IMG/VR virus record: IMGVR_UViG_3300042934_000234
Coordinates: 1 to 44,104 of that record
Strand: one strand, 5' to 3'
Length of the DNA stretch: 44,104 bases
Source of the DNA: a virus
Shown: positions 1 through 44,104 of the stretch, in pieces
Numbering within the stretch: position 1 is the first letter of the stretch
Layout of the letters: every line of letters starts with the position of its first letter
Program-made: the position numbers and the translations under genes
Notes under the pieces: generated by a model
Seen by the model: only the letters and a program-made list of their open reading frames with translations
Database searches by the model: none
What the model was told of the DNA's origin: nothing

Positions 1-315
1 GCAGACCAACCAGCAACGGAAAGGCCATCACGCACCCGTAATAAGCCCGCCGCTTCTCAACCTGCGGATCGTACGCCAGCGCCCGTGGAAGAAACGCAGT
101 CAGAAACCACGCCAGTAACAACCCCTGAGCCTGCGCAAGAGAAAACTGCTGAGCCGACCTTCACGATTGAACAGGTTCGTGCCAAGCTCTCTGATCTGTC
201 AAAGACCAAACAAGCACAGGTGAAAGCCCTAATCAGCTCCTACAACGTAACCAAACTGACCGACATCCCCGCCGAGAAGTATGCCGATTTAATGGCCAAG
301 GCAGAGCAACTGTAA
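1..315 (+). CDS. C-terminal part of a phage early-operon protein
   Basis: The frame is open from base 1 to a TAA at 313-315, so this is the 3' end of a gene that starts outside the window. The visible 104 residues begin with a Pro/Ala/Thr/Glu-rich linker (about residues 1-45) and end in a compact domain containing VRAKLSDLSK and TKLTDIPAEKY. Small proteins with this tail occur at the head of Firmicutes phage replication clusters and are sometimes labelled rRNA biogenesis protein rrp5, a name that does not establish function. Its stop overlaps the next start (TAATG), which indicates translational coupling. Role unknown. Confidence 0.7.
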   Translation, partial: ADQPATERPSRTRNKPAASQPADRTPAPVEETQSETTPVTTPEPAQEKTAEPTFTIEQVRAKLSDLSKTKQAQVKALISSYNVTKLTDIPAEKYADLMAKAEQL

Positions 316-1472
316 TGGCCGCACACGCTAAACTCTCCGCGTCAGGCAGTAAGCGCTGGCTGAGCTGCCCACCTAGCGCCAAGCTGGAACAGTCCTTTCC
401 GGATTCGCAAAGCACCTATGCCGCTGAAGGTAGTTTCGCTCACAGCCTTGGCGAGTTAGAGCTCAGAAAGTACCTCGGCTACCTCACTGATGAGTCTCAT
501 GAGCTTCTGCTCAAAGACCTTCAGGCTAATGACTTCTACTCTAAAGAGATGGCCGACCACGTTCAAACCTACGTTGATATCTGCATCGAGAAGATCAACG
601 CCGCAAGGGCAGTATCAAAAGACGCGGTCATTCTGCTAGAACAGCGCCTTGACTACAGCGCTTGGGTGCCGGAAGGGTTCGGCACCGGTGACGTGGTTAT
701 CATCGCGGATGGCAAAGCAGAAGTGGTCGATCTCAAGTACGGAAAGGGTGTTCCCGTTGAAGCCGAGGGGAACACGCAAATGAGGCTGTACGGTCTCGGA
801 GCACTGCACCAATTTGACTTCCTATATGGTATAGATGAAATCACCATGACGATCGTACAACCCCGGCTAGACAGCATATCAAGCGAAACGCTCACCTCAA
901 ACGAGCTTCTGGATTGGGCTGAGGCCGTAGTCAGGCCGAAAGCCAAGTTAGCTTGGGCCGGTGAAGGCGAGTTCTCTGCCGGCGATCACTGCAAATTCTG
1001 CCGGGCAAATCCAACGTGCCGCGCCAGGGCAGAAGAGAACTTGAAGCTGGCTGCTCTCGACTTCCAAGAGCCCTTCCTATTAGAAGCGCACGAGATAGGC
1101 GAGATCCTCGGGAAGCTCGGTCGGTTTATTGACTGGGCCAAAGATGTACAAGACTACGCGCTCGACCAGGCCGTGAACCACGGCGTAACATGGCCGGGTT
1201 GGAAGGTTGTCGAGGGAACCAGCAGACGCAAGTACGTAGATGAGGACTGTGTGGCTACCGTTCTGCTGGCGGCTGGTTACAAGGACGAAGTGATCTATGA
1301 GAAGTCTCTGCACGGCATAACCAAGATGACAGAACTTCTCGGTAAGAAACCGTTTAATGCCTTGCTGACCAGCTACATAGTCAAGCCGCCTGGCAAACCC
1401 ACGCTGGCGCCAGAGAGTGACAAGCGACCGGCAATTAACTCCGTAGCTTCAGCGCAAGCCGATTTTAGTTGA
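315..1472 (+). CDS. DUF2800 family PD-(D/E)XK nuclease-like protein
   Basis: A 385-residue protein of the DUF2800 family, found in Firmicutes phage replication operons and related to RecB/Cas4-type nucleases. The N-terminus has the family signature (SGSKRWLSCPPSA, then an AEGSFAH segment). The nuclease-fold signature is visible as GTGD (D126) followed by VVDLKYGKG (D139, K141). A Cys cluster C226-x2-C229-x5-C235 resembles the iron-sulfur or zinc region of Cas4-like enzymes. It probably processes DNA ends during replication or recombination. It starts with ATG inside the previous stop and is followed after 16 bases by the next gene. The family call is firm; the biochemical activity is inferred. 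Confidence 0.85.
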   Translation: MAAHAKLSASGSKRWLSCPPSAKLEQSFPDSQSTYAAEGSFAHSLGELELRKYLGYLTDESHELLLKDLQANDFYSKEMADHVQTYVDICIEKINAARAVSKDAVILLEQRLDYSAWVPEGFGTGDVVIIADGKAEVVDLKYGKGVPVEAEGNTQMRLYGLGALHQFDFLYGIDEITMTIVQPRLDSISSETLTSNELLDWAEAVVRPKAKLAWAGEGEFSAGDHCKFCRANPTCRARAEENLKLAALDFQEPFLLEAHEIGEILGKLGRFIDWAKDVQDYALDQAVNHGVTWPGWKVVEGTSRRKYVDEDCVATVLLAAGYKDEVIYEKSLHGITKMTELLGKKPFNALLTSYIVKPPGKPTLAPESDKRPAINSVASAQADFS

Positions 1473-1488
1473 AAGGGGAGAACAGAAA

Positions 1489-2034
1489 ATGGCGATAACG
1501 AAAACCAGCATCTACGAATTTATTAAAAAGTGCAGGGCGAAAGCCCAAGCCTCTGTCCGTATTAAGTATGAAAAACTTGTAGAGGAGTCGACCAAGGAAT
1601 ATTTGGAGCAAGAAGGGGCGGTCTTCGCTAAGCAACTTACCATTATCGAATCCGCTCTCGAAACCCATAACGAAGCTGTAAAAACCCTAGTAGCGATGCT
1701 GAAGGATGAAAGCGCATGGTGCAAGCACAGCAACTGGAGCGATCTGCCAAGAGAAGCGCGTATCCAGAGTGCGCGATTAGACATATTCGGCGGTTTCACG
1801 CCAATAGGTACACGCCTTGAACACGTTAGGGATGAGTGGAAAGCAGAGGAAAGCCGGGTTTCCGAAAGCTACGCAGCTCTGCAAAAATACGCGGAAAGGC
1901 ACTCTCCTTCAAAAACCATTAAGTACTTGGCGGATCTAGGCTTCGATCTAGCGTGGTTTGACAAACCGAAGCCGCCAGAGCCGACGATGGACACCAGCGC
2001 CCTATTCGTTTGCGGTGAGAAAGGGGCCGACTAG
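1489..2034 (+). CDS. hypothetical phage early protein, coiled-coil
   Basis: A 181-residue protein with no family I recognise. It starts at ATG 1489 behind a GGGGAG ribosome binding site at 1474-1479. The first 80 residues are rich in Lys, Glu and Ala and read as long amphipathic helices, followed by a Trp-containing segment (WCKHSNWSDLPREAR) and a short Pro-rich tail with one Cys. Its stop TAG directly abuts the next ATG at 2035, so it belongs to the same operon. Position between the DUF2800 and DUF1599-like genes suggests a replication or nucleotide-metabolism accessory role, which is only inference. Confidence 0.7.
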   Translation: MAITKTSIYEFIKKCRAKAQASVRIKYEKLVEESTKEYLEQEGAVFAKQLTIIESALETHNEAVKTLVAMLKDESAWCKHSNWSDLPREARIQSARLDIFGGFTPIGTRLEHVRDEWKAEESRVSESYAALQKYAERHSPSKTIKYLADLGFDLAWFDKPKPPEPTMDTSALFVCGEKGAD

Positions 2035-2376
2035 ATGCACCGTAAACAGCTTAAAGACGCTATTTTCGATGACTGCTCTGAAATCATGAAGCTGTTCGCG
2101 GCAAAGAATGAACGCTATGGAGCAGATGAGGATGCGTTTTACAACTTTACCAAAGGCGCGGAACTGCTCTTTGGCGAGGCAACCTATGAGACCAAATTCA
2201 AAGCGCTGATGGCTTACGCCAGCAAGCACATTGTGACTCTAGCACAACCCGGGGCCATCACCAACGACAAAGACTTCTCGGAACGCTGCCTGGATATCGC
2301 CATCTACATGCTAATTGCTAGAGCGATGAAAAAAGAAATAACAAAAATTGAAAGCGAGGAACCAAACAATGGCTAA
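2035..2376 (+). CDS. DUF1599-like (Nmad1/MazG-related) protein
   Basis: A 113-residue all-alpha protein. It has a KNERYGADEDAF segment near residues 24-35 and an acidic C-terminal helix with ERCLDIAIYML around residues 83-93. This pattern resembles DUF1599 (nucleotide modification associated domain 1), whose members sit beside nucleotide and DNA modification genes in phages. A second MazG-like gene lies 1.1 kb downstream. It begins one base after the preceding stop, and its last 8 bases overlap the next gene's start. The family call rests on motif resemblance; a diverged MazG-type pyrophosphohydrolase is the alternative. Confidence 0.5.
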   Translation: MHRKQLKDAIFDDCSEIMKLFAAKNERYGADEDAFYNFTKGAELLFGEATYETKFKALMAYASKHIVTLAQPGAITNDKDFSERCLDIAIYMLIARAMKKEITKIESEEPNNG

Positions 2377-2929
2377 TGAAAAAGCACAAAACTCGAAGAT
2401 CGTTACCGGTAAAGCGAGACTGTCCTACGTGAACCTAATCACCCCGAAAGCAGACGATAAAGGTGATCTGAAATACGGTTGCGCCGTGCTCATCCCCAAA
2501 AGCGATGTCGCAACTCTGACCCGGGTTAAAGCCGCTATTGATGCAGTGAAGAAAAGTCCTGCCAGCCTGCAGAAATGGGGCGGTAAACTCCCCGGTGAAA
2601 TGAAGCTGCCACTTCGTGACGGCGACCTGAAGGCTGACGAGAACCCCGAATACGCTGGCCATTACTTCTTCAACTGCTCCAGCAAACAAAAACCAGGTAT
2701 TGTTGACGCCGGCTGCAACCCCATCATCGACGGAACGGAAGTCTACTCCGGCATGTACGCGCGGGTATCGGTCAACTTCTTCGCCTTCAATAACAGTGGC
2801 AACAAGGGGATCGGAGCCGGTCTGCAAAACGTGCAGAAGCTGGCCGATGGCGAACCGCTTGGTGGAAGTCGTAGCCGTCCGGAAGATGACTTCGGTGATG
2901 CTCCTCCCGCAGATGACTTCTTAGGATAA
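2369..2929 (+). CDS. DUF2815 family single-stranded DNA-binding protein
   Basis: A 186-residue protein starting at ATG 2369, chosen because GAGG at 2356-2359 lies about 9 bases upstream; an ATG at 2348 would add seven residues without a clear site. The DUF2815 family is the gp2.5-like SSB of many Firmicutes phages. The family pattern is visible: KARLSYVNLITPKAD near the N-terminus, CAVLIPKSD, a KxxxPLRDGD loop and a GMYARVSVNFFAF strand. The C-terminus is an acidic tail ending ADDFLG, as expected for an SSB that recruits partners through its tip. It should coat single-stranded DNA for the polymerase encoded 1 kb downstream. Confidence 0.85.
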   Translation: MANEKAQNSKIVTGKARLSYVNLITPKADDKGDLKYGCAVLIPKSDVATLTRVKAAIDAVKKSPASLQKWGGKLPGEMKLPLRDGDLKADENPEYAGHYFFNCSSKQKPGIVDAGCNPIIDGTEVYSGMYARVSVNFFAFNNSGNKGIGAGLQNVQKLADGEPLGGSRSRPEDDFGDAPPADDFLG

Positions 2930-2945
2930 TAAGGCACAACAGCAT

Positions 2946-2969
2946 AGGGCGGTGTAATAACCGCCCTTT
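2946..2969 (+). terminator. hairpin after the SSB gene, weak terminator or processing site
   Basis: An 8-bp perfect stem (AGGGCGGT at 2946-2953, ACCGCCCT at 2960-2967) with a 6-base loop, followed by only three T residues. It could attenuate transcription or protect the 3' end of the highly needed SSB message; the short U tract makes full termination doubtful. Confidence 0.5.
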
Positions 2970-2991
2970 AGCGTCAAAGGAGTTGAGTTCG

Positions 2992-3177
2992 ATGGGCGTG
3001 GCGGCAATGGCCAAAGCCGCGGAAAAAGATTTTGAAGAGTTTCTTAAATACGCCGGTTGTATGGATGGTGAGGGCAAGTTCTTGAAAAGGGAAGACGGCT
3101 GCTGTGTACACGAAGATAAAGAATGCGGCTGTATGTTTCACAACATATGCCGAGCGAAAGCGGGTGTGAAGCCGTGA
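2992..3177 (+). CDS. small Cys-rich phage protein
   Basis: A 61-residue protein from ATG 2992, preceded by AAGGAG at 2977-2982 with a 9-base spacer; the TTG at 2983 is too close to that site. It has seven Cys in its C-terminal half, including C-C, C-x-C and a final C-R-A-K (segments DGCCVHEDKECGC and HNICRAK), plus two His, a pattern that suggests zinc binding. It is the first gene after the SSB hairpin and its TGA overlaps the GTG of the next gene. No known family is recognised. Confidence 0.6.
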   Translation: MGVAAMAKAAEKDFEEFLKYAGCMDGEGKFLKREDGCCVHEDKECGCMFHNICRAKAGVKP

Positions 3178-3437
3178 AAGTAGTACAAGTAGCCTTCGCG
3201 GGAAACATGGTAGTCCTGTACGACTTCTTCACTGATCAAGATCTGGCGCCGGATGACATCGTGGTATGCGATACCCAGCGCGGGCCATCGATCGGGAAGG
3301 TAGTCAACGTGATCAGCTCATCAGTCAAGGCTAACCGCTGGATCATCTGCATGATTGATTACGCAGCCTTCCAACTACGCGCGAAAGAATTGGATAAGCA
3401 ACGCCAGGAAGCCGAACTGGCTGAGTTATTGGGTTAA
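3174..3437 (+). CDS. hypothetical phage early protein, beta-rich
   Basis: Start GTG 3174 overlaps the preceding TGA (GTGA), giving 87 residues. The first 60 residues look like a small beta-barrel: alternating hydrophobic strands (VVQVAFAGNMVVLYDF, DDIVVCDT, IGKVVNVI), then an amphipathic C-terminal helix (AKELDKQRQEAELAELL). The layout weakly resembles PSP1-like or SH3-like domains, but I do not assign a family. It lies in the tight run leading to the MazG-like gene. Confidence 0.6.
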   Translation: MKVVQVAFAGNMVVLYDFFTDQDLAPDDIVVCDTQRGPSIGKVVNVISSSVKANRWIICMIDYAAFQLRAKELDKQRQEAELAELLG

Positions 3438-3450
3438 GGGAGGGAGATCA

Positions 3451-3846
3451 TTGAATCTAGATAAGATGCTAGAGCGATGGGATAAGAACATGGAAGGAGA
3501 CTTTAGCGATGATCCCGGCGCAGATTTAATGTTCGCCGATCAGATCATCGGGAAACTGCGAGCTGGGCTTTTAGCACTTCAGCGGTCGGCGTTACGGCCT
3601 GCAACGAAATACCTGACAAGCACAATCGACGAGCAAATGGATCATATTTTTAGTGAAGTTGCTGAAGTCGAAAATGCGCTTGAATATGAGAACTACCAGC
3701 GCGTGTCAGAAGAGCTGGTGGATCTCCAAATGTCCTGCGAAACCCTTCTGACTATCCTGGGGCTAGACGAGCAGCAGCGAAACGAGGTAAGGCGTAAGGT
3801 GATTGAGAAAAACGCCGCCCGAGGGTACTACAATGGCGCTGTTTAA
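3451..3846 (+). CDS. MazG-like nucleotide pyrophosphohydrolase
   Basis: Start TTG 3451 behind AAGGGAGGGA (3436-3445) gives 131 residues. The alpha-helical MazG signature E-x2-E ... E-x2-D is visible as SEVAEVE followed about 20 residues later by EELVDLQ, and the tail VIEKNAARGYY is characteristic of phage MazG-like proteins. Members hydrolyse NTPs or dNTPs to monophosphates and pyrophosphate; in phages this may tune nucleotide pools or lower alarmones. It sits directly before the DNA polymerase, which fits a role in precursor supply. Substrate cannot be read from the sequence. Confidence 0.7.
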   Translation: MNLDKMLERWDKNMEGDFSDDPGADLMFADQIIGKLRAGLLALQRSALRPATKYLTSTIDEQMDHIFSEVAEVENALEYENYQRVSEELVDLQMSCETLLTILGLDEQQRNEVRRKVIEKNAARGYYNGAV

Positions 3847-3916
3847 CCCGTTGGTTTGGTTGGTGGCAATAGCGCTTTGGGCGCTGATCCTGGGGGCGAT
3901 ACAGTGGATGTTTTAG
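3833..3916 (+). CDS. 27-residue single-pass membrane peptide (candidate)
   Basis: An ATG at 3833, seven bases after GAGGG (3821-3825), opens a 27-codon frame ending TAG at 3914-3916. The peptide is almost entirely hydrophobic (MALFNPLVWLVAIALWAL then LILG-type residues and QWMF), so it would be a single membrane helix. It overlaps the end of the MazG-like gene by 14 bases and the GTG start of the polymerase by 13, a start/stop nesting typical of coupled phage genes. It may act only as a coupling leader. Reality as a protein is inferred from the site and spacing. Confidence 0.45.
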   Translation: MALFNPLVWLVAIALWALILGAIQWMF

Positions 3917-5910
3917 CAATCGACTTAGAAACGTATTCCCCTGTAGACATCAAGAAGACCGGTGTTTACCCTTATGCCGAACATCCAGACTTTGAAATTC
4001 TGCTCTTCGGTTACGCTTGGAACGATGATCCCGTGCGCGTGGTGGATCTAGCCCAGGGTGAGCAAATACCGGATGATGTAAGACGCACCCTGCTCCATCA
4101 CGACATACTGAAAACCGCGTATAATGCTCAGTTCGAGCGCGTCTGCCTATCAAGATACTTAAAACTGTCTGACGGTTACTTTTTATCACCTACCTCTGGA
4201 AAAGGTGAACCCTCCTGGTCCTGCACAGCCGTTCACGCTCTCACGCTAGGCTTGCCCGGTACTCTTGAACAGGTAGCCAAGGTGCTGAACTTCCCCGGCG
4301 ATAAGCAAAAGATGGCCGAGGGCAAGGCGCTGATTAACTACTTCTGCAAACCTTGTAAGCCGACTAAGGCGAACGGCGGCAGAACCCGAAACCTACCGCA
4401 CCACGCCCCAGAGAAGTGGGAGCTGTTCAAACAATACTGCGGTCAAGACGTTGAAGTCGAACGCAGTATCCGATCTTTCCTTTCGCGTTTCCCAGTGCCA
4501 AAAGAAGAGCAGCGGCTGTACGCTTTAGATCAGCGCATTAACGACCGGGGTGTAAGAGTAGATACGTCTTTAGTACATCACGCTATCGCCTGTGACGAGC
4601 AGCACAAGACCCGGACGCTTGCCGAGGCTGTAGAGCTAACAGGCTTAAGTAACCCAAACAGCGGGACGCAGTTGAAGCAATGGTTGTTTGATGAGGACTG
4701 TCTAAACGTGACATCTCTGACTAAAGACTCCGTCCCTGAACTGCTGAAGCAAACTGAGAGCGAAACCGTCAAGCGGGCGCTGGAATTACGCCAAGAGCTA
4801 GCCAAGACCAGCGTCAAAAAGTACCAGGCGATGCACATGGCGATTTGTCACGATGATCGCGTAAGAGGGTTGCTTCAGTTCTACGGGGCCAATCGGACCG
4901 GCAGATGGGCGGGGCGATTGGTGCAGGTGCAAAACTTGCCGCAGAATCATTTGCCTGATCTCGATCTAGCCCGACAGCTCCTGCGCGATGGTGAGTATGA
5001 AATGATTGAGGTGTTATTCGGTAATGTCCAGAACGTATTATCGCAGCTTATCAGAACGGCGTTTATCCCATCTGCTGGCCATGCTTTTATCGTTGCCGAT
5101 TTTAGCGCAATCGAAGCTCGCGTCATCGCCTGGCTTGCCGGGGAGAAATGGCGGCTTGAAGTATTCAAGACCCACGGCCAAATCTATGAGGCGTCCGCGT
5201 CCGCGATGTTCAAAGTCCCTTGGTCAGAATTCCAAACTTACATCGATCAAGGTAAGAAGCATCCACTGCGGCAAAAAGGCAAGATAGCGGAATTAGCCTT
5301 AGGTTATCAAGGTTCAGTCGGGGCGCTAATTACGATGGGCGCGCTCAAGATGGGGCTGATCGAGGAAGAACTTCCCGGATTAGTTGCCGCCTGGCGAAAG
5401 GCTAACCCGTACATCGTGCAGCTTTGGCGAAACACAGAAGAAGCGGCGGTTGCAGCGGTACGAGACAAGACTAGTGTCAATCTTGTTAAAGGTATTCAAT
5501 TCAGATATGAGGGCGGCATGCTGTTTGCTAGGGTGCCATCTGGAAGGTGCTTAGCTTATGTAAGGCCTAAGCTGGAAGAGAGTGGGCAGTTTAACAAGTT
5601 ATCGATCACCTACGAAGGTATGGACCAAACAACCAAGCAATGGACGAGAGTGCCAACCTACGGCGGGAAACTGGTTGAGAACCTTGTACAAGCCATCGCG
5701 CGGGACTGCCTGGCAGTGTCGATGCTCCGGCTCGATGAAGCTGGATACAAAACAGTGATGCACGTTCACGACGAGGCGGTTATTGACGCGCCAGATGCTG
5801 GGGCAACGGAAAAAGCCTGTCAGATCATGGGGCAGCCGATACAGTGGGCGCCAGGGCTGCCACTACGAGCGGATGGTTTTACAACAGCTTATTACAAAAA
5901 AGATGATTGA
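3904..5910 (+). CDS. family A DNA polymerase with 3'-5' exonuclease domain
   Basis: A 668-residue phage replicative polymerase from GTG 3904 (VLAIDLETYS immediately follows); an upstream TTG at 3856 would add 16 residues lacking family character. Exonuclease motifs: DLE at D7/E9, NAQFE in motif II and YCGQDVEVE in motif III. Polymerase motifs: motif A DFSAIEAR (D399), motif B starting near K460 (KIAELALGYQG) and motif C HVHDEAV (D623), with QNLPQ in the palm region. Length and domain order match phage PolA-type enzymes of Firmicutes that lack the 5' nuclease domain. It should synthesise phage DNA with the SSB, primase-helicase and nucleases of this operon. Confidence 0.95.
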   Translation: MDVLAIDLETYSPVDIKKTGVYPYAEHPDFEILLFGYAWNDDPVRVVDLAQGEQIPDDVRRTLLHHDILKTAYNAQFERVCLSRYLKLSDGYFLSPTSGKGEPSWSCTAVHALTLGLPGTLEQVAKVLNFPGDKQKMAEGKALINYFCKPCKPTKANGGRTRNLPHHAPEKWELFKQYCGQDVEVERSIRSFLSRFPVPKEEQRLYALDQRINDRGVRVDTSLVHHAIACDEQHKTRTLAEAVELTGLSNPNSGTQLKQWLFDEDCLNVTSLTKDSVPELLKQTESETVKRALELRQELAKTSVKKYQAMHMAICHDDRVRGLLQFYGANRTGRWAGRLVQVQNLPQNHLPDLDLARQLLRDGEYEMIEVLFGNVQNVLSQLIRTAFIPSAGHAFIVADFSAIEARVIAWLAGEKWRLEVFKTHGQIYEASASAMFKVPWSEFQTYIDQGKKHPLRQKGKIAELALGYQGSVGALITMGALKMGLIEEELPGLVAAWRKANPYIVQLWRNTEEAAVAAVRDKTSVNLVKGIQFRYEGGMLFARVPSGRCLAYVRPKLEESGQFNKLSITYEGMDQTTKQWTRVPTYGGKLVENLVQAIARDCLAVSMLRLDEAGYKTVMHVHDEAVIDAPDAGATEKACQIMGQPIQWAPGLPLRADGFTTAYYKKDD

Positions 5911-5919
5911 GGTGTTAGT

Positions 5920-6252
5920 GTGGCAACAATCCAACTTAACCCCGATTGGCGAGTAAAAACGGACCTGCGAAACTGGATACTGCAGAAGCGTGCTACTGTT
6001 GAGGACGCAGACGGCGCAGACGATTCGTCGGCAGAACCCGGCTGGAAGAATGTCGCTTATTATGGGGACCTGCCAGATGCCGTAAAGGGCATGGTAAAGC
6101 GTGAAATTAAAGTACCAGCCGATATGCGCGGCGTGCTGGACAAACTGGAGGATCTACACCGATTAATCGACGAACGCTTTTTCTCGGTTTCACTCACAAA
6201 CGAGGAGGAAAAAGTTAAAAAAGTAGAAGAAATCGAGGATTTTCTTATGTAG
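5920..6252 (+). CDS. hypothetical phage early protein
   Basis: A 110-residue protein from GTG 5920, behind GAGGTG at 5908-5913. It is charged, with an acidic loop (DADGADD), a central segment about residues 45-85 and a Lys/Glu-rich C-terminal helix ending EIEDFLM. No catalytic motif or membrane segment is seen and I recognise no family. It follows the polymerase by nine bases and is probably translated from the same message. Confidence 0.65.
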   Translation: MATIQLNPDWRVKTDLRNWILQKRATVEDADGADDSSAEPGWKNVAYYGDLPDAVKGMVKREIKVPADMRGVLDKLEDLHRLIDERFFSVSLTNEEEKVKKVEEIEDFLM

Positions 6253-6295
6253 CTTGCGTGAGTTTCATAAGCAAATATAGCAAGGAGGAAAAGGC

Positions 6296-6667
6296 ATGAA
6301 CACTGGCAACGTTAATAACCTGATGAATCAACAGCTTAAAGCCTTAAAAGATATTGAGGACCTGCTAGCTCATGACGCGAAGCAGACAGCTACTCATTCG
6401 ATCAAGCAGGAGGACATCGAAGCGCTGAAAACCTACATTAGCACGATGAAACTTGCCTGCAATACCGCGATTGCTCTGGCTAAACATTACGAGTCAAAGA
6501 CCGCACCAGCTAAGCTAGTAGCTGACGTTCCCGAAGGTAGTGAGGAAGAAAGCGAAGCGACACCGGCTGCTCCCGTGAAGGACCCCAAAAAGAAGAAAGA
6601 GCCTAAGCCACCAGAACCGGCTAAGGAAGAGCCGCCGATCGATGATGACCTCGACTTCTTGAATTAG
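6296..6667 (+). CDS. hypothetical phage protein with acidic C-terminal tip
   Basis: A 123-residue protein with a strong site AAGGAGG at 6281-6287. Residues 1-65 are helical (NNLMNQQLKALKDIED), followed by a low-complexity Pro/Glu/Lys linker (about 75-110) and the acidic hydrophobic tip DDDLDFLN. The tip resembles the partner-recruiting tail of SSB proteins and that of the DUF2815 protein upstream, suggesting, but not proving, competition for or mimicry of the same interaction. No enzymatic motif. Next gene starts 11 bases after its stop. Confidence 0.65.
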   Translation: MNTGNVNNLMNQQLKALKDIEDLLAHDAKQTATHSIKQEDIEALKTYISTMKLACNTAIALAKHYESKTAPAKLVADVPEGSEEESEATPAAPVKDPKKKKEPKPPEPAKEEPPIDDDLDFLN

Positions 6668-6678
6668 GAGGTGCAGAC

Positions 6679-8298
6679 ATGTTTCTAGCTGAGGTGATCA
6701 TCCCGAAAATGTTCACGGCATACGCCGAAGACATTGAATACCTACAAAACGGACTGCACAAGATCCAATACTTCTGTGAAGAGTGCGACCAAGCCTTCGC
6801 CGCAGCCTGGGGTCGAGCACCGGGTATTGGTTTCTATGAACGCGGAACCCGTTTCCACTGCCCTTTCTGTGGCACACTGCACGAAGAGAATGTCGTTGAA
6901 GTGAAACGCAATACGCGAGTACCTCACAAAGTGCGGCTTAGCTTAAAAGAACACAAGGACACGGTGATATTTGAAGTACAGTGTGAAATTGTTATGTTCA
7001 AAGACCTATTCAGCTTATCGGGTGGAAAGTATAGAGAAACCTTCCGCTTTGATCTTGCAAAACGGAGAGTTATTTTCGCTAGGTATGATAATCTTGGTGA
7101 GTTAATCGATTCTCAACTGCTAGGTAATCCATTCGAGCTGGATCTGTTCAAGGACAGCATTCTTAGCTCCTTCTTACCAAACAGCCTAGCTAACGCGAAG
7201 CAAAAAGCTGAACTAAACAGCATATTGAAGCTACTGCGTGAAACGGTACACGCCAAGCTAGAAAAGCAACTTGGGCACAAAATACCGTCGATGTTCGTTA
7301 CTTCGGGAAGGCTCCACGGAACCTTCTTACTGCCGATCTTCAACCTAGCATTCCGCGTTGCCTTCCCTAACGCGACAAACTTACCACTGTATTACCGGGG
7401 CGGGCATGCGGATCAGGCCGATTTCCGGGCGCTGATGATGATCAAAGACACCGAGTATATGGGCCGAGTCATGGAACTGACTAGCCAAAAGGTCGACCAC
7501 ATCACCGCGCTGATCAGGGTTAAGGGGTTGCCAGACAAACCAGCTATACGAAGAGCCCTGGGCGAGAATATGTTTGATGCTGATCGACTGTCAACAGCCT
7601 TCAAGCTCTGCACGAATTACGATTACGCGATGCGCCTATACGCCGGTTTTAAGCTTGTGCTTGTCGGATCGTACGAGAGAGGATACAAAACAAATGAGAA
7701 CCTATTTCAATTTTTACGGGCTATGCTCCCGATCTATGGTGAAGCCGGAATCGTTCAACTGATGGAGACTGAAAGCCATCTGTGGGACTGCGTTCTTCTA
7801 CACAATGCTGAGCTCAATGAAGAGAATCGCCAGGCGATCAAGACCGAAGGCGTAAAACTCAAAGACCTGCACGACTGGATGGCTAAGCGTCACCGCCTAC
7901 AGAATCACAAGAATCTAAAGCTGGATATACCTGAACACATCGTGAAGCGGTTATCCATGCAGACTGATCGCTTGAAGTTCTTTCTACCTAAGGAATCGGT
8001 TGAATTGCTGGAGGCCGGGGCGGAGTTGCATAACTGCGTAGCATCCTATAGTTCGGCAGTAAAAGACCATAAAAAGTGGATTGTCCTAGTAGCCGACGAA
8101 AAAGGCCGGCTGGCTGCGTGCCTCGAGATTAAGGATAAAGAACTGGTGCAGGCCAAGATCGACCGAAACAAAGCAGTATCGACAGATGCAAAACTCAACG
8201 CCGAGGTTATCGCCTGGGCGAAAGAGGCAGGAGTCACGATCACGACCAAGGACGTAAAGGAACAGGTAGAGATGCAGCCCTTGGTTGCTGTTGGTTAA
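6679..8298 (+). CDS. PcfJ-like protein with N-terminal zinc ribbon
   Basis: A 539-residue protein behind TTAGGAGGTG at 6664-6673. The N-terminus has a zinc-ribbon pattern, C33-x2-C36 and C61-x2-C64. The C-terminus (about residues 440-525) matches PcfJ-like proteins: ELHNCVASYSSAV, a strand CLEIKDKELVQAK and a following NKAVSTDAKLN segment. PcfJ was named from an Enterococcus conjugative plasmid, and relatives are common in phages and other mobile elements; their function is unsettled, though a nucleic-acid role is likely given the ribbon. It precedes the radical SAM gene by 18 bases. Confidence 0.75.
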   Translation: MFLAEVIIPKMFTAYAEDIEYLQNGLHKIQYFCEECDQAFAAAWGRAPGIGFYERGTRFHCPFCGTLHEENVVEVKRNTRVPHKVRLSLKEHKDTVIFEVQCEIVMFKDLFSLSGGKYRETFRFDLAKRRVIFARYDNLGELIDSQLLGNPFELDLFKDSILSSFLPNSLANAKQKAELNSILKLLRETVHAKLEKQLGHKIPSMFVTSGRLHGTFLLPIFNLAFRVAFPNATNLPLYYRGGHADQADFRALMMIKDTEYMGRVMELTSQKVDHITALIRVKGLPDKPAIRRALGENMFDADRLSTAFKLCTNYDYAMRLYAGFKLVLVGSYERGYKTNENLFQFLRAMLPIYGEAGIVQLMETESHLWDCVLLHNAELNEENRQAIKTEGVKLKDLHDWMAKRHRLQNHKNLKLDIPEHIVKRLSMQTDRLKFFLPKESVELLEAGAELHNCVASYSSAVKDHKKWIVLVADEKGRLAACLEIKDKELVQAKIDRNKAVSTDAKLNAEVIAWAKEAGVTITTKDVKEQVEMQPLVAVG

Positions 8299-8316
8299 TG
8301 GGATGGTGGCCACGAG

Positions 8317-9405
8317 ATGTTAATAGGTTTAATAGATGCCGACCTTATAGCAGGCAAACATAGAATACCGAACCTGGCACTAATGAAGATATCCTCCCAA
8401 CTAAAAAGGCGAGGGCGCGAGGTGGAACTGGTTACTGAATACAAAGACCTTGCTAGGTACACCAGGTTATATATCGCTAAGATTTTCACAGATACCCCGG
8501 TTCCGCGGGAAGTGCTTGATCTCCCCAATATTATCTATGGCGGTACAGGGTTCCTATATGATCAGGCTATACCTCTGCCATCTAACGTTGAACACCTTAC
8601 ACCAGACTATTCGCTATACGAATCCTGGGCAACCACCACAAAGATCAGTAAAACCACGAAAGAGCATTACCTCGACTTTTCTTATGGTTTTACCACGCGG
8701 TATTGTTTCCGAAAATGCCCGTGGTGCGTTAATAGGAACTATGACAGAGCGGTTATCCATAGTCCGGTATTTGAGTTTGTGGATCGTACCAAAAAGAAGA
8801 CATATTTGCTCGATGATAACCTCTTTGCGGCAGGAGGTGCCTGGCGACAGATTTTAGATGAGCTCGACGCTACCAAAATACCTTATCAGTACATTCAGGG
8901 TAATGACCTGAGGCTAATGACTCCAGAAATAGCAAAGCGACTCAGTGAGGCCAGATGGTTCGGTGATTTTATTTTCGCTTTCGATGACCCTAAGGACGAG
9001 CCGGAAATCCGAAAGAAGCTAAGCATATGGCGGGATCACTGCGGCAAGGATACGAAGTTGTACACCCTTTGCGCATATGAAAGCATAGGAGCCGATGACA
9101 TCGATAATCTGTTCTATCGGTTTAGTATTCTTGCCGAATACAACGCTGCACCTTATGTTATGCGCTTCGAGAACTACGCGCACAGTCTTAACCGAGGGAT
9201 GTACGTGGCCCTGGCTTCGTGGGCTAATCAACCACACATTTATCATAAGATGTCTTTTCGGGAATTCTGCGAAGCAAAAGCCAAACGGTACGGGGAAAAG
9301 GCCCCGCTCCGTTATGCCGAAGAGTTTGCAAAAAGGGAACCGAAGATAGCGCGGCGGTGGTTCGATTGGCGCTATGACTCTAAGGGAGAAAGGAGGAAGC
9401 TATGA
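8317..9405 (+). CDS. B12-type radical SAM enzyme, substrate unknown
   Basis: A 362-residue protein. The N-terminal 100 residues resemble the B12-binding-like domain of radical SAM proteins (IGLIDADLIAGK, PNLALMKIS, YGGTGFL, LTPDYSLYES). The radical SAM cluster motif C-x3-C-x2-C is intact at C130, C134 and C137, preceded by an aromatic YGFTTRY segment. Downstream LLDDNLFA and QGNDLRLMT resemble the barrel strands of the same family. Such enzymes use S-adenosylmethionine and a 4Fe-4S cluster to make a radical. Relatives are common in phages and mobile elements, but their substrates are unknown to me; nucleic-acid modification is one possibility. Its stop overlaps the next ATG. Confidence 0.8.
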   Translation: MLIGLIDADLIAGKHRIPNLALMKISSQLKRRGREVELVTEYKDLARYTRLYIAKIFTDTPVPREVLDLPNIIYGGTGFLYDQAIPLPSNVEHLTPDYSLYESWATTTKISKTTKEHYLDFSYGFTTRYCFRKCPWCVNRNYDRAVIHSPVFEFVDRTKKKTYLLDDNLFAAGGAWRQILDELDATKIPYQYIQGNDLRLMTPEIAKRLSEARWFGDFIFAFDDPKDEPEIRKKLSIWRDHCGKDTKLYTLCAYESIGADDIDNLFYRFSILAEYNAAPYVMRFENYAHSLNRGMYVALASWANQPHIYHKMSFREFCEAKAKRYGEKAPLRYAEEFAKREPKIARRWFDWRYDSKGERRKL

Positions 9406-11801
9406 ATTCCTCTACTGAAGTAGCTTCAACAATAAAACATAACGGTGAGCTGACCATCGCTGTGGGTAAGAGCCGATTCGAGAAAGAGTGGAAGAACCGG
9501 ACTATGTTCTGGTCTCAGCTGGTTGAGAAACTTACCCAGACCACCCGGACCCGGGAAACACTTGCTGAGTACGACACGATGACCAAGGTCGCGCAGGATG
9601 AGATCAAGGATGTCGGCGGGTTCGTAGGAGGAACGCTAAAGGGCGGTCGGCGTACAGTGCAGACCGCCGCCTGGCGCCAAGTAGTTACACTTGATGCGGA
9701 CTTCGCTAACGCCACCTTCTGGGATGACTTCACCCTTCTGAACGACTACGCCGCGCTGATCTACTCAACACACAAGCACAGACCGGCAAAGCCCCGCTAC
9801 CGCCTCTGCATACCCCTCAAGCGAGCGGTATCGCCGGATGAGTACCAAGCCCTGTCACGTAAGCTGGCAGAAGGTTTGGGGATGGATCTATTCGACGATA
9901 CAACCTACCAGGCGCACAGACTAATGTACTGGCCGTCTACGTCGAGCGATGCCGAATTCTACACTCGATTTCAGGATGGACCTTGGCTTGATCCTGACGC
10001 TGTACTGGCGCTCTACCCAGACTGGACAGATCAGTCGTTCTGGCCGGAGTCAAGCCGAACCAAACAGGCCCGGCAGAAGATGGCCGAGAAGCAAGGTGAT
10101 CCGACTGAGAAGCACGGGATCATCGGAACCTTTTGCCGTACCTACAGCATCACCGCGGCGATTGATACGTTCCTGGCGGATGTGTACACCGCCTGCGCCA
10201 TGGAAGGACGCTACACATATAGCCTCGGCACATCGAGCGGAGGTCTGGTTTTATATGAAGACAAATTCGCCTACTCGCATCACGGCACAGATCCGATCAG
10301 CAGTAAGCTAGTCAACGCCTTTGACCTAGTTCGCTTACATAAGTTTGGTGATCTTGATAACGATGTGGCACCCGGAACACCGACTGTAAAACTCCCGTCT
10401 TACATGGCCATGATCGATCTATGCCGAACCGATGACAACGTGAAACAGACCTTCGGCGAAGAGAAGCTGGCCGAGGCGCAGCACGACTTCGAAGGTGAAG
10501 AAGCTGACTGGCTAAAGAAACTCGAACTCAGTGTAAAGGGTGGTTATGAGTCAAACCCTTACAACGTCATCCTGATCCTAAAGAACGACCCGAACCTAGC
10601 CGGTAAATTCGCCCTCGATGAGTTTGCTCATCGAATTGTGCTCAAGGATAACCTGCCCTGGCGCGTAACCGATCAAGGGCGTTTCTGGCAAGATGGCGAT
10701 GACTCTGGTCTGCGTAACTACTGTAACCGTGTGTATGGCATCAAAGGAAATCAAATCATTGCTGATGCGCTGAACGAAGTCCTATATCTAAATTATTACC
10801 ACCCGGTGCGGGATTATCTGTCAGGGCTGTGGTGGGACGGGCAAGAGCGGATAGACAAGCTCCTAATCGACTACCTAGGCGCTGAAGATACTGAGTATGT
10901 ACGAACAGTCACACGTAAGATGTTAGTCGCGGCTGTGGCCCGTGTGACGAACCCAGGCGTTAAGTTTGACACCATGCTCGTATTAGTTGGTAAGCAGGGC
11001 GAGGGCAAAAGCTATCTGCTGAAGAAGCTGGGCGGTGACTGGTTCTCTGATTCGCTGACGACCGTCAACGGAAAAGAAGCGTACGAGCAGCTGCAGGGGT
11101 TTTGGATTTTAGAAATGGGCGAACTGTCGGCGTTAAAACGAGCCGAAGTCGAAGCCGTAAAACACTTCCTTTCTAAACAAGTGGATAACTTCCGTGTTGC
11201 TTACGGCCGCAACATATCAACATTCCCGCGCCAGTGTGTATTCTTTGGAAGTACCAACCGAGACGACTTCCTGAGAGATGCAACAGGCAACCGGCGATTC
11301 TGGCCGGTGAAAACTCGAGTGCAGCCGAACCAGAAAAGCGTCTTTACCGACTTGACTGAATACGAGATCGGCCAGATATGGGCAGAAGCATCTCAAGCGT
11401 GGCAAGCTGGCGAAGCTTTACACTTAGATCCTCGCTTGAACGAACAGGCTCTAGCGGCGCAGGAACGCCACATGGAAGAGTCGGACAAGTTCGGTCAAGT
11501 GCAGGAATACCTCGAGAGAAAACTGCCGGCAGACTGGGAGCAACGAGATCTTGGGCAACGTAAGCAATTCCTCTACAGCGACTTCGGCGAAGAGCCGGAG
11601 GGAACCGTAGAAAGAACCCGGGTGTGTGCTTTAGAAATCTGGGTTGAGTGCCTGAACGGCGATACAAAGACGTTCAACGCGCTGCAATCCCGAGAAATAA
11701 AGGACATTATGTATCGGATGCCGGGGTGGGAACTGTACGATGGTAAACTCCGTTTCGGTAAAATATATGGACTCCAAAGGTGCTATATAAAGAAGTTTTA
11801 G
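9402..11801 (+). CDS. VapE-family primase-helicase
   Basis: A 799-residue replication protein starting at ATG 9402 behind AAAGGAGG (9387-9396), overlapping the previous gene by 4 bases. The N-terminal third has primase-like features (VVTLDADFAN near residue 90, then a region containing HKHRPAKPRYRL), consistent with an archaeo-eukaryotic primase domain. The C-terminal part is a virulence-associated E type SF3-like ATPase: Walker A GKQGEGKS at 530-537, a Walker B region FWILEMGEL, and RRFWPV near residue 633 as a sensor/arginine region. It should prime and unwind phage DNA. The iteron segment immediately downstream is a plausible binding target for its initiation step. Confidence 0.85.
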   Translation: MNSSTEVASTIKHNGELTIAVGKSRFEKEWKNRTMFWSQLVEKLTQTTRTRETLAEYDTMTKVAQDEIKDVGGFVGGTLKGGRRTVQTAAWRQVVTLDADFANATFWDDFTLLNDYAALIYSTHKHRPAKPRYRLCIPLKRAVSPDEYQALSRKLAEGLGMDLFDDTTYQAHRLMYWPSTSSDAEFYTRFQDGPWLDPDAVLALYPDWTDQSFWPESSRTKQARQKMAEKQGDPTEKHGIIGTFCRTYSITAAIDTFLADVYTACAMEGRYTYSLGTSSGGLVLYEDKFAYSHHGTDPISSKLVNAFDLVRLHKFGDLDNDVAPGTPTVKLPSYMAMIDLCRTDDNVKQTFGEEKLAEAQHDFEGEEADWLKKLELSVKGGYESNPYNVILILKNDPNLAGKFALDEFAHRIVLKDNLPWRVTDQGRFWQDGDDSGLRNYCNRVYGIKGNQIIADALNEVLYLNYYHPVRDYLSGLWWDGQERIDKLLIDYLGAEDTEYVRTVTRKMLVAAVARVTNPGVKFDTMLVLVGKQGEGKSYLLKKLGGDWFSDSLTTVNGKEAYEQLQGFWILEMGELSALKRAEVEAVKHFLSKQVDNFRVAYGRNISTFPRQCVFFGSTNRDDFLRDATGNRRFWPVKTRVQPNQKSVFTDLTEYEIGQIWAEASQAWQAGEALHLDPRLNEQALAAQERHMEESDKFGQVQEYLERKLPADWEQRDLGQRKQFLYSDFGEEPEGTVERTRVCALEIWVECLNGDTKTFNALQSREIKDIMYRMPGWELYDGKLRFGKIYGLQRCYIKKF

Positions 11802-12093
11802 TGTTACCAGCAGTGTTACCAGTGTTACCAGTACAAATTAGTCGGAATTAAAAACAAAAAAAGCTAGGTGTTACCAGTGTTACCAGTAGGGAGGGTACTG
11901 GTAACACCACCGGTAACACTTAAAAGCCAGAAACTGCAAGGGTTTACGGGGCGCTGTTACCAGTGTTACCAGTAAATCACTAATAGAATAATAATATAAA
12001 GAATATAGAGCGTGAAGGCGTATATACACACTATAAACGCTATAATGCGTATACATATACGCGCGCGAAGGGAACTGGTAACACTGGTAACAC
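11801..12093 (+). repeat. iteron cluster, candidate phage replication origin
   Basis: Non-coding segment with eleven copies of GTGTTACCAG or its complement CTGGTAACAC. Forward copies: 11801-11810, 11813-11822, 11822-11831, 11868-11877, 11877-11886, 11954-11963 (one mismatch), 11963-11972. Reverse copies: 11898-11907, 11910-11919 (one mismatch), 12075-12084, 12084-12093. Copies are often tandem with a 9-bp step. The last forward pair and last reverse pair form inverted arms around an AT-rich core (about 11973-12060) that contains the palindrome at 12047-12062. Iterons beside an AT-rich unwinding region next to an initiator-type gene is the classic layout of an origin; that function is inferred. 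Confidence 0.75.
12047..12062 (+). repeat. 16-bp palindrome in the AT-rich core
   Basis: GCGTATA and TATACGC arms separated by two bases, inside the AT-rich part of the iteron segment. A related GCGTATATA lies at 12018. It may be an unwinding or protein-binding element. Confidence 0.55.
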
Positions 12094-12116
12094 CTCTAAA
12101 ATAGGAGGCGTTTTTG

Positions 12117-12407
12117 ATGCAAGATAGAGAGCGAGAAAGTGCGATCGAAAATTACTTAAATAGACGAGTGGCAGCCCGAGGTGGGCGAGCATGTAAATTT
12201 GTTTCACCGGGACTAAGCGGTGTGCCTGATCGGATAGTGCTGGCCGCAGGGGCTAGGATTGTATTCGTCGAGCTGAAGCGCCTGGGCGAAGAATTAAGAC
12301 CTTTGCAGAAGAAACGCAAACGGGATTTAGAGGCGCTAGGTTTCAAGGTGTACTGCTTAGATTCCCGGCCGGCGGTCGATGCGTTCATTCGAGAGGTGTT
12401 CCCGTGA
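12117..12407 (+). CDS. VRR-NUC domain nuclease
   Basis: ATG 12117 is preferred over TTG 12114 because AGGAGG (12103-12108) lies 8 bases before it; product 96 residues. The stand-alone VRR-NUC fold of the PD-(D/E)XK superfamily is clear: E11 in the first helix, VPD at D38, VELK with E52 and K54, and a following KKRKRDLEALGFKVYCLDS segment. Phage VRR-NUC proteins act on branched or flap DNA, and this gene commonly pairs with a SNF2-like helicase, as here (overlap of 4 bases with the next gene). It is the first gene after the putative origin. Confidence 0.9.
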   Translation: MQDRERESAIENYLNRRVAARGGRACKFVSPGLSGVPDRIVLAAGARIVFVELKRLGEELRPLQKKRKRDLEALGFKVYCLDSRPAVDAFIREVFP

Positions 12408-13774
12408 AGTACCAACCGCACGTTTACCAGGACCACATCACACAGCAGATCATCGAGCAGATGGCAGTAGGTGCATTCCTTGATATGGGCCTTGGCAAAA
12501 GCATAAGCACCCTGACAGCCGTTACAGAGCTGATGCATAACTACTTCGATGTAGCCAAGGTGCTGGTGATAGCGCCGTTACGAGTGGCCAAGTACACCTG
12601 GGCGGAAGAGATAGCGAAGTGGGATCACACTAAGTATCTGAAGCTGGCCAAAGTCCTGGGGCCGGAGAAAGTAAGACTCGCGGCGCTAAACTCCCAAGCT
12701 GATATCTACGTGATAAACAGGGAAAACGTCGTTTGGCTGGTTGATCATTACGGTAAGGATTGGCCGTTCGATATGGTGGTGATCGATGAGAGCTCCAGTT
12801 TCAAGAGTCACCAGGCGCAGCGGTTCAAAGCACTCCGCAAAGTGCGACCCTTGATAAAGCGGATTGTAGAATTGACGGGTACACCGGCGCCAAACAATCT
12901 GCTGGACCTCTGGCCGCAGATATATCTCTTGGATAGGGGCGAACGATTAGGTAAAACGATCACAGGCTTCAGGGAGCGATACTTCGAGCCGGATCAGCGA
13001 GACGGACATACAATCTTTTCGTGGCGTTTGAAGGATGGAGCCGACAAAGCGATATACAAAAAGATTGAAGATATCTGCGTGAGTATGAAAGCAGCGGACT
13101 GGCTGAAGATGCCAGAAAAGATCAGCAATATCGTAAAGGTTCCACTATCTGATACCGTCCGGATTTTGTACAAGCAGCTGGAGCGGGAATTGCTGATTCC
13201 TTACACCGAGGGTGATGTGGTAGCCAACACAGCAGCCGTATTATCGAATAAGCTACTACAATTAGCGAATGGTGCTGTCTACGATGAGAACAAAGCAATC
13301 CGAATAATCCACAACGAAAAGCTAGATGCCTTAGATGACATCATCGAATCGGCAAACGGAAACCCCGCGTTGGTGTTCTACTGGTACAAGCACGACTACG
13401 ATCGGCTGAAAGAAAGGTTCCCGGCAGCCCGGAGCCTGGACAACCCGCAGGATATCGAGGACTGGAACAAGGGTAAGATCCCGCTACTGTTAGCCCATCC
13501 GGCTTCTGCCGGTCACGGATTGAACCTACAGGCAGGGGGAAATACGATCGTGTGGTTTGGGTTAACCTGGAGCCTGGAGTTGTACGAGCAAGCGAATGCA
13601 AGGCTGTACAGACAAGGGCAAAAGAACGGCGTAATCGTGCATCATCTAGTGGCAGAGGGTACCGTTGATGAAGATGTGATGCGAGCCCTAGAGGGTAAGG
13701 CAGTAGGACAGGATGCTTTGATGCAAGCGGTAAAGGCGAGGATTAAAGAGATACAGGAGGGAAAACGTGAATAA
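12404..13774 (+). CDS. SNF2-like DEAD/DEAH-box helicase
   Basis: A 456-residue superfamily 2 translocase from GTG 12404. Motif I is DMGLGKS (K32), motif II is IDESSSF (D128, E129), motif III LTGTPAPN, motif V HPASAGHGLNLQ and motif VI ARLYRQGQ. This compact SNF2-type helicase is standard in Firmicutes phage replication modules, where it accompanies VRR-NUC and probably remodels forks or recombination intermediates. It overlaps both neighbours by a few bases, so the three genes VRR-NUC, helicase and late activator are coupled. Confidence 0.9.
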   Translation: MKYQPHVYQDHITQQIIEQMAVGAFLDMGLGKSISTLTAVTELMHNYFDVAKVLVIAPLRVAKYTWAEEIAKWDHTKYLKLAKVLGPEKVRLAALNSQADIYVINRENVVWLVDHYGKDWPFDMVVIDESSSFKSHQAQRFKALRKVRPLIKRIVELTGTPAPNNLLDLWPQIYLLDRGERLGKTITGFRERYFEPDQRDGHTIFSWRLKDGADKAIYKKIEDICVSMKAADWLKMPEKISNIVKVPLSDTVRILYKQLERELLIPYTEGDVVANTAAVLSNKLLQLANGAVYDENKAIRIIHNEKLDALDDIIESANGNPALVFYWYKHDYDRLKERFPAARSLDNPQDIEDWNKGKIPLLLAHPASAGHGLNLQAGGNTIVWFGLTWSLELYEQANARLYRQGQKNGVIVHHLVAEGTVDEDVMRALEGKAVGQDALMQAVKARIKEIQEGKRE

Positions 13775-14294
13775 AGATCAGATGATTGAATTAGCATCCA
13801 GAACAGCTGTTGAAACGGCACTGGAATTCATAGATAAAAAGAATAAAGAAGCTATCAAATCTAGGAATGATAAGCGATTGCATAACACGCGACTACTGCT
13901 GAGAAATTATAACCTGCTAAAAAGCCACTGCCAAAAGTCAGTATACAAATTGAGCCAGGCCGTCGAAGGAATTAATGCGATAGATATCCTAGACGCCTTG
14001 CACAAATTGCAAGACGATAAGTATATTGAGTCGATCAAGAGCAGCGTAATTCGAACACATGTCGTGTTAACGCACGTAGAAGAAATGCTGGATCTTTACG
14101 GAATCTATTGCGAAAGATCGCCTAAACCTGAGGATCAGCGCAAGTGCAGAGTAATCAAAGCCTTCTATGTCGATAGTATCAAGATGTCAGTGATAGCTGA
14201 CCAAGAAGGCGTTGATGAAAGGACTTTAGCCGTCCGACAATGGGCGGCTAAATCGTTTTCAAGCAGGAAACGGCTGAATCCTTTGTCGAATTAA
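13767..14294 (+). CDS. ArpU/RinA-like late transcription activator
   Basis: A 175-residue protein from GTG 13767 behind GGAGGG (13756-13761). The layout fits ArpU/RinA-type phage regulators: a helical N-terminus, a central RNYNLLKSHC segment and a C-terminal helix-turn-helix resembling sigma-70 region 4 (VIKAFYVDSIKMSVIADQ, then DERTLAVRQWAA). These proteins sit at the end of the early operon and switch on the packaging and structural genes, which is exactly its position here. The family match is by pattern, so the regulatory role is inferred. Confidence 0.7.
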   Translation: MNKDQMIELASRTAVETALEFIDKKNKEAIKSRNDKRLHNTRLLLRNYNLLKSHCQKSVYKLSQAVEGINAIDILDALHKLQDDKYIESIKSSVIRTHVVLTHVEEMLDLYGIYCERSPKPEDQRKCRVIKAFYVDSIKMSVIADQEGVDERTLAVRQWAAKSFSSRKRLNPLSN

Positions 14295-14315
14295 TTGGTA
14301 AAGGATGGTGATTGT

Positions 14316-14669
14316 ATGAATCTATGTTTAAGCGATAAGGTTTTAATAGCCGTATATCTAGCAAGACGGTGGAAACCTAACACACCGTTAGCGGATATAC
14401 TTACTGATGAATGCGTTGGATCTGAATTCCACGAAATAGTAACTGAACTTAAAAGGCTTACTGTGCAAGGGTATCTAATACCAATAAGAAAAGGTGGACC
14501 ATTTAATCAAATCGTTACCGCAGCGGGAATTGAACGGGCCGAGAAACTGCTTGATATAAAGCAGGATGATTCAGAAGAAAAACAGAAACAATCAGCCTTA
14601 GATACAGTTGTTAAGTATTGGTCCATCTTTGCGGATACTGTAAGGGCTATATACGAGACAAGCAAATAA
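14316..14669 (+). CDS. hypothetical protein, possible winged helix
   Basis: Start ATG 14316 is favoured by AAAGGA at 14301-14306; product 117 residues. Residues 1-60 (SDKVLIAVYLARRW, ECVGSEFHEIVTELKRLTVQGYL) look like a winged-helix fold similar in layout to small phage regulators, followed by a charged linker (DDSEEKQKQS) and an amphipathic helix. It lies 21 bases after the activator gene and just ahead of a terminator, so it closes the early operon. No firm family. Confidence 0.55.
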   Translation: MNLCLSDKVLIAVYLARRWKPNTPLADILTDECVGSEFHEIVTELKRLTVQGYLIPIRKGGPFNQIVTAAGIERAEKLLDIKQDDSEEKQKQSALDTVVKYWSIFADTVRAIYETSK

Positions 14670-14679
14670 ATACTTATGT

Positions 14680-14706
14680 AAGCGCCTTTATCCGGGGCGC
14701 TTTTCT
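14680..14706 (+). terminator. terminator closing the early operon
   Basis: AAGCGCC (14680-14686) pairs with GGCGCTT (14696-14702), loop of nine bases, followed by a T-rich run. A clean rho-independent pattern at the boundary between early and packaging genes. Confidence 0.75.
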
Positions 14707-14732
14707 TGTGCCCATTTTCAGGAGGTGACAGC

Positions 14733-14936
14733 ATGGTTTACTGTAACAACGAGAAATGCACGCACTACGAGGATAACCAGACCTGCAACGCAGTCGATGT
14801 GTTCTACGTTGACCGTGTCTGTGCCACGTTCCGGCGCAAACCACGCGAAACGAATTACAGTCAGATGATGCAGGCTGATTCGTATCGCAGGGTTAATGGG
14901 GCTGTTAAGGCGAGGAATGGGGTTGTGTTGAAGTAG
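14733..14936 (+). CDS. small Cys-containing protein, DUF1540-like
   Basis: ATG 14733 follows AGGAGGTGA (14721-14729), giving 67 residues. The N-terminal half has the spaced cysteines C4, C9, C18, C29 (YCNNEKCTHYEDNQTC), similar to DUF1540-type metal-binding modules, followed by a basic segment. It is the first gene of the packaging block, upstream of the small terminase. Role unknown. Confidence 0.65.
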   Translation: MVYCNNEKCTHYEDNQTCNAVDVFYVDRVCATFRRKPRETNYSQMMQADSYRRVNGAVKARNGVVLK

Positions 14937-14970
14937 TTTCCGGATTATTCGGGAGGTGGTGATGGTGTAA

Positions 14971-15741
14971 ATGGACTGGAAATCTATTCGCAAAGAGTTT
15001 GAGACAACCGGCATTAGCCTGATTGATCTTGCCGATAAATATAACATCAAGTATCCAACTGCCAAAAGTCGCAAGCAGCGTGAAGGATGGGTAAAAACCG
15101 CATCTGCATCTAAACAAAAAGACGCATCCAAAAACAGGATGCATCGCGAAATAATAAAATCGATTCAAGAGGCAGATTTAACCGAAAAGCAACGATTATT
15201 CTGTCTCTACTTTACACAAAATCCAGTTGGTACGACTGCATATATGAAGGCCTATAACTGCAGTTATAATGCTGCTAGTGTTGAAAGCTGCAGACTGCTT
15301 GCAAATCCTAAGATAAGGGAAGAAATTGAGCATCTTAAACAACTTAAGTATCAAGCAATTCTATTGAGTCCTGACGATATCGTTGAGCGATATATGAGAA
15401 TAGCCTTTTCCGATATGTCTGATGTGGCGGAATGGGGAACCGCAGACGAGCCTGTTTGTGATCCTTCGACTGGAAAACCGGTTATGTTAAGCGACGGCGC
15501 AATTGCAACGACTAAGCGAAATTATTTACACTTCAAGGATCATAAACAGATTGACGGCGCTGTTGTCAGTGAGGTAAAGCTTGGCAGAAGCGGCATGTCA
15601 GTAAAACGAAGTGACAGTATGAAAGCTCTTGACTGGCTAACTAATTACTTCAACATGAATCCGATGAACAAGCATAAAGTCGCTTATGATAATGCTGTGC
15701 TGGCATTAAGGGAACGTGAATTGAAGATCAAGGAGTTTTGA
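14971..15741 (+). CDS. terS: terminase small subunit
   Basis: A 256-residue terminase small subunit of the Terminase_2 type. The N-terminus (residues 1-40) is a helix-turn-helix with LADKYNIKYPTAKSRK and a Trp in EGWVK. The central domain contains LTEKQRLFCLYF, TAYMKAYNCSYNAASVESC and LLANPKIREEI, the family signature. It recognises the phage packaging site and feeds DNA to the large subunit. It ends one base before the HNH gene. A second, P27-like small subunit lies further on, so which one acts in packaging is open. Confidence 0.85.
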   Translation: MDWKSIRKEFETTGISLIDLADKYNIKYPTAKSRKQREGWVKTASASKQKDASKNRMHREIIKSIQEADLTEKQRLFCLYFTQNPVGTTAYMKAYNCSYNAASVESCRLLANPKIREEIEHLKQLKYQAILLSPDDIVERYMRIAFSDMSDVAEWGTADEPVCDPSTGKPVMLSDGAIATTKRNYLHFKDHKQIDGAVVSEVKLGRSGMSVKRSDSMKALDWLTNYFNMNPMNKHKVAYDNAVLALRERELKIKEF

Positions 15742-15742
15742 T

Positions 15743-16411
15743 ATGGCTCAATCATTTGCCAAACAGCTATATGCGTCCAAAGCGTGGATTGATCTACGTC
15801 TAAATCTTATCATTGAGCGCGGGCCTAAGTGTCAGAAATGCAACGAATATATCTTTGATACGTCAAGGCTTATCGGTCATCACACCATAAAGCTGACGCC
15901 GCATAATGTTAATGATCCTAACGTGGCGTTGAATTCAAAACTGGTTGAGCTAATTTGTCATGACTGCCATAACAAAGAACATCACCATTTCAACGGTAGC
16001 AAAAGTCGTAATGTCTATCTGGTTTATGGTGCGCCATGCAGCGGTAAGGTCGCAATGGTTAATCATCTCGCTGAGCGAGGTGACATGATACTCGACATGG
16101 ACAGATTGTTTGAGAGCATAAGCTGGCAGCCACTATATGATAAGCCGGACAATCTAAGATTCAACGTCTTTGCGTTGCGGGACAAGATGATTGATATGAT
16201 TAAAACTCGCTTCGGTCAGTGGCACGATGCTTTTGTCATCGGCGGTTATCCGATGAAGGCAGAGCGTGATCGATTGGCTACGGAGCTAGGGGCCGAACTG
16301 ATCTACTGTGAGCGCACCAGAGATCAATGCTATGCGGCAATGCATGCAAGGCAGATGCCTGAGTCGTATCGCAAGTTTATTGACAAATGGTTTGCGGATT
16401 ATACGGTATGA
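15743..16411 (+). CDS. HNH endonuclease fused to a P-loop kinase-like domain
   Basis: A 222-residue two-domain protein. Residues 1-85 are an HNH nuclease with zinc ligands C30-x2-C33 and C72-x2-C75, active-site HH at 46-47 and a basic NKEHHH segment. Residues 90-222 begin with a P-loop GAPCSGK (G96 to K102), followed by LDMDRL as a Walker-B-like strand and FVIGGYP, resembling small AAA_33/polynucleotide-kinase-like enzymes. The residue after Lys is Val (103) rather than Ser or Thr, so nucleotide binding may be altered. HNH proteins beside terminase genes assist DNA cleavage in cos-type phages. The fusion is unusual. Confidence 0.8.
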   Translation: MAQSFAKQLYASKAWIDLRLNLIIERGPKCQKCNEYIFDTSRLIGHHTIKLTPHNVNDPNVALNSKLVELICHDCHNKEHHHFNGSKSRNVYLVYGAPCSGKVAMVNHLAERGDMILDMDRLFESISWQPLYDKPDNLRFNVFALRDKMIDMIKTRFGQWHDAFVIGGYPMKAERDRLATELGAELIYCERTRDQCYAAMHARQMPESYRKFIDKWFADYTV

Positions 16412-16444
16412 CAGCTACCAACCCCCCCCCGGGTAGCTGTTTTT
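16411..16444 (+). terminator. terminator after the HNH gene
   Basis: ACAGCTACC (16411-16419) pairs with GGTAGCTGT (16432-16440), with a loop holding nine consecutive C residues and a following T run. It overlaps the stop codon. Strong rho-independent signature. Confidence 0.85.
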
Positions 16445-16455
16445 GATTGTTTTAT

Positions 16456-16478
16456 ACCGGACCGGGGAGGTCACCTCA
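16456..16478. other. GC-rich palindromic segment, possible cos site
   Basis: Between the HNH gene and the second terminase gene lies CCGGACCGG followed by the 11-base inverted repeat GAGGTCACCTC (16467-16477). GC-rich symmetrical sequence beside HNH and terminase genes is where cohesive-end sites are found in many siphoviruses. The assignment is a positional guess. Confidence 0.3.
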
Positions 16479-16540
16479 GAAACACACACACCAAAAAATT
16501 GACTTTTCCATGGACGTTTTTAGAAACGAATTAAGGTCTG

Positions 16541-16864
16541 GTGATAACGATGGATTCACAGCAAGAGTACGAGAGAATCAAGGGTCTATTCGATGGAATT
16601 GATGAAAAACAATTGGCGCTGATTGACGGCGCTGTCTGGGAAGCAGCTAGGCTGAGAGTCGAGCTTGATCGTCTGCATGTAATCATCAAACAGACTGGAT
16701 TGATAAAAGTCAACCCTGACAATCCGCTGATGCAGAAAGAACTGCCGGTAAGTCGGATGATTGTCAAGGTGAGAGCTAATTACTTAAATTACATTGCGAA
16801 GCTGTCTGGCGTGCTGGGACGGAACATCAACGATGATGATGACGATTTGGCGGAGTTTGAGTGA
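16541..16864 (+). CDS. P27-like terminase small subunit
   Basis: A 107-residue protein, GTG 16541 (alternative ATG 16550). The arrangement matches P27-family small terminases: LALIDGAVWEAARLRVELD helix, an IIKQTGLIKVNP turn, a KELPVSRMIVKVR segment, a YIAKLSGVLGR helix and an Asp-rich tail (DDDDD). It overlaps the large subunit start (GTGATG), the typical small/large pairing, so it may be the true partner of the large subunit. The upstream Terminase_2 protein would then be an extra DNA-binding factor. Confidence 0.7.
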   Translation: MITMDSQQEYERIKGLFDGIDEKQLALIDGAVWEAARLRVELDRLHVIIKQTGLIKVNPDNPLMQKELPVSRMIVKVRANYLNYIAKLSGVLGRNINDDDDDLAEFE

Positions 16865-18576
16865 TGTATCTCGAAGAATACTATTCGAAATGCAAATCCG
16901 GCGAGATCATTGTTGGTCGCGAACTGATGGCGCAACTCGAACTGCTGATAGAGGAAATACAAGGTCCGGATATCCTGTTTGATCTGTCTGCATCTGATAA
17001 GCGCATCAAATTTATTGAGCAAGAATGTCGGCACTATGAAGCACCGCACGCTGGCAAGCCATTCCTATTGATGCTCTGGCAAAAAGCCTTTATTGAAGCC
17101 ATATTTGCAATCAAAATATATGACCAAGACCTGCAAAGGTATGTCCGAAAACATCAGGATGTGCTTTTTTTAGTTGGAAGAAAAAATGGGAAAACCCCGC
17201 TTATTGGCGCGATCTGTCTATCTGAATGGTTCTGTGGTGAGACAGGCAAGAAGATCCTCTGTGCCAGCAATGACTACGAGCAAGCAGACCTAATGTTTCA
17301 GGCCATCAACGCCATGCGAGAAGAAAGCCGGAAGCTTGATAAGTGTACCCGTAAAAACATCAAGGGCATGTTCTTTGGCAATCCGAAGCAGAAACGTAAG
17401 AAAGGCAAGTTTAGTTATCAAAATAAAGGCAGCATCCGGAAACTATCCGCTAAGACCGGCGCCAAGGAAGGTAGAAATATAGGCGTTGGCGCAGTCGACG
17501 AAGTGTTTGAAATGGCCGACGACACGACGGTTATGCCGATTCGGCAGGCATTATCCACCCAGGATGAGCCGCTGTACTTCGAACTGACAACAGAAGGCTT
17601 TACTGACGATGGATACTTGGATCATCGGTTGGCTGATGCTCGGCTAGTCTTAAAGGGAGAACTAAGCCGGCCGCGCTGGTTGATATGGCTGTATACCCAG
17701 GACAGTGAAGAAGAGGTTTGGCAGGACGAGCAGTCTTGGTATAAAAGCAATCCTGGTATTGGCGTCATAAAAAAATGGTCCTTTCTCCGTCAGATGATTG
17801 AAGAAGGAAAAACGAGTAATAGCACCAGGGCGTTCGTGCTGGCCAAAGACTTCAACATCAAGCAAAACAGCGCTACCGCCTGGCTGCAGGAAGGCGATAT
17901 TAATAACCCTGCGACATTTGAGGCAGAAAAGTTCCGGGGAAAACTTTACATAGGTTCCTTGGACTTTGCAGAGACAACAGACCTCTGTAATTCAAAAGCT
18001 TTATTTGTCGACCCGATAACTATGCAACCGTTCACGATGACGATGTATTTCGTGCCAGAGACGAAGGCAGACGCAATTTTGGAAGATGATAATAAATTAA
18101 ATCCTGAAAAGAAAAGTTACCGGGAATGGGCAAAACAGGGGCTGGTAACTATTTGCCCCGGCAGTGAAGTGGATGCGGTGTATGTCGTTAAATGGTTTTA
18201 TAGCCTGTACGAGCAGTACCGCATGAAACCGCTGAAAATTGGCTATGACAATTGGCATGCAACAGACTTTAAGAAGTTGGTCAAGGAATACTTCGGCGAG
18301 GAAGTCCTTGAAAGAATCAACATGGACTTTCTTTCTTTGTCTGGTCCTATGCGGATAGTTGAGTCAGATTTGAAAAGCAAGAAACTCAACTATAACAATA
18401 ACGAGATTGATCGGTGGTGCCTAAAAAATACGTCGTACAAGACAAACAATCTGGGCATGATTATGCCGGTGAAAAAGCACGGGCAGAGTAAGAACCGCAT
18501 TGATGGTACGCTGGGATTTATCATCGCGTATGCGACATTTAGCCGATTCAAAAGCGAACTGCTCAGCAGGCTATAG
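16864..18576 (+). CDS. terL: terminase large subunit
   Basis: A 570-residue packaging motor (ATG 16864; GTG 16861 would add one residue). ATPase features: Walker A GRKNGKT (G105 to T111) and Walker B-like IGVGAVDEVFE near residue 210, with a TEG coupling segment (LTTEGFTDDGY). The nuclease domain begins with GSLDFAETTD, whose Asp is a metal ligand of the RNase H-like fold. This is the HK97-type (Terminase_1) lineage. It pumps DNA into the procapsid through the portal encoded next and cuts the concatemer. Confidence 0.95.
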   Translation: MYLEEYYSKCKSGEIIVGRELMAQLELLIEEIQGPDILFDLSASDKRIKFIEQECRHYEAPHAGKPFLLMLWQKAFIEAIFAIKIYDQDLQRYVRKHQDVLFLVGRKNGKTPLIGAICLSEWFCGETGKKILCASNDYEQADLMFQAINAMREESRKLDKCTRKNIKGMFFGNPKQKRKKGKFSYQNKGSIRKLSAKTGAKEGRNIGVGAVDEVFEMADDTTVMPIRQALSTQDEPLYFELTTEGFTDDGYLDHRLADARLVLKGELSRPRWLIWLYTQDSEEEVWQDEQSWYKSNPGIGVIKKWSFLRQMIEEGKTSNSTRAFVLAKDFNIKQNSATAWLQEGDINNPATFEAEKFRGKLYIGSLDFAETTDLCNSKALFVDPITMQPFTMTMYFVPETKADAILEDDNKLNPEKKSYREWAKQGLVTICPGSEVDAVYVVKWFYSLYEQYRMKPLKIGYDNWHATDFKKLVKEYFGEEVLERINMDFLSLSGPMRIVESDLKSKKLNYNNNEIDRWCLKNTSYKTNNLGMIMPVKKHGQSKNRIDGTLGFIIAYATFSRFKSELLSRL

Positions 18577-18588
18577 GGAGGTGAGACT

Positions 18589-19866
18589 TTGATATTTAAC
18601 TATCTAAAGCCAATTATCGGCTGGTACAAAAAACGGCAGGCATACAAACAATTGACGGCCATTCTTAACGACGGACAGGCTATTTTCTCTGCCTTTGGCG
18701 AGGATGTATACCTGTCAGACTTCGTTAACAACTGTATCGACCGGATAGCGACAGAGATCAGCAAAATTGACGTTGTTTCTGTTATGCAGGGGCCGGGGCG
18801 CATCCGAAAGCTGAACGATGATATAACCCGGCTTTTTCGATTCCGACCGAATCCATTGCAGACGACAAAGGATTTTCTCGCCTCCTGCGAGTGGCTGCGG
18901 CGCAAGGATCATAATTGCTTTATCTATCCTCAGTTTGAAATCGTTAAGGACGGACAGGGTAACCAGTACCGCAGGTACGTGGCGTTTTATCCGCTCAATC
19001 CGACACGAATTGAAATCGGCACGGATGAGTCAGGCGATGTATGGGAGATTAAATTCCACTGGCGCGATGGCACTTTCGATATCTTGCCATATGCCGATCT
19101 GGTTCATTTACGCTGGCGCCGTGGCAAAAATACAATCGTTGGCGGCGGCAATGACAACGGACGGCCAGATACGACTGATCTGCTGAGCGCGGTTACTACG
19201 CTGAATAAAGTCATGGAAGGATTACCAAAGACAATTGAGGCGAGCCTTAAAGTAACCGGTATGTATACTGCAAAAACACTAGTCGATGCAGGAGATTTGC
19301 AAAAAGCTAGGGATAACTTCGAAGCCCATATCTTCAGTAGCAAAGCTGGAATTGTAGCAACAGATCTTGCCGGCGAGTTTACGCCCATCAATATGAAATC
19401 CGTGGAAATAAAAGCTGAAGTCATGAAATTCTTGAAGGATATTGTCCGGGAACGCTATGGCATTTCAGCGGCAGTTTTATCTGGTGACTATAACGGCGAG
19501 CAGCATAACGCATTCTACCAAAACTGCATAGAGGACTTTATTGTTGAGTTTGAGCAGGCAACGTCGAGTTGCCTGTTTTCTATGCGCGAACAAGATGTCG
19601 GGCATCGGGTTAAATGTTACTATAGTCGGACTGCATACCTAAGCACACAGAACAAAATCGAGATTGCAACGCTAGCGACAAATACCGGATTGCTGACGCT
19701 AAATGAGATCAATGACATGTTCGGCATGGAGCCATTTGAAGGCGGCGATAGGCGTCTGCAGTCGCTGAACTTCGCTTCTGTCGATTTGGTTGATCAGTAT
19801 CAGTTGAGTGATGCTGGCAAGGCAAAGATTAAACAAGATGGGAAGGTAGGAGATAAAGGTGAATGA
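18589..19866 (+). CDS. portal protein, HK97 family
   Basis: A 425-residue portal starting at TTG 18589 with GGGAGGTGAG (18576-18585). Family features: FVNNCIDRIATEISKID in the N-terminal part, FRPNPLQTTKDFLAS, a DLVHLRW strand and the C-terminal GLLTLNEINDMFGMEP motif of Phage_portal proteins. It forms the dodecameric ring at the capsid vertex through which DNA enters and to which connectors bind. It overlaps the protease gene by 8 bases. Confidence 0.95.
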   Translation: MIFNYLKPIIGWYKKRQAYKQLTAILNDGQAIFSAFGEDVYLSDFVNNCIDRIATEISKIDVVSVMQGPGRIRKLNDDITRLFRFRPNPLQTTKDFLASCEWLRRKDHNCFIYPQFEIVKDGQGNQYRRYVAFYPLNPTRIEIGTDESGDVWEIKFHWRDGTFDILPYADLVHLRWRRGKNTIVGGGNDNGRPDTTDLLSAVTTLNKVMEGLPKTIEASLKVTGMYTAKTLVDAGDLQKARDNFEAHIFSSKAGIVATDLAGEFTPINMKSVEIKAEVMKFLKDIVRERYGISAAVLSGDYNGEQHNAFYQNCIEDFIVEFEQATSSCLFSMREQDVGHRVKCYYSRTAYLSTQNKIEIATLATNTGLLTLNEINDMFGMEPFEGGDRRLQSLNFASVDLVDQYQLSDAGKAKIKQDGKVGDKGE

Positions 19867-20518
19867 AAAGCCAAAGCTTGACGCTAACATGAAGCTTAAA
19901 AGATCGTTTGAGATCCTTGACCTTAGGGCAGTCAATGACGAAGATAAAAAGGTTAAACGTCTCGACGGGCACCCTGCCGTCTATGATACAAAAACCGATA
20001 TAGGCGGCTGGTACTATGAGATTATTGAACGCGGAGCGTTTGATGAGTGCGACTTTGATGATGTACTGCTGTGTGTCAATCATGAAACTCGCAAAATCCC
20101 CCTTGCACGCAGCCGCAGGAATAACGCAAAAAGCACCATGAGAATTAAACCTGACAATATTGGCCTGTATTTTGAGGCAGACCTCGATACGGAAAATAAT
20201 TCTGAAGCTAGACAACTGTATTCCAGCGTTGAACGCGGAGATATGCAGGGCATGAGCTTCATTTTTGTTGTCAAAGAAGAAACATGGGAAAACCTCGATA
20301 AGGATATGCCGACTAGGCGCATTAAAAAAATCAAGAAAGTGTATGAGGTCTGCGCCGCGACATTTCCGTATTACGAATCCACTGATATTAACGCCCGCGA
20401 CAAACAGGCATTGGACAATGCCAAACTCGCATTGGAGAATGCGAGGTCGCAAGAGTTGGGGAACTCAAAGGCGCTTGATATATACAAACTGAAAAACAAA
20501 ATTTTGGGAGGAATATAA
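19859..20518 (+). CDS. prohead protease, HK97 family
   Basis: A 219-residue capsid maturation protease from GTG 19859. The fold signature is visible: DGHPAVYDT near residue 37, the catalytic His in CVNHETRK (H75) with following PLARS, and the catalytic Ser in GDMQGMSF (S133). A Lys/Arg-rich C-terminus follows. It cleaves the scaffold-like N-terminal delta region of the capsid protein encoded two bases downstream. Confidence 0.92.
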   Translation: MNEKPKLDANMKLKRSFEILDLRAVNDEDKKVKRLDGHPAVYDTKTDIGGWYYEIIERGAFDECDFDDVLLCVNHETRKIPLARSRRNNAKSTMRIKPDNIGLYFEADLDTENNSEARQLYSSVERGDMQGMSFIFVVKEETWENLDKDMPTRRIKKIKKVYEVCAATFPYYESTDINARDKQALDNAKLALENARSQELGNSKALDIYKLKNKILGGI

Positions 20519-20520
20519 CT

Positions 20521-21774
20521 ATGAAAGACAAATTGCTTAAACTACTCAAGGCTAAAGAAGAAGCCCGCGCCGCCCTGGTTGGTAAGTCGGAGAAATCTGA
20601 AGACGTCACTGAACTACGTGGGATTAACGCTCAAATCGTTGCGATTAACACCGAGATTGCGGAACTGCGAAGCTTAATTGACGAGGCGGAAATGGCGGAC
20701 GCTGGCGGTACTGACGAAGTGGATAAACGTACCAAAGTAGTAACTGACCCGAACAACCAACAGCCAGAGTCTCGTAGTTATCAGCCTGGTCGCGGCTTTA
20801 CCCCTGTGCAGGGTGGTGATGGCGGTACCGAAGAACGCGCTAATCAAGAATTTAAGGATCGTGAAAAACGCGGCAAGGAATTGAAGGAAGGCCGTGCGGT
20901 AACGGTTGCGACGTCCAGCATCGTATTGCCGAAAGTGGCATCAAGCACCATCAACGGAACGTTTGCACAAGTTTCAGGGCTTGTTGACGGCGTAGATCGT
21001 CTGGTTATTGCAGGCGGCGAGTCGTTTACTCAACCGTATGAAAAGGACACGCCAGCAGGTGACTATGCGGACGAGGGCGCGGCGGCTGCTACTGCCGATA
21101 CGGTCTTTGGGTATGCAGATATCGCTAAAACCAAGATTACTGCGTACAGTGAGATTACCAATGAGGTCAAAAAACTGCCTGCTGCTGATTATGAGTCTGT
21201 CGTCATGGGTGGCATTTCGAAATCTGCTCGCCGTAAACTCGCCAAAGAAATTTTAGTCGGTACTGGCGCGACCGGCCACTTGACTGGTATCTTGACGACT
21301 GCTGCGGCGGCCATTGACGTGGCTACTGACTTGGACGTACCTGCTATCACAAACACGACGCTTAAAACGATTATCTATTCATACGGCGGCGACGAGGCCG
21401 TCGAAGAAAGCGCTGTATTGATTCTGAACAAAAAGGATCTGTTGGCGTTCTCGCAACTGCGCACTACGGACGGCAAAGACTACCACACCATCGTCACTAA
21501 CGGCAACACCGGCACAATTGATGGTATCCCGTTCATTATCAATAGCGCGGCACTGGCGGTAAGTGCAACGGGAACCGCTGTAGGTTCATACTGCATGGCA
21601 TACGGTGCATTGGCTAACTACAAATTAGTGATCTTCAGCGACCTTGATGTACAGCGTTCCACTGATTACAAATTCAAGGAAGGCATGATCGCGCACCGCG
21701 GCGAGGTTTATGCTGGAGGCAATGTTGTAGCGCACAACGGTTTCATTCGCGTTAAGAAAGCCACGGCAGTCTAA
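20521..21774 (+). CDS. major capsid protein, HK97 fold
   Basis: A 417-residue HK97-type capsid protein. The first 110 residues form the helical delta region (LKLLKAKEEARAAL, IVAINTEIAELRSL) that is removed by the prohead protease. The mature part contains VATSSIVLPKVASSTING, the E-loop region, LVGTGATGHLTGIL, SAVLILNKKDLLAF and the C-terminal GEVYAGGNVVAHNGF, all typical. It makes the icosahedral shell. A terminator hairpin follows its stop. Confidence 0.93.
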   Translation: MKDKLLKLLKAKEEARAALVGKSEKSEDVTELRGINAQIVAINTEIAELRSLIDEAEMADAGGTDEVDKRTKVVTDPNNQQPESRSYQPGRGFTPVQGGDGGTEERANQEFKDREKRGKELKEGRAVTVATSSIVLPKVASSTINGTFAQVSGLVDGVDRLVIAGGESFTQPYEKDTPAGDYADEGAAAATADTVFGYADIAKTKITAYSEITNEVKKLPAADYESVVMGGISKSARRKLAKEILVGTGATGHLTGILTTAAAAIDVATDLDVPAITNTTLKTIIYSYGGDEAVEESAVLILNKKDLLAFSQLRTTDGKDYHTIVTNGNTGTIDGIPFIINSAALAVSATGTAVGSYCMAYGALANYKLVIFSDLDVQRSTDYKFKEGMIAHRGEVYAGGNVVAHNGFIRVKKATAV

Positions 21775-21783
21775 TGTGTATCG

Positions 21784-21816
21784 GCGGCCTCTTGGATAAC
21801 ACCAGGAGGCCGCTTT
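21784..21816 (+). terminator. hairpin after the capsid gene
   Basis: GCGGCCTC (21784-21791) pairs with GAGGCCGC (21806-21813), 14-base loop, then three T residues. A partial terminator or 3' stabiliser that would raise capsid output relative to downstream genes. Confidence 0.65.
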
Positions 21817-21839
21817 ACTTAAAAGGAAGGAGAATGAAT

Positions 21840-22139
21840 ATGGGTAAAGATAAGTCCGCTGAAAATGCTCAGGAAACCGGTTTAAGCACCGATAACACGC
21901 AGGAATCTGCTCAAGACACCGAGTCAACTGTAACCACTAAGGCAACACCAGTGGTAACAACTCCTGATGTTACTGTAATGCAGCAAACAGAGGCTATCGT
22001 AATTTTCAAAGTAACTCGTCCGCTGATGAAGCACGAATACGAAGAACTGTCAGCACGGGTGCGGGCAGAGAATCAGGCATCTGGGCTGAAAATTGTCCTG
22101 GCTCCGGCTATCGTTGACGGGGTAGAAATTAGCGGGTAG
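21840..22139 (+). CDS. hypothetical head-region protein
   Basis: ATG 21840 is favoured because AAGGAG (21827-21832) is 7 bases upstream; product 99 residues. Residues 1-50 are Thr/Ser/Glu/Gln-rich low complexity (TGLSTDNTQESAQDTEST), followed by a compact domain (AIVIFKVTRPLMKHEYEEL, GLKIVLAPAI). Small acidic proteins occur at this place between capsid and connector in HK97-like phages. No function is assigned. Confidence 0.6.
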   Translation: MGKDKSAENAQETGLSTDNTQESAQDTESTVTTKATPVVTTPDVTVMQQTEAIVIFKVTRPLMKHEYEELSARVRAENQASGLKIVLAPAIVDGVEISG

Positions 22140-22147
22140 GTGGTGTC

Positions 22148-22420
22148 ATGGACTTAGAAGAACTCAAGAAATACCTTAAAGTCGATGGCAACGATTTAGA
22201 CGTTGTTTTGGCAGGATATCAAGCTGCAGCGGAATCCTACCTGACTAATGCTGGAGTTGCCAAAGATTACGCTAATGCTCTATATAAAACGGTTGTGACT
22301 GTGTTTGTCGGCAAATTATTGGAAGATCCCACGCTGCTTGGCAAAGGCGATATTGGCGCGTCGATTGGCTTTACGGCCTTTATAGCGCAATTGCGGTTGA
22401 GTCAGGGGGCGACGATATGA
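22148..22420 (+). CDS. head-tail connector protein, gp6-like
   Basis: A 90-residue helical protein of the Phage_connect_1 (gp6/QLRG) type: LEELKKYLKVDGNDLD, AAAESYLTNAG and a C-terminal AFIAQLRLSQG that matches the QLR motif. It forms the adaptor ring under the portal. It overlaps the next gene by 4 bases. Confidence 0.88.
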   Translation: MDLEELKKYLKVDGNDLDVVLAGYQAAAESYLTNAGVAKDYANALYKTVVTVFVGKLLEDPTLLGKGDIGASIGFTAFIAQLRLSQGATI

Positions 22421-22731
22421 AAATTGGCAGGATGGACAAGCGAATCCAATTGCAGGCCCAGGTGCGAACGTCTGACGGTCAAGGTGGATATTCAACAGAG
22501 TGGGTAACGCAGGCGACGGTATGGGCCGAATTTAAGAAGCCTAGCTTCGACACTAAAGATGTGGCAGGCGCAGTGGCTAGCGTATCTTTGCGTGAGATCA
22601 AAATCAGATATTGCGCTGACGTTGTAAAAGGCTGGCGTGTGCTGTATGGAACGAAGATTTACCCTGTCGACCATACCTACGATATCGGAAAGTCGGAAAC
22701 GTTTTTGGTCTGCAAGGAAGTGGTCAAGTAA
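22417..22731 (+). CDS. head closure (head-tail joining) protein
   Basis: A 104-residue beta-rich protein of the Phage_H_T_join/SPP1 gp16-like family: GRMDKRIQLQ at the start, DGQGGYSTEWVTQATVWAEF in the middle and the IKIRYCADVVKGWRVLYG segment. It seals the DNA channel below the connector. ATGA overlaps at both ends show coupling. Confidence 0.9.
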   Translation: MKIGRMDKRIQLQAQVRTSDGQGGYSTEWVTQATVWAEFKKPSFDTKDVAGAVASVSLREIKIRYCADVVKGWRVLYGTKIYPVDHTYDIGKSETFLVCKEVVK

Positions 22732-23096
22732 TGGCTGGCTTTCAGGTTAATTTTAAGGTTCCTGAACTCAAAGAGGCGCTAAGCAAACTCAGTGCATATG
22801 ACAGCAAAACGTCAGCGAAGATTGAAGACGCCGTGTCAACGTCAACTAAGGAAATTGCCAGAGGCGCCCGTAAGCGCGTGCCTGTCCGAACTGGCGATCT
22901 AAAGAAAAACGTAACTTCTCGGTTTGATAAAAACAGAGTAGTTGGAACCGTGGCGGCGAGAGAACCTTACGCTCACTTAGTCGAGTTTGGGCATAAAGGG
23001 CCAGCGCCTGCAGGTGAGCATCCGTACATGCGTCCTGCCTTTGAAGACGAGCGGCCGAACTTAGTAAAAAAAATCACCGAGGCGGTGAAACCATGA
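22731..23096 (+). CDS. HK97 gp10-like tail-head joining protein
   Basis: A 121-residue member of the HK97 gp10 family, marked by RKRVPVRTGDLKKNV followed by EPYAHLVEFGHKG and HPYMRPAFE. It takes part in completing the head-tail interface. Its stop overlaps the start of a small gene (ATGA at 23093). Confidence 0.9.
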   Translation: MAGFQVNFKVPELKEALSKLSAYDSKTSAKIEDAVSTSTKEIARGARKRVPVRTGDLKKNVTSRFDKNRVVGTVAAREPYAHLVEFGHKGPAPAGEHPYMRPAFEDERPNLVKKITEAVKP

Positions 23097-23203
23097 CGAT
23101 TGTGATTAATTGCGTCGATGTAGAACGTCTTAAAAAAATGCTGGAGTCGGATGAATTTAAGAAAAAAATGGCTGAAGCATTAAAACGAGGACGATATACA
23201 TGA
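23093..23203 (+). CDS. 36-residue protein between head-tail genes
   Basis: The frame ATG 23093 to TGA 23203 overlaps the preceding stop (ATGA) and the next start (ATGA at 23200), so it is nested in a chain of coupled genes. The peptide is basic and helical (VERLKKMLESDEF, KKKMAEALKRGR). The double overlap is strong evidence for translation. No known family; perhaps a small assembly factor. Confidence 0.65.
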   Translation: MTIVINCVDVERLKKMLESDEFKKKMAEALKRGRYT

Positions 23204-23625
23204 TCATACGAAGAATCCCAATGAACGCTCTGCAGAAGGGCGTTTTTAATTTGTTGACTGACAACGTAATTACGGTCGGTGAACACGTTGTAAAGACACA
23301 TGACGTAGTGCCGGAAGATGCAGTTTTGCCGTACAACACGCTAGGTGCTTTTACCTGCAAAAACATGGGGAACAAAACAGCAGATATCTCCGACATCAGC
23401 CTGCAAATCCATGTTTGGTCTGCTAATGAAGGCAAGCGTGAAGTCAATGAAATAGCCAATGACGTGATTCAAGTGCTAACCTCGGTCCCGCTCGATTTGT
23501 CTGCAGATAGTTTCAATGTTATGAGCCAAGACATTGACTTCTTCGAGTCCTTCCCAGAGGACGAGTCAGGGTATCACGGGGTTATTACTTTCGTGGCAAA
23601 AATTCAAAACTTAGGAGGACAGTAA
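23200..23625 (+). CDS. tail completion protein, DUF3168-like
   Basis: A 141-residue protein of the DUF3168/gp17-like tail terminator type: NALQKGVFNLLTD at the start, AVLPYNTLGAF, a DISLQIHVWSANEGKREV strand-helix and a final YHGVITFVAKIQ. It caps the tail tube so it can join the head. The ATG overlaps the small upstream gene. Confidence 0.82.
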   Translation: MIIRRIPMNALQKGVFNLLTDNVITVGEHVVKTHDVVPEDAVLPYNTLGAFTCKNMGNKTADISDISLQIHVWSANEGKREVNEIANDVIQVLTSVPLDLSADSFNVMSQDIDFFESFPEDESGYHGVITFVAKIQNLGGQ

Positions 23626-23629
23626 CAAA

Positions 23630-24382
23630 ATGAAAAAGTTTTTCAGGAAAGCTGCAAAGATTTTAACCATGGCCTGTGTCATGGCAATGTTTGGCGTATT
23701 TGGTGCAGTAACCCTAGCGACTAACCCATCGACATCCAGCGCGACAGTCGGCAAAGACTATTTGCTCTATGTCAATAAAGGCACCGTCGCCGCTCCGGTA
23801 TGGCAGGTGGTTGGCGGACAGAGAAGTGCGTCGTTAAGCATGTCTGCAGATGAAATCGATGTTAGTGACAAGGCGTCTGGTGGATGGGCGGCTACGCTTG
23901 CTGGTATGAGATCTTGGAGCATTGATCTTGATGCATTACTATTGCTGAACGATGCAGGCATCAATATTCTGCGGCAAGCTTTTATGCAGGGTAAACAAAT
24001 TAATATCAAACTGCGCTATCCCGATAACTCATGCCAAATTGGATGGGCTTCGATAACCGATTTTAGCTCGGAAGCTCCGCATGATGGCGAAGCCAGTCTG
24101 AGCGGTACGTTAAACGGCGTCGGGCCGATATCTGACATATCGCAGACCGTTTCCATCGCCGAACCGACCGACTTAATATACTACATTGAGAGCAATGCGT
24201 ATGCATCAGTAGTCACTCTTGCTGGCGCTGCTGTAGAGGCGGTTAGCTATACGGCTACCGTTGCTGGTGAGCTCACCCTAAAAAGCTCTTACTTGGCAAC
24301 ATTGGCCGCAGGAGAGCATATTTTCTACGTTACTTTGTCCGTTGGCGGACAGGTGCCGGTAGTAGTAACAGTCACAGCGTAA
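23630..24382 (+). CDS. major tail tube protein with signal-peptide-like N-terminus
   Basis: A 250-residue tail tube protein of the TP901-1 type: GKDYLLYVNKGT, VVGGQRSASLSMSADEIDVS, KASGGWAATLAGMRSWSIDL and DFSSEAPHDGEASLSGTLNG are the family signature (about residues 40-180). The last 75 residues form a Thr/Val-rich Ig-like add-on (TATVAGELTL, HIFYVTLSVG). The first 29 residues (MKKFFRKAAKILTM, then ACVMAMFGVFGAV and TLA) look like a Sec signal peptide, which a cytoplasmically assembled tube should not have. No other ATG, GTG or TTG near residue 30 offers a shorter start. Confidence 0.85.
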   Translation: MKKFFRKAAKILTMACVMAMFGVFGAVTLATNPSTSSATVGKDYLLYVNKGTVAAPVWQVVGGQRSASLSMSADEIDVSDKASGGWAATLAGMRSWSIDLDALLLLNDAGINILRQAFMQGKQINIKLRYPDNSCQIGWASITDFSSEAPHDGEASLSGTLNGVGPISDISQTVSIAEPTDLIYYIESNAYASVVTLAGAAVEAVSYTATVAGELTLKSSYLATLAAGEHIFYVTLSVGGQVPVVVTVTA

Positions 24383-24389
24383 ATAAACG

Positions 24390-24417
24390 GGCGGCCAGCG
24401 AGCCGCCTTAATTTTTA
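24390..24417 (+). terminator. terminator after the tail tube gene
   Basis: GGCGGC (24390-24395) pairs with GCCGCC (24402-24407) around a 6-base loop and is followed by TTAATTTTT. It would limit downstream transcription after the abundant tube protein. Confidence 0.7.
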
Positions 24418-24432
24418 GGAGGCAAGCGAGTT

Positions 24433-24807
24433 ATGAAAAATACGATACCTTTTAATTTATTCGGCGAGCAACAATCCCTATGTTTCACGATCCTTGGCAT
24501 TGTTGAGTTGGAAAAAGCTCTAGGAGCATCTATTCAAAATATTATGACGTCTGGTAATGCTGGCTTTGGTTTTTGCCTATCCGCATTGCCAATCTGCCTA
24601 AAGAAAATCAATCCTCATCTATACGTCGAGAAAATCGCGGCGTATCTGTCCGAAGATGACCATGTTATTGATGACATTGCCGTTCCCATTATCCATGCAA
24701 TCGCCGCAAGCGGAGCACTAGGCAAAGCATCGCAAGACAGAGTACTGGCGATTTACTATCCCGAGCTATACAAAGTGCCAGAGGATGAAACCGAAAAAAA
24801 CTCCTAG
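24433..24807 (+). CDS. tail assembly chaperone, gpG-like
   Basis: A 124-residue helical protein located between tail tube and tape measure, the invariant place of the G/GT chaperones. It begins after TTTTTAGGAGGCAAGCGAG with AGGAGG at 24417-24422. Features include LFGEQQSLCFTILGIVELEK and SEDDHVIDDIAVPII. It ends TEKNS at TAG 24805. The slippery heptamer A AAA AAC at 24795-24801 sits just before this stop and would direct a fraction of ribosomes into the -1 frame. Confidence 0.85.
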   Translation: MKNTIPFNLFGEQQSLCFTILGIVELEKALGASIQNIMTSGNAGFGFCLSALPICLKKINPHLYVEKIAAYLSEDDHVIDDIAVPIIHAIAASGALGKASQDRVLAIYYPELYKVPEDETEKNS

Positions 24808-25127
24808 AGGACGGTGAAACAAAAGCCGTCCTCTCTTTTATTGAGTGGGTAGCATGGGCCACTCCTGATGCGTACGGTCCGCTTGGTTTACTGCCTGACC
24901 AGTTTGGCGACTTGCAACCTCACGAATTTCTGGCATTGCTTGAAGGCTACAAATGGCGCAGGGAGCAAGACGAGGATATGCAAGCGTATTTTACGGCACA
25001 AGCGATGAGTGTACACACCAAGCGTCCCGTACAGCCGAAGGACCTATTAAAACCGCTTCGGCAGACAAAAAAACAGCGAAGTAAGGACGATGACGAGAAA
25101 TATCTGAGAGAAAAGTTTAACCTCTAA
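24433..25127 (+). CDS. frameshifted tail assembly chaperone, gpGT-like
   Basis: A -1 slip at A AAA AAC (24795-24801) joins the 24433 frame to the frame running from 24801 to the TAA at 25125-25127, giving about 231 residues. The second part reads LLEDGETKAVLSFIEW, a conserved-looking YGPLGLLPDQFGDLQPHEF segment, then LEGYKWRREQDEDM and a basic tail KKQRSKDDDEKYLREKFNL. The frames differ by exactly -1 and the second frame has no good start of its own before 24912. The fusion product binds the tape measure during tail assembly. Confidence 0.8.
24795..24801 (+). other. -1 ribosomal frameshift site A AAA AAC
   Basis: The heptamer fits the X XXY YYZ rule in the zero frame (GAA AAA AAC) and is placed nine bases before the zero-frame stop codon end. 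Confidence 0.8.
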
Positions 25128-25141
25128 GGAGGTGGTAATAG

Positions 25142-27997
25142 TTGGCAACCGTAGCCGAACTACTCGTAAAAATTTCTGCAAATTCATCTGGACTACGCAA
25201 AGAACTAGAGTCCAGTAAACGACAGCTTAAAAGGCTTGACAAGGACATGCCAAGTCTGATTCCAGACAATGCTGGTGCCGTCATGGCAGGTTTTGGTGCG
25301 GCCATAACACTAGCCGCAGGCAAAGCGATCAAATTATCTGCCGCATTAGAGATGAACAAAATTTCTTTTACAACCATGCTGGGCAGCGCACAAGCCGCTG
25401 ACGCAATGCTGAATAAATTGGCGACACTAGCTGCCGGAAGCCCGTTTGGCTTTAATGAGTTGGTTGAATCAAGCAAAAAAATGCTTGGGCTTGGGGTTGC
25501 CGCACAAAATGTTTTGCCGTGGTTAACTACCATAGGTGACACCGTTTCTGCCTTCGGTGGAGGAACTGCACAGGTTCAATCAATCTCTGATGCGTTTGCC
25601 AAAATGTTGGCGCAGGGGACAATGGCAGCGGACCAAATGAACAGACTGTCTGATGCTGGTGTTCCTGGTTGGAAGTTGTTAGCAGAAGTGTTGAATGTCG
25701 ACGTTGCTACTGCTATGAAAATGGCAGAGCAGAAAAGCATTGACACGGGTTCAGCTATCCAGGGCATGATGGACAAGATGTCAACAAGGTATGCTGGATC
25801 AATGCAAAAGGCGTCGAATACCGTTACCGGTCAGTTGTCAAACATGGGCGACGTTGCTACACAGATAGCCACCAAGATGGGCACGAGTATTAGCAAGGGC
25901 TTAGACCTTACAAGCGCGCTAGGGAAAGCCAATAAACAGCTTGATGAGTTTTCGCAGAGGATTGACAGCGTTGGAATTACCAAGGCGATGACTGATTTAA
26001 TTCCAGATCAGGTTATCGTTGCATCAATGACGGCGGTTACTGCCTATTCTGCCGCTAGATTTATTCCGGCTATGGCGGCAATAAGAAATGCGTTTCTGTC
26101 GGCTAGGATCGCGGCTATTGCTTTTAGCGCGTCACTTGGTCCTTTAGGATGGGCGGTTGTTGGACTTACTGCTGTAGGTACAGAATTGTATATACAGTCA
26201 CAAAAAACCGAGAATCAGTTAGAATTGCTGAATGTAGCAATCGAACAAGAAGCAAATTACATGTCCGACACGAACGAAGAAGCAAATACGCTTATAAATA
26301 AGCTCCGGGAAATTACCGGTGCGGCAAAGATGGCTGAAGATCAGTTGGCAAAAGTAGCTGGCATGGCTGACTTTAGGCGGTCTGAGGACACGAATATTCT
26401 ACCGGCTATTGTGCCGACAAGCCCTCCTCCGGGCGGTGGCGGTGGGCAAACGGAAAAAGAAGCAAGGCAAATTGTAAGAGCTCAAGCAGATTACGAAATA
26501 GCTGTAGCGAGAGATAAGGCTAGTCTGCTTATCGACACAATCAAGTCGCAAGAAGAAGAAATGGACAGGCAACGCAAAAATGGCCTAAGCGGCGTTCGCG
26601 AGTATTGGTCAAAGCGCGAAACCGAAGATGCAAACGGACTTGCGGTTATCAAGGCGTATTGGGACAAACGGAACAGCCTTGAAATATCAGGAGTAAACGC
26701 TGAGCTTGACGCACTAAAAAAAGAGAAAACCGCTATAGAGAGCCAGATTGCCGAAACGTCAGACCCGTCAGAAACCATCGCGTTAAAGCGTGAGCTGTTA
26801 GGCGTAACAACTGACATAACGCTTAAGGAACGAGAATTAGGAACGGTCTTGAAAAACAACACCCAGTTGGCCGCTGATGAATCAATGAGCTTTATCACCA
26901 AGTACGCTGAACTTTTGAACAGCACCAAGAAAACCATGGCCGACATGAACACGAGCAATGCTATGCAGGGACTTAAGGGTTCGGCTAAAGGCTACGCGGA
27001 AATTGAAAACGAAAAGATAACAAGGCTTAAAGCGGTGCAAGACGTTGTTGACGGGTGGAGTAAGGGATTCGCAACAATAAAAGATGAGTACGGCGTAACG
27101 ATCACAGATACGGTTGAAATGGAAAAGTGGCGTGCGCAACAGAATGAAGCTATAAATATTCAAAGCCTAGATAGGAAAAACGAATACTACCAAACAGCAA
27201 GCGACATTCGCGCCGACATTGACGCCGCCTATCGCGCGAACAGCCTCACCGCACTGCGGGCTGCATTAACAGCGGAGAACGCCATTAGGCTGAGTAATTA
27301 TGAAGCGCAACAAACAATGATGGAAACGTGGCAATCTGCCTATTTAGCCGCGCACTCAACGACGGCTCAGTTGGTTGCCGATCTATATGCAGGGGCATTT
27401 GACGGACTACAAACGGCCATATCTGGAATGCTTGACGGCACAAAAACAGTCAGCGACGCTTTTACGGAGTTAGGGAAAACAATGTTAAAAGTCGTGACCG
27501 ATTACGTTGCGCAGTGGCTTGCCGGACGGATTATGATGGCCATCTTCGGTGAAAGTACAATGGCGACCGAAACGGCGGCAGGAGTGGCAGCAGGTGCGGC
27601 AATGGCGGCGGCGTGGGCACCAGCTGCAGCCGCTGTCAGTTTAGCGACGTTCGGCGCCAACGCAGGTCCGGCCATTGCTGGGATAACGGCTGCCAATGTC
27701 ACGGCAATGGGGTTTGCGATTCCCGCACTTGCCTCCGGTGGCATCACGACCGGGCCCACATTGGCAGAGATCGGCGAAGGCAAATACAAAGAAGCTGTTT
27801 TGCCGCTTAATAAGAAGGTTTTTGAAAGACTTGGGCTGACGGGTGGCAGCGCAGGCGGCCCGTCTAATCAGCTAATCATGAATATCCATGCTCTTGACGG
27901 TAAATCCGTTGAACGCTGGCTTGAGAGCAGCGGAGGACGTAAAATTAAACGGTATTTCGCAAGCCAAGCCCGTGAATTTGTCCCAGCGGAGGTGTGA
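25142..27997 (+). CDS. tape measure protein
   Basis: A 951-residue tail length regulator from TTG 25142 behind AAGGAGGTGG (25127-25136). N-terminal coiled coil (RKELESSKRQLKRLDKD), then the TIGR02675-type tape measure domain (FTTMLGSAQAADAML, AGSPFGFNELVESSKKM, FGGGTAQVQSISDAF, MNRLSDAGVPGWKLL), hydrophobic segments around 285-355, a central coiled coil, an Ala-rich hydrophobic stretch near 795-870 and a terminal PTLAEIGEGKYKEAVLP. At about 1.5 angstrom per residue the tail would be near 140 nm. It overlaps the next gene by 4 bases. Confidence 0.95.
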   Translation: MATVAELLVKISANSSGLRKELESSKRQLKRLDKDMPSLIPDNAGAVMAGFGAAITLAAGKAIKLSAALEMNKISFTTMLGSAQAADAMLNKLATLAAGSPFGFNELVESSKKMLGLGVAAQNVLPWLTTIGDTVSAFGGGTAQVQSISDAFAKMLAQGTMAADQMNRLSDAGVPGWKLLAEVLNVDVATAMKMAEQKSIDTGSAIQGMMDKMSTRYAGSMQKASNTVTGQLSNMGDVATQIATKMGTSISKGLDLTSALGKANKQLDEFSQRIDSVGITKAMTDLIPDQVIVASMTAVTAYSAARFIPAMAAIRNAFLSARIAAIAFSASLGPLGWAVVGLTAVGTELYIQSQKTENQLELLNVAIEQEANYMSDTNEEANTLINKLREITGAAKMAEDQLAKVAGMADFRRSEDTNILPAIVPTSPPPGGGGGQTEKEARQIVRAQADYEIAVARDKASLLIDTIKSQEEEMDRQRKNGLSGVREYWSKRETEDANGLAVIKAYWDKRNSLEISGVNAELDALKKEKTAIESQIAETSDPSETIALKRELLGVTTDITLKERELGTVLKNNTQLAADESMSFITKYAELLNSTKKTMADMNTSNAMQGLKGSAKGYAEIENEKITRLKAVQDVVDGWSKGFATIKDEYGVTITDTVEMEKWRAQQNEAINIQSLDRKNEYYQTASDIRADIDAAYRANSLTALRAALTAENAIRLSNYEAQQTMMETWQSAYLAAHSTTAQLVADLYAGAFDGLQTAISGMLDGTKTVSDAFTELGKTMLKVVTDYVAQWLAGRIMMAIFGESTMATETAAGVAAGAAMAAAWAPAAAAVSLATFGANAGPAIAGITAANVTAMGFAIPALASGGITTGPTLAEIGEGKYKEAVLPLNKKVFERLGLTGGSAGGPSNQLIMNIHALDGKSVERWLESSGGRKIKRYFASQAREFVPAEV

Positions 27998-28569
27998 TGA
28001 TGAGTTTGCCTATATTTCCTGACCTGCCTTCCATGGCGTGGAACTCAAAAAAATACCAACGTTGGGACACGGTTGTTAAGAAGTCCGGAACGCGGAAACG
28101 AAAAACGCTCAGCCGGTGGGCATATCCTGAGTGGGAGATTCAATGCTCATACACTAGCTTGAATCAGTCTGAGATCGAGAAAGCCGCTGGTTTTTTTGGC
28201 ATGGTCCGAGGGCAAGCCCAAGAATTCCTATGGAAAGATCCTGAGGATTACCGGCAAGTAAACGTTCAGATTGGAGTCGGAAGCGGAGTCGCTACGGAAT
28301 TCCAGTTGCTGAAGAATCTCGGCGGCTATTATGTTGAGCCCGTGCGCGATATCATTGACGGTACACTGGCGGTTTTTGCTGATGGAGAGATTATTCCGGT
28401 CACGCTCGGTATTGATGGGCTGATTACATCTACGCCGCCAGCGACTTCCGTCGTTACAGCAACATTTGATTACTACTGGCGCGTAGCATTCAAGGATGAT
28501 GATCTAGATTGGGACAATTTTTGGTACAACTACTATAAACTCAATGCCATTGCGGTGGTGACGGTATGA
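27994..28569 (+). CDS. distal tail protein, DUF2460 family
   Basis: A 191-residue protein of the DUF2460 family known from gene transfer agent-like tail tips. Typical features: LPSMAWNSKKYQRWDTVVKKS, SGTRKRKTLSRWAYPEWEI, GFFGMVRGQAQEFLWKDPED. It forms the hub under the tail tube. Overlaps both neighbours by 4 bases. Confidence 0.88.
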   Translation: MMMSLPIFPDLPSMAWNSKKYQRWDTVVKKSGTRKRKTLSRWAYPEWEIQCSYTSLNQSEIEKAAGFFGMVRGQAQEFLWKDPEDYRQVNVQIGVGSGVATEFQLLKNLGGYYVEPVRDIIDGTLAVFADGEIIPVTLGIDGLITSTPPATSVVTATFDYYWRVAFKDDDLDWDNFWYNYYKLNAIAVVTV

Positions 28570-29423
28570 AGCAAGTATCAACAGAATTGCGCGAGTATCT
28601 TCACTCGCGCAAACATTTTTATGCCTGCGATATATATGAGTTGAGGCTAGCCAGCGGGCTTGTGTTTCGGTATGCAGATTATGACATGGATATAATCACT
28701 GACGGTAATACTTTTTCGTGCAAAGGCCCGATATTTGAGCGCGAAGACATTAGCCTATCGTCCGGAATCTCAGTTGATAAAATGAACATATCTGTATATG
28801 TAGATGCAACGGACACAATCGGCGGGACACCGACCATGCACGTTGCCAATAACGGCGGCTTTGACGACGCGACGTTATCGTTATATCGCTGCTACATGAG
28901 CAATCCTGGCGTTGTTGTTGGGACTGTTGAGAAGTTCACAGGTGACATTAATGTTAAGAGTGGCGGCGGGTTAGAGATGAACTGGGAAGTCAAGTCGTCA
29001 GTCCAGCGGCTTAATGTAGAGTGGCCTTTGCGGAAGTATTATCCGACATGCCCATACGCGCTCTATGGTGCTGGCTGCGGGCTAAATATTGATAATTACA
29101 CTGCATACGGTACTGTAACGGCCGTAAATAGTTTTCAGAGCTTTAATACTAATCTCGCTTTTCCTGACAATTATTATGACCAAGGCGGCATCGAATGGCT
29201 ATCTGGCCCGCTCACTGGAGTTTCTGTTCCTATAAAATGGTCGGAAAATCGTAGCGGGAGCCTGTATATACTGATACCTCTCGAATCGGCTCCTGTGGTT
29301 GGCAATACGTTCCGTGTTTATCCTGGATGTGACAAACTGCCAGGGACGTGTAACAGCAAGTTTAATAACTATTTACGCAACCGAGCAACGCCGTATATCC
29401 CACTAAAGGAGACGATTGTATGA
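28566..29423 (+). CDS. tail tip protein, DUF2163/BR0599 family
   Basis: A 285-residue protein of the DUF2163 type with the C-terminal BR0599-like Cys cluster: YPTCPYALYGAGCGLN, then YPGCDKLPGTCNSKFNN and a PYIPL end. These four or more Cys are shared by lambda gpL-like tip proteins that may hold an iron-sulfur cluster. The order DUF2460-DUF2163-NlpC/P60-J-like is conserved in GTA and related siphoviruses. Confidence 0.88.
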   Translation: MKQVSTELREYLHSRKHFYACDIYELRLASGLVFRYADYDMDIITDGNTFSCKGPIFEREDISLSSGISVDKMNISVYVDATDTIGGTPTMHVANNGGFDDATLSLYRCYMSNPGVVVGTVEKFTGDINVKSGGGLEMNWEVKSSVQRLNVEWPLRKYYPTCPYALYGAGCGLNIDNYTAYGTVTAVNSFQSFNTNLAFPDNYYDQGGIEWLSGPLTGVSVPIKWSENRSGSLYILIPLESAPVVGNTFRVYPGCDKLPGTCNSKFNNYLRNRATPYIPLKETIV

Positions 29424-29866
29424 GTTGGCGTGACGATGCGATTGCTGAGGCTAAAACATGGATTAAAACGCCATATCATAGCGGCGCAAAACTGAAAGGC
29501 GTTGGCGTTGACTGCGGGCAACTCCTGATCGGCGTCTATGAGAGTGCAGGCATAATATCTCGTGGCGATTGCGAACCGGGGCATTATGCGTTCGACTGGC
29601 ATCTCCATCGTTCGGAAGAAAAATACCTGTCGTGGGTAAAAAAATATTGCGACCAAATTGACGGCGAACCGCTTCCGGGCGATATCGCTGTTTTTCAATT
29701 CGGTCGCTGCGTCAGTCATGCTGGCATCGTGTTAGAGTGGCCGCGAATCATCCACTCATACGTCGGTATGGGGGTTATCATCACCGATATAAACGAGGCT
29801 ATCTTATTGGATAAACGCGGACAGAGCCGCATGCGAGGTATATACAGGCCGAAAGTTGGTGAGTAA
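29420..29866 (+). CDS. NlpC/P60 tail-tip peptidase
   Basis: A 148-residue NlpC/P60 cysteine peptidase. Catalytic Cys in GVDCGQL (C32), catalytic His in VSHAGIVL (H100), with WIKTPYHSGAK preceding as usual. It is the tail-associated cell-wall peptidase (lambda gpK-like), cutting peptidoglycan during DNA entry. The start ATG overlaps the previous stop and the next gene begins directly after its TAA. Confidence 0.92.
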   Translation: MSWRDDAIAEAKTWIKTPYHSGAKLKGVGVDCGQLLIGVYESAGIISRGDCEPGHYAFDWHLHRSEEKYLSWVKKYCDQIDGEPLPGDIAVFQFGRCVSHAGIVLEWPRIIHSYVGMGVIITDINEAILLDKRGQSRMRGIYRPKVGE

Positions 29867-32797
29867 ATGGGCGGTTTATTTAAGACAAAGACGATTCGCA
29901 ACGAGGGGAATAAACTTGCGAGTTTTCAGGTAAACTCGGCAACATACGGTACAATAGTGCCAGTGATTTTCGGTACGACGCGGATATCTGGTAACATCAT
30001 CGACTACTACGATTTTACCGCAATTGCTCATACTACCACGCAGCGATCGGGCAAGGGCGGCGGCACAAAAATAAAAAATACCACATACACCTATACCGTC
30101 GCCTGTCTTCTCGGGCTATGCGAAGGGCCGATTGCTGGCATTGGCAGGGTGTGGAAAGACAAGGAAACGTTTGATTCGCTGCCAGCTGCTGGATTGACTG
30201 ATTTTGGTGGAGTACATGGTCAGAGTCCATGGTGGTACACGCAGTCAAAACATCCTGAAAGATCCCTGCCGTATTCTGGCTTAGCTTACGTCGCTGGAGT
30301 GTTAGATTTGGGCGACAGTGCTGGCTTGCCAAACATGAATTTTGAAGTTAAGGGGCAATTGGTAGGTACTGGCGACGGCATTGACGCTAACCCGGCAGAC
30401 GTGATTAACTACATTATTTTTGACGCGGTAAACGGCGTCGGGTTTGGTGCTGGTGGTATCGATAGTGACGGGCTAAATCGACTCCGCATGTTTTGTTATG
30501 CATCTGACCTATTAATATCATCACCTCCTGACGGTGATACAAAAAAAGCCTATGAGATTATAAATGATATCTGCAAGGCGACGAACACTATTGGATTTTG
30601 GAGTCAGAACAGGCTTAAATTGGTGCCGCTATGCGACGAAACGCTAACACGCAACGGCGTGACGTTTACGCCGAATACCACGCCAGAATATGACCTTGAC
30701 GAAAATGATTTTCTTCCGATGGACGATGGAAAGCTAGTTATATTTGAGCGCGGCGACAACTCAGAGGCATTCAACCAGGCGACTGTAGAGTTTATCAATC
30801 GGGCTAACTCATATGAGGTCGAGACAGTCGATTATCAGATTTTAACTGATATCAATAATCGTGGCTTACGTCCAGCAGATAGCGAAACAATCCATTACCT
30901 ACATACGAAGCCGCGCGCTCAATACGTTGCTGGCATGCTGGCGATGAAAAGCCTATACGGTCGTAGCAAGTATATATTTCGGCTTGATGAATCATTCAGC
31001 CTCTTAGAGCCTGGCGACCTAGTGACGCTGACCGAATCGACAAACGGACTTGTTAAAAAGCCCGTCATAATCGAGAGAGTGCAAGAAACAGGAGAAAACG
31101 AGTGGGAATTTACGGCTGTCGGGAAACCTCCAGGAATGTATTCTCCTGGCAGGTATACTGTTGGTGAAGCTGATCGCCCTAGCGTAAATTATCAAGTCGA
31201 TCCTGGCAACGTCAATCCTCCAGTCATATTCGAGCCGCCTGCAAATCTTGAAAATGCTATGACTATCTATGTCGGCGCATCAGGCGGCGTAAACTGGGGC
31301 GGCTGTAACATTTGGGTAAGCGACAACGGTAATACCTATCAACAAGTCGGCGAAATTGAAAACCCATCGCGGCAGGGCGTTTTGTCGGCGGCCTTGCCTT
31401 ACGCGGCAGATCCGGATATCACAAACACGCTGTCAGTTGATATGTCTATGAGCCACGGTGAATTACTATCCGGCACAAGGGCAGATGCAGACAACTATAA
31501 TACGCTGTGTTATGTCGGCGGTGAACTGGTCAGTTATGAAACCGCTACACTGACAGCAGCAGGAAAATACGATCTCGCATACCTGCGACGCGGCGTATAT
31601 AGTACGGAAAATAAACACCACGGGCCCAGCGAGCAATTCATGCGGATTGATCGGCAGGCTATTTTTTCGTATCCGATTACCGAAGATCAGATAGGTAAAA
31701 CGATCTATTTAAAATTCACATCGCGAAACGTATTCGGCATCGCTGAACAGGACTTAGATGAGGTGCAGGTATATAGCTACACGATCAAAGGAACCGCGGT
31801 AACATCGCCGCTGGCAAATGTGACGGATCTTCGCAACTATTATGAGAATGGCAATATGTTTTTGCTATGGTCGCCAATTACGGATTTTCGCAGTCCTATT
31901 GAGTACGAGATCCGCAAGGGAAGCTCATGGCATTCAGCGGAAATATTAGGACACACGTTTGAAGCAAAATTCCAAGTCGTCGGCAATGGAACCTACTGGA
32001 TCGCGGCGGCTTATAAAAATGTATACTCGTATGAGCCAGAGCAGATTATTATAACTGGTGCTCGATACGTTAAGAATGTGCTGGCGGCATTTGACGAGAA
32101 GGTGACAGGATGGACTGGAACAGTGTCAGGCAGCGCGGCGGTATTTGATAATGAGATTAGGCTGATGGGTACTACCGAATTCGACAGTATACCAGACGTC
32201 GACGCTGTCTGGAATTTGAACTATTATGGGTTTGATGCCAGCCAAGGCGTTTACCATATACCATCGGCACATAAGGTCGACATTGGAGAAGCGGCACTAT
32301 GCAACGTCAGTGTCAATTACACGGCCTATGGAGATACGATTTTCGATACGTTTGACGGTATAGAGGATGTTGATGCTCTGGCAAATTGGGATGGCAACTA
32401 TGGTCCGTATGTTGGATTTAAGGTGCAGATTAATATTGACGATGCAGGTTGGCAGGATTTTTATCCTGGACAGTATTTTGGCAGGACGTTCGACCTTAGA
32501 GCGATTATTGAAAACTATTCGCCGGAAATTACCGCCGCATTGAGCGGTTTTTCTTTTGCCGTCGATGCTCCTGACATTTTTGAGTCTAAGAATGTTTCCG
32601 TGCCGACTGGCGGGATGAGTATTCTGTATGACGCGTATTTCCATGCTGTGCCTGAACCTCAGATAACAATATTTGACGCGCAGGAAGGGGATCAAGTTAA
32701 ATTGTCATTCCAGGGGATCACAGGGTTCACTATCCAAATCGTTAACAGCGGCGCAGGGGTAGAACGAGAGATTAATTACATGGTCCAAAAATACTAG
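29867..32797 (+). CDS. tip attachment protein J-like (phage tail protein)
   Basis: A 976-residue central tail protein. The N-terminus (VNSATYGTIVPVIFGTTR, KNTTYTYTVACLLGLCEGP) is the gpJ/GTA-tip signature; the middle has the Phage-tail_3-like part (EVETVDYQILTDINNR, FRLDESFSLLEPGDLVTLT) and SENRSG-free beta domains follow. Fibronectin-like and Ig-like strands are seen after residue 640, probably the receptor-facing part. It fixes host contact and triggers DNA release. Confidence 0.9.
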   Translation: MGGLFKTKTIRNEGNKLASFQVNSATYGTIVPVIFGTTRISGNIIDYYDFTAIAHTTTQRSGKGGGTKIKNTTYTYTVACLLGLCEGPIAGIGRVWKDKETFDSLPAAGLTDFGGVHGQSPWWYTQSKHPERSLPYSGLAYVAGVLDLGDSAGLPNMNFEVKGQLVGTGDGIDANPADVINYIIFDAVNGVGFGAGGIDSDGLNRLRMFCYASDLLISSPPDGDTKKAYEIINDICKATNTIGFWSQNRLKLVPLCDETLTRNGVTFTPNTTPEYDLDENDFLPMDDGKLVIFERGDNSEAFNQATVEFINRANSYEVETVDYQILTDINNRGLRPADSETIHYLHTKPRAQYVAGMLAMKSLYGRSKYIFRLDESFSLLEPGDLVTLTESTNGLVKKPVIIERVQETGENEWEFTAVGKPPGMYSPGRYTVGEADRPSVNYQVDPGNVNPPVIFEPPANLENAMTIYVGASGGVNWGGCNIWVSDNGNTYQQVGEIENPSRQGVLSAALPYAADPDITNTLSVDMSMSHGELLSGTRADADNYNTLCYVGGELVSYETATLTAAGKYDLAYLRRGVYSTENKHHGPSEQFMRIDRQAIFSYPITEDQIGKTIYLKFTSRNVFGIAEQDLDEVQVYSYTIKGTAVTSPLANVTDLRNYYENGNMFLLWSPITDFRSPIEYEIRKGSSWHSAEILGHTFEAKFQVVGNGTYWIAAAYKNVYSYEPEQIIITGARYVKNVLAAFDEKVTGWTGTVSGSAAVFDNEIRLMGTTEFDSIPDVDAVWNLNYYGFDASQGVYHIPSAHKVDIGEAALCNVSVNYTAYGDTIFDTFDGIEDVDALANWDGNYGPYVGFKVQINIDDAGWQDFYPGQYFGRTFDLRAIIENYSPEITAALSGFSFAVDAPDIFESKNVSVPTGGMSILYDAYFHAVPEPQITIFDAQEGDQVKLSFQGITGFTIQIVNSGAGVEREINYMVQKY

Positions 32798-32808
32798 GAG
32801 GTGTGCAC

Positions 32809-34065
32809 ATGGCTCAACATCCGATAATTGTCCAGAACGGTTCGGGACTAGATGTACGAGATGGCGTCAATAAAGCACTAGAAACATTGGCTACAGGTTA
32901 CGCTGGAGCGGTACAGCCGAATCAAATATTTCCGTATATGTGGTGGATAGATACGCAGAATTCATTGATCAAACAAGCAACTGCTGACGCAAGCCAATTT
33001 GTCAGAAAGGGAATTTTGTTGGCTAACGGAACAGTACAGTGGGATGCGGCGGAGATCGTCGCTCCCGCCTCCGGCAACCTTCCCGCCGGAACCGTGGCGA
33101 GTCAGTTGGCGGCGTTGGATGCAACAGTTGGCGCAAATCCGAGTTTGCGCAATAAAATTATAAACGGCAACTTTAACATATGGCAAAGAGGGACAACTTC
33201 TATTTCTGGTGGTTATTTAGCAGATAGATGGGCTATTAGGTCGCCTGTTTCCGTTGGTGGTATTCAGACTGTTTCGCGCCAACCGTTTCCAGTAGGCCAA
33301 ACAGAGGTTCCTGGCAATCCGAAGTATTTCCATAGAATTAATGCCGTTAATGCTACTTCTAATACATATATGTATCAACGCATAGAAGATGTTGCAACTC
33401 TATCAGGCAATCTCGCTATATTATCGTTCTATGCTAGATACTCAATTCCACAACAACTTAGCGCCAGCCTTATACAAGGCTTTGGCTCTGGTGGTAGTCC
33501 TTCGAATTCATTCGCCGGATTCAATTTTACACCTACTACATCATGGAAAGAATTTGCGTTTCCGGTACTTGTCCCAGGTATAGCGGGTAAAACGATTGGC
33601 GCGAACAACTATTTGCAATTGCAGATTGGCACAGTTGGTATCGTCAATGGTGACTTAGATTTTGCGCAGGTTCAACTTGAAGAAGGCTCTGTTGCTACAC
33701 TATTTGAACAAAGACACATTCAACAAGAATTAGCGCTATGTCAAAGGTATTATGAAAAAAGTTATGATATTGATACTGTTCCTGGAACATTAACAAATTA
33801 TGGGGAATATATAACTGCTGATTCTTTTGGTGGGTCAGTATATAGTGTAGGTCGTTTTAAAGTTGAAAAACGAGCTGCACCAATAATTAAAATAAGAGAC
33901 AGAGCAGGAACGCTAGGGAATGTAACAACATTTACTGGTGGTGGAATTTCTACAAATAGAACTGGCTCAGTATCCCAAATAGTTACTAGCGCATTCAATG
34001 TTTCTGCTACTACTACTAGTGATATTGCTATGGTATTTCAGTATGAAGCAGATGCAGAATTATAA
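32809..34065 (+). CDS. tail fibre / receptor-binding protein
   Basis: ATG 32809 is chosen because AGGAGG (32795-32800) lies 8 bases upstream; product 418 residues. The N-terminal part (GSGLDVRDGVNKALETLATGY) attaches to the tail; a segment NKIINGNFNIWQRGTTSI followed by ADRWAIRS is the common start of carbohydrate-binding-like domains in fibre proteins; FAQVQLEEGSVATLFEQR closes it. It likely sets host range. A short beta-rich C-terminal head follows. Confidence 0.8.
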   Translation: MAQHPIIVQNGSGLDVRDGVNKALETLATGYAGAVQPNQIFPYMWWIDTQNSLIKQATADASQFVRKGILLANGTVQWDAAEIVAPASGNLPAGTVASQLAALDATVGANPSLRNKIINGNFNIWQRGTTSISGGYLADRWAIRSPVSVGGIQTVSRQPFPVGQTEVPGNPKYFHRINAVNATSNTYMYQRIEDVATLSGNLAILSFYARYSIPQQLSASLIQGFGSGGSPSNSFAGFNFTPTTSWKEFAFPVLVPGIAGKTIGANNYLQLQIGTVGIVNGDLDFAQVQLEEGSVATLFEQRHIQQELALCQRYYEKSYDIDTVPGTLTNYGEYITADSFGGSVYSVGRFKVEKRAAPIIKIRDRAGTLGNVTTFTGGGISTNRTGSVSQIVTSAFNVSATTTSDIAMVFQYEADAEL

Positions 34066-34080
34066 GGAGGTAGGTAAAAC

Positions 34081-34572
34081 ATGCATATTTTAATCAACAA
34101 GCAAACTGGCGAAACTATTTCTTCTATGTCCGAACCTGTTGATTGTTGGCAAGTTCGCGACGGCATCGCAGAATGGCAGGAAGTTATGCCTACGCTTGAC
34201 GAGCAACGTGAGATACTCCGTGCCAAAATCAACACCGAGCGCAACCGCAGGGAAATGGGCGGCTTTACTTATCTCAGCAAAACGTTTGACAGCGACCAAA
34301 CCAGCGTGACCCGCATCAATGCGGCAGTCAATACGGCTGTTGCGGCGATCCTGACTAGCTCGGTTTTTTCTGTGGAGTGGACATGCAAAGACAACTCGAC
34401 AATCACTCTGGATGCTCAGCAGTTCCTTGGCCTTGCATCAGCGCTGGCGCAACACTCTAACGCCCAGCACGTGCGAGGGAGGGGGTTAAAAGATCAGGCT
34501 GAAGCGGCTCAATCAGAAGCGGACTTGGCAGTAGTGGAAAACCTGTTAAACGAGTGGAAGGCAGAGGCGTAA
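34081..34572 (+). CDS. DUF4376 tail-fibre-associated protein
   Basis: A 163-residue protein with a DUF4376-like C-terminal helical domain (REILRAKINTERNRREMGGF, INAAVNTAVAAIL, LAVVENLLNEW). Such proteins follow fibre genes and may act as fibre chaperones or baseplate parts. It starts after AAGGAGGTAGG and its stop lies in the loop of the next terminator. Confidence 0.75.
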   Translation: MHILINKQTGETISSMSEPVDCWQVRDGIAEWQEVMPTLDEQREILRAKINTERNRREMGGFTYLSKTFDSDQTSVTRINAAVNTAVAAILTSSVFSVEWTCKDNSTITLDAQQFLGLASALAQHSNAQHVRGRGLKDQAEAAQSEADLAVVENLLNEWKAEA

Positions 34573-34586
34573 GCCTCTATTTTTAT
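34563..34586 (+). terminator. terminator between structural and lysis genes
   Basis: AGAGGC (34563-34568), a GTAA tetraloop, GCCTCT (34573-34578), then ATTTTTATT. The stop codon of the upstream gene forms the loop. Confidence 0.75.
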
Positions 34587-34599
34587 TGGGGGTGGGAGC

Positions 34600-35214
34600 G
34601 TGGATTTATTAAACCGTATCACGGACATGCTACGGCGAGGCTTTGATATGCTGATCGAGTGTTGGGCGGTAAAACTGCTGTTTTCATGGGCATCTGCAAT
34701 TTGGGTTTACCTGTTTGGCGGTGCAGGCGCAATCCTCGGCGTGGTAGCAGTGGAGATCATCCTGGACACGCTGACAAAGTGGGCAGCGATTGTAAAGCGC
34801 TATCTAATTGATCAAGGACACAAACCGGAAGAGATAACCGTAACCGCAATGCTTTGCGGTTTTCTTTATGCATGGAAGCCGGGATACCTAATGAGTGCAG
34901 CGTTAAAACGCTGTTGGGCCGAGAAAATATTTTGCTATGGAATACTGATCGTTTTTGCGGGCGGGATGAGTAAGCTGCCGGATATAACGCTATTAGGCTT
35001 GCCAATCAATAAATCAATATCAGGCGGGATTTACACGTACATAGCGATGACCGAGCTATTTTCGATTATGGAAAACCTTGAAGAAATGGGCAATACAAAG
35101 CTGGCCAGGCTTAAAGGAATCTTGACGACGCTAGCCAATCGCCTGGGCGGAAACAGCTTTTCGGTTACTGTACAGGGCAAACAAAATGATTCTGGCGGGG
35201 AGGGACAGCCATGA
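34600..35214 (+). CDS. phage holin family protein
   Basis: A 204-residue membrane protein from GTG 34600. Hydrophobic segments lie near residues 25-60 (LLFSWASAIWVYLF, GAGAILGVVAVEIIL), 85-97 (AMLCGFLYAW), 112-122 (IFCYGILIVFAGG) and near 140-155, with a charged C-terminal tail. The layout matches the Cph1/TcdE-type holins (Phage_holin_4) of Firmicutes. It should permeabilise the inner membrane to release the amidase encoded next; the genes overlap by 4 bases. Confidence 0.8.
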   Translation: MDLLNRITDMLRRGFDMLIECWAVKLLFSWASAIWVYLFGGAGAILGVVAVEIILDTLTKWAAIVKRYLIDQGHKPEEITVTAMLCGFLYAWKPGYLMSAALKRCWAEKIFCYGILIVFAGGMSKLPDITLLGLPINKSISGGIYTYIAMTELFSIMENLEEMGNTKLARLKGILTTLANRLGGNSFSVTVQGKQNDSGGEGQP

Positions 35215-35705
35215 GCAGGACAAATATCGTCGAAACCTATTTGGACTTTAACGGTGGCATGGCGACACTGAGTGCATCAGAAGTCGCGTTTTTAATTGTC
35301 CATCACACAGGCGGCGCGGCTGGCGATGATTACTCTGCAGCAGAGATCCACCAGGATCACCAAATTAATAGGAGATGGGCAGGCATCGGCTATCATTACG
35401 TCATCCGTAAGGACGGCAGTATCGAACGAGGCAGACCGCGGCAATACCGCGGAGCGCATTGCCCGGATTTTAACTGGCGTTCGCTTGGCGTTCATCTGTG
35501 CGGGAATTTTGAGTTGGAAGAGCCCACTCCAGCACAACTGGAGTCGCTGGCGTTGCTGCTGGCTGACCTGTGCGAGATTTACGGACTGGAAGCTGAGTCG
35601 ATTGTTGGGCATCGGGATTGTTTGGCGACGGCGTGCCCGGGTGAGGCGTTGTATGCGCGGTTGCCGGAGATTAGGGATAATGTTGCCGTACTGGTAGCGG
35701 CATAA
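35211..35705 (+). CDS. N-acetylmuramoyl-L-alanine amidase (endolysin)
   Basis: A 164-residue Amidase_2/PGRP-type enzyme. Zinc ligands are seen as VHHTGG (H31/H32), and GHRDCLATACPG with a second His and the terminal Cys region near residues 136-147; GYHYVIRKDGSIERGR is the family core. It cuts the lactam-stem bond in peptidoglycan. No separate cell-wall binding domain is visible, and no signal peptide, so release depends on the holin. Confidence 0.93.
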   Translation: MSRTNIVETYLDFNGGMATLSASEVAFLIVHHTGGAAGDDYSAAEIHQDHQINRRWAGIGYHYVIRKDGSIERGRPRQYRGAHCPDFNWRSLGVHLCGNFELEEPTPAQLESLALLLADLCEIYGLEAESIVGHRDCLATACPGEALYARLPEIRDNVAVLVAA

Positions 35706-35721
35706 AATAGGAGGAATTGAC

Positions 35722-35892
35722 GTGAACAAGAAACTCGAAAAAGCAAAAACCACGTTGGACAAGGCCGGTCACGCGATCGATGATCATGTTGAGAAGAAGG
35801 CCGCAAAACACAACTTTACCAAGCCGCAGGTCTGGCTAGGTCTGGCGATCGGCGTTATCGCCGCCGTGGCGGTGGTCAAGTGGGTGCTATAG
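35722..35892 (+). CDS. 56-residue single-pass membrane protein in the lysis cassette
   Basis: GTG 35722 follows TAGGAGG (35708-35714). The product has a basic helical N-terminal half (LEKAKTTLDKAGHAIDDHVE, KKAAKHNF) and one C-terminal membrane helix (VWLGLAIGVIAAVAVVKWVL). Its TAG is immediately followed by the next ATG, and its last 13 bases overlap the alternative frame starting at 35880. It may be a lysis accessory or antiholin-like protein. Confidence 0.7.
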   Translation: MNKKLEKAKTTLDKAGHAIDDHVEKKAAKHNFTKPQVWLGLAIGVIAAVAVVKWVL

Positions 35893-36212
35893 ATGGCAAG
35901 AAAATTGGTTATATTATCGTTGCTGTTATTGCTCTGTTGTGTGCCATCTATTGGTATGGCAGCCGAGATAACGGACCAGGAGCTGACGCGACTCGAAGCA
36001 ATCTTCAATCAACTGGAGAGCAACAACAAGACGCAGGAAACAAAATTGATGAGAGCAAGCGAATTGCTGAAGAAGTCAGAGACTCAAATCAATCTGCTCA
36101 ACGAGAAGTTGAGTCTAGCAGAGCAATCAATCAGTCAAGCGCAGAACTCATTAGCGAAGGCAAATCAATCCTTGCAGGCATACGAGAAAGAAGTAAAGCG
36201 AGAGCGCAATAA
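35880..36212 (+). CDS. possible inner-membrane spanin subunit (Rz-like), overlapping frame
   Basis: A 110-codon frame from GTG 35880, overlapping the next gene almost completely in another frame. It has an N-terminal membrane helix (IGYIIVAVIALLCAIYWYG) and a hydrophilic helical rest (SKRIAEEVRDSNQSAQREV), the layout of an i-spanin. A GGTGG site lies at about 35870. Because T-rich membrane codons stay hydrophobic in shifted frames, it could also be a shadow of the next gene; the overlap of Rz and Rz1 genes in other phages makes a real gene plausible. Confidence 0.4.
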   Translation: MGAIDGKKIGYIIVAVIALLCAIYWYGSRDNGPGADATRSNLQSTGEQQQDAGNKIDESKRIAEEVRDSNQSAQREVESSRAINQSSAELISEGKSILAGIRERSKARAQ

Positions 36213-36270
36213 ATTAAAGTTTGAACGTAACCTATTACTCATCGCCGTTGGTGTATTAGCCTTTCGATAG
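35893..36270 (+). CDS. exported coiled-coil membrane protein, spanin-like
   Basis: A 125-residue protein whose ATG directly follows the previous TAG. It has a signal peptide (MARKLVILSLLLLLCCVPS, ending GMAA), a long coiled coil (about 30-105: ELTRLEAIFNQLES, SELLKKSETQINLLNEKLS) and a short C-terminal hydrophobic helix (LLLIAVGVLAF). Two Cys at 15-16 could serve as a non-canonical lipobox, otherwise cleavage after MAA is likely. N-terminal export plus C-terminal membrane helix is the architecture of unimolecular spanins, or it may be one partner of a two-component spanin. Function is inferred from position after the endolysin. Confidence 0.65.
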   Translation: MARKLVILSLLLLLCCVPSIGMAAEITDQELTRLEAIFNQLESNNKTQETKLMRASELLKKSETQINLLNEKLSLAEQSISQAQNSLAKANQSLQAYEKEVKRERNKLKFERNLLLIAVGVLAFR

Positions 36271-36297
36271 GCTGACTATAGTTTGCCTCCTTGCCTT

Positions 36298-36330
36298 AGC
36301 CCTGGCCGTTTGGCTGGGGCTTTTTTTATT
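36298..36330 (+). terminator. terminator of the lysis operon
   Basis: AGCCCTGGCC (36298-36307) pairs with GGCTGGGGCT (36312-36321) around GTTT, with two G-T pairs, followed by seven T residues. Strong rho-independent signal. Confidence 0.88.
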
Positions 36331-36331
36331 T

Positions 36332-36363
36332 TTGTAGATTTATTGCATAAAATGCGATATATT
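36332..36363 (+). promoter_or_regulatory. possible promoter for the channel-TIR cassette
   Basis: TTGTAG (36332-36337) and GATATA (36356-36361, 18-base spacing) upstream of the cassette. Weak matches in an AT-rich stretch. Confidence 0.3.
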
Positions 36364-36406
36364 GGAATTGTTGGTGAATATGGGACAGCCCTTGAGAGGT
36401 GTTGCG

Positions 36407-37018
36407 ATGCAAAACGGCTTTTTATATGAAATTATCGTAAAGATCATTGTTGCATTAAACTATTTAAATTTGGTTGAATTATTTAAGTGTGTCGCCAGAA
36501 GACTAACTACGGTAGAAGAGAATAAGAAAGCAAGTATTAACATCGCTATCGATATTTTTATCGTTATGAAATGGGTGTTAATTATTATCTTTTGGGCTAA
36601 TCAATGGAGTGAGTACTGGTATTCTTTTGTTGCTTTCTATTTGATCGCGTTTAATTTACATACGTACTTCTATTATCACATATGGGAAGACCGAGCCATA
36701 ACTAACGTTCAAATCTCGATAGAACGAGTTAAGCGTCGATTCGTCAACCTCATTCTCGCGATAGCCTTTTCTACGGTATGTTATGCATATCTGTATGCAG
36801 TTTGTTTTCGAGACCAATTTACGTGGGCGTATGGCGTCTCAACCAACATCGCGGCTATTCAGTATAGTATGGCCAATATTTTCGGCGGATCAAATGATAT
36901 TGTTAAGCCCAACACCGACATAGGTGAAATGATTTTGATATCTCAACTTATAGTGACTTTTCTATTTATCACGATTATAATGTCGCGGTCTATCCCGCAG
37001 TTTGAAGTAAAAGAATGA
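36407..37018 (+). CDS. four-helix membrane protein with K+-channel-like pore region
   Basis: ATG 36407 has GAGAGGTG (36394-36401) five bases upstream and gives 203 residues; an upstream TTG/ATG would add up to 15. Four membrane helices near 45-63, 70-90, 113-133 and 168-193 are seen. Between helices 3 and 4, the segment IQYSMANIFGGSNDIVKP lines up with the pore helix and filter of two-helix-pore K+ channels (YxS...TVGYGDIVP), but the filter itself is degenerate. It overlaps the ThsB-like TIR gene by 4 bases in the ATG frame (37015) and is AT-rich relative to the phage. A membrane effector activated by a TIR signal is the working idea. Confidence 0.7.
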   Translation: MQNGFLYEIIVKIIVALNYLNLVELFKCVARRLTTVEENKKASINIAIDIFIVMKWVLIIIFWANQWSEYWYSFVAFYLIAFNLHTYFYYHIWEDRAITNVQISIERVKRRFVNLILAIAFSTVCYAYLYAVCFRDQFTWAYGVSTNIAAIQYSMANIFGGSNDIVKPNTDIGEMILISQLIVTFLFITIIMSRSIPQFEVKE

Positions 37019-37032
37019 TGGAGGTTTTTAAT

Positions 37033-37536
37033 ATGGCTTACCGAAACAAAACGTATGTCTGTTTTGATGCGGATAATGATATGAATTATTATTCACTTAT
37101 GAAGGCGTGGAAACAAAACGACAATACTAACTTTGATTTTTACAATGCTCATGATCTTAACAATCTCCGGGATGGAAGTAGCGACGACACGATAAAAAGG
37201 AAGCTTTGGGAGCGGCTACTTAATACAAAGTTTTTTGTTATATTAATTGGCGAACATACAAAAAACCTTTATAAGTTTGTTAGGTGGGAAATAGAACAAG
37301 CTCTTAGTCTTGGGCTACCAATTATTGCGGTTAACTTGAATGGGAAACGGCGAAAAGATGACGAGTTGTGTCCTCCCATTATTCGGGACGAACTAGCGGT
37401 TCACGTCAGCTTTCAGGCAGCTATTATGCAAAAATCACTTGAATCATGGGGCATCGATCACGATAGTTATAAAAAACAAGGTAAAACTGGAGCGTTTCAT
37501 TACCCGGATAGCGTTTATAAAGATCTAGGGTTGTAA
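37033..37536 (+). CDS. ThsB-like TIR domain protein (DUF1863)
   Basis: ATG 37033 is preferred for its GGAGG site (37020-37024), giving 167 residues. The fold is the ThsB/MTH538 TIR-like domain: first strand KTYVCFDADND, then FDFYNAHDLNN, FFVILIGEHTKN and helix FVRWEIEQAL with a Glu (E86/E88) at the place of the TIR catalytic residue, ending LGLPIIAVNLNG. ThsB proteins of Thoeris sense phage and make an NAD-derived signal for a partner effector. Here the partner would be the channel-like protein; no SIR2-SLOG or Macro ThsA is nearby. A terminator follows. Confidence 0.8.
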   Translation: MAYRNKTYVCFDADNDMNYYSLMKAWKQNDNTNFDFYNAHDLNNLRDGSSDDTIKRKLWERLLNTKFFVILIGEHTKNLYKFVRWEIEQALSLGLPIIAVNLNGKRRKDDELCPPIIRDELAVHVSFQAAIMQKSLESWGIDHDSYKKQGKTGAFHYPDSVYKDLGL

Positions 37537-37557
37537 TAACAAATTGAAACACAGTAG

Positions 37558-37587
37558 CCGCTTATCCTTCGGGGTAAGCGGATTTTT
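37558..37587 (+). terminator. terminator of the channel-TIR cassette
   Basis: CCGCTTATCC (37558-37567), TTCG tetraloop, GGGTAAGCGG (37572-37581) and ATTTTT. Strong signal that isolates the cassette. Confidence 0.9.
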
Positions 37588-37601
37588 CTATTTATTACCG
37601 C

Positions 37602-37630
37602 TTTACTTCTTCGAACATTTGTTCTAAAAT
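37602..37630 (+). promoter_or_regulatory. SOS promoter with LexA box
   Basis: TTTACT (37602-37607) and TAAAAT (37625-37630) with 17-base spacing. The LexA box CGAACATTTGTTCT (37612-37625) lies across the spacer and matches the Firmicutes consensus CGAACRNRYGTTYG in twelve of fourteen positions. LexA would block RNA polymerase until DNA damage. Confidence 0.75.
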
Positions 37631-37665
37631 CAACTTACAAACATCCGTTCTGTAGAGGTGAAATC

Positions 37666-37902
37666 ATGCGTAAAGTATTCGTCACAGTCCTAGCCGAACA
37701 CGACACAATCGGCCGATGCAAGCCACTATCAATCACCTGGGAGGATGGCCGCATATACGAGATCGACCGCATCCTGGACGTTAGACAGGCGGCATCGCTC
37801 AAGGCCGGCGGCATAGGGATACGGTACAAGTGCCGGATCATGGGCAAAGAGACGTATCTGTTTGATGAGGAAGGCCGCTGGTTTGTCGAGGCAAAGCATT
37901 AA
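37666..37902 (+). CDS. SOS-regulated small protein
   Basis: A 78-residue beta-rich protein (VFVTVLAEHDTIGRCKPLSI, GRIYEIDRILDVRQA, GIRYKCRIMGKETYLF, EGRWFVEAK) with GAGGTGA (37653-37659) before its ATG. It sits 36 bases downstream of the LexA-box promoter, so it is very likely induced by DNA damage. Similar proteins occur near SOS repair genes in Clostridia and Negativicutes, but I cannot name a function. Together with Ku it makes a DNA-damage module. Confidence 0.7.
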   Translation: MRKVFVTVLAEHDTIGRCKPLSITWEDGRIYEIDRILDVRQAASLKAGGIGIRYKCRIMGKETYLFDEEGRWFVEAKH

Positions 37903-37937
37903 GCCATCTATTCCCACAGGAAACCGGCTTATAATTC

Positions 37938-37946
37938 TGATATAAT
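37938..37946 (+). promoter_or_regulatory. extended -10 promoter for ku
   Basis: TGATATAAT matches the extended -10 element TGnTATAAT; no good -35 is seen at the right distance. It lies 70 bases before the ku start. Confidence 0.5.
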
Positions 37947-38015
37947 GAAAGCAAATAGAGTTATCTGTGGCATCACCATAGGTAACTTTTCTTTTATCAG
38001 AAAGCAGGTGGGATG

Positions 38016-38828
38016 ATGCGCCCGATTTGGAAAGGAATACTCTCCTTTGGTCTCGTGAACGTACCTGTTACTATGTTTTCCGCTATCCAGAAGAAAACTA
38101 TTACCTTCAACCAGTTGCGGCGGTCGGACCATAGCCGTATCAAATACAAGAAGGTCGCTAGCGATGGCGTTGAAGTCGAACAGAATGAAATAGTCCGCGG
38201 CTATGAAGTGTCGCCTGACCGCTATGTGGTTATAGAGGACGGCGAATTAGAGGCTATCGCACCTAAGGCCAGCAGACATATTGAGATAGCCGAATTTGTT
38301 AAACTACAGGAGATCGACCCGCGCCACTATGACAGCTCGTATTATCTGGCGCCGGATCAGGGAGCAGGTAAAGCCTATGCGCTGTTGCTGGCTGCCATGG
38401 CGGAGGCAGATGTCGTGGGCATCGCTCGTTTCGTGCTTCGCAGCAAAGAGTACCTGGCGGCGATCCGTCCAGCCGGTAATGCGTTGACACTATCGACCAT
38501 GTTGTTTGCCGACGAGATCCTGCCGGCAGAGCGACTTGATTCGTATCTTCCTCAGGACGCCAAACTGACCGATAAAGAAATGGATATGGCCCGGCTGTTC
38601 ATTCAGTCGCAGACGGCTAAGTTTGAGCCTGAGAAGTATGAAAACGAGTATTATAAAGCAGTTACACAGCTGATCGATCGGAAAGCGGAGACCGGCACGG
38701 TGGCAACTGCCGAGCGTGCATCCGGCAAGGTGCTCGATATCATGGCTGCGCTTGAGGCTAGCCTAAAGGCAGTGCAACCGAAGTTGCAGAAGGAGAAAAA
38801 GACAAGGAAGAAAGCATCCGGAGCGTGA
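38016..38828 (+). CDS. ku: Ku family DNA end-binding protein
   Basis: A 270-residue bacterial Ku (ATG 38016 with AGGTG at 38006-38010, giving the canonical MRPIWKGILSFGLVNVPV start). The core Ku barrel continues with ITFNQLRRSDHSRIKYKKV, RGYEVSPDRYVVIED and SYYLAPDQGAGKAYALL, and the C-terminal part includes EKYENEYYKAVTQLI and a basic tail (KKTRKKAS). Ku binds double-strand ends and recruits LigD for end joining. No ligase is in the window, so the host or an unseen gene must supply it. A Ku gene within a prophage is uncommon; it may protect the linear genome or be cargo. Confidence 0.93.
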   Translation: MRPIWKGILSFGLVNVPVTMFSAIQKKTITFNQLRRSDHSRIKYKKVASDGVEVEQNEIVRGYEVSPDRYVVIEDGELEAIAPKASRHIEIAEFVKLQEIDPRHYDSSYYLAPDQGAGKAYALLLAAMAEADVVGIARFVLRSKEYLAAIRPAGNALTLSTMLFADEILPAERLDSYLPQDAKLTDKEMDMARLFIQSQTAKFEPEKYENEYYKAVTQLIDRKAETGTVATAERASGKVLDIMAALEASLKAVQPKLQKEKKTRKKASGA

Positions 38829-38833
38829 AGAGG

Positions 38834-38858
38834 GCCACCCGTATATGGGTGGCTTCTT
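38834..38858 (+). terminator. terminator after ku
   Basis: GCCACCC (38834-38840), GTATAT loop, GGGTGGC (38847-38853), then TTCTTT. Confidence 0.8.
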
Positions 38859-38863
38859 TGCAA

Positions 38864-38890
38864 TTAAAAAGGAGTAGATTGCTCTACTCC
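38864..38890 (-). terminator. terminator of the reverse-strand exported gene
   Basis: Read on the reverse strand: GGAGTAGA, four-base loop, TCTACTCC (38871-38890) followed by TTTTTAA. It faces the ku terminator. Confidence 0.8.
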
Positions 38891-38896
38891 AGGGGC

Positions 38897-39436
38897 CTAT
38901 TTAGGCAGTTTTTTAATCTCAGCATCAAGGTCAAACGCAAAAACATCTGCCCATTCTTTAAGCGTTTCTATTGTTATCGGTACGATCATGGGTTGCTGGT
39001 TTGAGAATTGTAGCTTAATCTGCATTGTTTTTCCGTTTTTAATCGCCTTGTGAAAATTGTCATCCTTATATATAGTTCTCATTGCCGAGGTGTGTAGCAA
39101 TCGTTTGTCTGGTAGTCCATGGTCGCGCGTGTGCCATATAAATTCCTGCCCGTGCGGGTCCCCGTCAACTAAGTAATACGCGCTTTTAGTAAAAAAATGA
39201 TATTTGTTGTCAATGATAATAAAGTTTATATACGTAGGAGTATACTTTTCTAGCTTTGGCGAAAACATTTTAGTCGCTATTGCGGTTATGCTTAGCGTGT
39301 CGGTTACATTAACAGTTTTTGTGCTGGAAATCGTAAACGTATTTGAGAACTGGTCAAAATTGCGCTTTATTTCGGCTGACGCTGGCGGCATGGCAACTGC
39401 CATAGTTAATAGAAGCATTAACAAAACTTTTTTCAC
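38897..39436 (-). CDS. exported protein of unknown function
   Basis: A 179-residue protein on the reverse strand from GTG at 39436, with AAGGAG about 9 bases upstream. The N-terminus is a Sec signal peptide (MKKVLLMLLLTMAVAMPPASA, cut after ASA). The mature part is beta-rich (FSNTFTISSTKTVNV, YINFIIIDNKYHFF, LQFSNQQPMIVPITIE) and ends EIKKLPK. No family is recognised. One of only two reverse-strand genes, it is convergent to ku and looks like lysogenic cargo expressed from the prophage. Confidence 0.75.
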   Translation of the reverse strand: MKKVLLMLLLTMAVAMPPASAEIKRNFDQFSNTFTISSTKTVNVTDTLSITAIATKMFSPKLEKYTPTYINFIIIDNKYHFFTKSAYYLVDGDPHGQEFIWHTRDHGLPDKRLLHTSAMRTIYKDDNFHKAIKNGKTMQIKLQFSNQQPMIVPITIETLKEWADVFAFDLDAEIKKLPK

Positions 39437-39462
39437 TTTTTACAACTCCTTACAGGAATATT

Positions 39463-39491
39463 TTGTTATTGTCAGAATATCATAGTATATT
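39463..39491 (+). promoter_or_regulatory. promoter for the XRE regulator
   Basis: TTGTTA (39463-39468) and TATATT (39486-39491) with 17-base spacing, 22 bases before the ATG at 39513. Confidence 0.6.
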
Positions 39492-39512
39492 AGGCATGGC
39501 AAGGGTGATGGG

Positions 39513-39743
39513 ATGATTAAGGTGTTTATTCGCGAACGGCGCATGGAACGACACATGACGCAGAAGCAGTTAGCCGAAAAGCTAAAGAATAGCGCGGGAA
39601 AGCCTTTAAGTCAGAGTGATTTAAGTCGATACGAAAAGGGAAAGCCATTACCTCCGTTGGATATTCTTTATCAAATAGCTGTTGTTTTGAAATATAAACT
39701 AGACGACCTTGTACCGGTCGAACTTGATGAGCCTAAAAAATAG
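39513..39743 (+). CDS. XRE-family transcriptional regulator
   Basis: A 76-residue HTH_XRE protein: RERRMERHMTQKQLAEKLKN, a turn with SQSDLSRYEKGKPLPPLDIL and YQIAVVLKYKLDDLV. DNA-binding only, no effector domain. It lies divergently from the exported-protein gene with a good promoter and terminates in its own hairpin, suggesting a stand-alone regulator of lysogeny or cargo genes. Confidence 0.85.
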   Translation: MIKVFIRERRMERHMTQKQLAEKLKNSAGKPLSQSDLSRYEKGKPLPPLDILYQIAVVLKYKLDDLVPVELDEPKK

Positions 39744-39755
39744 GCTCATTTTTAT
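39727..39755 (+). terminator. terminator of the XRE gene
   Basis: ATGAGCCTA (39727-39735), AAAAA loop, TAGGCTCAT (39741-39749), then TTTTT. The stop codon lies in the stem. Confidence 0.85.
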
Positions 39756-39793
39756 TTTGTCCATTTTTATTCATTATTAACAACTTTTTGGGG

Positions 39794-39848
39794 ATATATG
39801 CATATATATAAACTAGAAAAAACAACAGAGGGGTGAATATAGCACCCC
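39794..39848 (+). repeat. palindrome and hairpin upstream of the FtsK module
   Basis: ATATATGCATATAT (39794-39807) is a perfect 14-bp palindrome. A second stem GGGGTG (39830-39835) pairs with CACCCC (39843-39848) around AATATAG. They lie between the XRE terminator and the FtsK module and could be a promoter/operator, origin or oriT-like element. Confidence 0.5.
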
Positions 39849-39870
39849 ATATAGCGAAGGAGGGATTGAG

Positions 39871-40149
39871 GTGTTAGAAATACCGATAGCGACCAAGGTT
39901 ATTCCGTTGGCGATTGCTGGATTGATTGCTCTCTCGCCATTGCCAAAACCTGATGCATTATTCGAAATGGCTAAAACCACAAAGATTCACAAAGAGCATG
40001 TGACAACTGATAACGGCTATACAGAAACTATCACTATTACCGAGCGTGATTCTAACGAGAAGAAGGGTATAGTGTCAAAAGCGGGTTCTGAAATCTGGCA
40101 AGTTGGCAAGGGTGTTTGCAAGAAAGTCTACTGGTGGATTAAAAAGTAA
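39871..40149 (+). CDS. small membrane protein ahead of the FtsK-like ATPase
   Basis: A 92-residue protein from GTG 39871, with AAGGAGG at 39857-39863. One hydrophobic segment at residues 9-25 (VIPLAIAGLIALSPLP) and a soluble rest with a terminal KKVYWWIKK. The TAA overlaps the next ATG (TAATG), so it is coupled to the ATPase, which itself has no membrane helix; it may anchor the ATPase. Confidence 0.65.
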   Translation: MLEIPIATKVIPLAIAGLIALSPLPKPDALFEMAKTTKIHKEHVTTDNGYTETITITERDSNEKKGIVSKAGSEIWQVGKGVCKKVYWWIKK

Positions 40150-41234
40150 TGGGCATGTTGGCGAAATGGTTAGCCAAGCGAAGAGGAACAGAATTGCCTT
40201 TCGTTGTTGCCGATACGGTAAAAATACTGTGGCCTGATGAAACGCCGACACTAATCAGGCAGAGCAAGACAGACACAGGTTATGAGTTTGTATATGTCGT
40301 GCCAAGAAATATGAGTTTTGATGACTTCACTCGAAAAGAGGGTAATTTTAGAGCGTCTACAGGCTGCAAAATAGCCTTCGATATCAACGGCAAAGCGTTA
40401 ACCATGCAAGTGTTTGAAGCGGAGTTGCCAAAAGAAATAGACTATGAATGGAATCCTGCCGACTATCAGAAAATGCATCTACCTATACCGCTTGGAATCG
40501 GCCTAGATGGTGTGTGTGTAGTTGACTTGGCAGAACTACCTCACATGTTTCTTTCGGGGCCAACAGGCACAGGTAAGAGCATGATAACACGATCGATAGC
40601 AACTAGCTTACAGATCGGCAGCGCAGAAAAGATGTATATGGTGATTGTGGATTATGGCGAGGTTGACTATCTTTGGTTAGAAAATCACGCTTTGTTAGTG
40701 ACAGACCAAGAAAAGGCATTACAAGTCTTTCAGTTATTGAACAAGGAAATGGACAGACGAAAGAAGCTATTAGTCAAATATCGAGTTGAGAAAGTCACTA
40801 AGCTGCCCGAGCCGATACCGTTTATCGTTGTACTGATAGATGAGTTTGTAGAGATCAAGGATGATGATAAGTCCGTTAAGCTAGTTGATCGGCTATGCAG
40901 GGTTGGCAGAAAAACAGGCATACATATTGTTGCTGCTACACAAAGATTGTCACATACGGCTGTAAAAGGTGCAGGTGATATTAAACATAACTTCCCTGCT
41001 AGGCTGTCTTTCCGCTGCGATGCGGTAAACAGTCGGATGATTCTTGGTGACGATTGCGACCTAGCCAGCAAACTGCCTAATGTAAGAGGAAGGGCGATAT
41101 TCCGTAATGGCGATCCGGTTGAATTGCAGACGTTCAAGATTGATCCGCCATTGGCCGAGAAGTTAGTGAATCAGCTTCCTTACAGGGAGGTTTTCAAGGT
41201 TGAACCAGCATCAATTCTGTTACCACCGCGATAG
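40149..41234 (+). CDS. FtsK/SpoIIIE (TcpA/HerA-type) DNA translocase
   Basis: A 361-residue RecA-fold ATPase. Walker A GPTGTGKS (137-144, K143), Walker B FIVVLIDEFVEI near residues 226-237, and AATQRLSHTAVKGAGDIKHNF as the sensor/hexamer region. Unlike TcpA coupling proteins of ICEs it lacks N-terminal membrane helices, a role the preceding small protein may fill. Paired with a replication-relaxation gene that starts inside its 3' end, it resembles mobilisation or segregation modules of plasmids and ICEs. Confidence 0.85.
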   Translation: MGMLAKWLAKRRGTELPFVVADTVKILWPDETPTLIRQSKTDTGYEFVYVVPRNMSFDDFTRKEGNFRASTGCKIAFDINGKALTMQVFEAELPKEIDYEWNPADYQKMHLPIPLGIGLDGVCVVDLAELPHMFLSGPTGTGKSMITRSIATSLQIGSAEKMYMVIVDYGEVDYLWLENHALLVTDQEKALQVFQLLNKEMDRRKKLLVKYRVEKVTKLPEPIPFIVVLIDEFVEIKDDDKSVKLVDRLCRVGRKTGIHIVAATQRLSHTAVKGAGDIKHNFPARLSFRCDAVNSRMILGDDCDLASKLPNVRGRAIFRNGDPVELQTFKIDPPLAEKLVNQLPYREVFKVEPASILLPPR

Positions 41235-41811
41235 CGAAATAATCCTATCGCTGAAAAGCATGGGTGCGCTCGATCTTTATCAAATCAGGTATTTGCACTT
41301 TCCTAGCATCAGAACGGCGCGGCGCAGACTGGAAGTATTGGCTGAGAGGAAAAGTATCAATCGCGTTCGCCCGTCTATGGATGTGCCATTTCATTACTGG
41401 ATAGGCAAGAAGCCGGGGCAATTAGAGCACAGAATCGGCGTGAACTATACTCGGCTGTTCTTGCAAAAGTGGGAAAAAAGCCTGCAATCCTGGGAATACG
41501 AACCGCAGTATTATGACATTCTCAGGCCGGATGGATTTGCAACGGTTAAAACAGGCAATGAATTAAGCTGTTATTTTATTGAGTTTGACCGCTGCTTCGA
41601 CCCTTTTGATAAGGTGCAAAAATATAATCTGCTTTATTCGTCCCGGGAGTTTGCTGAAGCATGGTGGGCGAAATCTGTTAAGCGGTTCCCTGTTATCCTT
41701 GTCGTCAGTGAGGACGTTGACAGAGCGAAGAAAGGATTAAAAGACAATAAGCATAACCTTGAATTTCGGATCATGGACTATCGGCAGATTAAGGAGGGGT
41801 TCATGTGTTAG
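41200..41811 (+). CDS. replication-relaxation family protein
   Basis: A 203-residue protein from TTG 41200 behind AGGGAGG (41184-41190), overlapping the ATPase by 35 bases. N-terminal winged helix (SEIILSLKSMGALDLYQIRYL, ARRRLEVLAERKSI) and C-terminal part with HRIGVNYTRLFLQ, PDGFATV, CYFIEFDRC and FPVILVVSED match the Replic_Relax family of plasmid and ICE proteins, which has a restriction-endonuclease-like fold pattern. It probably binds or nicks DNA at an origin of this module. Confidence 0.75.
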   Translation: MNQHQFCYHRDSEIILSLKSMGALDLYQIRYLHFPSIRTARRRLEVLAERKSINRVRPSMDVPFHYWIGKKPGQLEHRIGVNYTRLFLQKWEKSLQSWEYEPQYYDILRPDGFATVKTGNELSCYFIEFDRCFDPFDKVQKYNLLYSSREFAEAWWAKSVKRFPVILVVSEDVDRAKKGLKDNKHNLEFRIMDYRQIKEGFMC

Positions 41812-42035
41812 GTAGCATGCTTTATGAAGTGTTTATTAAACCCAGCGGCGTTGGTTTCCCTATTACCCTTGTCGTGGTGCTGAACTTTGGTGTATGGGTT
41901 TATTCAGAAATTATCATGGCAACAGGTGGAGAAACTAGAAGCATCGAGAAGCTTAAGAAATTCATGGTAATAAATACTGTACTAGGCGCAGCAATGCTAA
42001 TTGTTAATGGAATTTTCGGCAAGATGCAAGGGTGA
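41805..42035 (+). CDS. small two-helix membrane protein
   Basis: A 76-residue protein from GTG 41805 overlapping the previous stop, with AAGGAGGGG upstream. Two membrane helices (FPITLVVVLNFGVWVYSEII, VINTVLGAAMLIVNGIFG) flank a charged loop. Coupled to the replication-relaxation gene; unknown function. Confidence 0.65.
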   Translation: MLGSMLYEVFIKPSGVGFPITLVVVLNFGVWVYSEIIMATGGETRSIEKLKKFMVINTVLGAAMLIVNGIFGKMQG

Positions 42036-42180
42036 TAGTGTCAGTGTTGCCACTTCCCCTAACACCCTTTGTTCGTGAAGTTTGTGTCTGTTTTGTCTGG
42101 CTCTAAGGCTGTTTTTTGTAGTAATGATGCTATGGATATCTGTATATGGCGCGGTATAGGTTGCGGTACAGGAGGGTTTT

Positions 42181-42522
42181 ATGAAACTGGTCGTCCTAGT
42201 GCTGGTTGCCATGGTTGTCTTATCTGGCGTGTGCTTGGCAGGATTTTTTGATAGTGCAGCCGATACGGTGAATGAAAAGGTTGACCAGCAAACAGATAAG
42301 TTGATGGCCAAGGTTGTTGCCGGATTAGACAAAGGATTTGATTGGACGGTTAAGAAGGTCTTGGGGTTCATTTATTGGGTGATGCAAGTTATATCTATCG
42401 TTGCCATCGGCTGGCTGCTGTCAATGCTCTGCGATAAGGATAGCAGAAAGTGCGTTAGAATCTTGGTTGTCTTGGTGTCGATCAGCCTAACAGTTGATAA
42501 GTTAAAAAGCCTAATTAATTAA
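42181..42522 (+). CDS. exported or membrane small protein
   Basis: A 113-residue protein with GGAGGG before the ATG. N-terminal signal (MKLVVLVLVAMVVLSGVCLA, cut near LAG), a hydrophilic helix (DSAADTVNEKVDQQTDKLM), then two membrane helices (FIYWVMQVISIVAIGWLLS, VRILVVLVSISLTV). With the neighbouring small proteins it belongs to the FtsK module. The 145 bases before it (42036-42180) hold no supported gene. Confidence 0.65.
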   Translation: MKLVVLVLVAMVVLSGVCLAGFFDSAADTVNEKVDQQTDKLMAKVVAGLDKGFDWTVKKVLGFIYWVMQVISIVAIGWLLSMLCDKDSRKCVRILVVLVSISLTVDKLKSLIN

Positions 42523-42537
42523 AAGGAGTGTTTTGTA

Positions 42538-42744
42538 ATGGAAAAAATCATACGTCTAGTTAACGAGGTTGCCGAAATGTGTCAGCGCGAAGAAGTTCCG
42601 TTGCTCTGCATCTATGGGAAAAGCGGTGATATCGAAGTTAAAGAATATGCGCCTGAGGAAACGCCGGAAATTTACAGTAAGGCGCGAAGCGTACTGTTTA
42701 ATTCAACGAAACCAAAAATGCGGACAATGAAAATTCAAGGTTAG
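42538..42744 (+). CDS. hypothetical small protein
   Basis: A 68-residue protein after AAAAGGAG (42522-42529). Helical start (IIRLVNEVAEMCQREE) and a strand VPLLCIYGKSG, charged end. No family known. A terminator follows. Confidence 0.6.
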   Translation: MEKIIRLVNEVAEMCQREEVPLLCIYGKSGDIEVKEYAPEETPEIYSKARSVLFNSTKPKMRTMKIQG

Positions 42745-42771
42745 ACAGGCGCGGCGGTCGATTGAGATTAT

Positions 42772-42812
42772 GGCGTAAAAAAAAATAGCCGGGATAACCC
42801 CCGGCTATTCGA
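42772..42812. terminator. bidirectional terminator
   Basis: AATAGCCGGG (42784-42793) pairs with CCCGGCTATT (42800-42809). Nine A residues upstream give a strong U tract on the reverse strand and a weaker one on the forward strand. Confidence 0.8.
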
Positions 42813-42918
42813 ATTTTGTTGGAAAATGTCGGAATTTGCGATATTTAAAAAGCAGGAATTTTGGAAAAACGCAAGAACGAATTATATCTTTATACCTAAA
42901 AATAAGACAAATGGCCTT

Positions 42919-42937
42919 ATGTCGAATAATGTCGAAT
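42919..42937 (+). repeat. tandem 10-bp operator-like repeat
   Basis: ATGTCGAAT occurs at 42919-42927 and 42929-42937, with a related ATGTCGGAAT at 42826-42835, ahead of the HTH gene. A 10-bp step places repeats on one helix face, as for repressor operators. The 243 bases from 42745 to 42987 otherwise hold only the terminator and this element. Confidence 0.45.
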
Positions 42938-42987
42938 GTTGTATTATGTACTTAATGATATGCGGCTCCATAGCAAGGGGGTTGGGA

Positions 42988-43188
42988 TTGGAGCGAAACT
43001 ATATCCAAGAGTACAGATTACAACAAGGCATTAAAACAAAACGAGCATTGGCAAATTTAGCAGGAGTGCCGGAGTCAACACTTAGGGAGATTGAGAACCA
43101 CAAAATGCGTGGCAATCCAGCAACACTGGATAAAATCGCACGGGCGCTCGGGGTTAGAAGGGAGGAATTGTATGTAAGGCCGAAGTAA
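42988..43188 (+). CDS. XRE-type small regulator (Cro-like)
   Basis: TTG 42988 six bases after AGGGGG (42976-42981) gives 66 residues; the frame is open upstream to 42826 but the added part is not protein-like. HTH: YIQEYRLQQGIKTKRALANLA, PESTLREIENHKMRG, ARALGVRREELYV. It faces the reverse-strand XRE gene 3' to 3' and may be a Cro- or antirepressor-like partner. Confidence 0.7.
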   Translation: MERNYIQEYRLQQGIKTKRALANLAGVPESTLREIENHKMRGNPATLDKIARALGVRREELYVRPK

Positions 43189-43189
43189 A

Positions 43190-43474
43190 TTATTTTTTAT
43201 CTGTTAGTCCATATTTCCAACGCAAATAGTCCTTAAACAATTTTAGCTCCTGCAGAGCCAGCGCGGGAAAATCATCATTTTCTCTAAAAAAATCTTCAAC
43301 TGATATTTCTAGCCCTTCGCAGATTTTTTCGATGGTATTAAACTGCGCTGCGTTATTCGACTTGGAAACTATGTTATGGAGAGTTGATTGTGTTATTCCA
43401 GATCGATCAGCGAGATTATTCACAGACATGCCAAAGGCATCGCAAAAATACAAAATGCGTTTTGAAAGGTCCAT
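43190..43474 (-). CDS. XRE-family phage repressor
   Basis: A 94-residue HTH_XRE protein on the reverse strand; ATG 43474 has GGAGG seven bases upstream, whereas a start at 43504 has none. HTH: RILYFCDAFGMSVNNLADRS, TQSTLHNIVSKSNNA, FNTIEKICEGLEISVEDFF. Its promoter and an inverted repeat lie just upstream. A likely lysogeny repressor near the attachment end. Confidence 0.82.
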   Translation of the reverse strand: MDLSKRILYFCDAFGMSVNNLADRSGITQSTLHNIVSKSNNAAQFNTIEKICEGLEISVEDFFRENDDFPALALQELKLFKDYLRWKYGLTDKK

Positions 43475-43535
43475 CTTTTGGCCTCCGAATCCTATTTTTG
43501 CCAAAAGTATACCTTTAGATTCTATATGATGCCAA
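43475..43535 (-). promoter_or_regulatory. promoter and candidate operator of the repressor
   Basis: On the reverse strand: TTGGCA (43530-43535) and TATACT (43506-43511), 18-base spacing. The inverted repeat CTTTTGGC (43475-43482) and GCCAAAAG (43500-43507) flanks the start and overlaps the -10, so the repressor may bind there to control itself. Confidence 0.55.
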
Positions 43536-43612
43536 CGTTATAAGGTTTAAAAATAAATGATAAAAAGTTAAAAGGGGTGTATTAGAATGTTCGATGCATC
43601 TTGATAGCAAGA

Positions 43613-43650
43613 AAACACCAGCCCCTGTTAAAGGACTGGTGTTTGTCTTT
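43613..43650 (+). terminator. terminator before the last phage gene
   Basis: AAACACCAG (43613-43621) pairs with CTGGTGTTT (43636-43644), with a smaller inner stem, then GTCTTT. No clear gene ends just before it. Confidence 0.65.
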
Positions 43651-43731
43651 AATTAAGAAGTTTCGACATTATATGACAGAAATAGCGAATCTTCTACAAT
43701 TACAGAACTGCAAAAGGAAGGGGTATTTATC

Positions 43732-43926
43732 ATGATCTATAGCCAGATACATAGTATAACCTCCGCAACGATTGTAGTTTTTAAAGGCTATACATATAAT
43801 AACAGAAAAGTATCGCGCGCTGACTTGAAAACTATTGGAGAATCGTTGCGAGACCATATGCTTGAGTTAATGGTAAAACAAGGAAATGCATTAAACTTCA
43901 AAAAATCCAATATATTGGAAGGGTAA
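43732..43926 (+). CDS. hypothetical small protein at the phage end
   Basis: A 64-residue protein with AAGGAAGGGG upstream. It has a beta hairpin-like start (SATIVVFKGYTYNNRKVS) and a helix (LKTIGESLRDHMLELMVK). Position beside the attachment end suggests an excision or integration accessory, but no family is recognised. Confidence 0.5.
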   Translation: MIYSQIHSITSATIVVFKGYTYNNRKVSRADLKTIGESLRDHMLELMVKQGNALNFKKSNILEG

Positions 43927-43943
43927 TTTATATGTTTTAATAA

Positions 43944-44042
43944 TCATTCATCACCTTGGCCGAGTGCGCGCGGACGTTGAAAAAGGCTGGGGCTAAGGAA
44001 GTGCACGGACTGGCACTGGCGAGTGGGGCGTCGGGATGGTAA
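43944..44042 (+). pseudogene. comF: 3' fragment of comF, cut by the prophage (host DNA, attR side)
   Basis: From 43944 the frame reads SFITLAECARTL, then KKAGAKEVHGLALASG and ends GW at TAA 44040-44042. TLAECARxLKKAGAxxV is the C-terminal signature of ComF-family amidophosphoribosyltransferase-like proteins used in DNA uptake. No start or upstream ComF sequence exists in the phage, so this is the separated 3' end of a host gene and marks the right attachment region near 43944-43960. The base composition also shifts to GC-rich here. Confidence 0.7.
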
Positions 44043-44104
44043 GAGTTGAATCGCAGAGGGTAGCAAATGCTAGACGTGAGAAAAGCGCTCATTCCTTACG
44101 GAAA
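44043..44104 (+). other. host DNA beyond the prophage
   Basis: Two frames run open to the window edge (ATG 44036 overlapping the comF stop, and ATG 44067); too short to identify. Confidence 0.4.

Follow-up and report, generated by a model that had tools for sequence, protein, structure and literature searches.

A phage accessory cassette pairing an FtsK/TcpA-type ATPase with a predicted MOBC-type nuclease

Introduction

Close described relatives of the locus analysed here come from conjugation. The coupling ATPase TcpA of plasmid pCW3 (Clostridium perfringens) carries N-terminal membrane helices in its chain. The MobC group of relaxases corresponds to Pfam family PF13814 (PMC5357655); MOBC relaxases have a restriction-endonuclease active site, and TraX has a winged helix and binds a set of five direct repeats that lies some 70-120 bp away from its nick (PMC12857230). 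In streptococcal IMEs these relaxases are reported to be paired with VirD4 partners and not with TcpA (PMC5357655). Two further systems are of interest as functional models: TdtA-NurA of Thermus, in which an FtsK/HerA-type pump with a nuclease donates DNA from a mobile element (PMC5365140), and the archaeal Ced system, in which small two-helix proteins form VirB2-like pili (PMC11868833).

Annotations of many Bacillus phages include FtsK and "replication-relaxation" genes, but no function has been established for the two together. Virulent Andromedavirus phages carry such a module, and its downstream protein has been annotated as TrbC/VirB2 (PMC9658697); a 2525-bp piece is the main difference between phages 268TH007 and 268TH002 (PMC9476937). 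Here we analyse a gene pair of this kind in the linear IMG/VR record IMGVR_UViG_3300042934_000234, a stretch of 44,104 bp called the window below, and describe it as a single cassette. It has a predicted nuclease active site and a dedicated membrane partner, the deep evolution of its two main proteins is congruent, phages with and without it occur naturally and, within one clade, a DNA site is linked to it.

Results

A compact module in the accessory region of a prophage

Judged by its gene content, the window reads as a prophage, apparently integrated. Its phage genes comprise DUF2800, DNA polymerase A, VapE-like, SNF2, terminase, portal and capsid genes, followed in our inventory by tape measure, tail, holin and amidase genes; an accessory region begins at about 35.9 kb, after the amidase, and the module is placed there, 3' of the lysis genes. 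The left end of the record is a cut. Near the right end no integrase was seen, and a C-terminal reading frame at positions 43943-44042 resembles ComF by eye, so that the attachment site of the prophage probably lies at this end, within a host comF gene.

The same region holds several other genes. Nested overlapping frames of 110 and 125 aa lie 3' of the amidase (35880-36270) in a spanin-like layout. At 36362-37536 a ThsB-type TIR gene (PADLOC E=1.9e-77) is coupled to a gene for a 218-aa multi-helix membrane protein in which no known domain was found; the two resemble a Thoeris-type defence pair whose membrane effector is unusual. A Ku gene (Pfam E=6.5e-50) occupies positions 38013-38828.

The features of the module are given below, with identities to L002, a related locus (compared loci carry L numbers throughout) whose FtsK is 92% identical to that of the window.

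39513-39743, + strand: XRE-type HTH regulator, 5' of the module (HTH_3 E=2.6e-12)
39794-39807, no strand assigned: 14-bp perfect palindrome ATATATGCATATAT, probably due to chance; absent in L002
39830-39848, + strand: leader hairpin GGGGTG-N7-CACCCC, directly 5' of the first gene's ribosome-binding site
39871-40149, + strand: 92-aa membrane protein with one N-terminal helix by hydropathy; 91% identical in L002
40149-41234, + strand: FtsK/TcpA-type ATPase motor, 361 aa (PF01580; FtsK_SpoIIIE E=8.8e-21)
41200-41811, + strand: Replic_Relax/MOBC-type protein (PF13814 E=1.8e-9), predicted winged helix plus PD-(D/E)XK nuclease core
41805-42035, + strand: 76-aa two-helix membrane protein; 74% identical in L002
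42181-42522, + strand: 113-aa protein of pilin-like shape, with a signal-like helix plus two helices
42784-42809, + strand: 10-bp stem, terminator-like inverted repeat 3' of the module

The initial annotation had described a coupled set of genes with plasmid and conjugation kin, built from an FtsK ATPase without membrane helices, a separate small membrane protein before it, an overlapping Replic_Relax protein and two further membrane proteins, and this description holds in every part. No membrane helix is predicted in the ATPase (40149-41234). The 92-aa protein encoded before it, whose N-terminus is kept in L004, is a candidate for its membrane anchor. A small protein comparable to the 76-aa protein is present in L004 and L005, and the 113-aa protein has counterparts of like shape and position in L004, L005, L012 and L049; its sequence similarity to the L012 counterpart is not significant, shape and place alone being in common, and a VirB2 sequence match was not found for it. 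An HTH gene likewise stands 5' of the module in L002, L049, L012 and many Bacillus modules.

Both the FtsK_SpoIIIE and the Replic_Relax matches lie above the curated Pfam cut-offs. In the window, a GGAGG precedes the Replic_Relax start, which lies 34 bases ahead of the final base of ftsK. Since this distance is identical in all five intact members of the clade (the window, L002, L004, L005 and L012), most of which have a Shine-Dalgarno-like sequence before the start, the overlap is real, and its layout points to translational coupling. Set against L002, the module proteins show purifying selection, with dN/dS values of 0.06 for FtsK, 0.19 for the 92-aa protein and 0.085 for the 76-aa protein; for Replic_Relax, silent sites are saturated in this comparison.

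The palindrome and hairpin upstream, which had been put forward as a possible oriT or origin, are both present, but that role finds no support. Four perfect palindromes of at least 14 bp occur in the window against 3.1 +/- 1.8 in shuffles, and 36 of 2000 shuffles of the palindrome's own intergenic stretch held one; the palindrome is lost in L002. With a chance-level count and no conservation there, it was rejected as an oriT or origin. The hairpin folds as RNA more strongly than its shuffles (z -3.1; z -1.9 in L002) and is kept in L002 with one G-U pair. It is a leader hairpin, and its position beside a ribosome-binding site says nothing in favour of an oriT. The leader had no Rfam match above threshold as a structured RNA.

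The ATPase resembles TcpA and the nuclease belongs to the relaxase family PF13814

In a search with a sequence profile of the window's clade, TcpA of pCW3 was the best solved match (E=1.4e-38), the other matches including FtsK (4.4e-33) and TrwB (1.9e-5). The structural model of the window FtsK (pLDDT 86) gave the same order: its six best fold matches were all TcpA of pCW3, with E down to 8.8e-26, and FtsK motors ranked after them. HerA proteins of HerA-nuclease defence pairs are distant fold relatives. The Walker motifs are invariant in the FtsK-type ATPases that were compared. By profile and by modelled fold, the window ATPase is thus closest to the conjugative coupling ATPase TcpA.

The Replic_Relax protein scores 38.4 bits against PF13814, for which the curated cut-off is 25.3; this family was absent from 14 control chromosomes. 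Its AF2 model (pLDDT 93) has a wHTH and an alpha-beta-beta-beta-alpha-beta core. Fold matches of the model are weak (best E 1.4e-3), but they are led by FokI and include other restriction enzymes; a sequence search against the PDB returned winged-helix matches only. Residues H77, E101, D111, E128, K138 and Y142 are invariant across 16 Replic_Relax sequences, most of which are only 19-44% identical. We therefore predict, from the model, a winged helix joined to a PD-(D/E)XK nuclease of the MOBC relaxase family.

The module is widespread in phages and plasmids

The window FtsK matched 236 phage and 731 plasmid records, some of them only general ATPase kin. Searching phages and plasmids by tblastn with the window Replic_Relax gave no matches, and its relatives were reached through FtsK and its neighbour genes. 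A genome scan with the window FtsK also gave none, and one with the Replic_Relax alignment found L012 only. The L012 contig is binned as Archaeoglobus, yet its genes look bacterial and phage-like, and it is probably mis-binned. L005 has many GGGACAA/TTGTCCC repeats in the non-coding DNA 3' of its module (positions 7300-7700).

A Bacillus-type Replic_Relax matches 57 phage records. Separately, 57 loci holding the FtsK-type gene were examined, and Replic_Relax directly follows that gene in 52 of them. The exceptions are the large phages SP-15, Moonbeam and LIS04, L044 (cut at its end) and L045, the last counted as such through a mis-chosen ORF, the pair being present there. In 49 of 57 modules the pair has a gene for a small protein with two predicted helices as its immediate neighbour; among 72 other genes of these loci the corresponding share is 14%. 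In several modules this protein begins with a motif like I-x-F-x-x-F-M; it lies upstream in plasmids and temperate phages and downstream in Andromedavirus-type phages, and retention of the motif at either position suggests a shared docking segment. The downstream two-helix protein of an Andromedavirus-type phage has a weak TrbC/VirB2 match (E=9.5e-4, below the cut-off).

As in the window, the module lies 3' of the lysis genes in phages vB_BhaS-171, GBSV1, TS-12, SpaA1, 268TH008 and Page. It measures 2.5-2.7 kb in phages and plasmids alike (about 2.7 kb in the window). All six Priestia plasmids examined carry it in the same form, and in plasmid pSJEF4-2-1 it stands beside that plasmid's own MobQ and transfer system. 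The earlier impression that this is not a usual phage module is therefore refuted: the adjoining pair recurs in temperate and virulent phages. A search outside phages found related modules on plasmids, and with kin in unrelated phages as well, the module is not confined to the window's phage family.

The cassette is dispensable in a relative and appears to move between phages

Phage 268TH007 has the 2525-bp piece (L018, positions 24127-26652) and 268TH002 lacks it, their flanks being identical for more than 1 kb on either side. The piece contains a small membrane protein, FtsK, Replic_Relax and an HTH gene. The 9-bp repeat AACACCTCC at both of its edges is probably the ribosome-binding sites of two HTH genes. 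This natural presence and absence between identical flanks shows that the cassette is dispensable in these phages, which are relatives outside the window's own family.

Within that family, the sister phage L049 (TerL 78%, tail protein 69%) has a divergent module at the window's place after the lysis genes. Its FtsK is 38% identical and still intact, and a Replic_Relax remnant at 19984-20469 has the winged helix without the PD, ExD and K residues. In the 77.8-kb record of L002, which is possibly incomplete, no window-related terminase was found. The divergent module of the sister phage, set against the near-identical FtsK of L002, argues on sequence grounds that the module moves between phages.

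The FtsK and Replic_Relax trees have the same deep clades, with plasmid members inside phages in at least two places. In L021, a Replic_Relax near that of 268TH007 is paired with a different FtsK, which indicates exchange also within the module. The module is thus a phage moron, or accessory cassette: a unit of its own, between core modules, and present or absent in close relatives such as 268TH007 and 268TH002.

A conserved non-coding site accompanies the module in the Bacillus clade

Among five Priestia plasmids the non-coding DNA 5' of the module is 83-88% conserved over about 330-380 bp, and the flanks farther out are unrelated. Upstream of the module in the Bacillus clade we found a non-coding core site of 35-45 bp, approximately GGACAAGC-N7-GCATAGGCTATTAACACGAAAGC. 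It occurs once per locus and on one strand, at 14 loci with E<0.01 (best 1e-10), and was not found elsewhere in the roughly 0.6 Mb scanned. All four exact matches in IMG/VR are in module-bearing contigs. The ten plasmid matches are nine Geobacillus/Parageobacillus records, eight of them also FtsK matches and the ninth (CP103462) unannotated, and one Bacillus weihaiensis plasmid, newly reached through the site, with its module about 200 bp downstream of it. Among phages the matches were GBSV1, where the module is present, and a Streptococcus satellite at E=0.9 only. In these three public collections, nearly all core-site matches are at modules.

Repeats of 11-12 bp follow the core site in L047, L046, L018 and L021. 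In L057-L061, L009, L031, L033, L036 and others, the module is likewise accompanied by the site, by repeats of 11-12 bp and by a leader rich in purines, GTTAAAGAATGAGCCGAAGGCGGG; no Rfam family was found for this leader upstream of modules. The arrangement of site and repeats would fit a transfer origin of the nick-and-repeat type; alternatively, the core site could be a promoter plus operator (TGGACA-N17-TATTAA) or a leader RNA. Neither the window nor L002 yielded the core site. A similar sequence lies just 5' of ftsK in L012, TGGACGACCAGGGGTGCATA, with a score of 815 that is within chance for the whole scan, and as a counterpart of the core site it is suggestive only.

Discussion

We propose that the module is an accessory translocase-nuclease cassette derived from a coupling protein and a relaxase, most likely serving DNA mobilisation, a reading in which we place about even confidence. 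The observations behind it are the gene content, gene order and coupling, selection, predicted folds, intact active sites and the behaviour of the cassette in relatives. From these we infer how the module might nick DNA, pump it, assemble at the membrane and be put to use. The TcpA/FtsK-type translocase and the MOBC-type nuclease, with their small membrane proteins, would be a pared-down pair of coupling protein and relaxase that lacks the other parts of a type IV secretion system. The winged helix of the Replic_Relax protein would bind a site, which the nuclease core would nick or cut; the ATPase ring, which the small helical proteins would anchor to the membrane, would then pump DNA from the cut site. 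The module's most likely use would be to mobilise the DNA that carries it, with donation by way of a resident conjugation pore or of pilin-like proteins that the module itself encodes. The VirB4 model TIGR00929 detected no VirB4 in the window and the other phage records searched (its sole match in the window is the FtsK gene), and the control conjugative plasmid W03 was positive; PF03135 was uninformative for VirB4, as it failed on the conjugative control plasmid too. With no VirB4 detected in these phage records, any DNA transfer would need a resident pore or a minimal pore of the module's own.

Several points speak against mobilisation. Virulent carriers have no obvious use for a mating function, and pSJEF4-2-1 already has its own MobQ. 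No VirB4 was detected in the phage records searched, the window and L002 gave no match to the core site, and the reported MOBC partners of streptococcal IMEs are VirD4 and not TcpA (PMC5357655), a rule from which the pairing seen here departs.

The virulent carriers, and plasmids with a MobQ system of their own, would be better explained if the module were an exclusion or defence device, that is, a membrane-placed translocase-nuclease that locates and destroys incoming phage or plasmid DNA and is carried as a moron. We regard this as possible, though clearly less probable than mobilisation. It agrees with the position in the accessory region, downstream of the lysis genes and near a Thoeris-type ThsB gene, with the module's own HTH regulators, with carriers that include temperate phages, virulent phages and plasmids, and with the distant fold kinship between the ATPase and HerA-nuclease defence pairs. 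Presence and absence between near-identical phages and the exchange of divergent versions at one place would also be expected of it. Exclusion leaves unexplained, however, why the nuclease is of a relaxase family; the conserved site linked to the module looks more like a self-site, and the same form of the module in six of six Priestia plasmids is more like a core plasmid function. PADLOC models fitted the general ATPase domain only, with no match to the HerA-nuclease system model.

For phages Novomoskovsk and Bolokhovo, the authors proposed a role in segregation (PMC9658697), in which the pair would help copies of a plasmid or plasmid-prophage to resolve and partition. An ATPase of the FtsK family, and ParM or ParG-like genes near the module in some members, are in keeping with this. 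We nevertheless consider it improbable here: the window phage is apparently integrated and its module has no partition gene, the 361-aa motor is without the extra C-terminal DNA-reading domain of FtsK, its partner is a predicted nuclease, and virulent phages carry the module.

Capture of a whole mobilisable plasmid, a satellite or an ICE remnant, which the initial annotation had considered and which the related modules on plasmids would favour, is very unlikely and was rejected, since the cassette of about 2.7 kb has no replication, integrase or partition domain (none for replication or integration in 39513-43504) and sits in an apparently integrated prophage, the unit is 2.5-2.7 kb in either kind of carrier, plasmid copies fall inside the phage tree at two or more places, and in plasmids too the module is one unit among others.

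Returning to mobilisation, a broader and rather doubtful extension would be that phages and plasmids of Bacillota, virulent phages included, share a minimal machine for DNA donation, sending DNA out of cells without a classical type IV secretion system; its components would be a TcpA-like pump in split form, a nuclease of the MOBC type, two-helix proteins resembling pilins, and a DNA site of its own. The parts and the FtsK and Replic_Relax pair are already known; in the literature searched, the window clade, the split membrane parts, the TcpA/MOBC pairing and the cassette-linked site had no description as a system. The module joins phage morons to the conjugation toolkit, and makes it testable whether phages carry conjugation-like DNA machines.

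Comparison with known systems

The window ATPase has its motor core in common with TcpA of pCW3. It lacks the membrane helices that TcpA has within its chain, and the separate 92-aa protein may replace them. Unlike TcpA, the module has no Tcp transfer system alongside, and its nuclease partner is of the MOBC type, whereas that of TcpA is TcpM, of the tyrosine-recombinase type.

With the MOBC relaxases, such as TraX of pAD1 and MobC of CloDF13, the window Replic_Relax protein shares membership of PF13814, the winged helix and PD-(D/E)XK core (here predicted), and a gene adjoining that of a coupling-type ATPase. The partner in the window is an FtsK/TcpA-type ATPase and not VirD4, and mating-pair genes are also absent there.

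TdtA-NurA of ICETh1, which acts in Thermus transjugation, likewise combines a membrane-associated pump of the FtsK/HerA family with a nuclease on a mobile element (PMC5365140). Its HerA-type pump and NurA nuclease are of other families, however, and a restriction enzyme is also required; we liken the window module to it in action and not as a member.

The nearest counterparts in phages are the FtsK/SpoIIIE and replication-relaxation pairs of Bacillus phages (268TH007, Andromedavirus, Pagevirus and GBSV1). These share with the window the gene order, a small membrane protein and, often, a position 3' of the lysis genes. Their proteins are about 25% identical to those of the window, whose clade has in addition the 76-aa membrane protein and the pilin-shaped 113-aa protein.

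Follow-up and report, generated by a model that had tools for sequence, protein, structure and literature searches.

The comK prophage of Listeria represents a case of active lysogeny. Prophages are known in comFA (Streptococcus equi, S. suis and the Bacillus cereus group), in comYC and in comK, according to the available part of PMC4774983, and the prophage SpST71A was located in comGA of Staphylococcus pseudintermedius in the available text of PMC7029219. For the ComF family itself, the available part of PMC9005727 describes that the change of T165 to alanine in the DDIITTGTTL motif of Helicobacter pylori ComFC impairs function. A prophage in comF or comFC was not found in the open-licence literature searched, and none is described in the available portions of PMC10995628 and PMC2516327 either.

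The window analyzed here, 44,104 bases long, is in itself a virus record, to which no host contig is joined. It very probably represents the right-hand 44 kb of the prophage of a temperate tailed phage, with the right attachment site in the 3' part of the host comF gene.

Results

Phage content and the missing left end

Genes typical of temperate tailed phages are encoded in the window, among them those for a DUF2800 nuclease, a DNA polymerase and a helicase/primase, together with terminase, portal, major head protein, tape measure protein and amidase genes. A phage gene truncated by the record boundary occupies positions 1-315, so the window lacks the left end of the prophage.

Several other genes of this phage were recorded. 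A bacterial-type Ku protein is encoded at 38013-38828 (TIGR02772, 293.7 bits). The region 36362-37536 encodes a 218-aa protein with no family match, apparently a membrane protein, and after it a ThsB-type TIR protein (PADLOC ThsB, E 1.9e-77; Pfam ThsB_TIR), and it is possible that this pair is a Thoeris-like defence cargo with an unrecognised partner. In the replication region (6679-9405), a PcfJ-like protein adjoins a 362-aa protein (8317-9405) with no Pfam match that, by eye, is similar to a radical-SAM enzyme.

No tyrosine integrase or resolvase was found in the window. A short frame on the minus strand of the last 62 bases closes, by eye, with a loosely integrase-like peptide; this peptide has no tyrosine and was taken as chance. 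The relatives G001, G002 and G003 do carry an integrase, located at the left end or beside attP, which is the part absent from the window record. The DUF2800 query yielded 80 loci, and an integrase was sought by motif in 30 of them, five of which (L023, L024, L028, L029 and L037) have a minus-strand integrase at the left end. In the closest of the five, L023, about 3.9 kb lie between the integrase and the counterpart of the gene cut at base 1 of the window, and placing the five loci beside the window suggests that approximately 4-7 kb were lost from its left. Taken with these relatives, the sequence from 43944 onward is probably the right attachment site, and the integrase and the left junction were probably lost at the left.

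The right-end junction

The sequence-only reading had placed a frame resuming as the C-terminal ComF signature, with no upstream part, at 43900-44042. The frame opens after the stop codon at 43941-43943, reads SFI and then TLAECARTLKKAGAKEVHGLALASGASGW, and closes with the stop codon at 44040-44042. The ComF homology begins at the T after the slash in the PRPP loop, DDxxTTGA/TL, as observed in alignment A1 with six ComF-type proteins; one of the seven rows of A1 is the window fragment itself, and the searches built on it are not fully independent. The signature without its upstream part was borne out: the last 29 codons are joined directly to phage DNA. The proposed interval was slightly wide: the homology runs over 43953-44042, and 43900-43926 are the final bases of a small phage ORF.

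The junction is sharp. A step in composition is located at 43943/43944, with a GC content of 0.32 in 43505-43943 vs. 0.55 in 43944-44104. The last 161 bases of the window are unlike the preceding phage DNA in composition, and 7% of the 161-bp windows of phage DNA reach their GC content. The ATG at 44067 opens a downstream frame that runs off the record, and this start codon is preceded by a purine-rich stretch. The search with the 64-aa ORF adjoining the junction matched 21 stretches, none of them a relative. The features of both ends are collected in Table 1.

Table 1. Features at the left and right ends of the window
Feature	Position	Strand	Basis
Phage gene cut by the left record end	1..315	+	
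FtsK/SpoIIIE-type ATPase	40149..41234	+	PF01580, E 8.8e-21; 92% identical in G001
Replication-relaxation family protein	41200..41811	+	PF13814, E 1.8e-9
68-aa ORF; homologue in G001 beside tRNA-Arg attP and integrase	42538..42744	+	
Cro/C1-type regulator	42826..43188	+	HTH_3; DNA homology to L008 over 42872-43336
Cro/C1-type regulator	43190..43504	-	PF13443/HTH_3; homologue in L008/G002, 69%
64-aa phage ORF adjoining the junction, no relatives found	43732..43926	+	
TCA TTC ATC: three codons on the phage side of the junction that share the comF frame but do not resemble ComF	43944..43952	+	
Putative attR crossover zone	43944..43975	.	GC step at 43943/43944; position vs. G002
Host comF-family gene, 3' end: PRPP-loop threonine codon and those after it (29 in all), plus stop	43953..44042	+	ComF C-terminal profile, alignment
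Start of the downstream frame (MLDVRKALIPYG...), cut by the record end; presumed host gene	44067..44104	+	

Identity of the fragment

ComF profiles were built from 12 of 14 ComF-type loci (L012 and L013 failed the motif filter), one of the 12, L010, being a defence-type PRTase and not a plain ComF. With the C-terminal profile, the frame at 43953-44042 was the best match in the window (35.2 bits, E 8.3e-10); the next best frame reached 7.8 bits (E 0.38), and the best of 40 triplet-shuffled windows reached 13.3 bits. A longer ComF profile also matched the fragment (E 3.2e-5); the later, longer model was made from 11 loci, with L010 left out. After the PRPP loop, the fragment has a C-terminal block like T[LV]xECAxxLxxAGAxxV.

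The curated ComF model TIGR00201 did not match the fragment at E<=10; the fragment covers a small part of this model, so the miss tests length more than identity. With the 32-residue piece, which is short for such models and searches, neither a ComF nor a PRTase family came up in hmmscan, and a phmmer search of the PDB yielded weak unrelated matches only.

PyrE, PRPP synthetase and HPRT share the PRTase block, and the assignment of the fragment to one of these enzymes was rejected because their chains run well beyond it. The fragment frame ends about 6 residues past the shared block. Of the 60 PDB matches listed for the ComF alignment, a comparably early end was observed in only one chain, H. 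pylori ComF (7p0h), which has 2 residues left; the other chains in that list continue for at least 17 residues past the block. The fragment is a ComF-family C-terminus, above chance.

Attachment sites of related phages

Two related records, G002 (IMGVR_UViG_3300033406_000296) and G001 (IMGVR_UViG_3300042923_000241), were compared with the window. In viral_contigs, one relative was found for the regulator at 43190-43504, namely L008 in G002, and the DNA similarity between window positions 42872-43336 and G002 is 69%. G002 is a provirus with both ends in the record and a 51-bp att core, in tRNA-Val, common to both. Its right end stops within the 3' half of the tRNA, and the opposite, left end has the whole tRNA and a tyrosine integrase. 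G002 is like the window in having the regulator pair at its right end, and unlike it in having the attachment site in tRNA-Val. This site lies at the place corresponding to the window junction, as the core of G002 starts 774 bp past the shared block and the junction is found 608 bp past it. Since the junction is located where an attachment site is expected, comparison of the sequences indicates that the window phage most likely uses comF, in place of a tRNA, as its integration target.

G001 shares 39778-42744 with the window at 76-80% and differs from it in having tRNA-Arg sequence at the attachment site. The 3' part of this tRNA, read by eye, is situated between the homologue of 42538-42744 and the integrase, and ARAGORN detected no complete tRNA-Arg gene in G001. 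The G001 record (L004-L007) has 77,756 bp and identical 127-bp ends, and because of this overlap it was read as a circular genome of 77,629 bp. The presence of a common FtsK/replication-relaxation arm in G001 and the window, but with a different integration site, suggests an exchange of integration modules.

The ComF alignment was also run against 28 of the 81 relatives and matched one of them (G004), in a different PRTase, which we take to be an HPRT, beside the integrase. A phosphoribosyltransferase gene, apparently for an HPRT, has an integrase immediately upstream in a related provirus (L024:1-1745).

Searches for a second junction, a host or an empty site

The DNA of 38000-44104 had no match among phages, and that of 43880-44104 matched 12 plasmid records, all as short, chance-like pieces (E 2-8). 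A tblastn search with the 32-aa piece gave none in plasmids and one match in phages, at E 6. The comF DNA patterns gave 0 hits in viral_contigs and 0 in genome_contigs, so that no host genome or empty comF site was found there. The FtsK-type protein matched 17 stretches of genome_contigs, none of them a relative, and the exact junction-side pattern gave 0 hits in viral_contigs.

A broad ComF C-terminal pattern detected seven stretches in viral_contigs, with no split comF among them: the ComF of L009 is intact, the PRTase of L111 is the partner of a DprA-like protein, and L109, L110, L112, L113 and L114 were unrelated on reading. Pairs of a DprA-like protein and a ComF-like PRTase were observed in phage records at L010:5372-7869 and L111:2608-4501, and the best PADLOC matches of the L010 pair were ShosA and PsyrT/ShosT.

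Discussion

Three observations give good support to the proposal of a prophage right end in comF: the match to the ComF profile, the change in composition, and where the relative has its attachment site. In the integration proposed here, a phage integrase encoded outside the record, presumably of the tyrosine type as in the relatives, would have recombined attP with a site in comF, across a putative common core at the PRPP-loop codons. The right flank would have kept the final 29 codons of the original comF and the gene after it, and the 5' part of comF would be expected at the missing left end, adjoining the integrase.

Whether comF is inactivated in the lysogen or gains, at the left junction, a substitute 3' end encoded by the phage is about an even choice. 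If integration splits comF, as proposed in the sequence-only reading, the break would fall at the PRPP loop, lysogens would lose the ComF function and transformation, and excision would restore them; we consider this plausible, at a little under an even chance. T165 of H. pylori ComFC, whose change to alanine impairs function in the available part of PMC9005727, aligns with the residue at which the ComF part begins on the right of the junction, so a simple split would cost the protein a portion of its PRPP site. Prophages in comYC, comFA and comK are, moreover, argued to block transformation in the available part of PMC4774983. Against this, a replacement 3' end would still be allowed, the left junction being missing from the record, in which there is also no sign of regulated excision, and ComF-family genes are, as general knowledge, also present in bacteria without known competence. 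Alternatively, attP would carry a copy of the comF 3' end, an intact comF would be rebuilt at the left junction, and 43953-44042 would be the displaced old 3' end, a reading that we credit with nearly one chance in two. G002 rebuilds its tRNA-Val by means of the 51-bp phage core, G001 has a tRNA-Arg 3' part beside the integrase, and the site in the window is near the 3' end of comF, with the 5' part of the gene on the side where the relatives carry the integrase; completion of the interrupted gene is a property of many attP sites, as stated in the available part of PMC12884075. The copy of the comF end that this would involve is not visible, however, as the left end is absent from the record, and a protein-coding target requires a long coding core. 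The left junction decides between a disrupted and a restored comF.

An assembly chimera, or the attP of a free phage instead of an integrated end, could account for a single record with no read data and with the other flank missing. It is nevertheless improbable, since the ComF piece is found at the position of the attachment site in the related provirus G002 and a start codon preceded by a purine-rich stretch comes after it, as expected of a host flank. There is likewise only a slim chance that the phage, whose relatives use tRNA sites, both switched to the catalytic PRPP-loop codons of comF and turns DNA uptake off while it is integrated, uptake being regained on excision.

If comF is disrupted by the integrated phage, a further, independent competence gene would be added to the list of those hit by prophages, a convergence of the kind predicted by the intragenomic-conflict view of transformation. 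If comF is restored, this would simply be another attachment site in a protein gene. The comK prophage of Listeria would be a functional analogue if excision restored comF, for which the window provides the sequence of one junction only. The comFA, comYC and comK cases were shown against empty sites in sister strains (available part of PMC4774983), whereas the window concerns comF/comFC and one junction; as in those cases, prophage DNA is joined to part of a gene for the DNA-uptake machinery or its control. The split by SpST71A was confirmed by PCR against strains with the intact gene (available text of PMC7029219), whereas the possible split in the window is seen at a single junction; the window prophage, similar in size to SpST71A, would likewise lie in one of the late competence genes.
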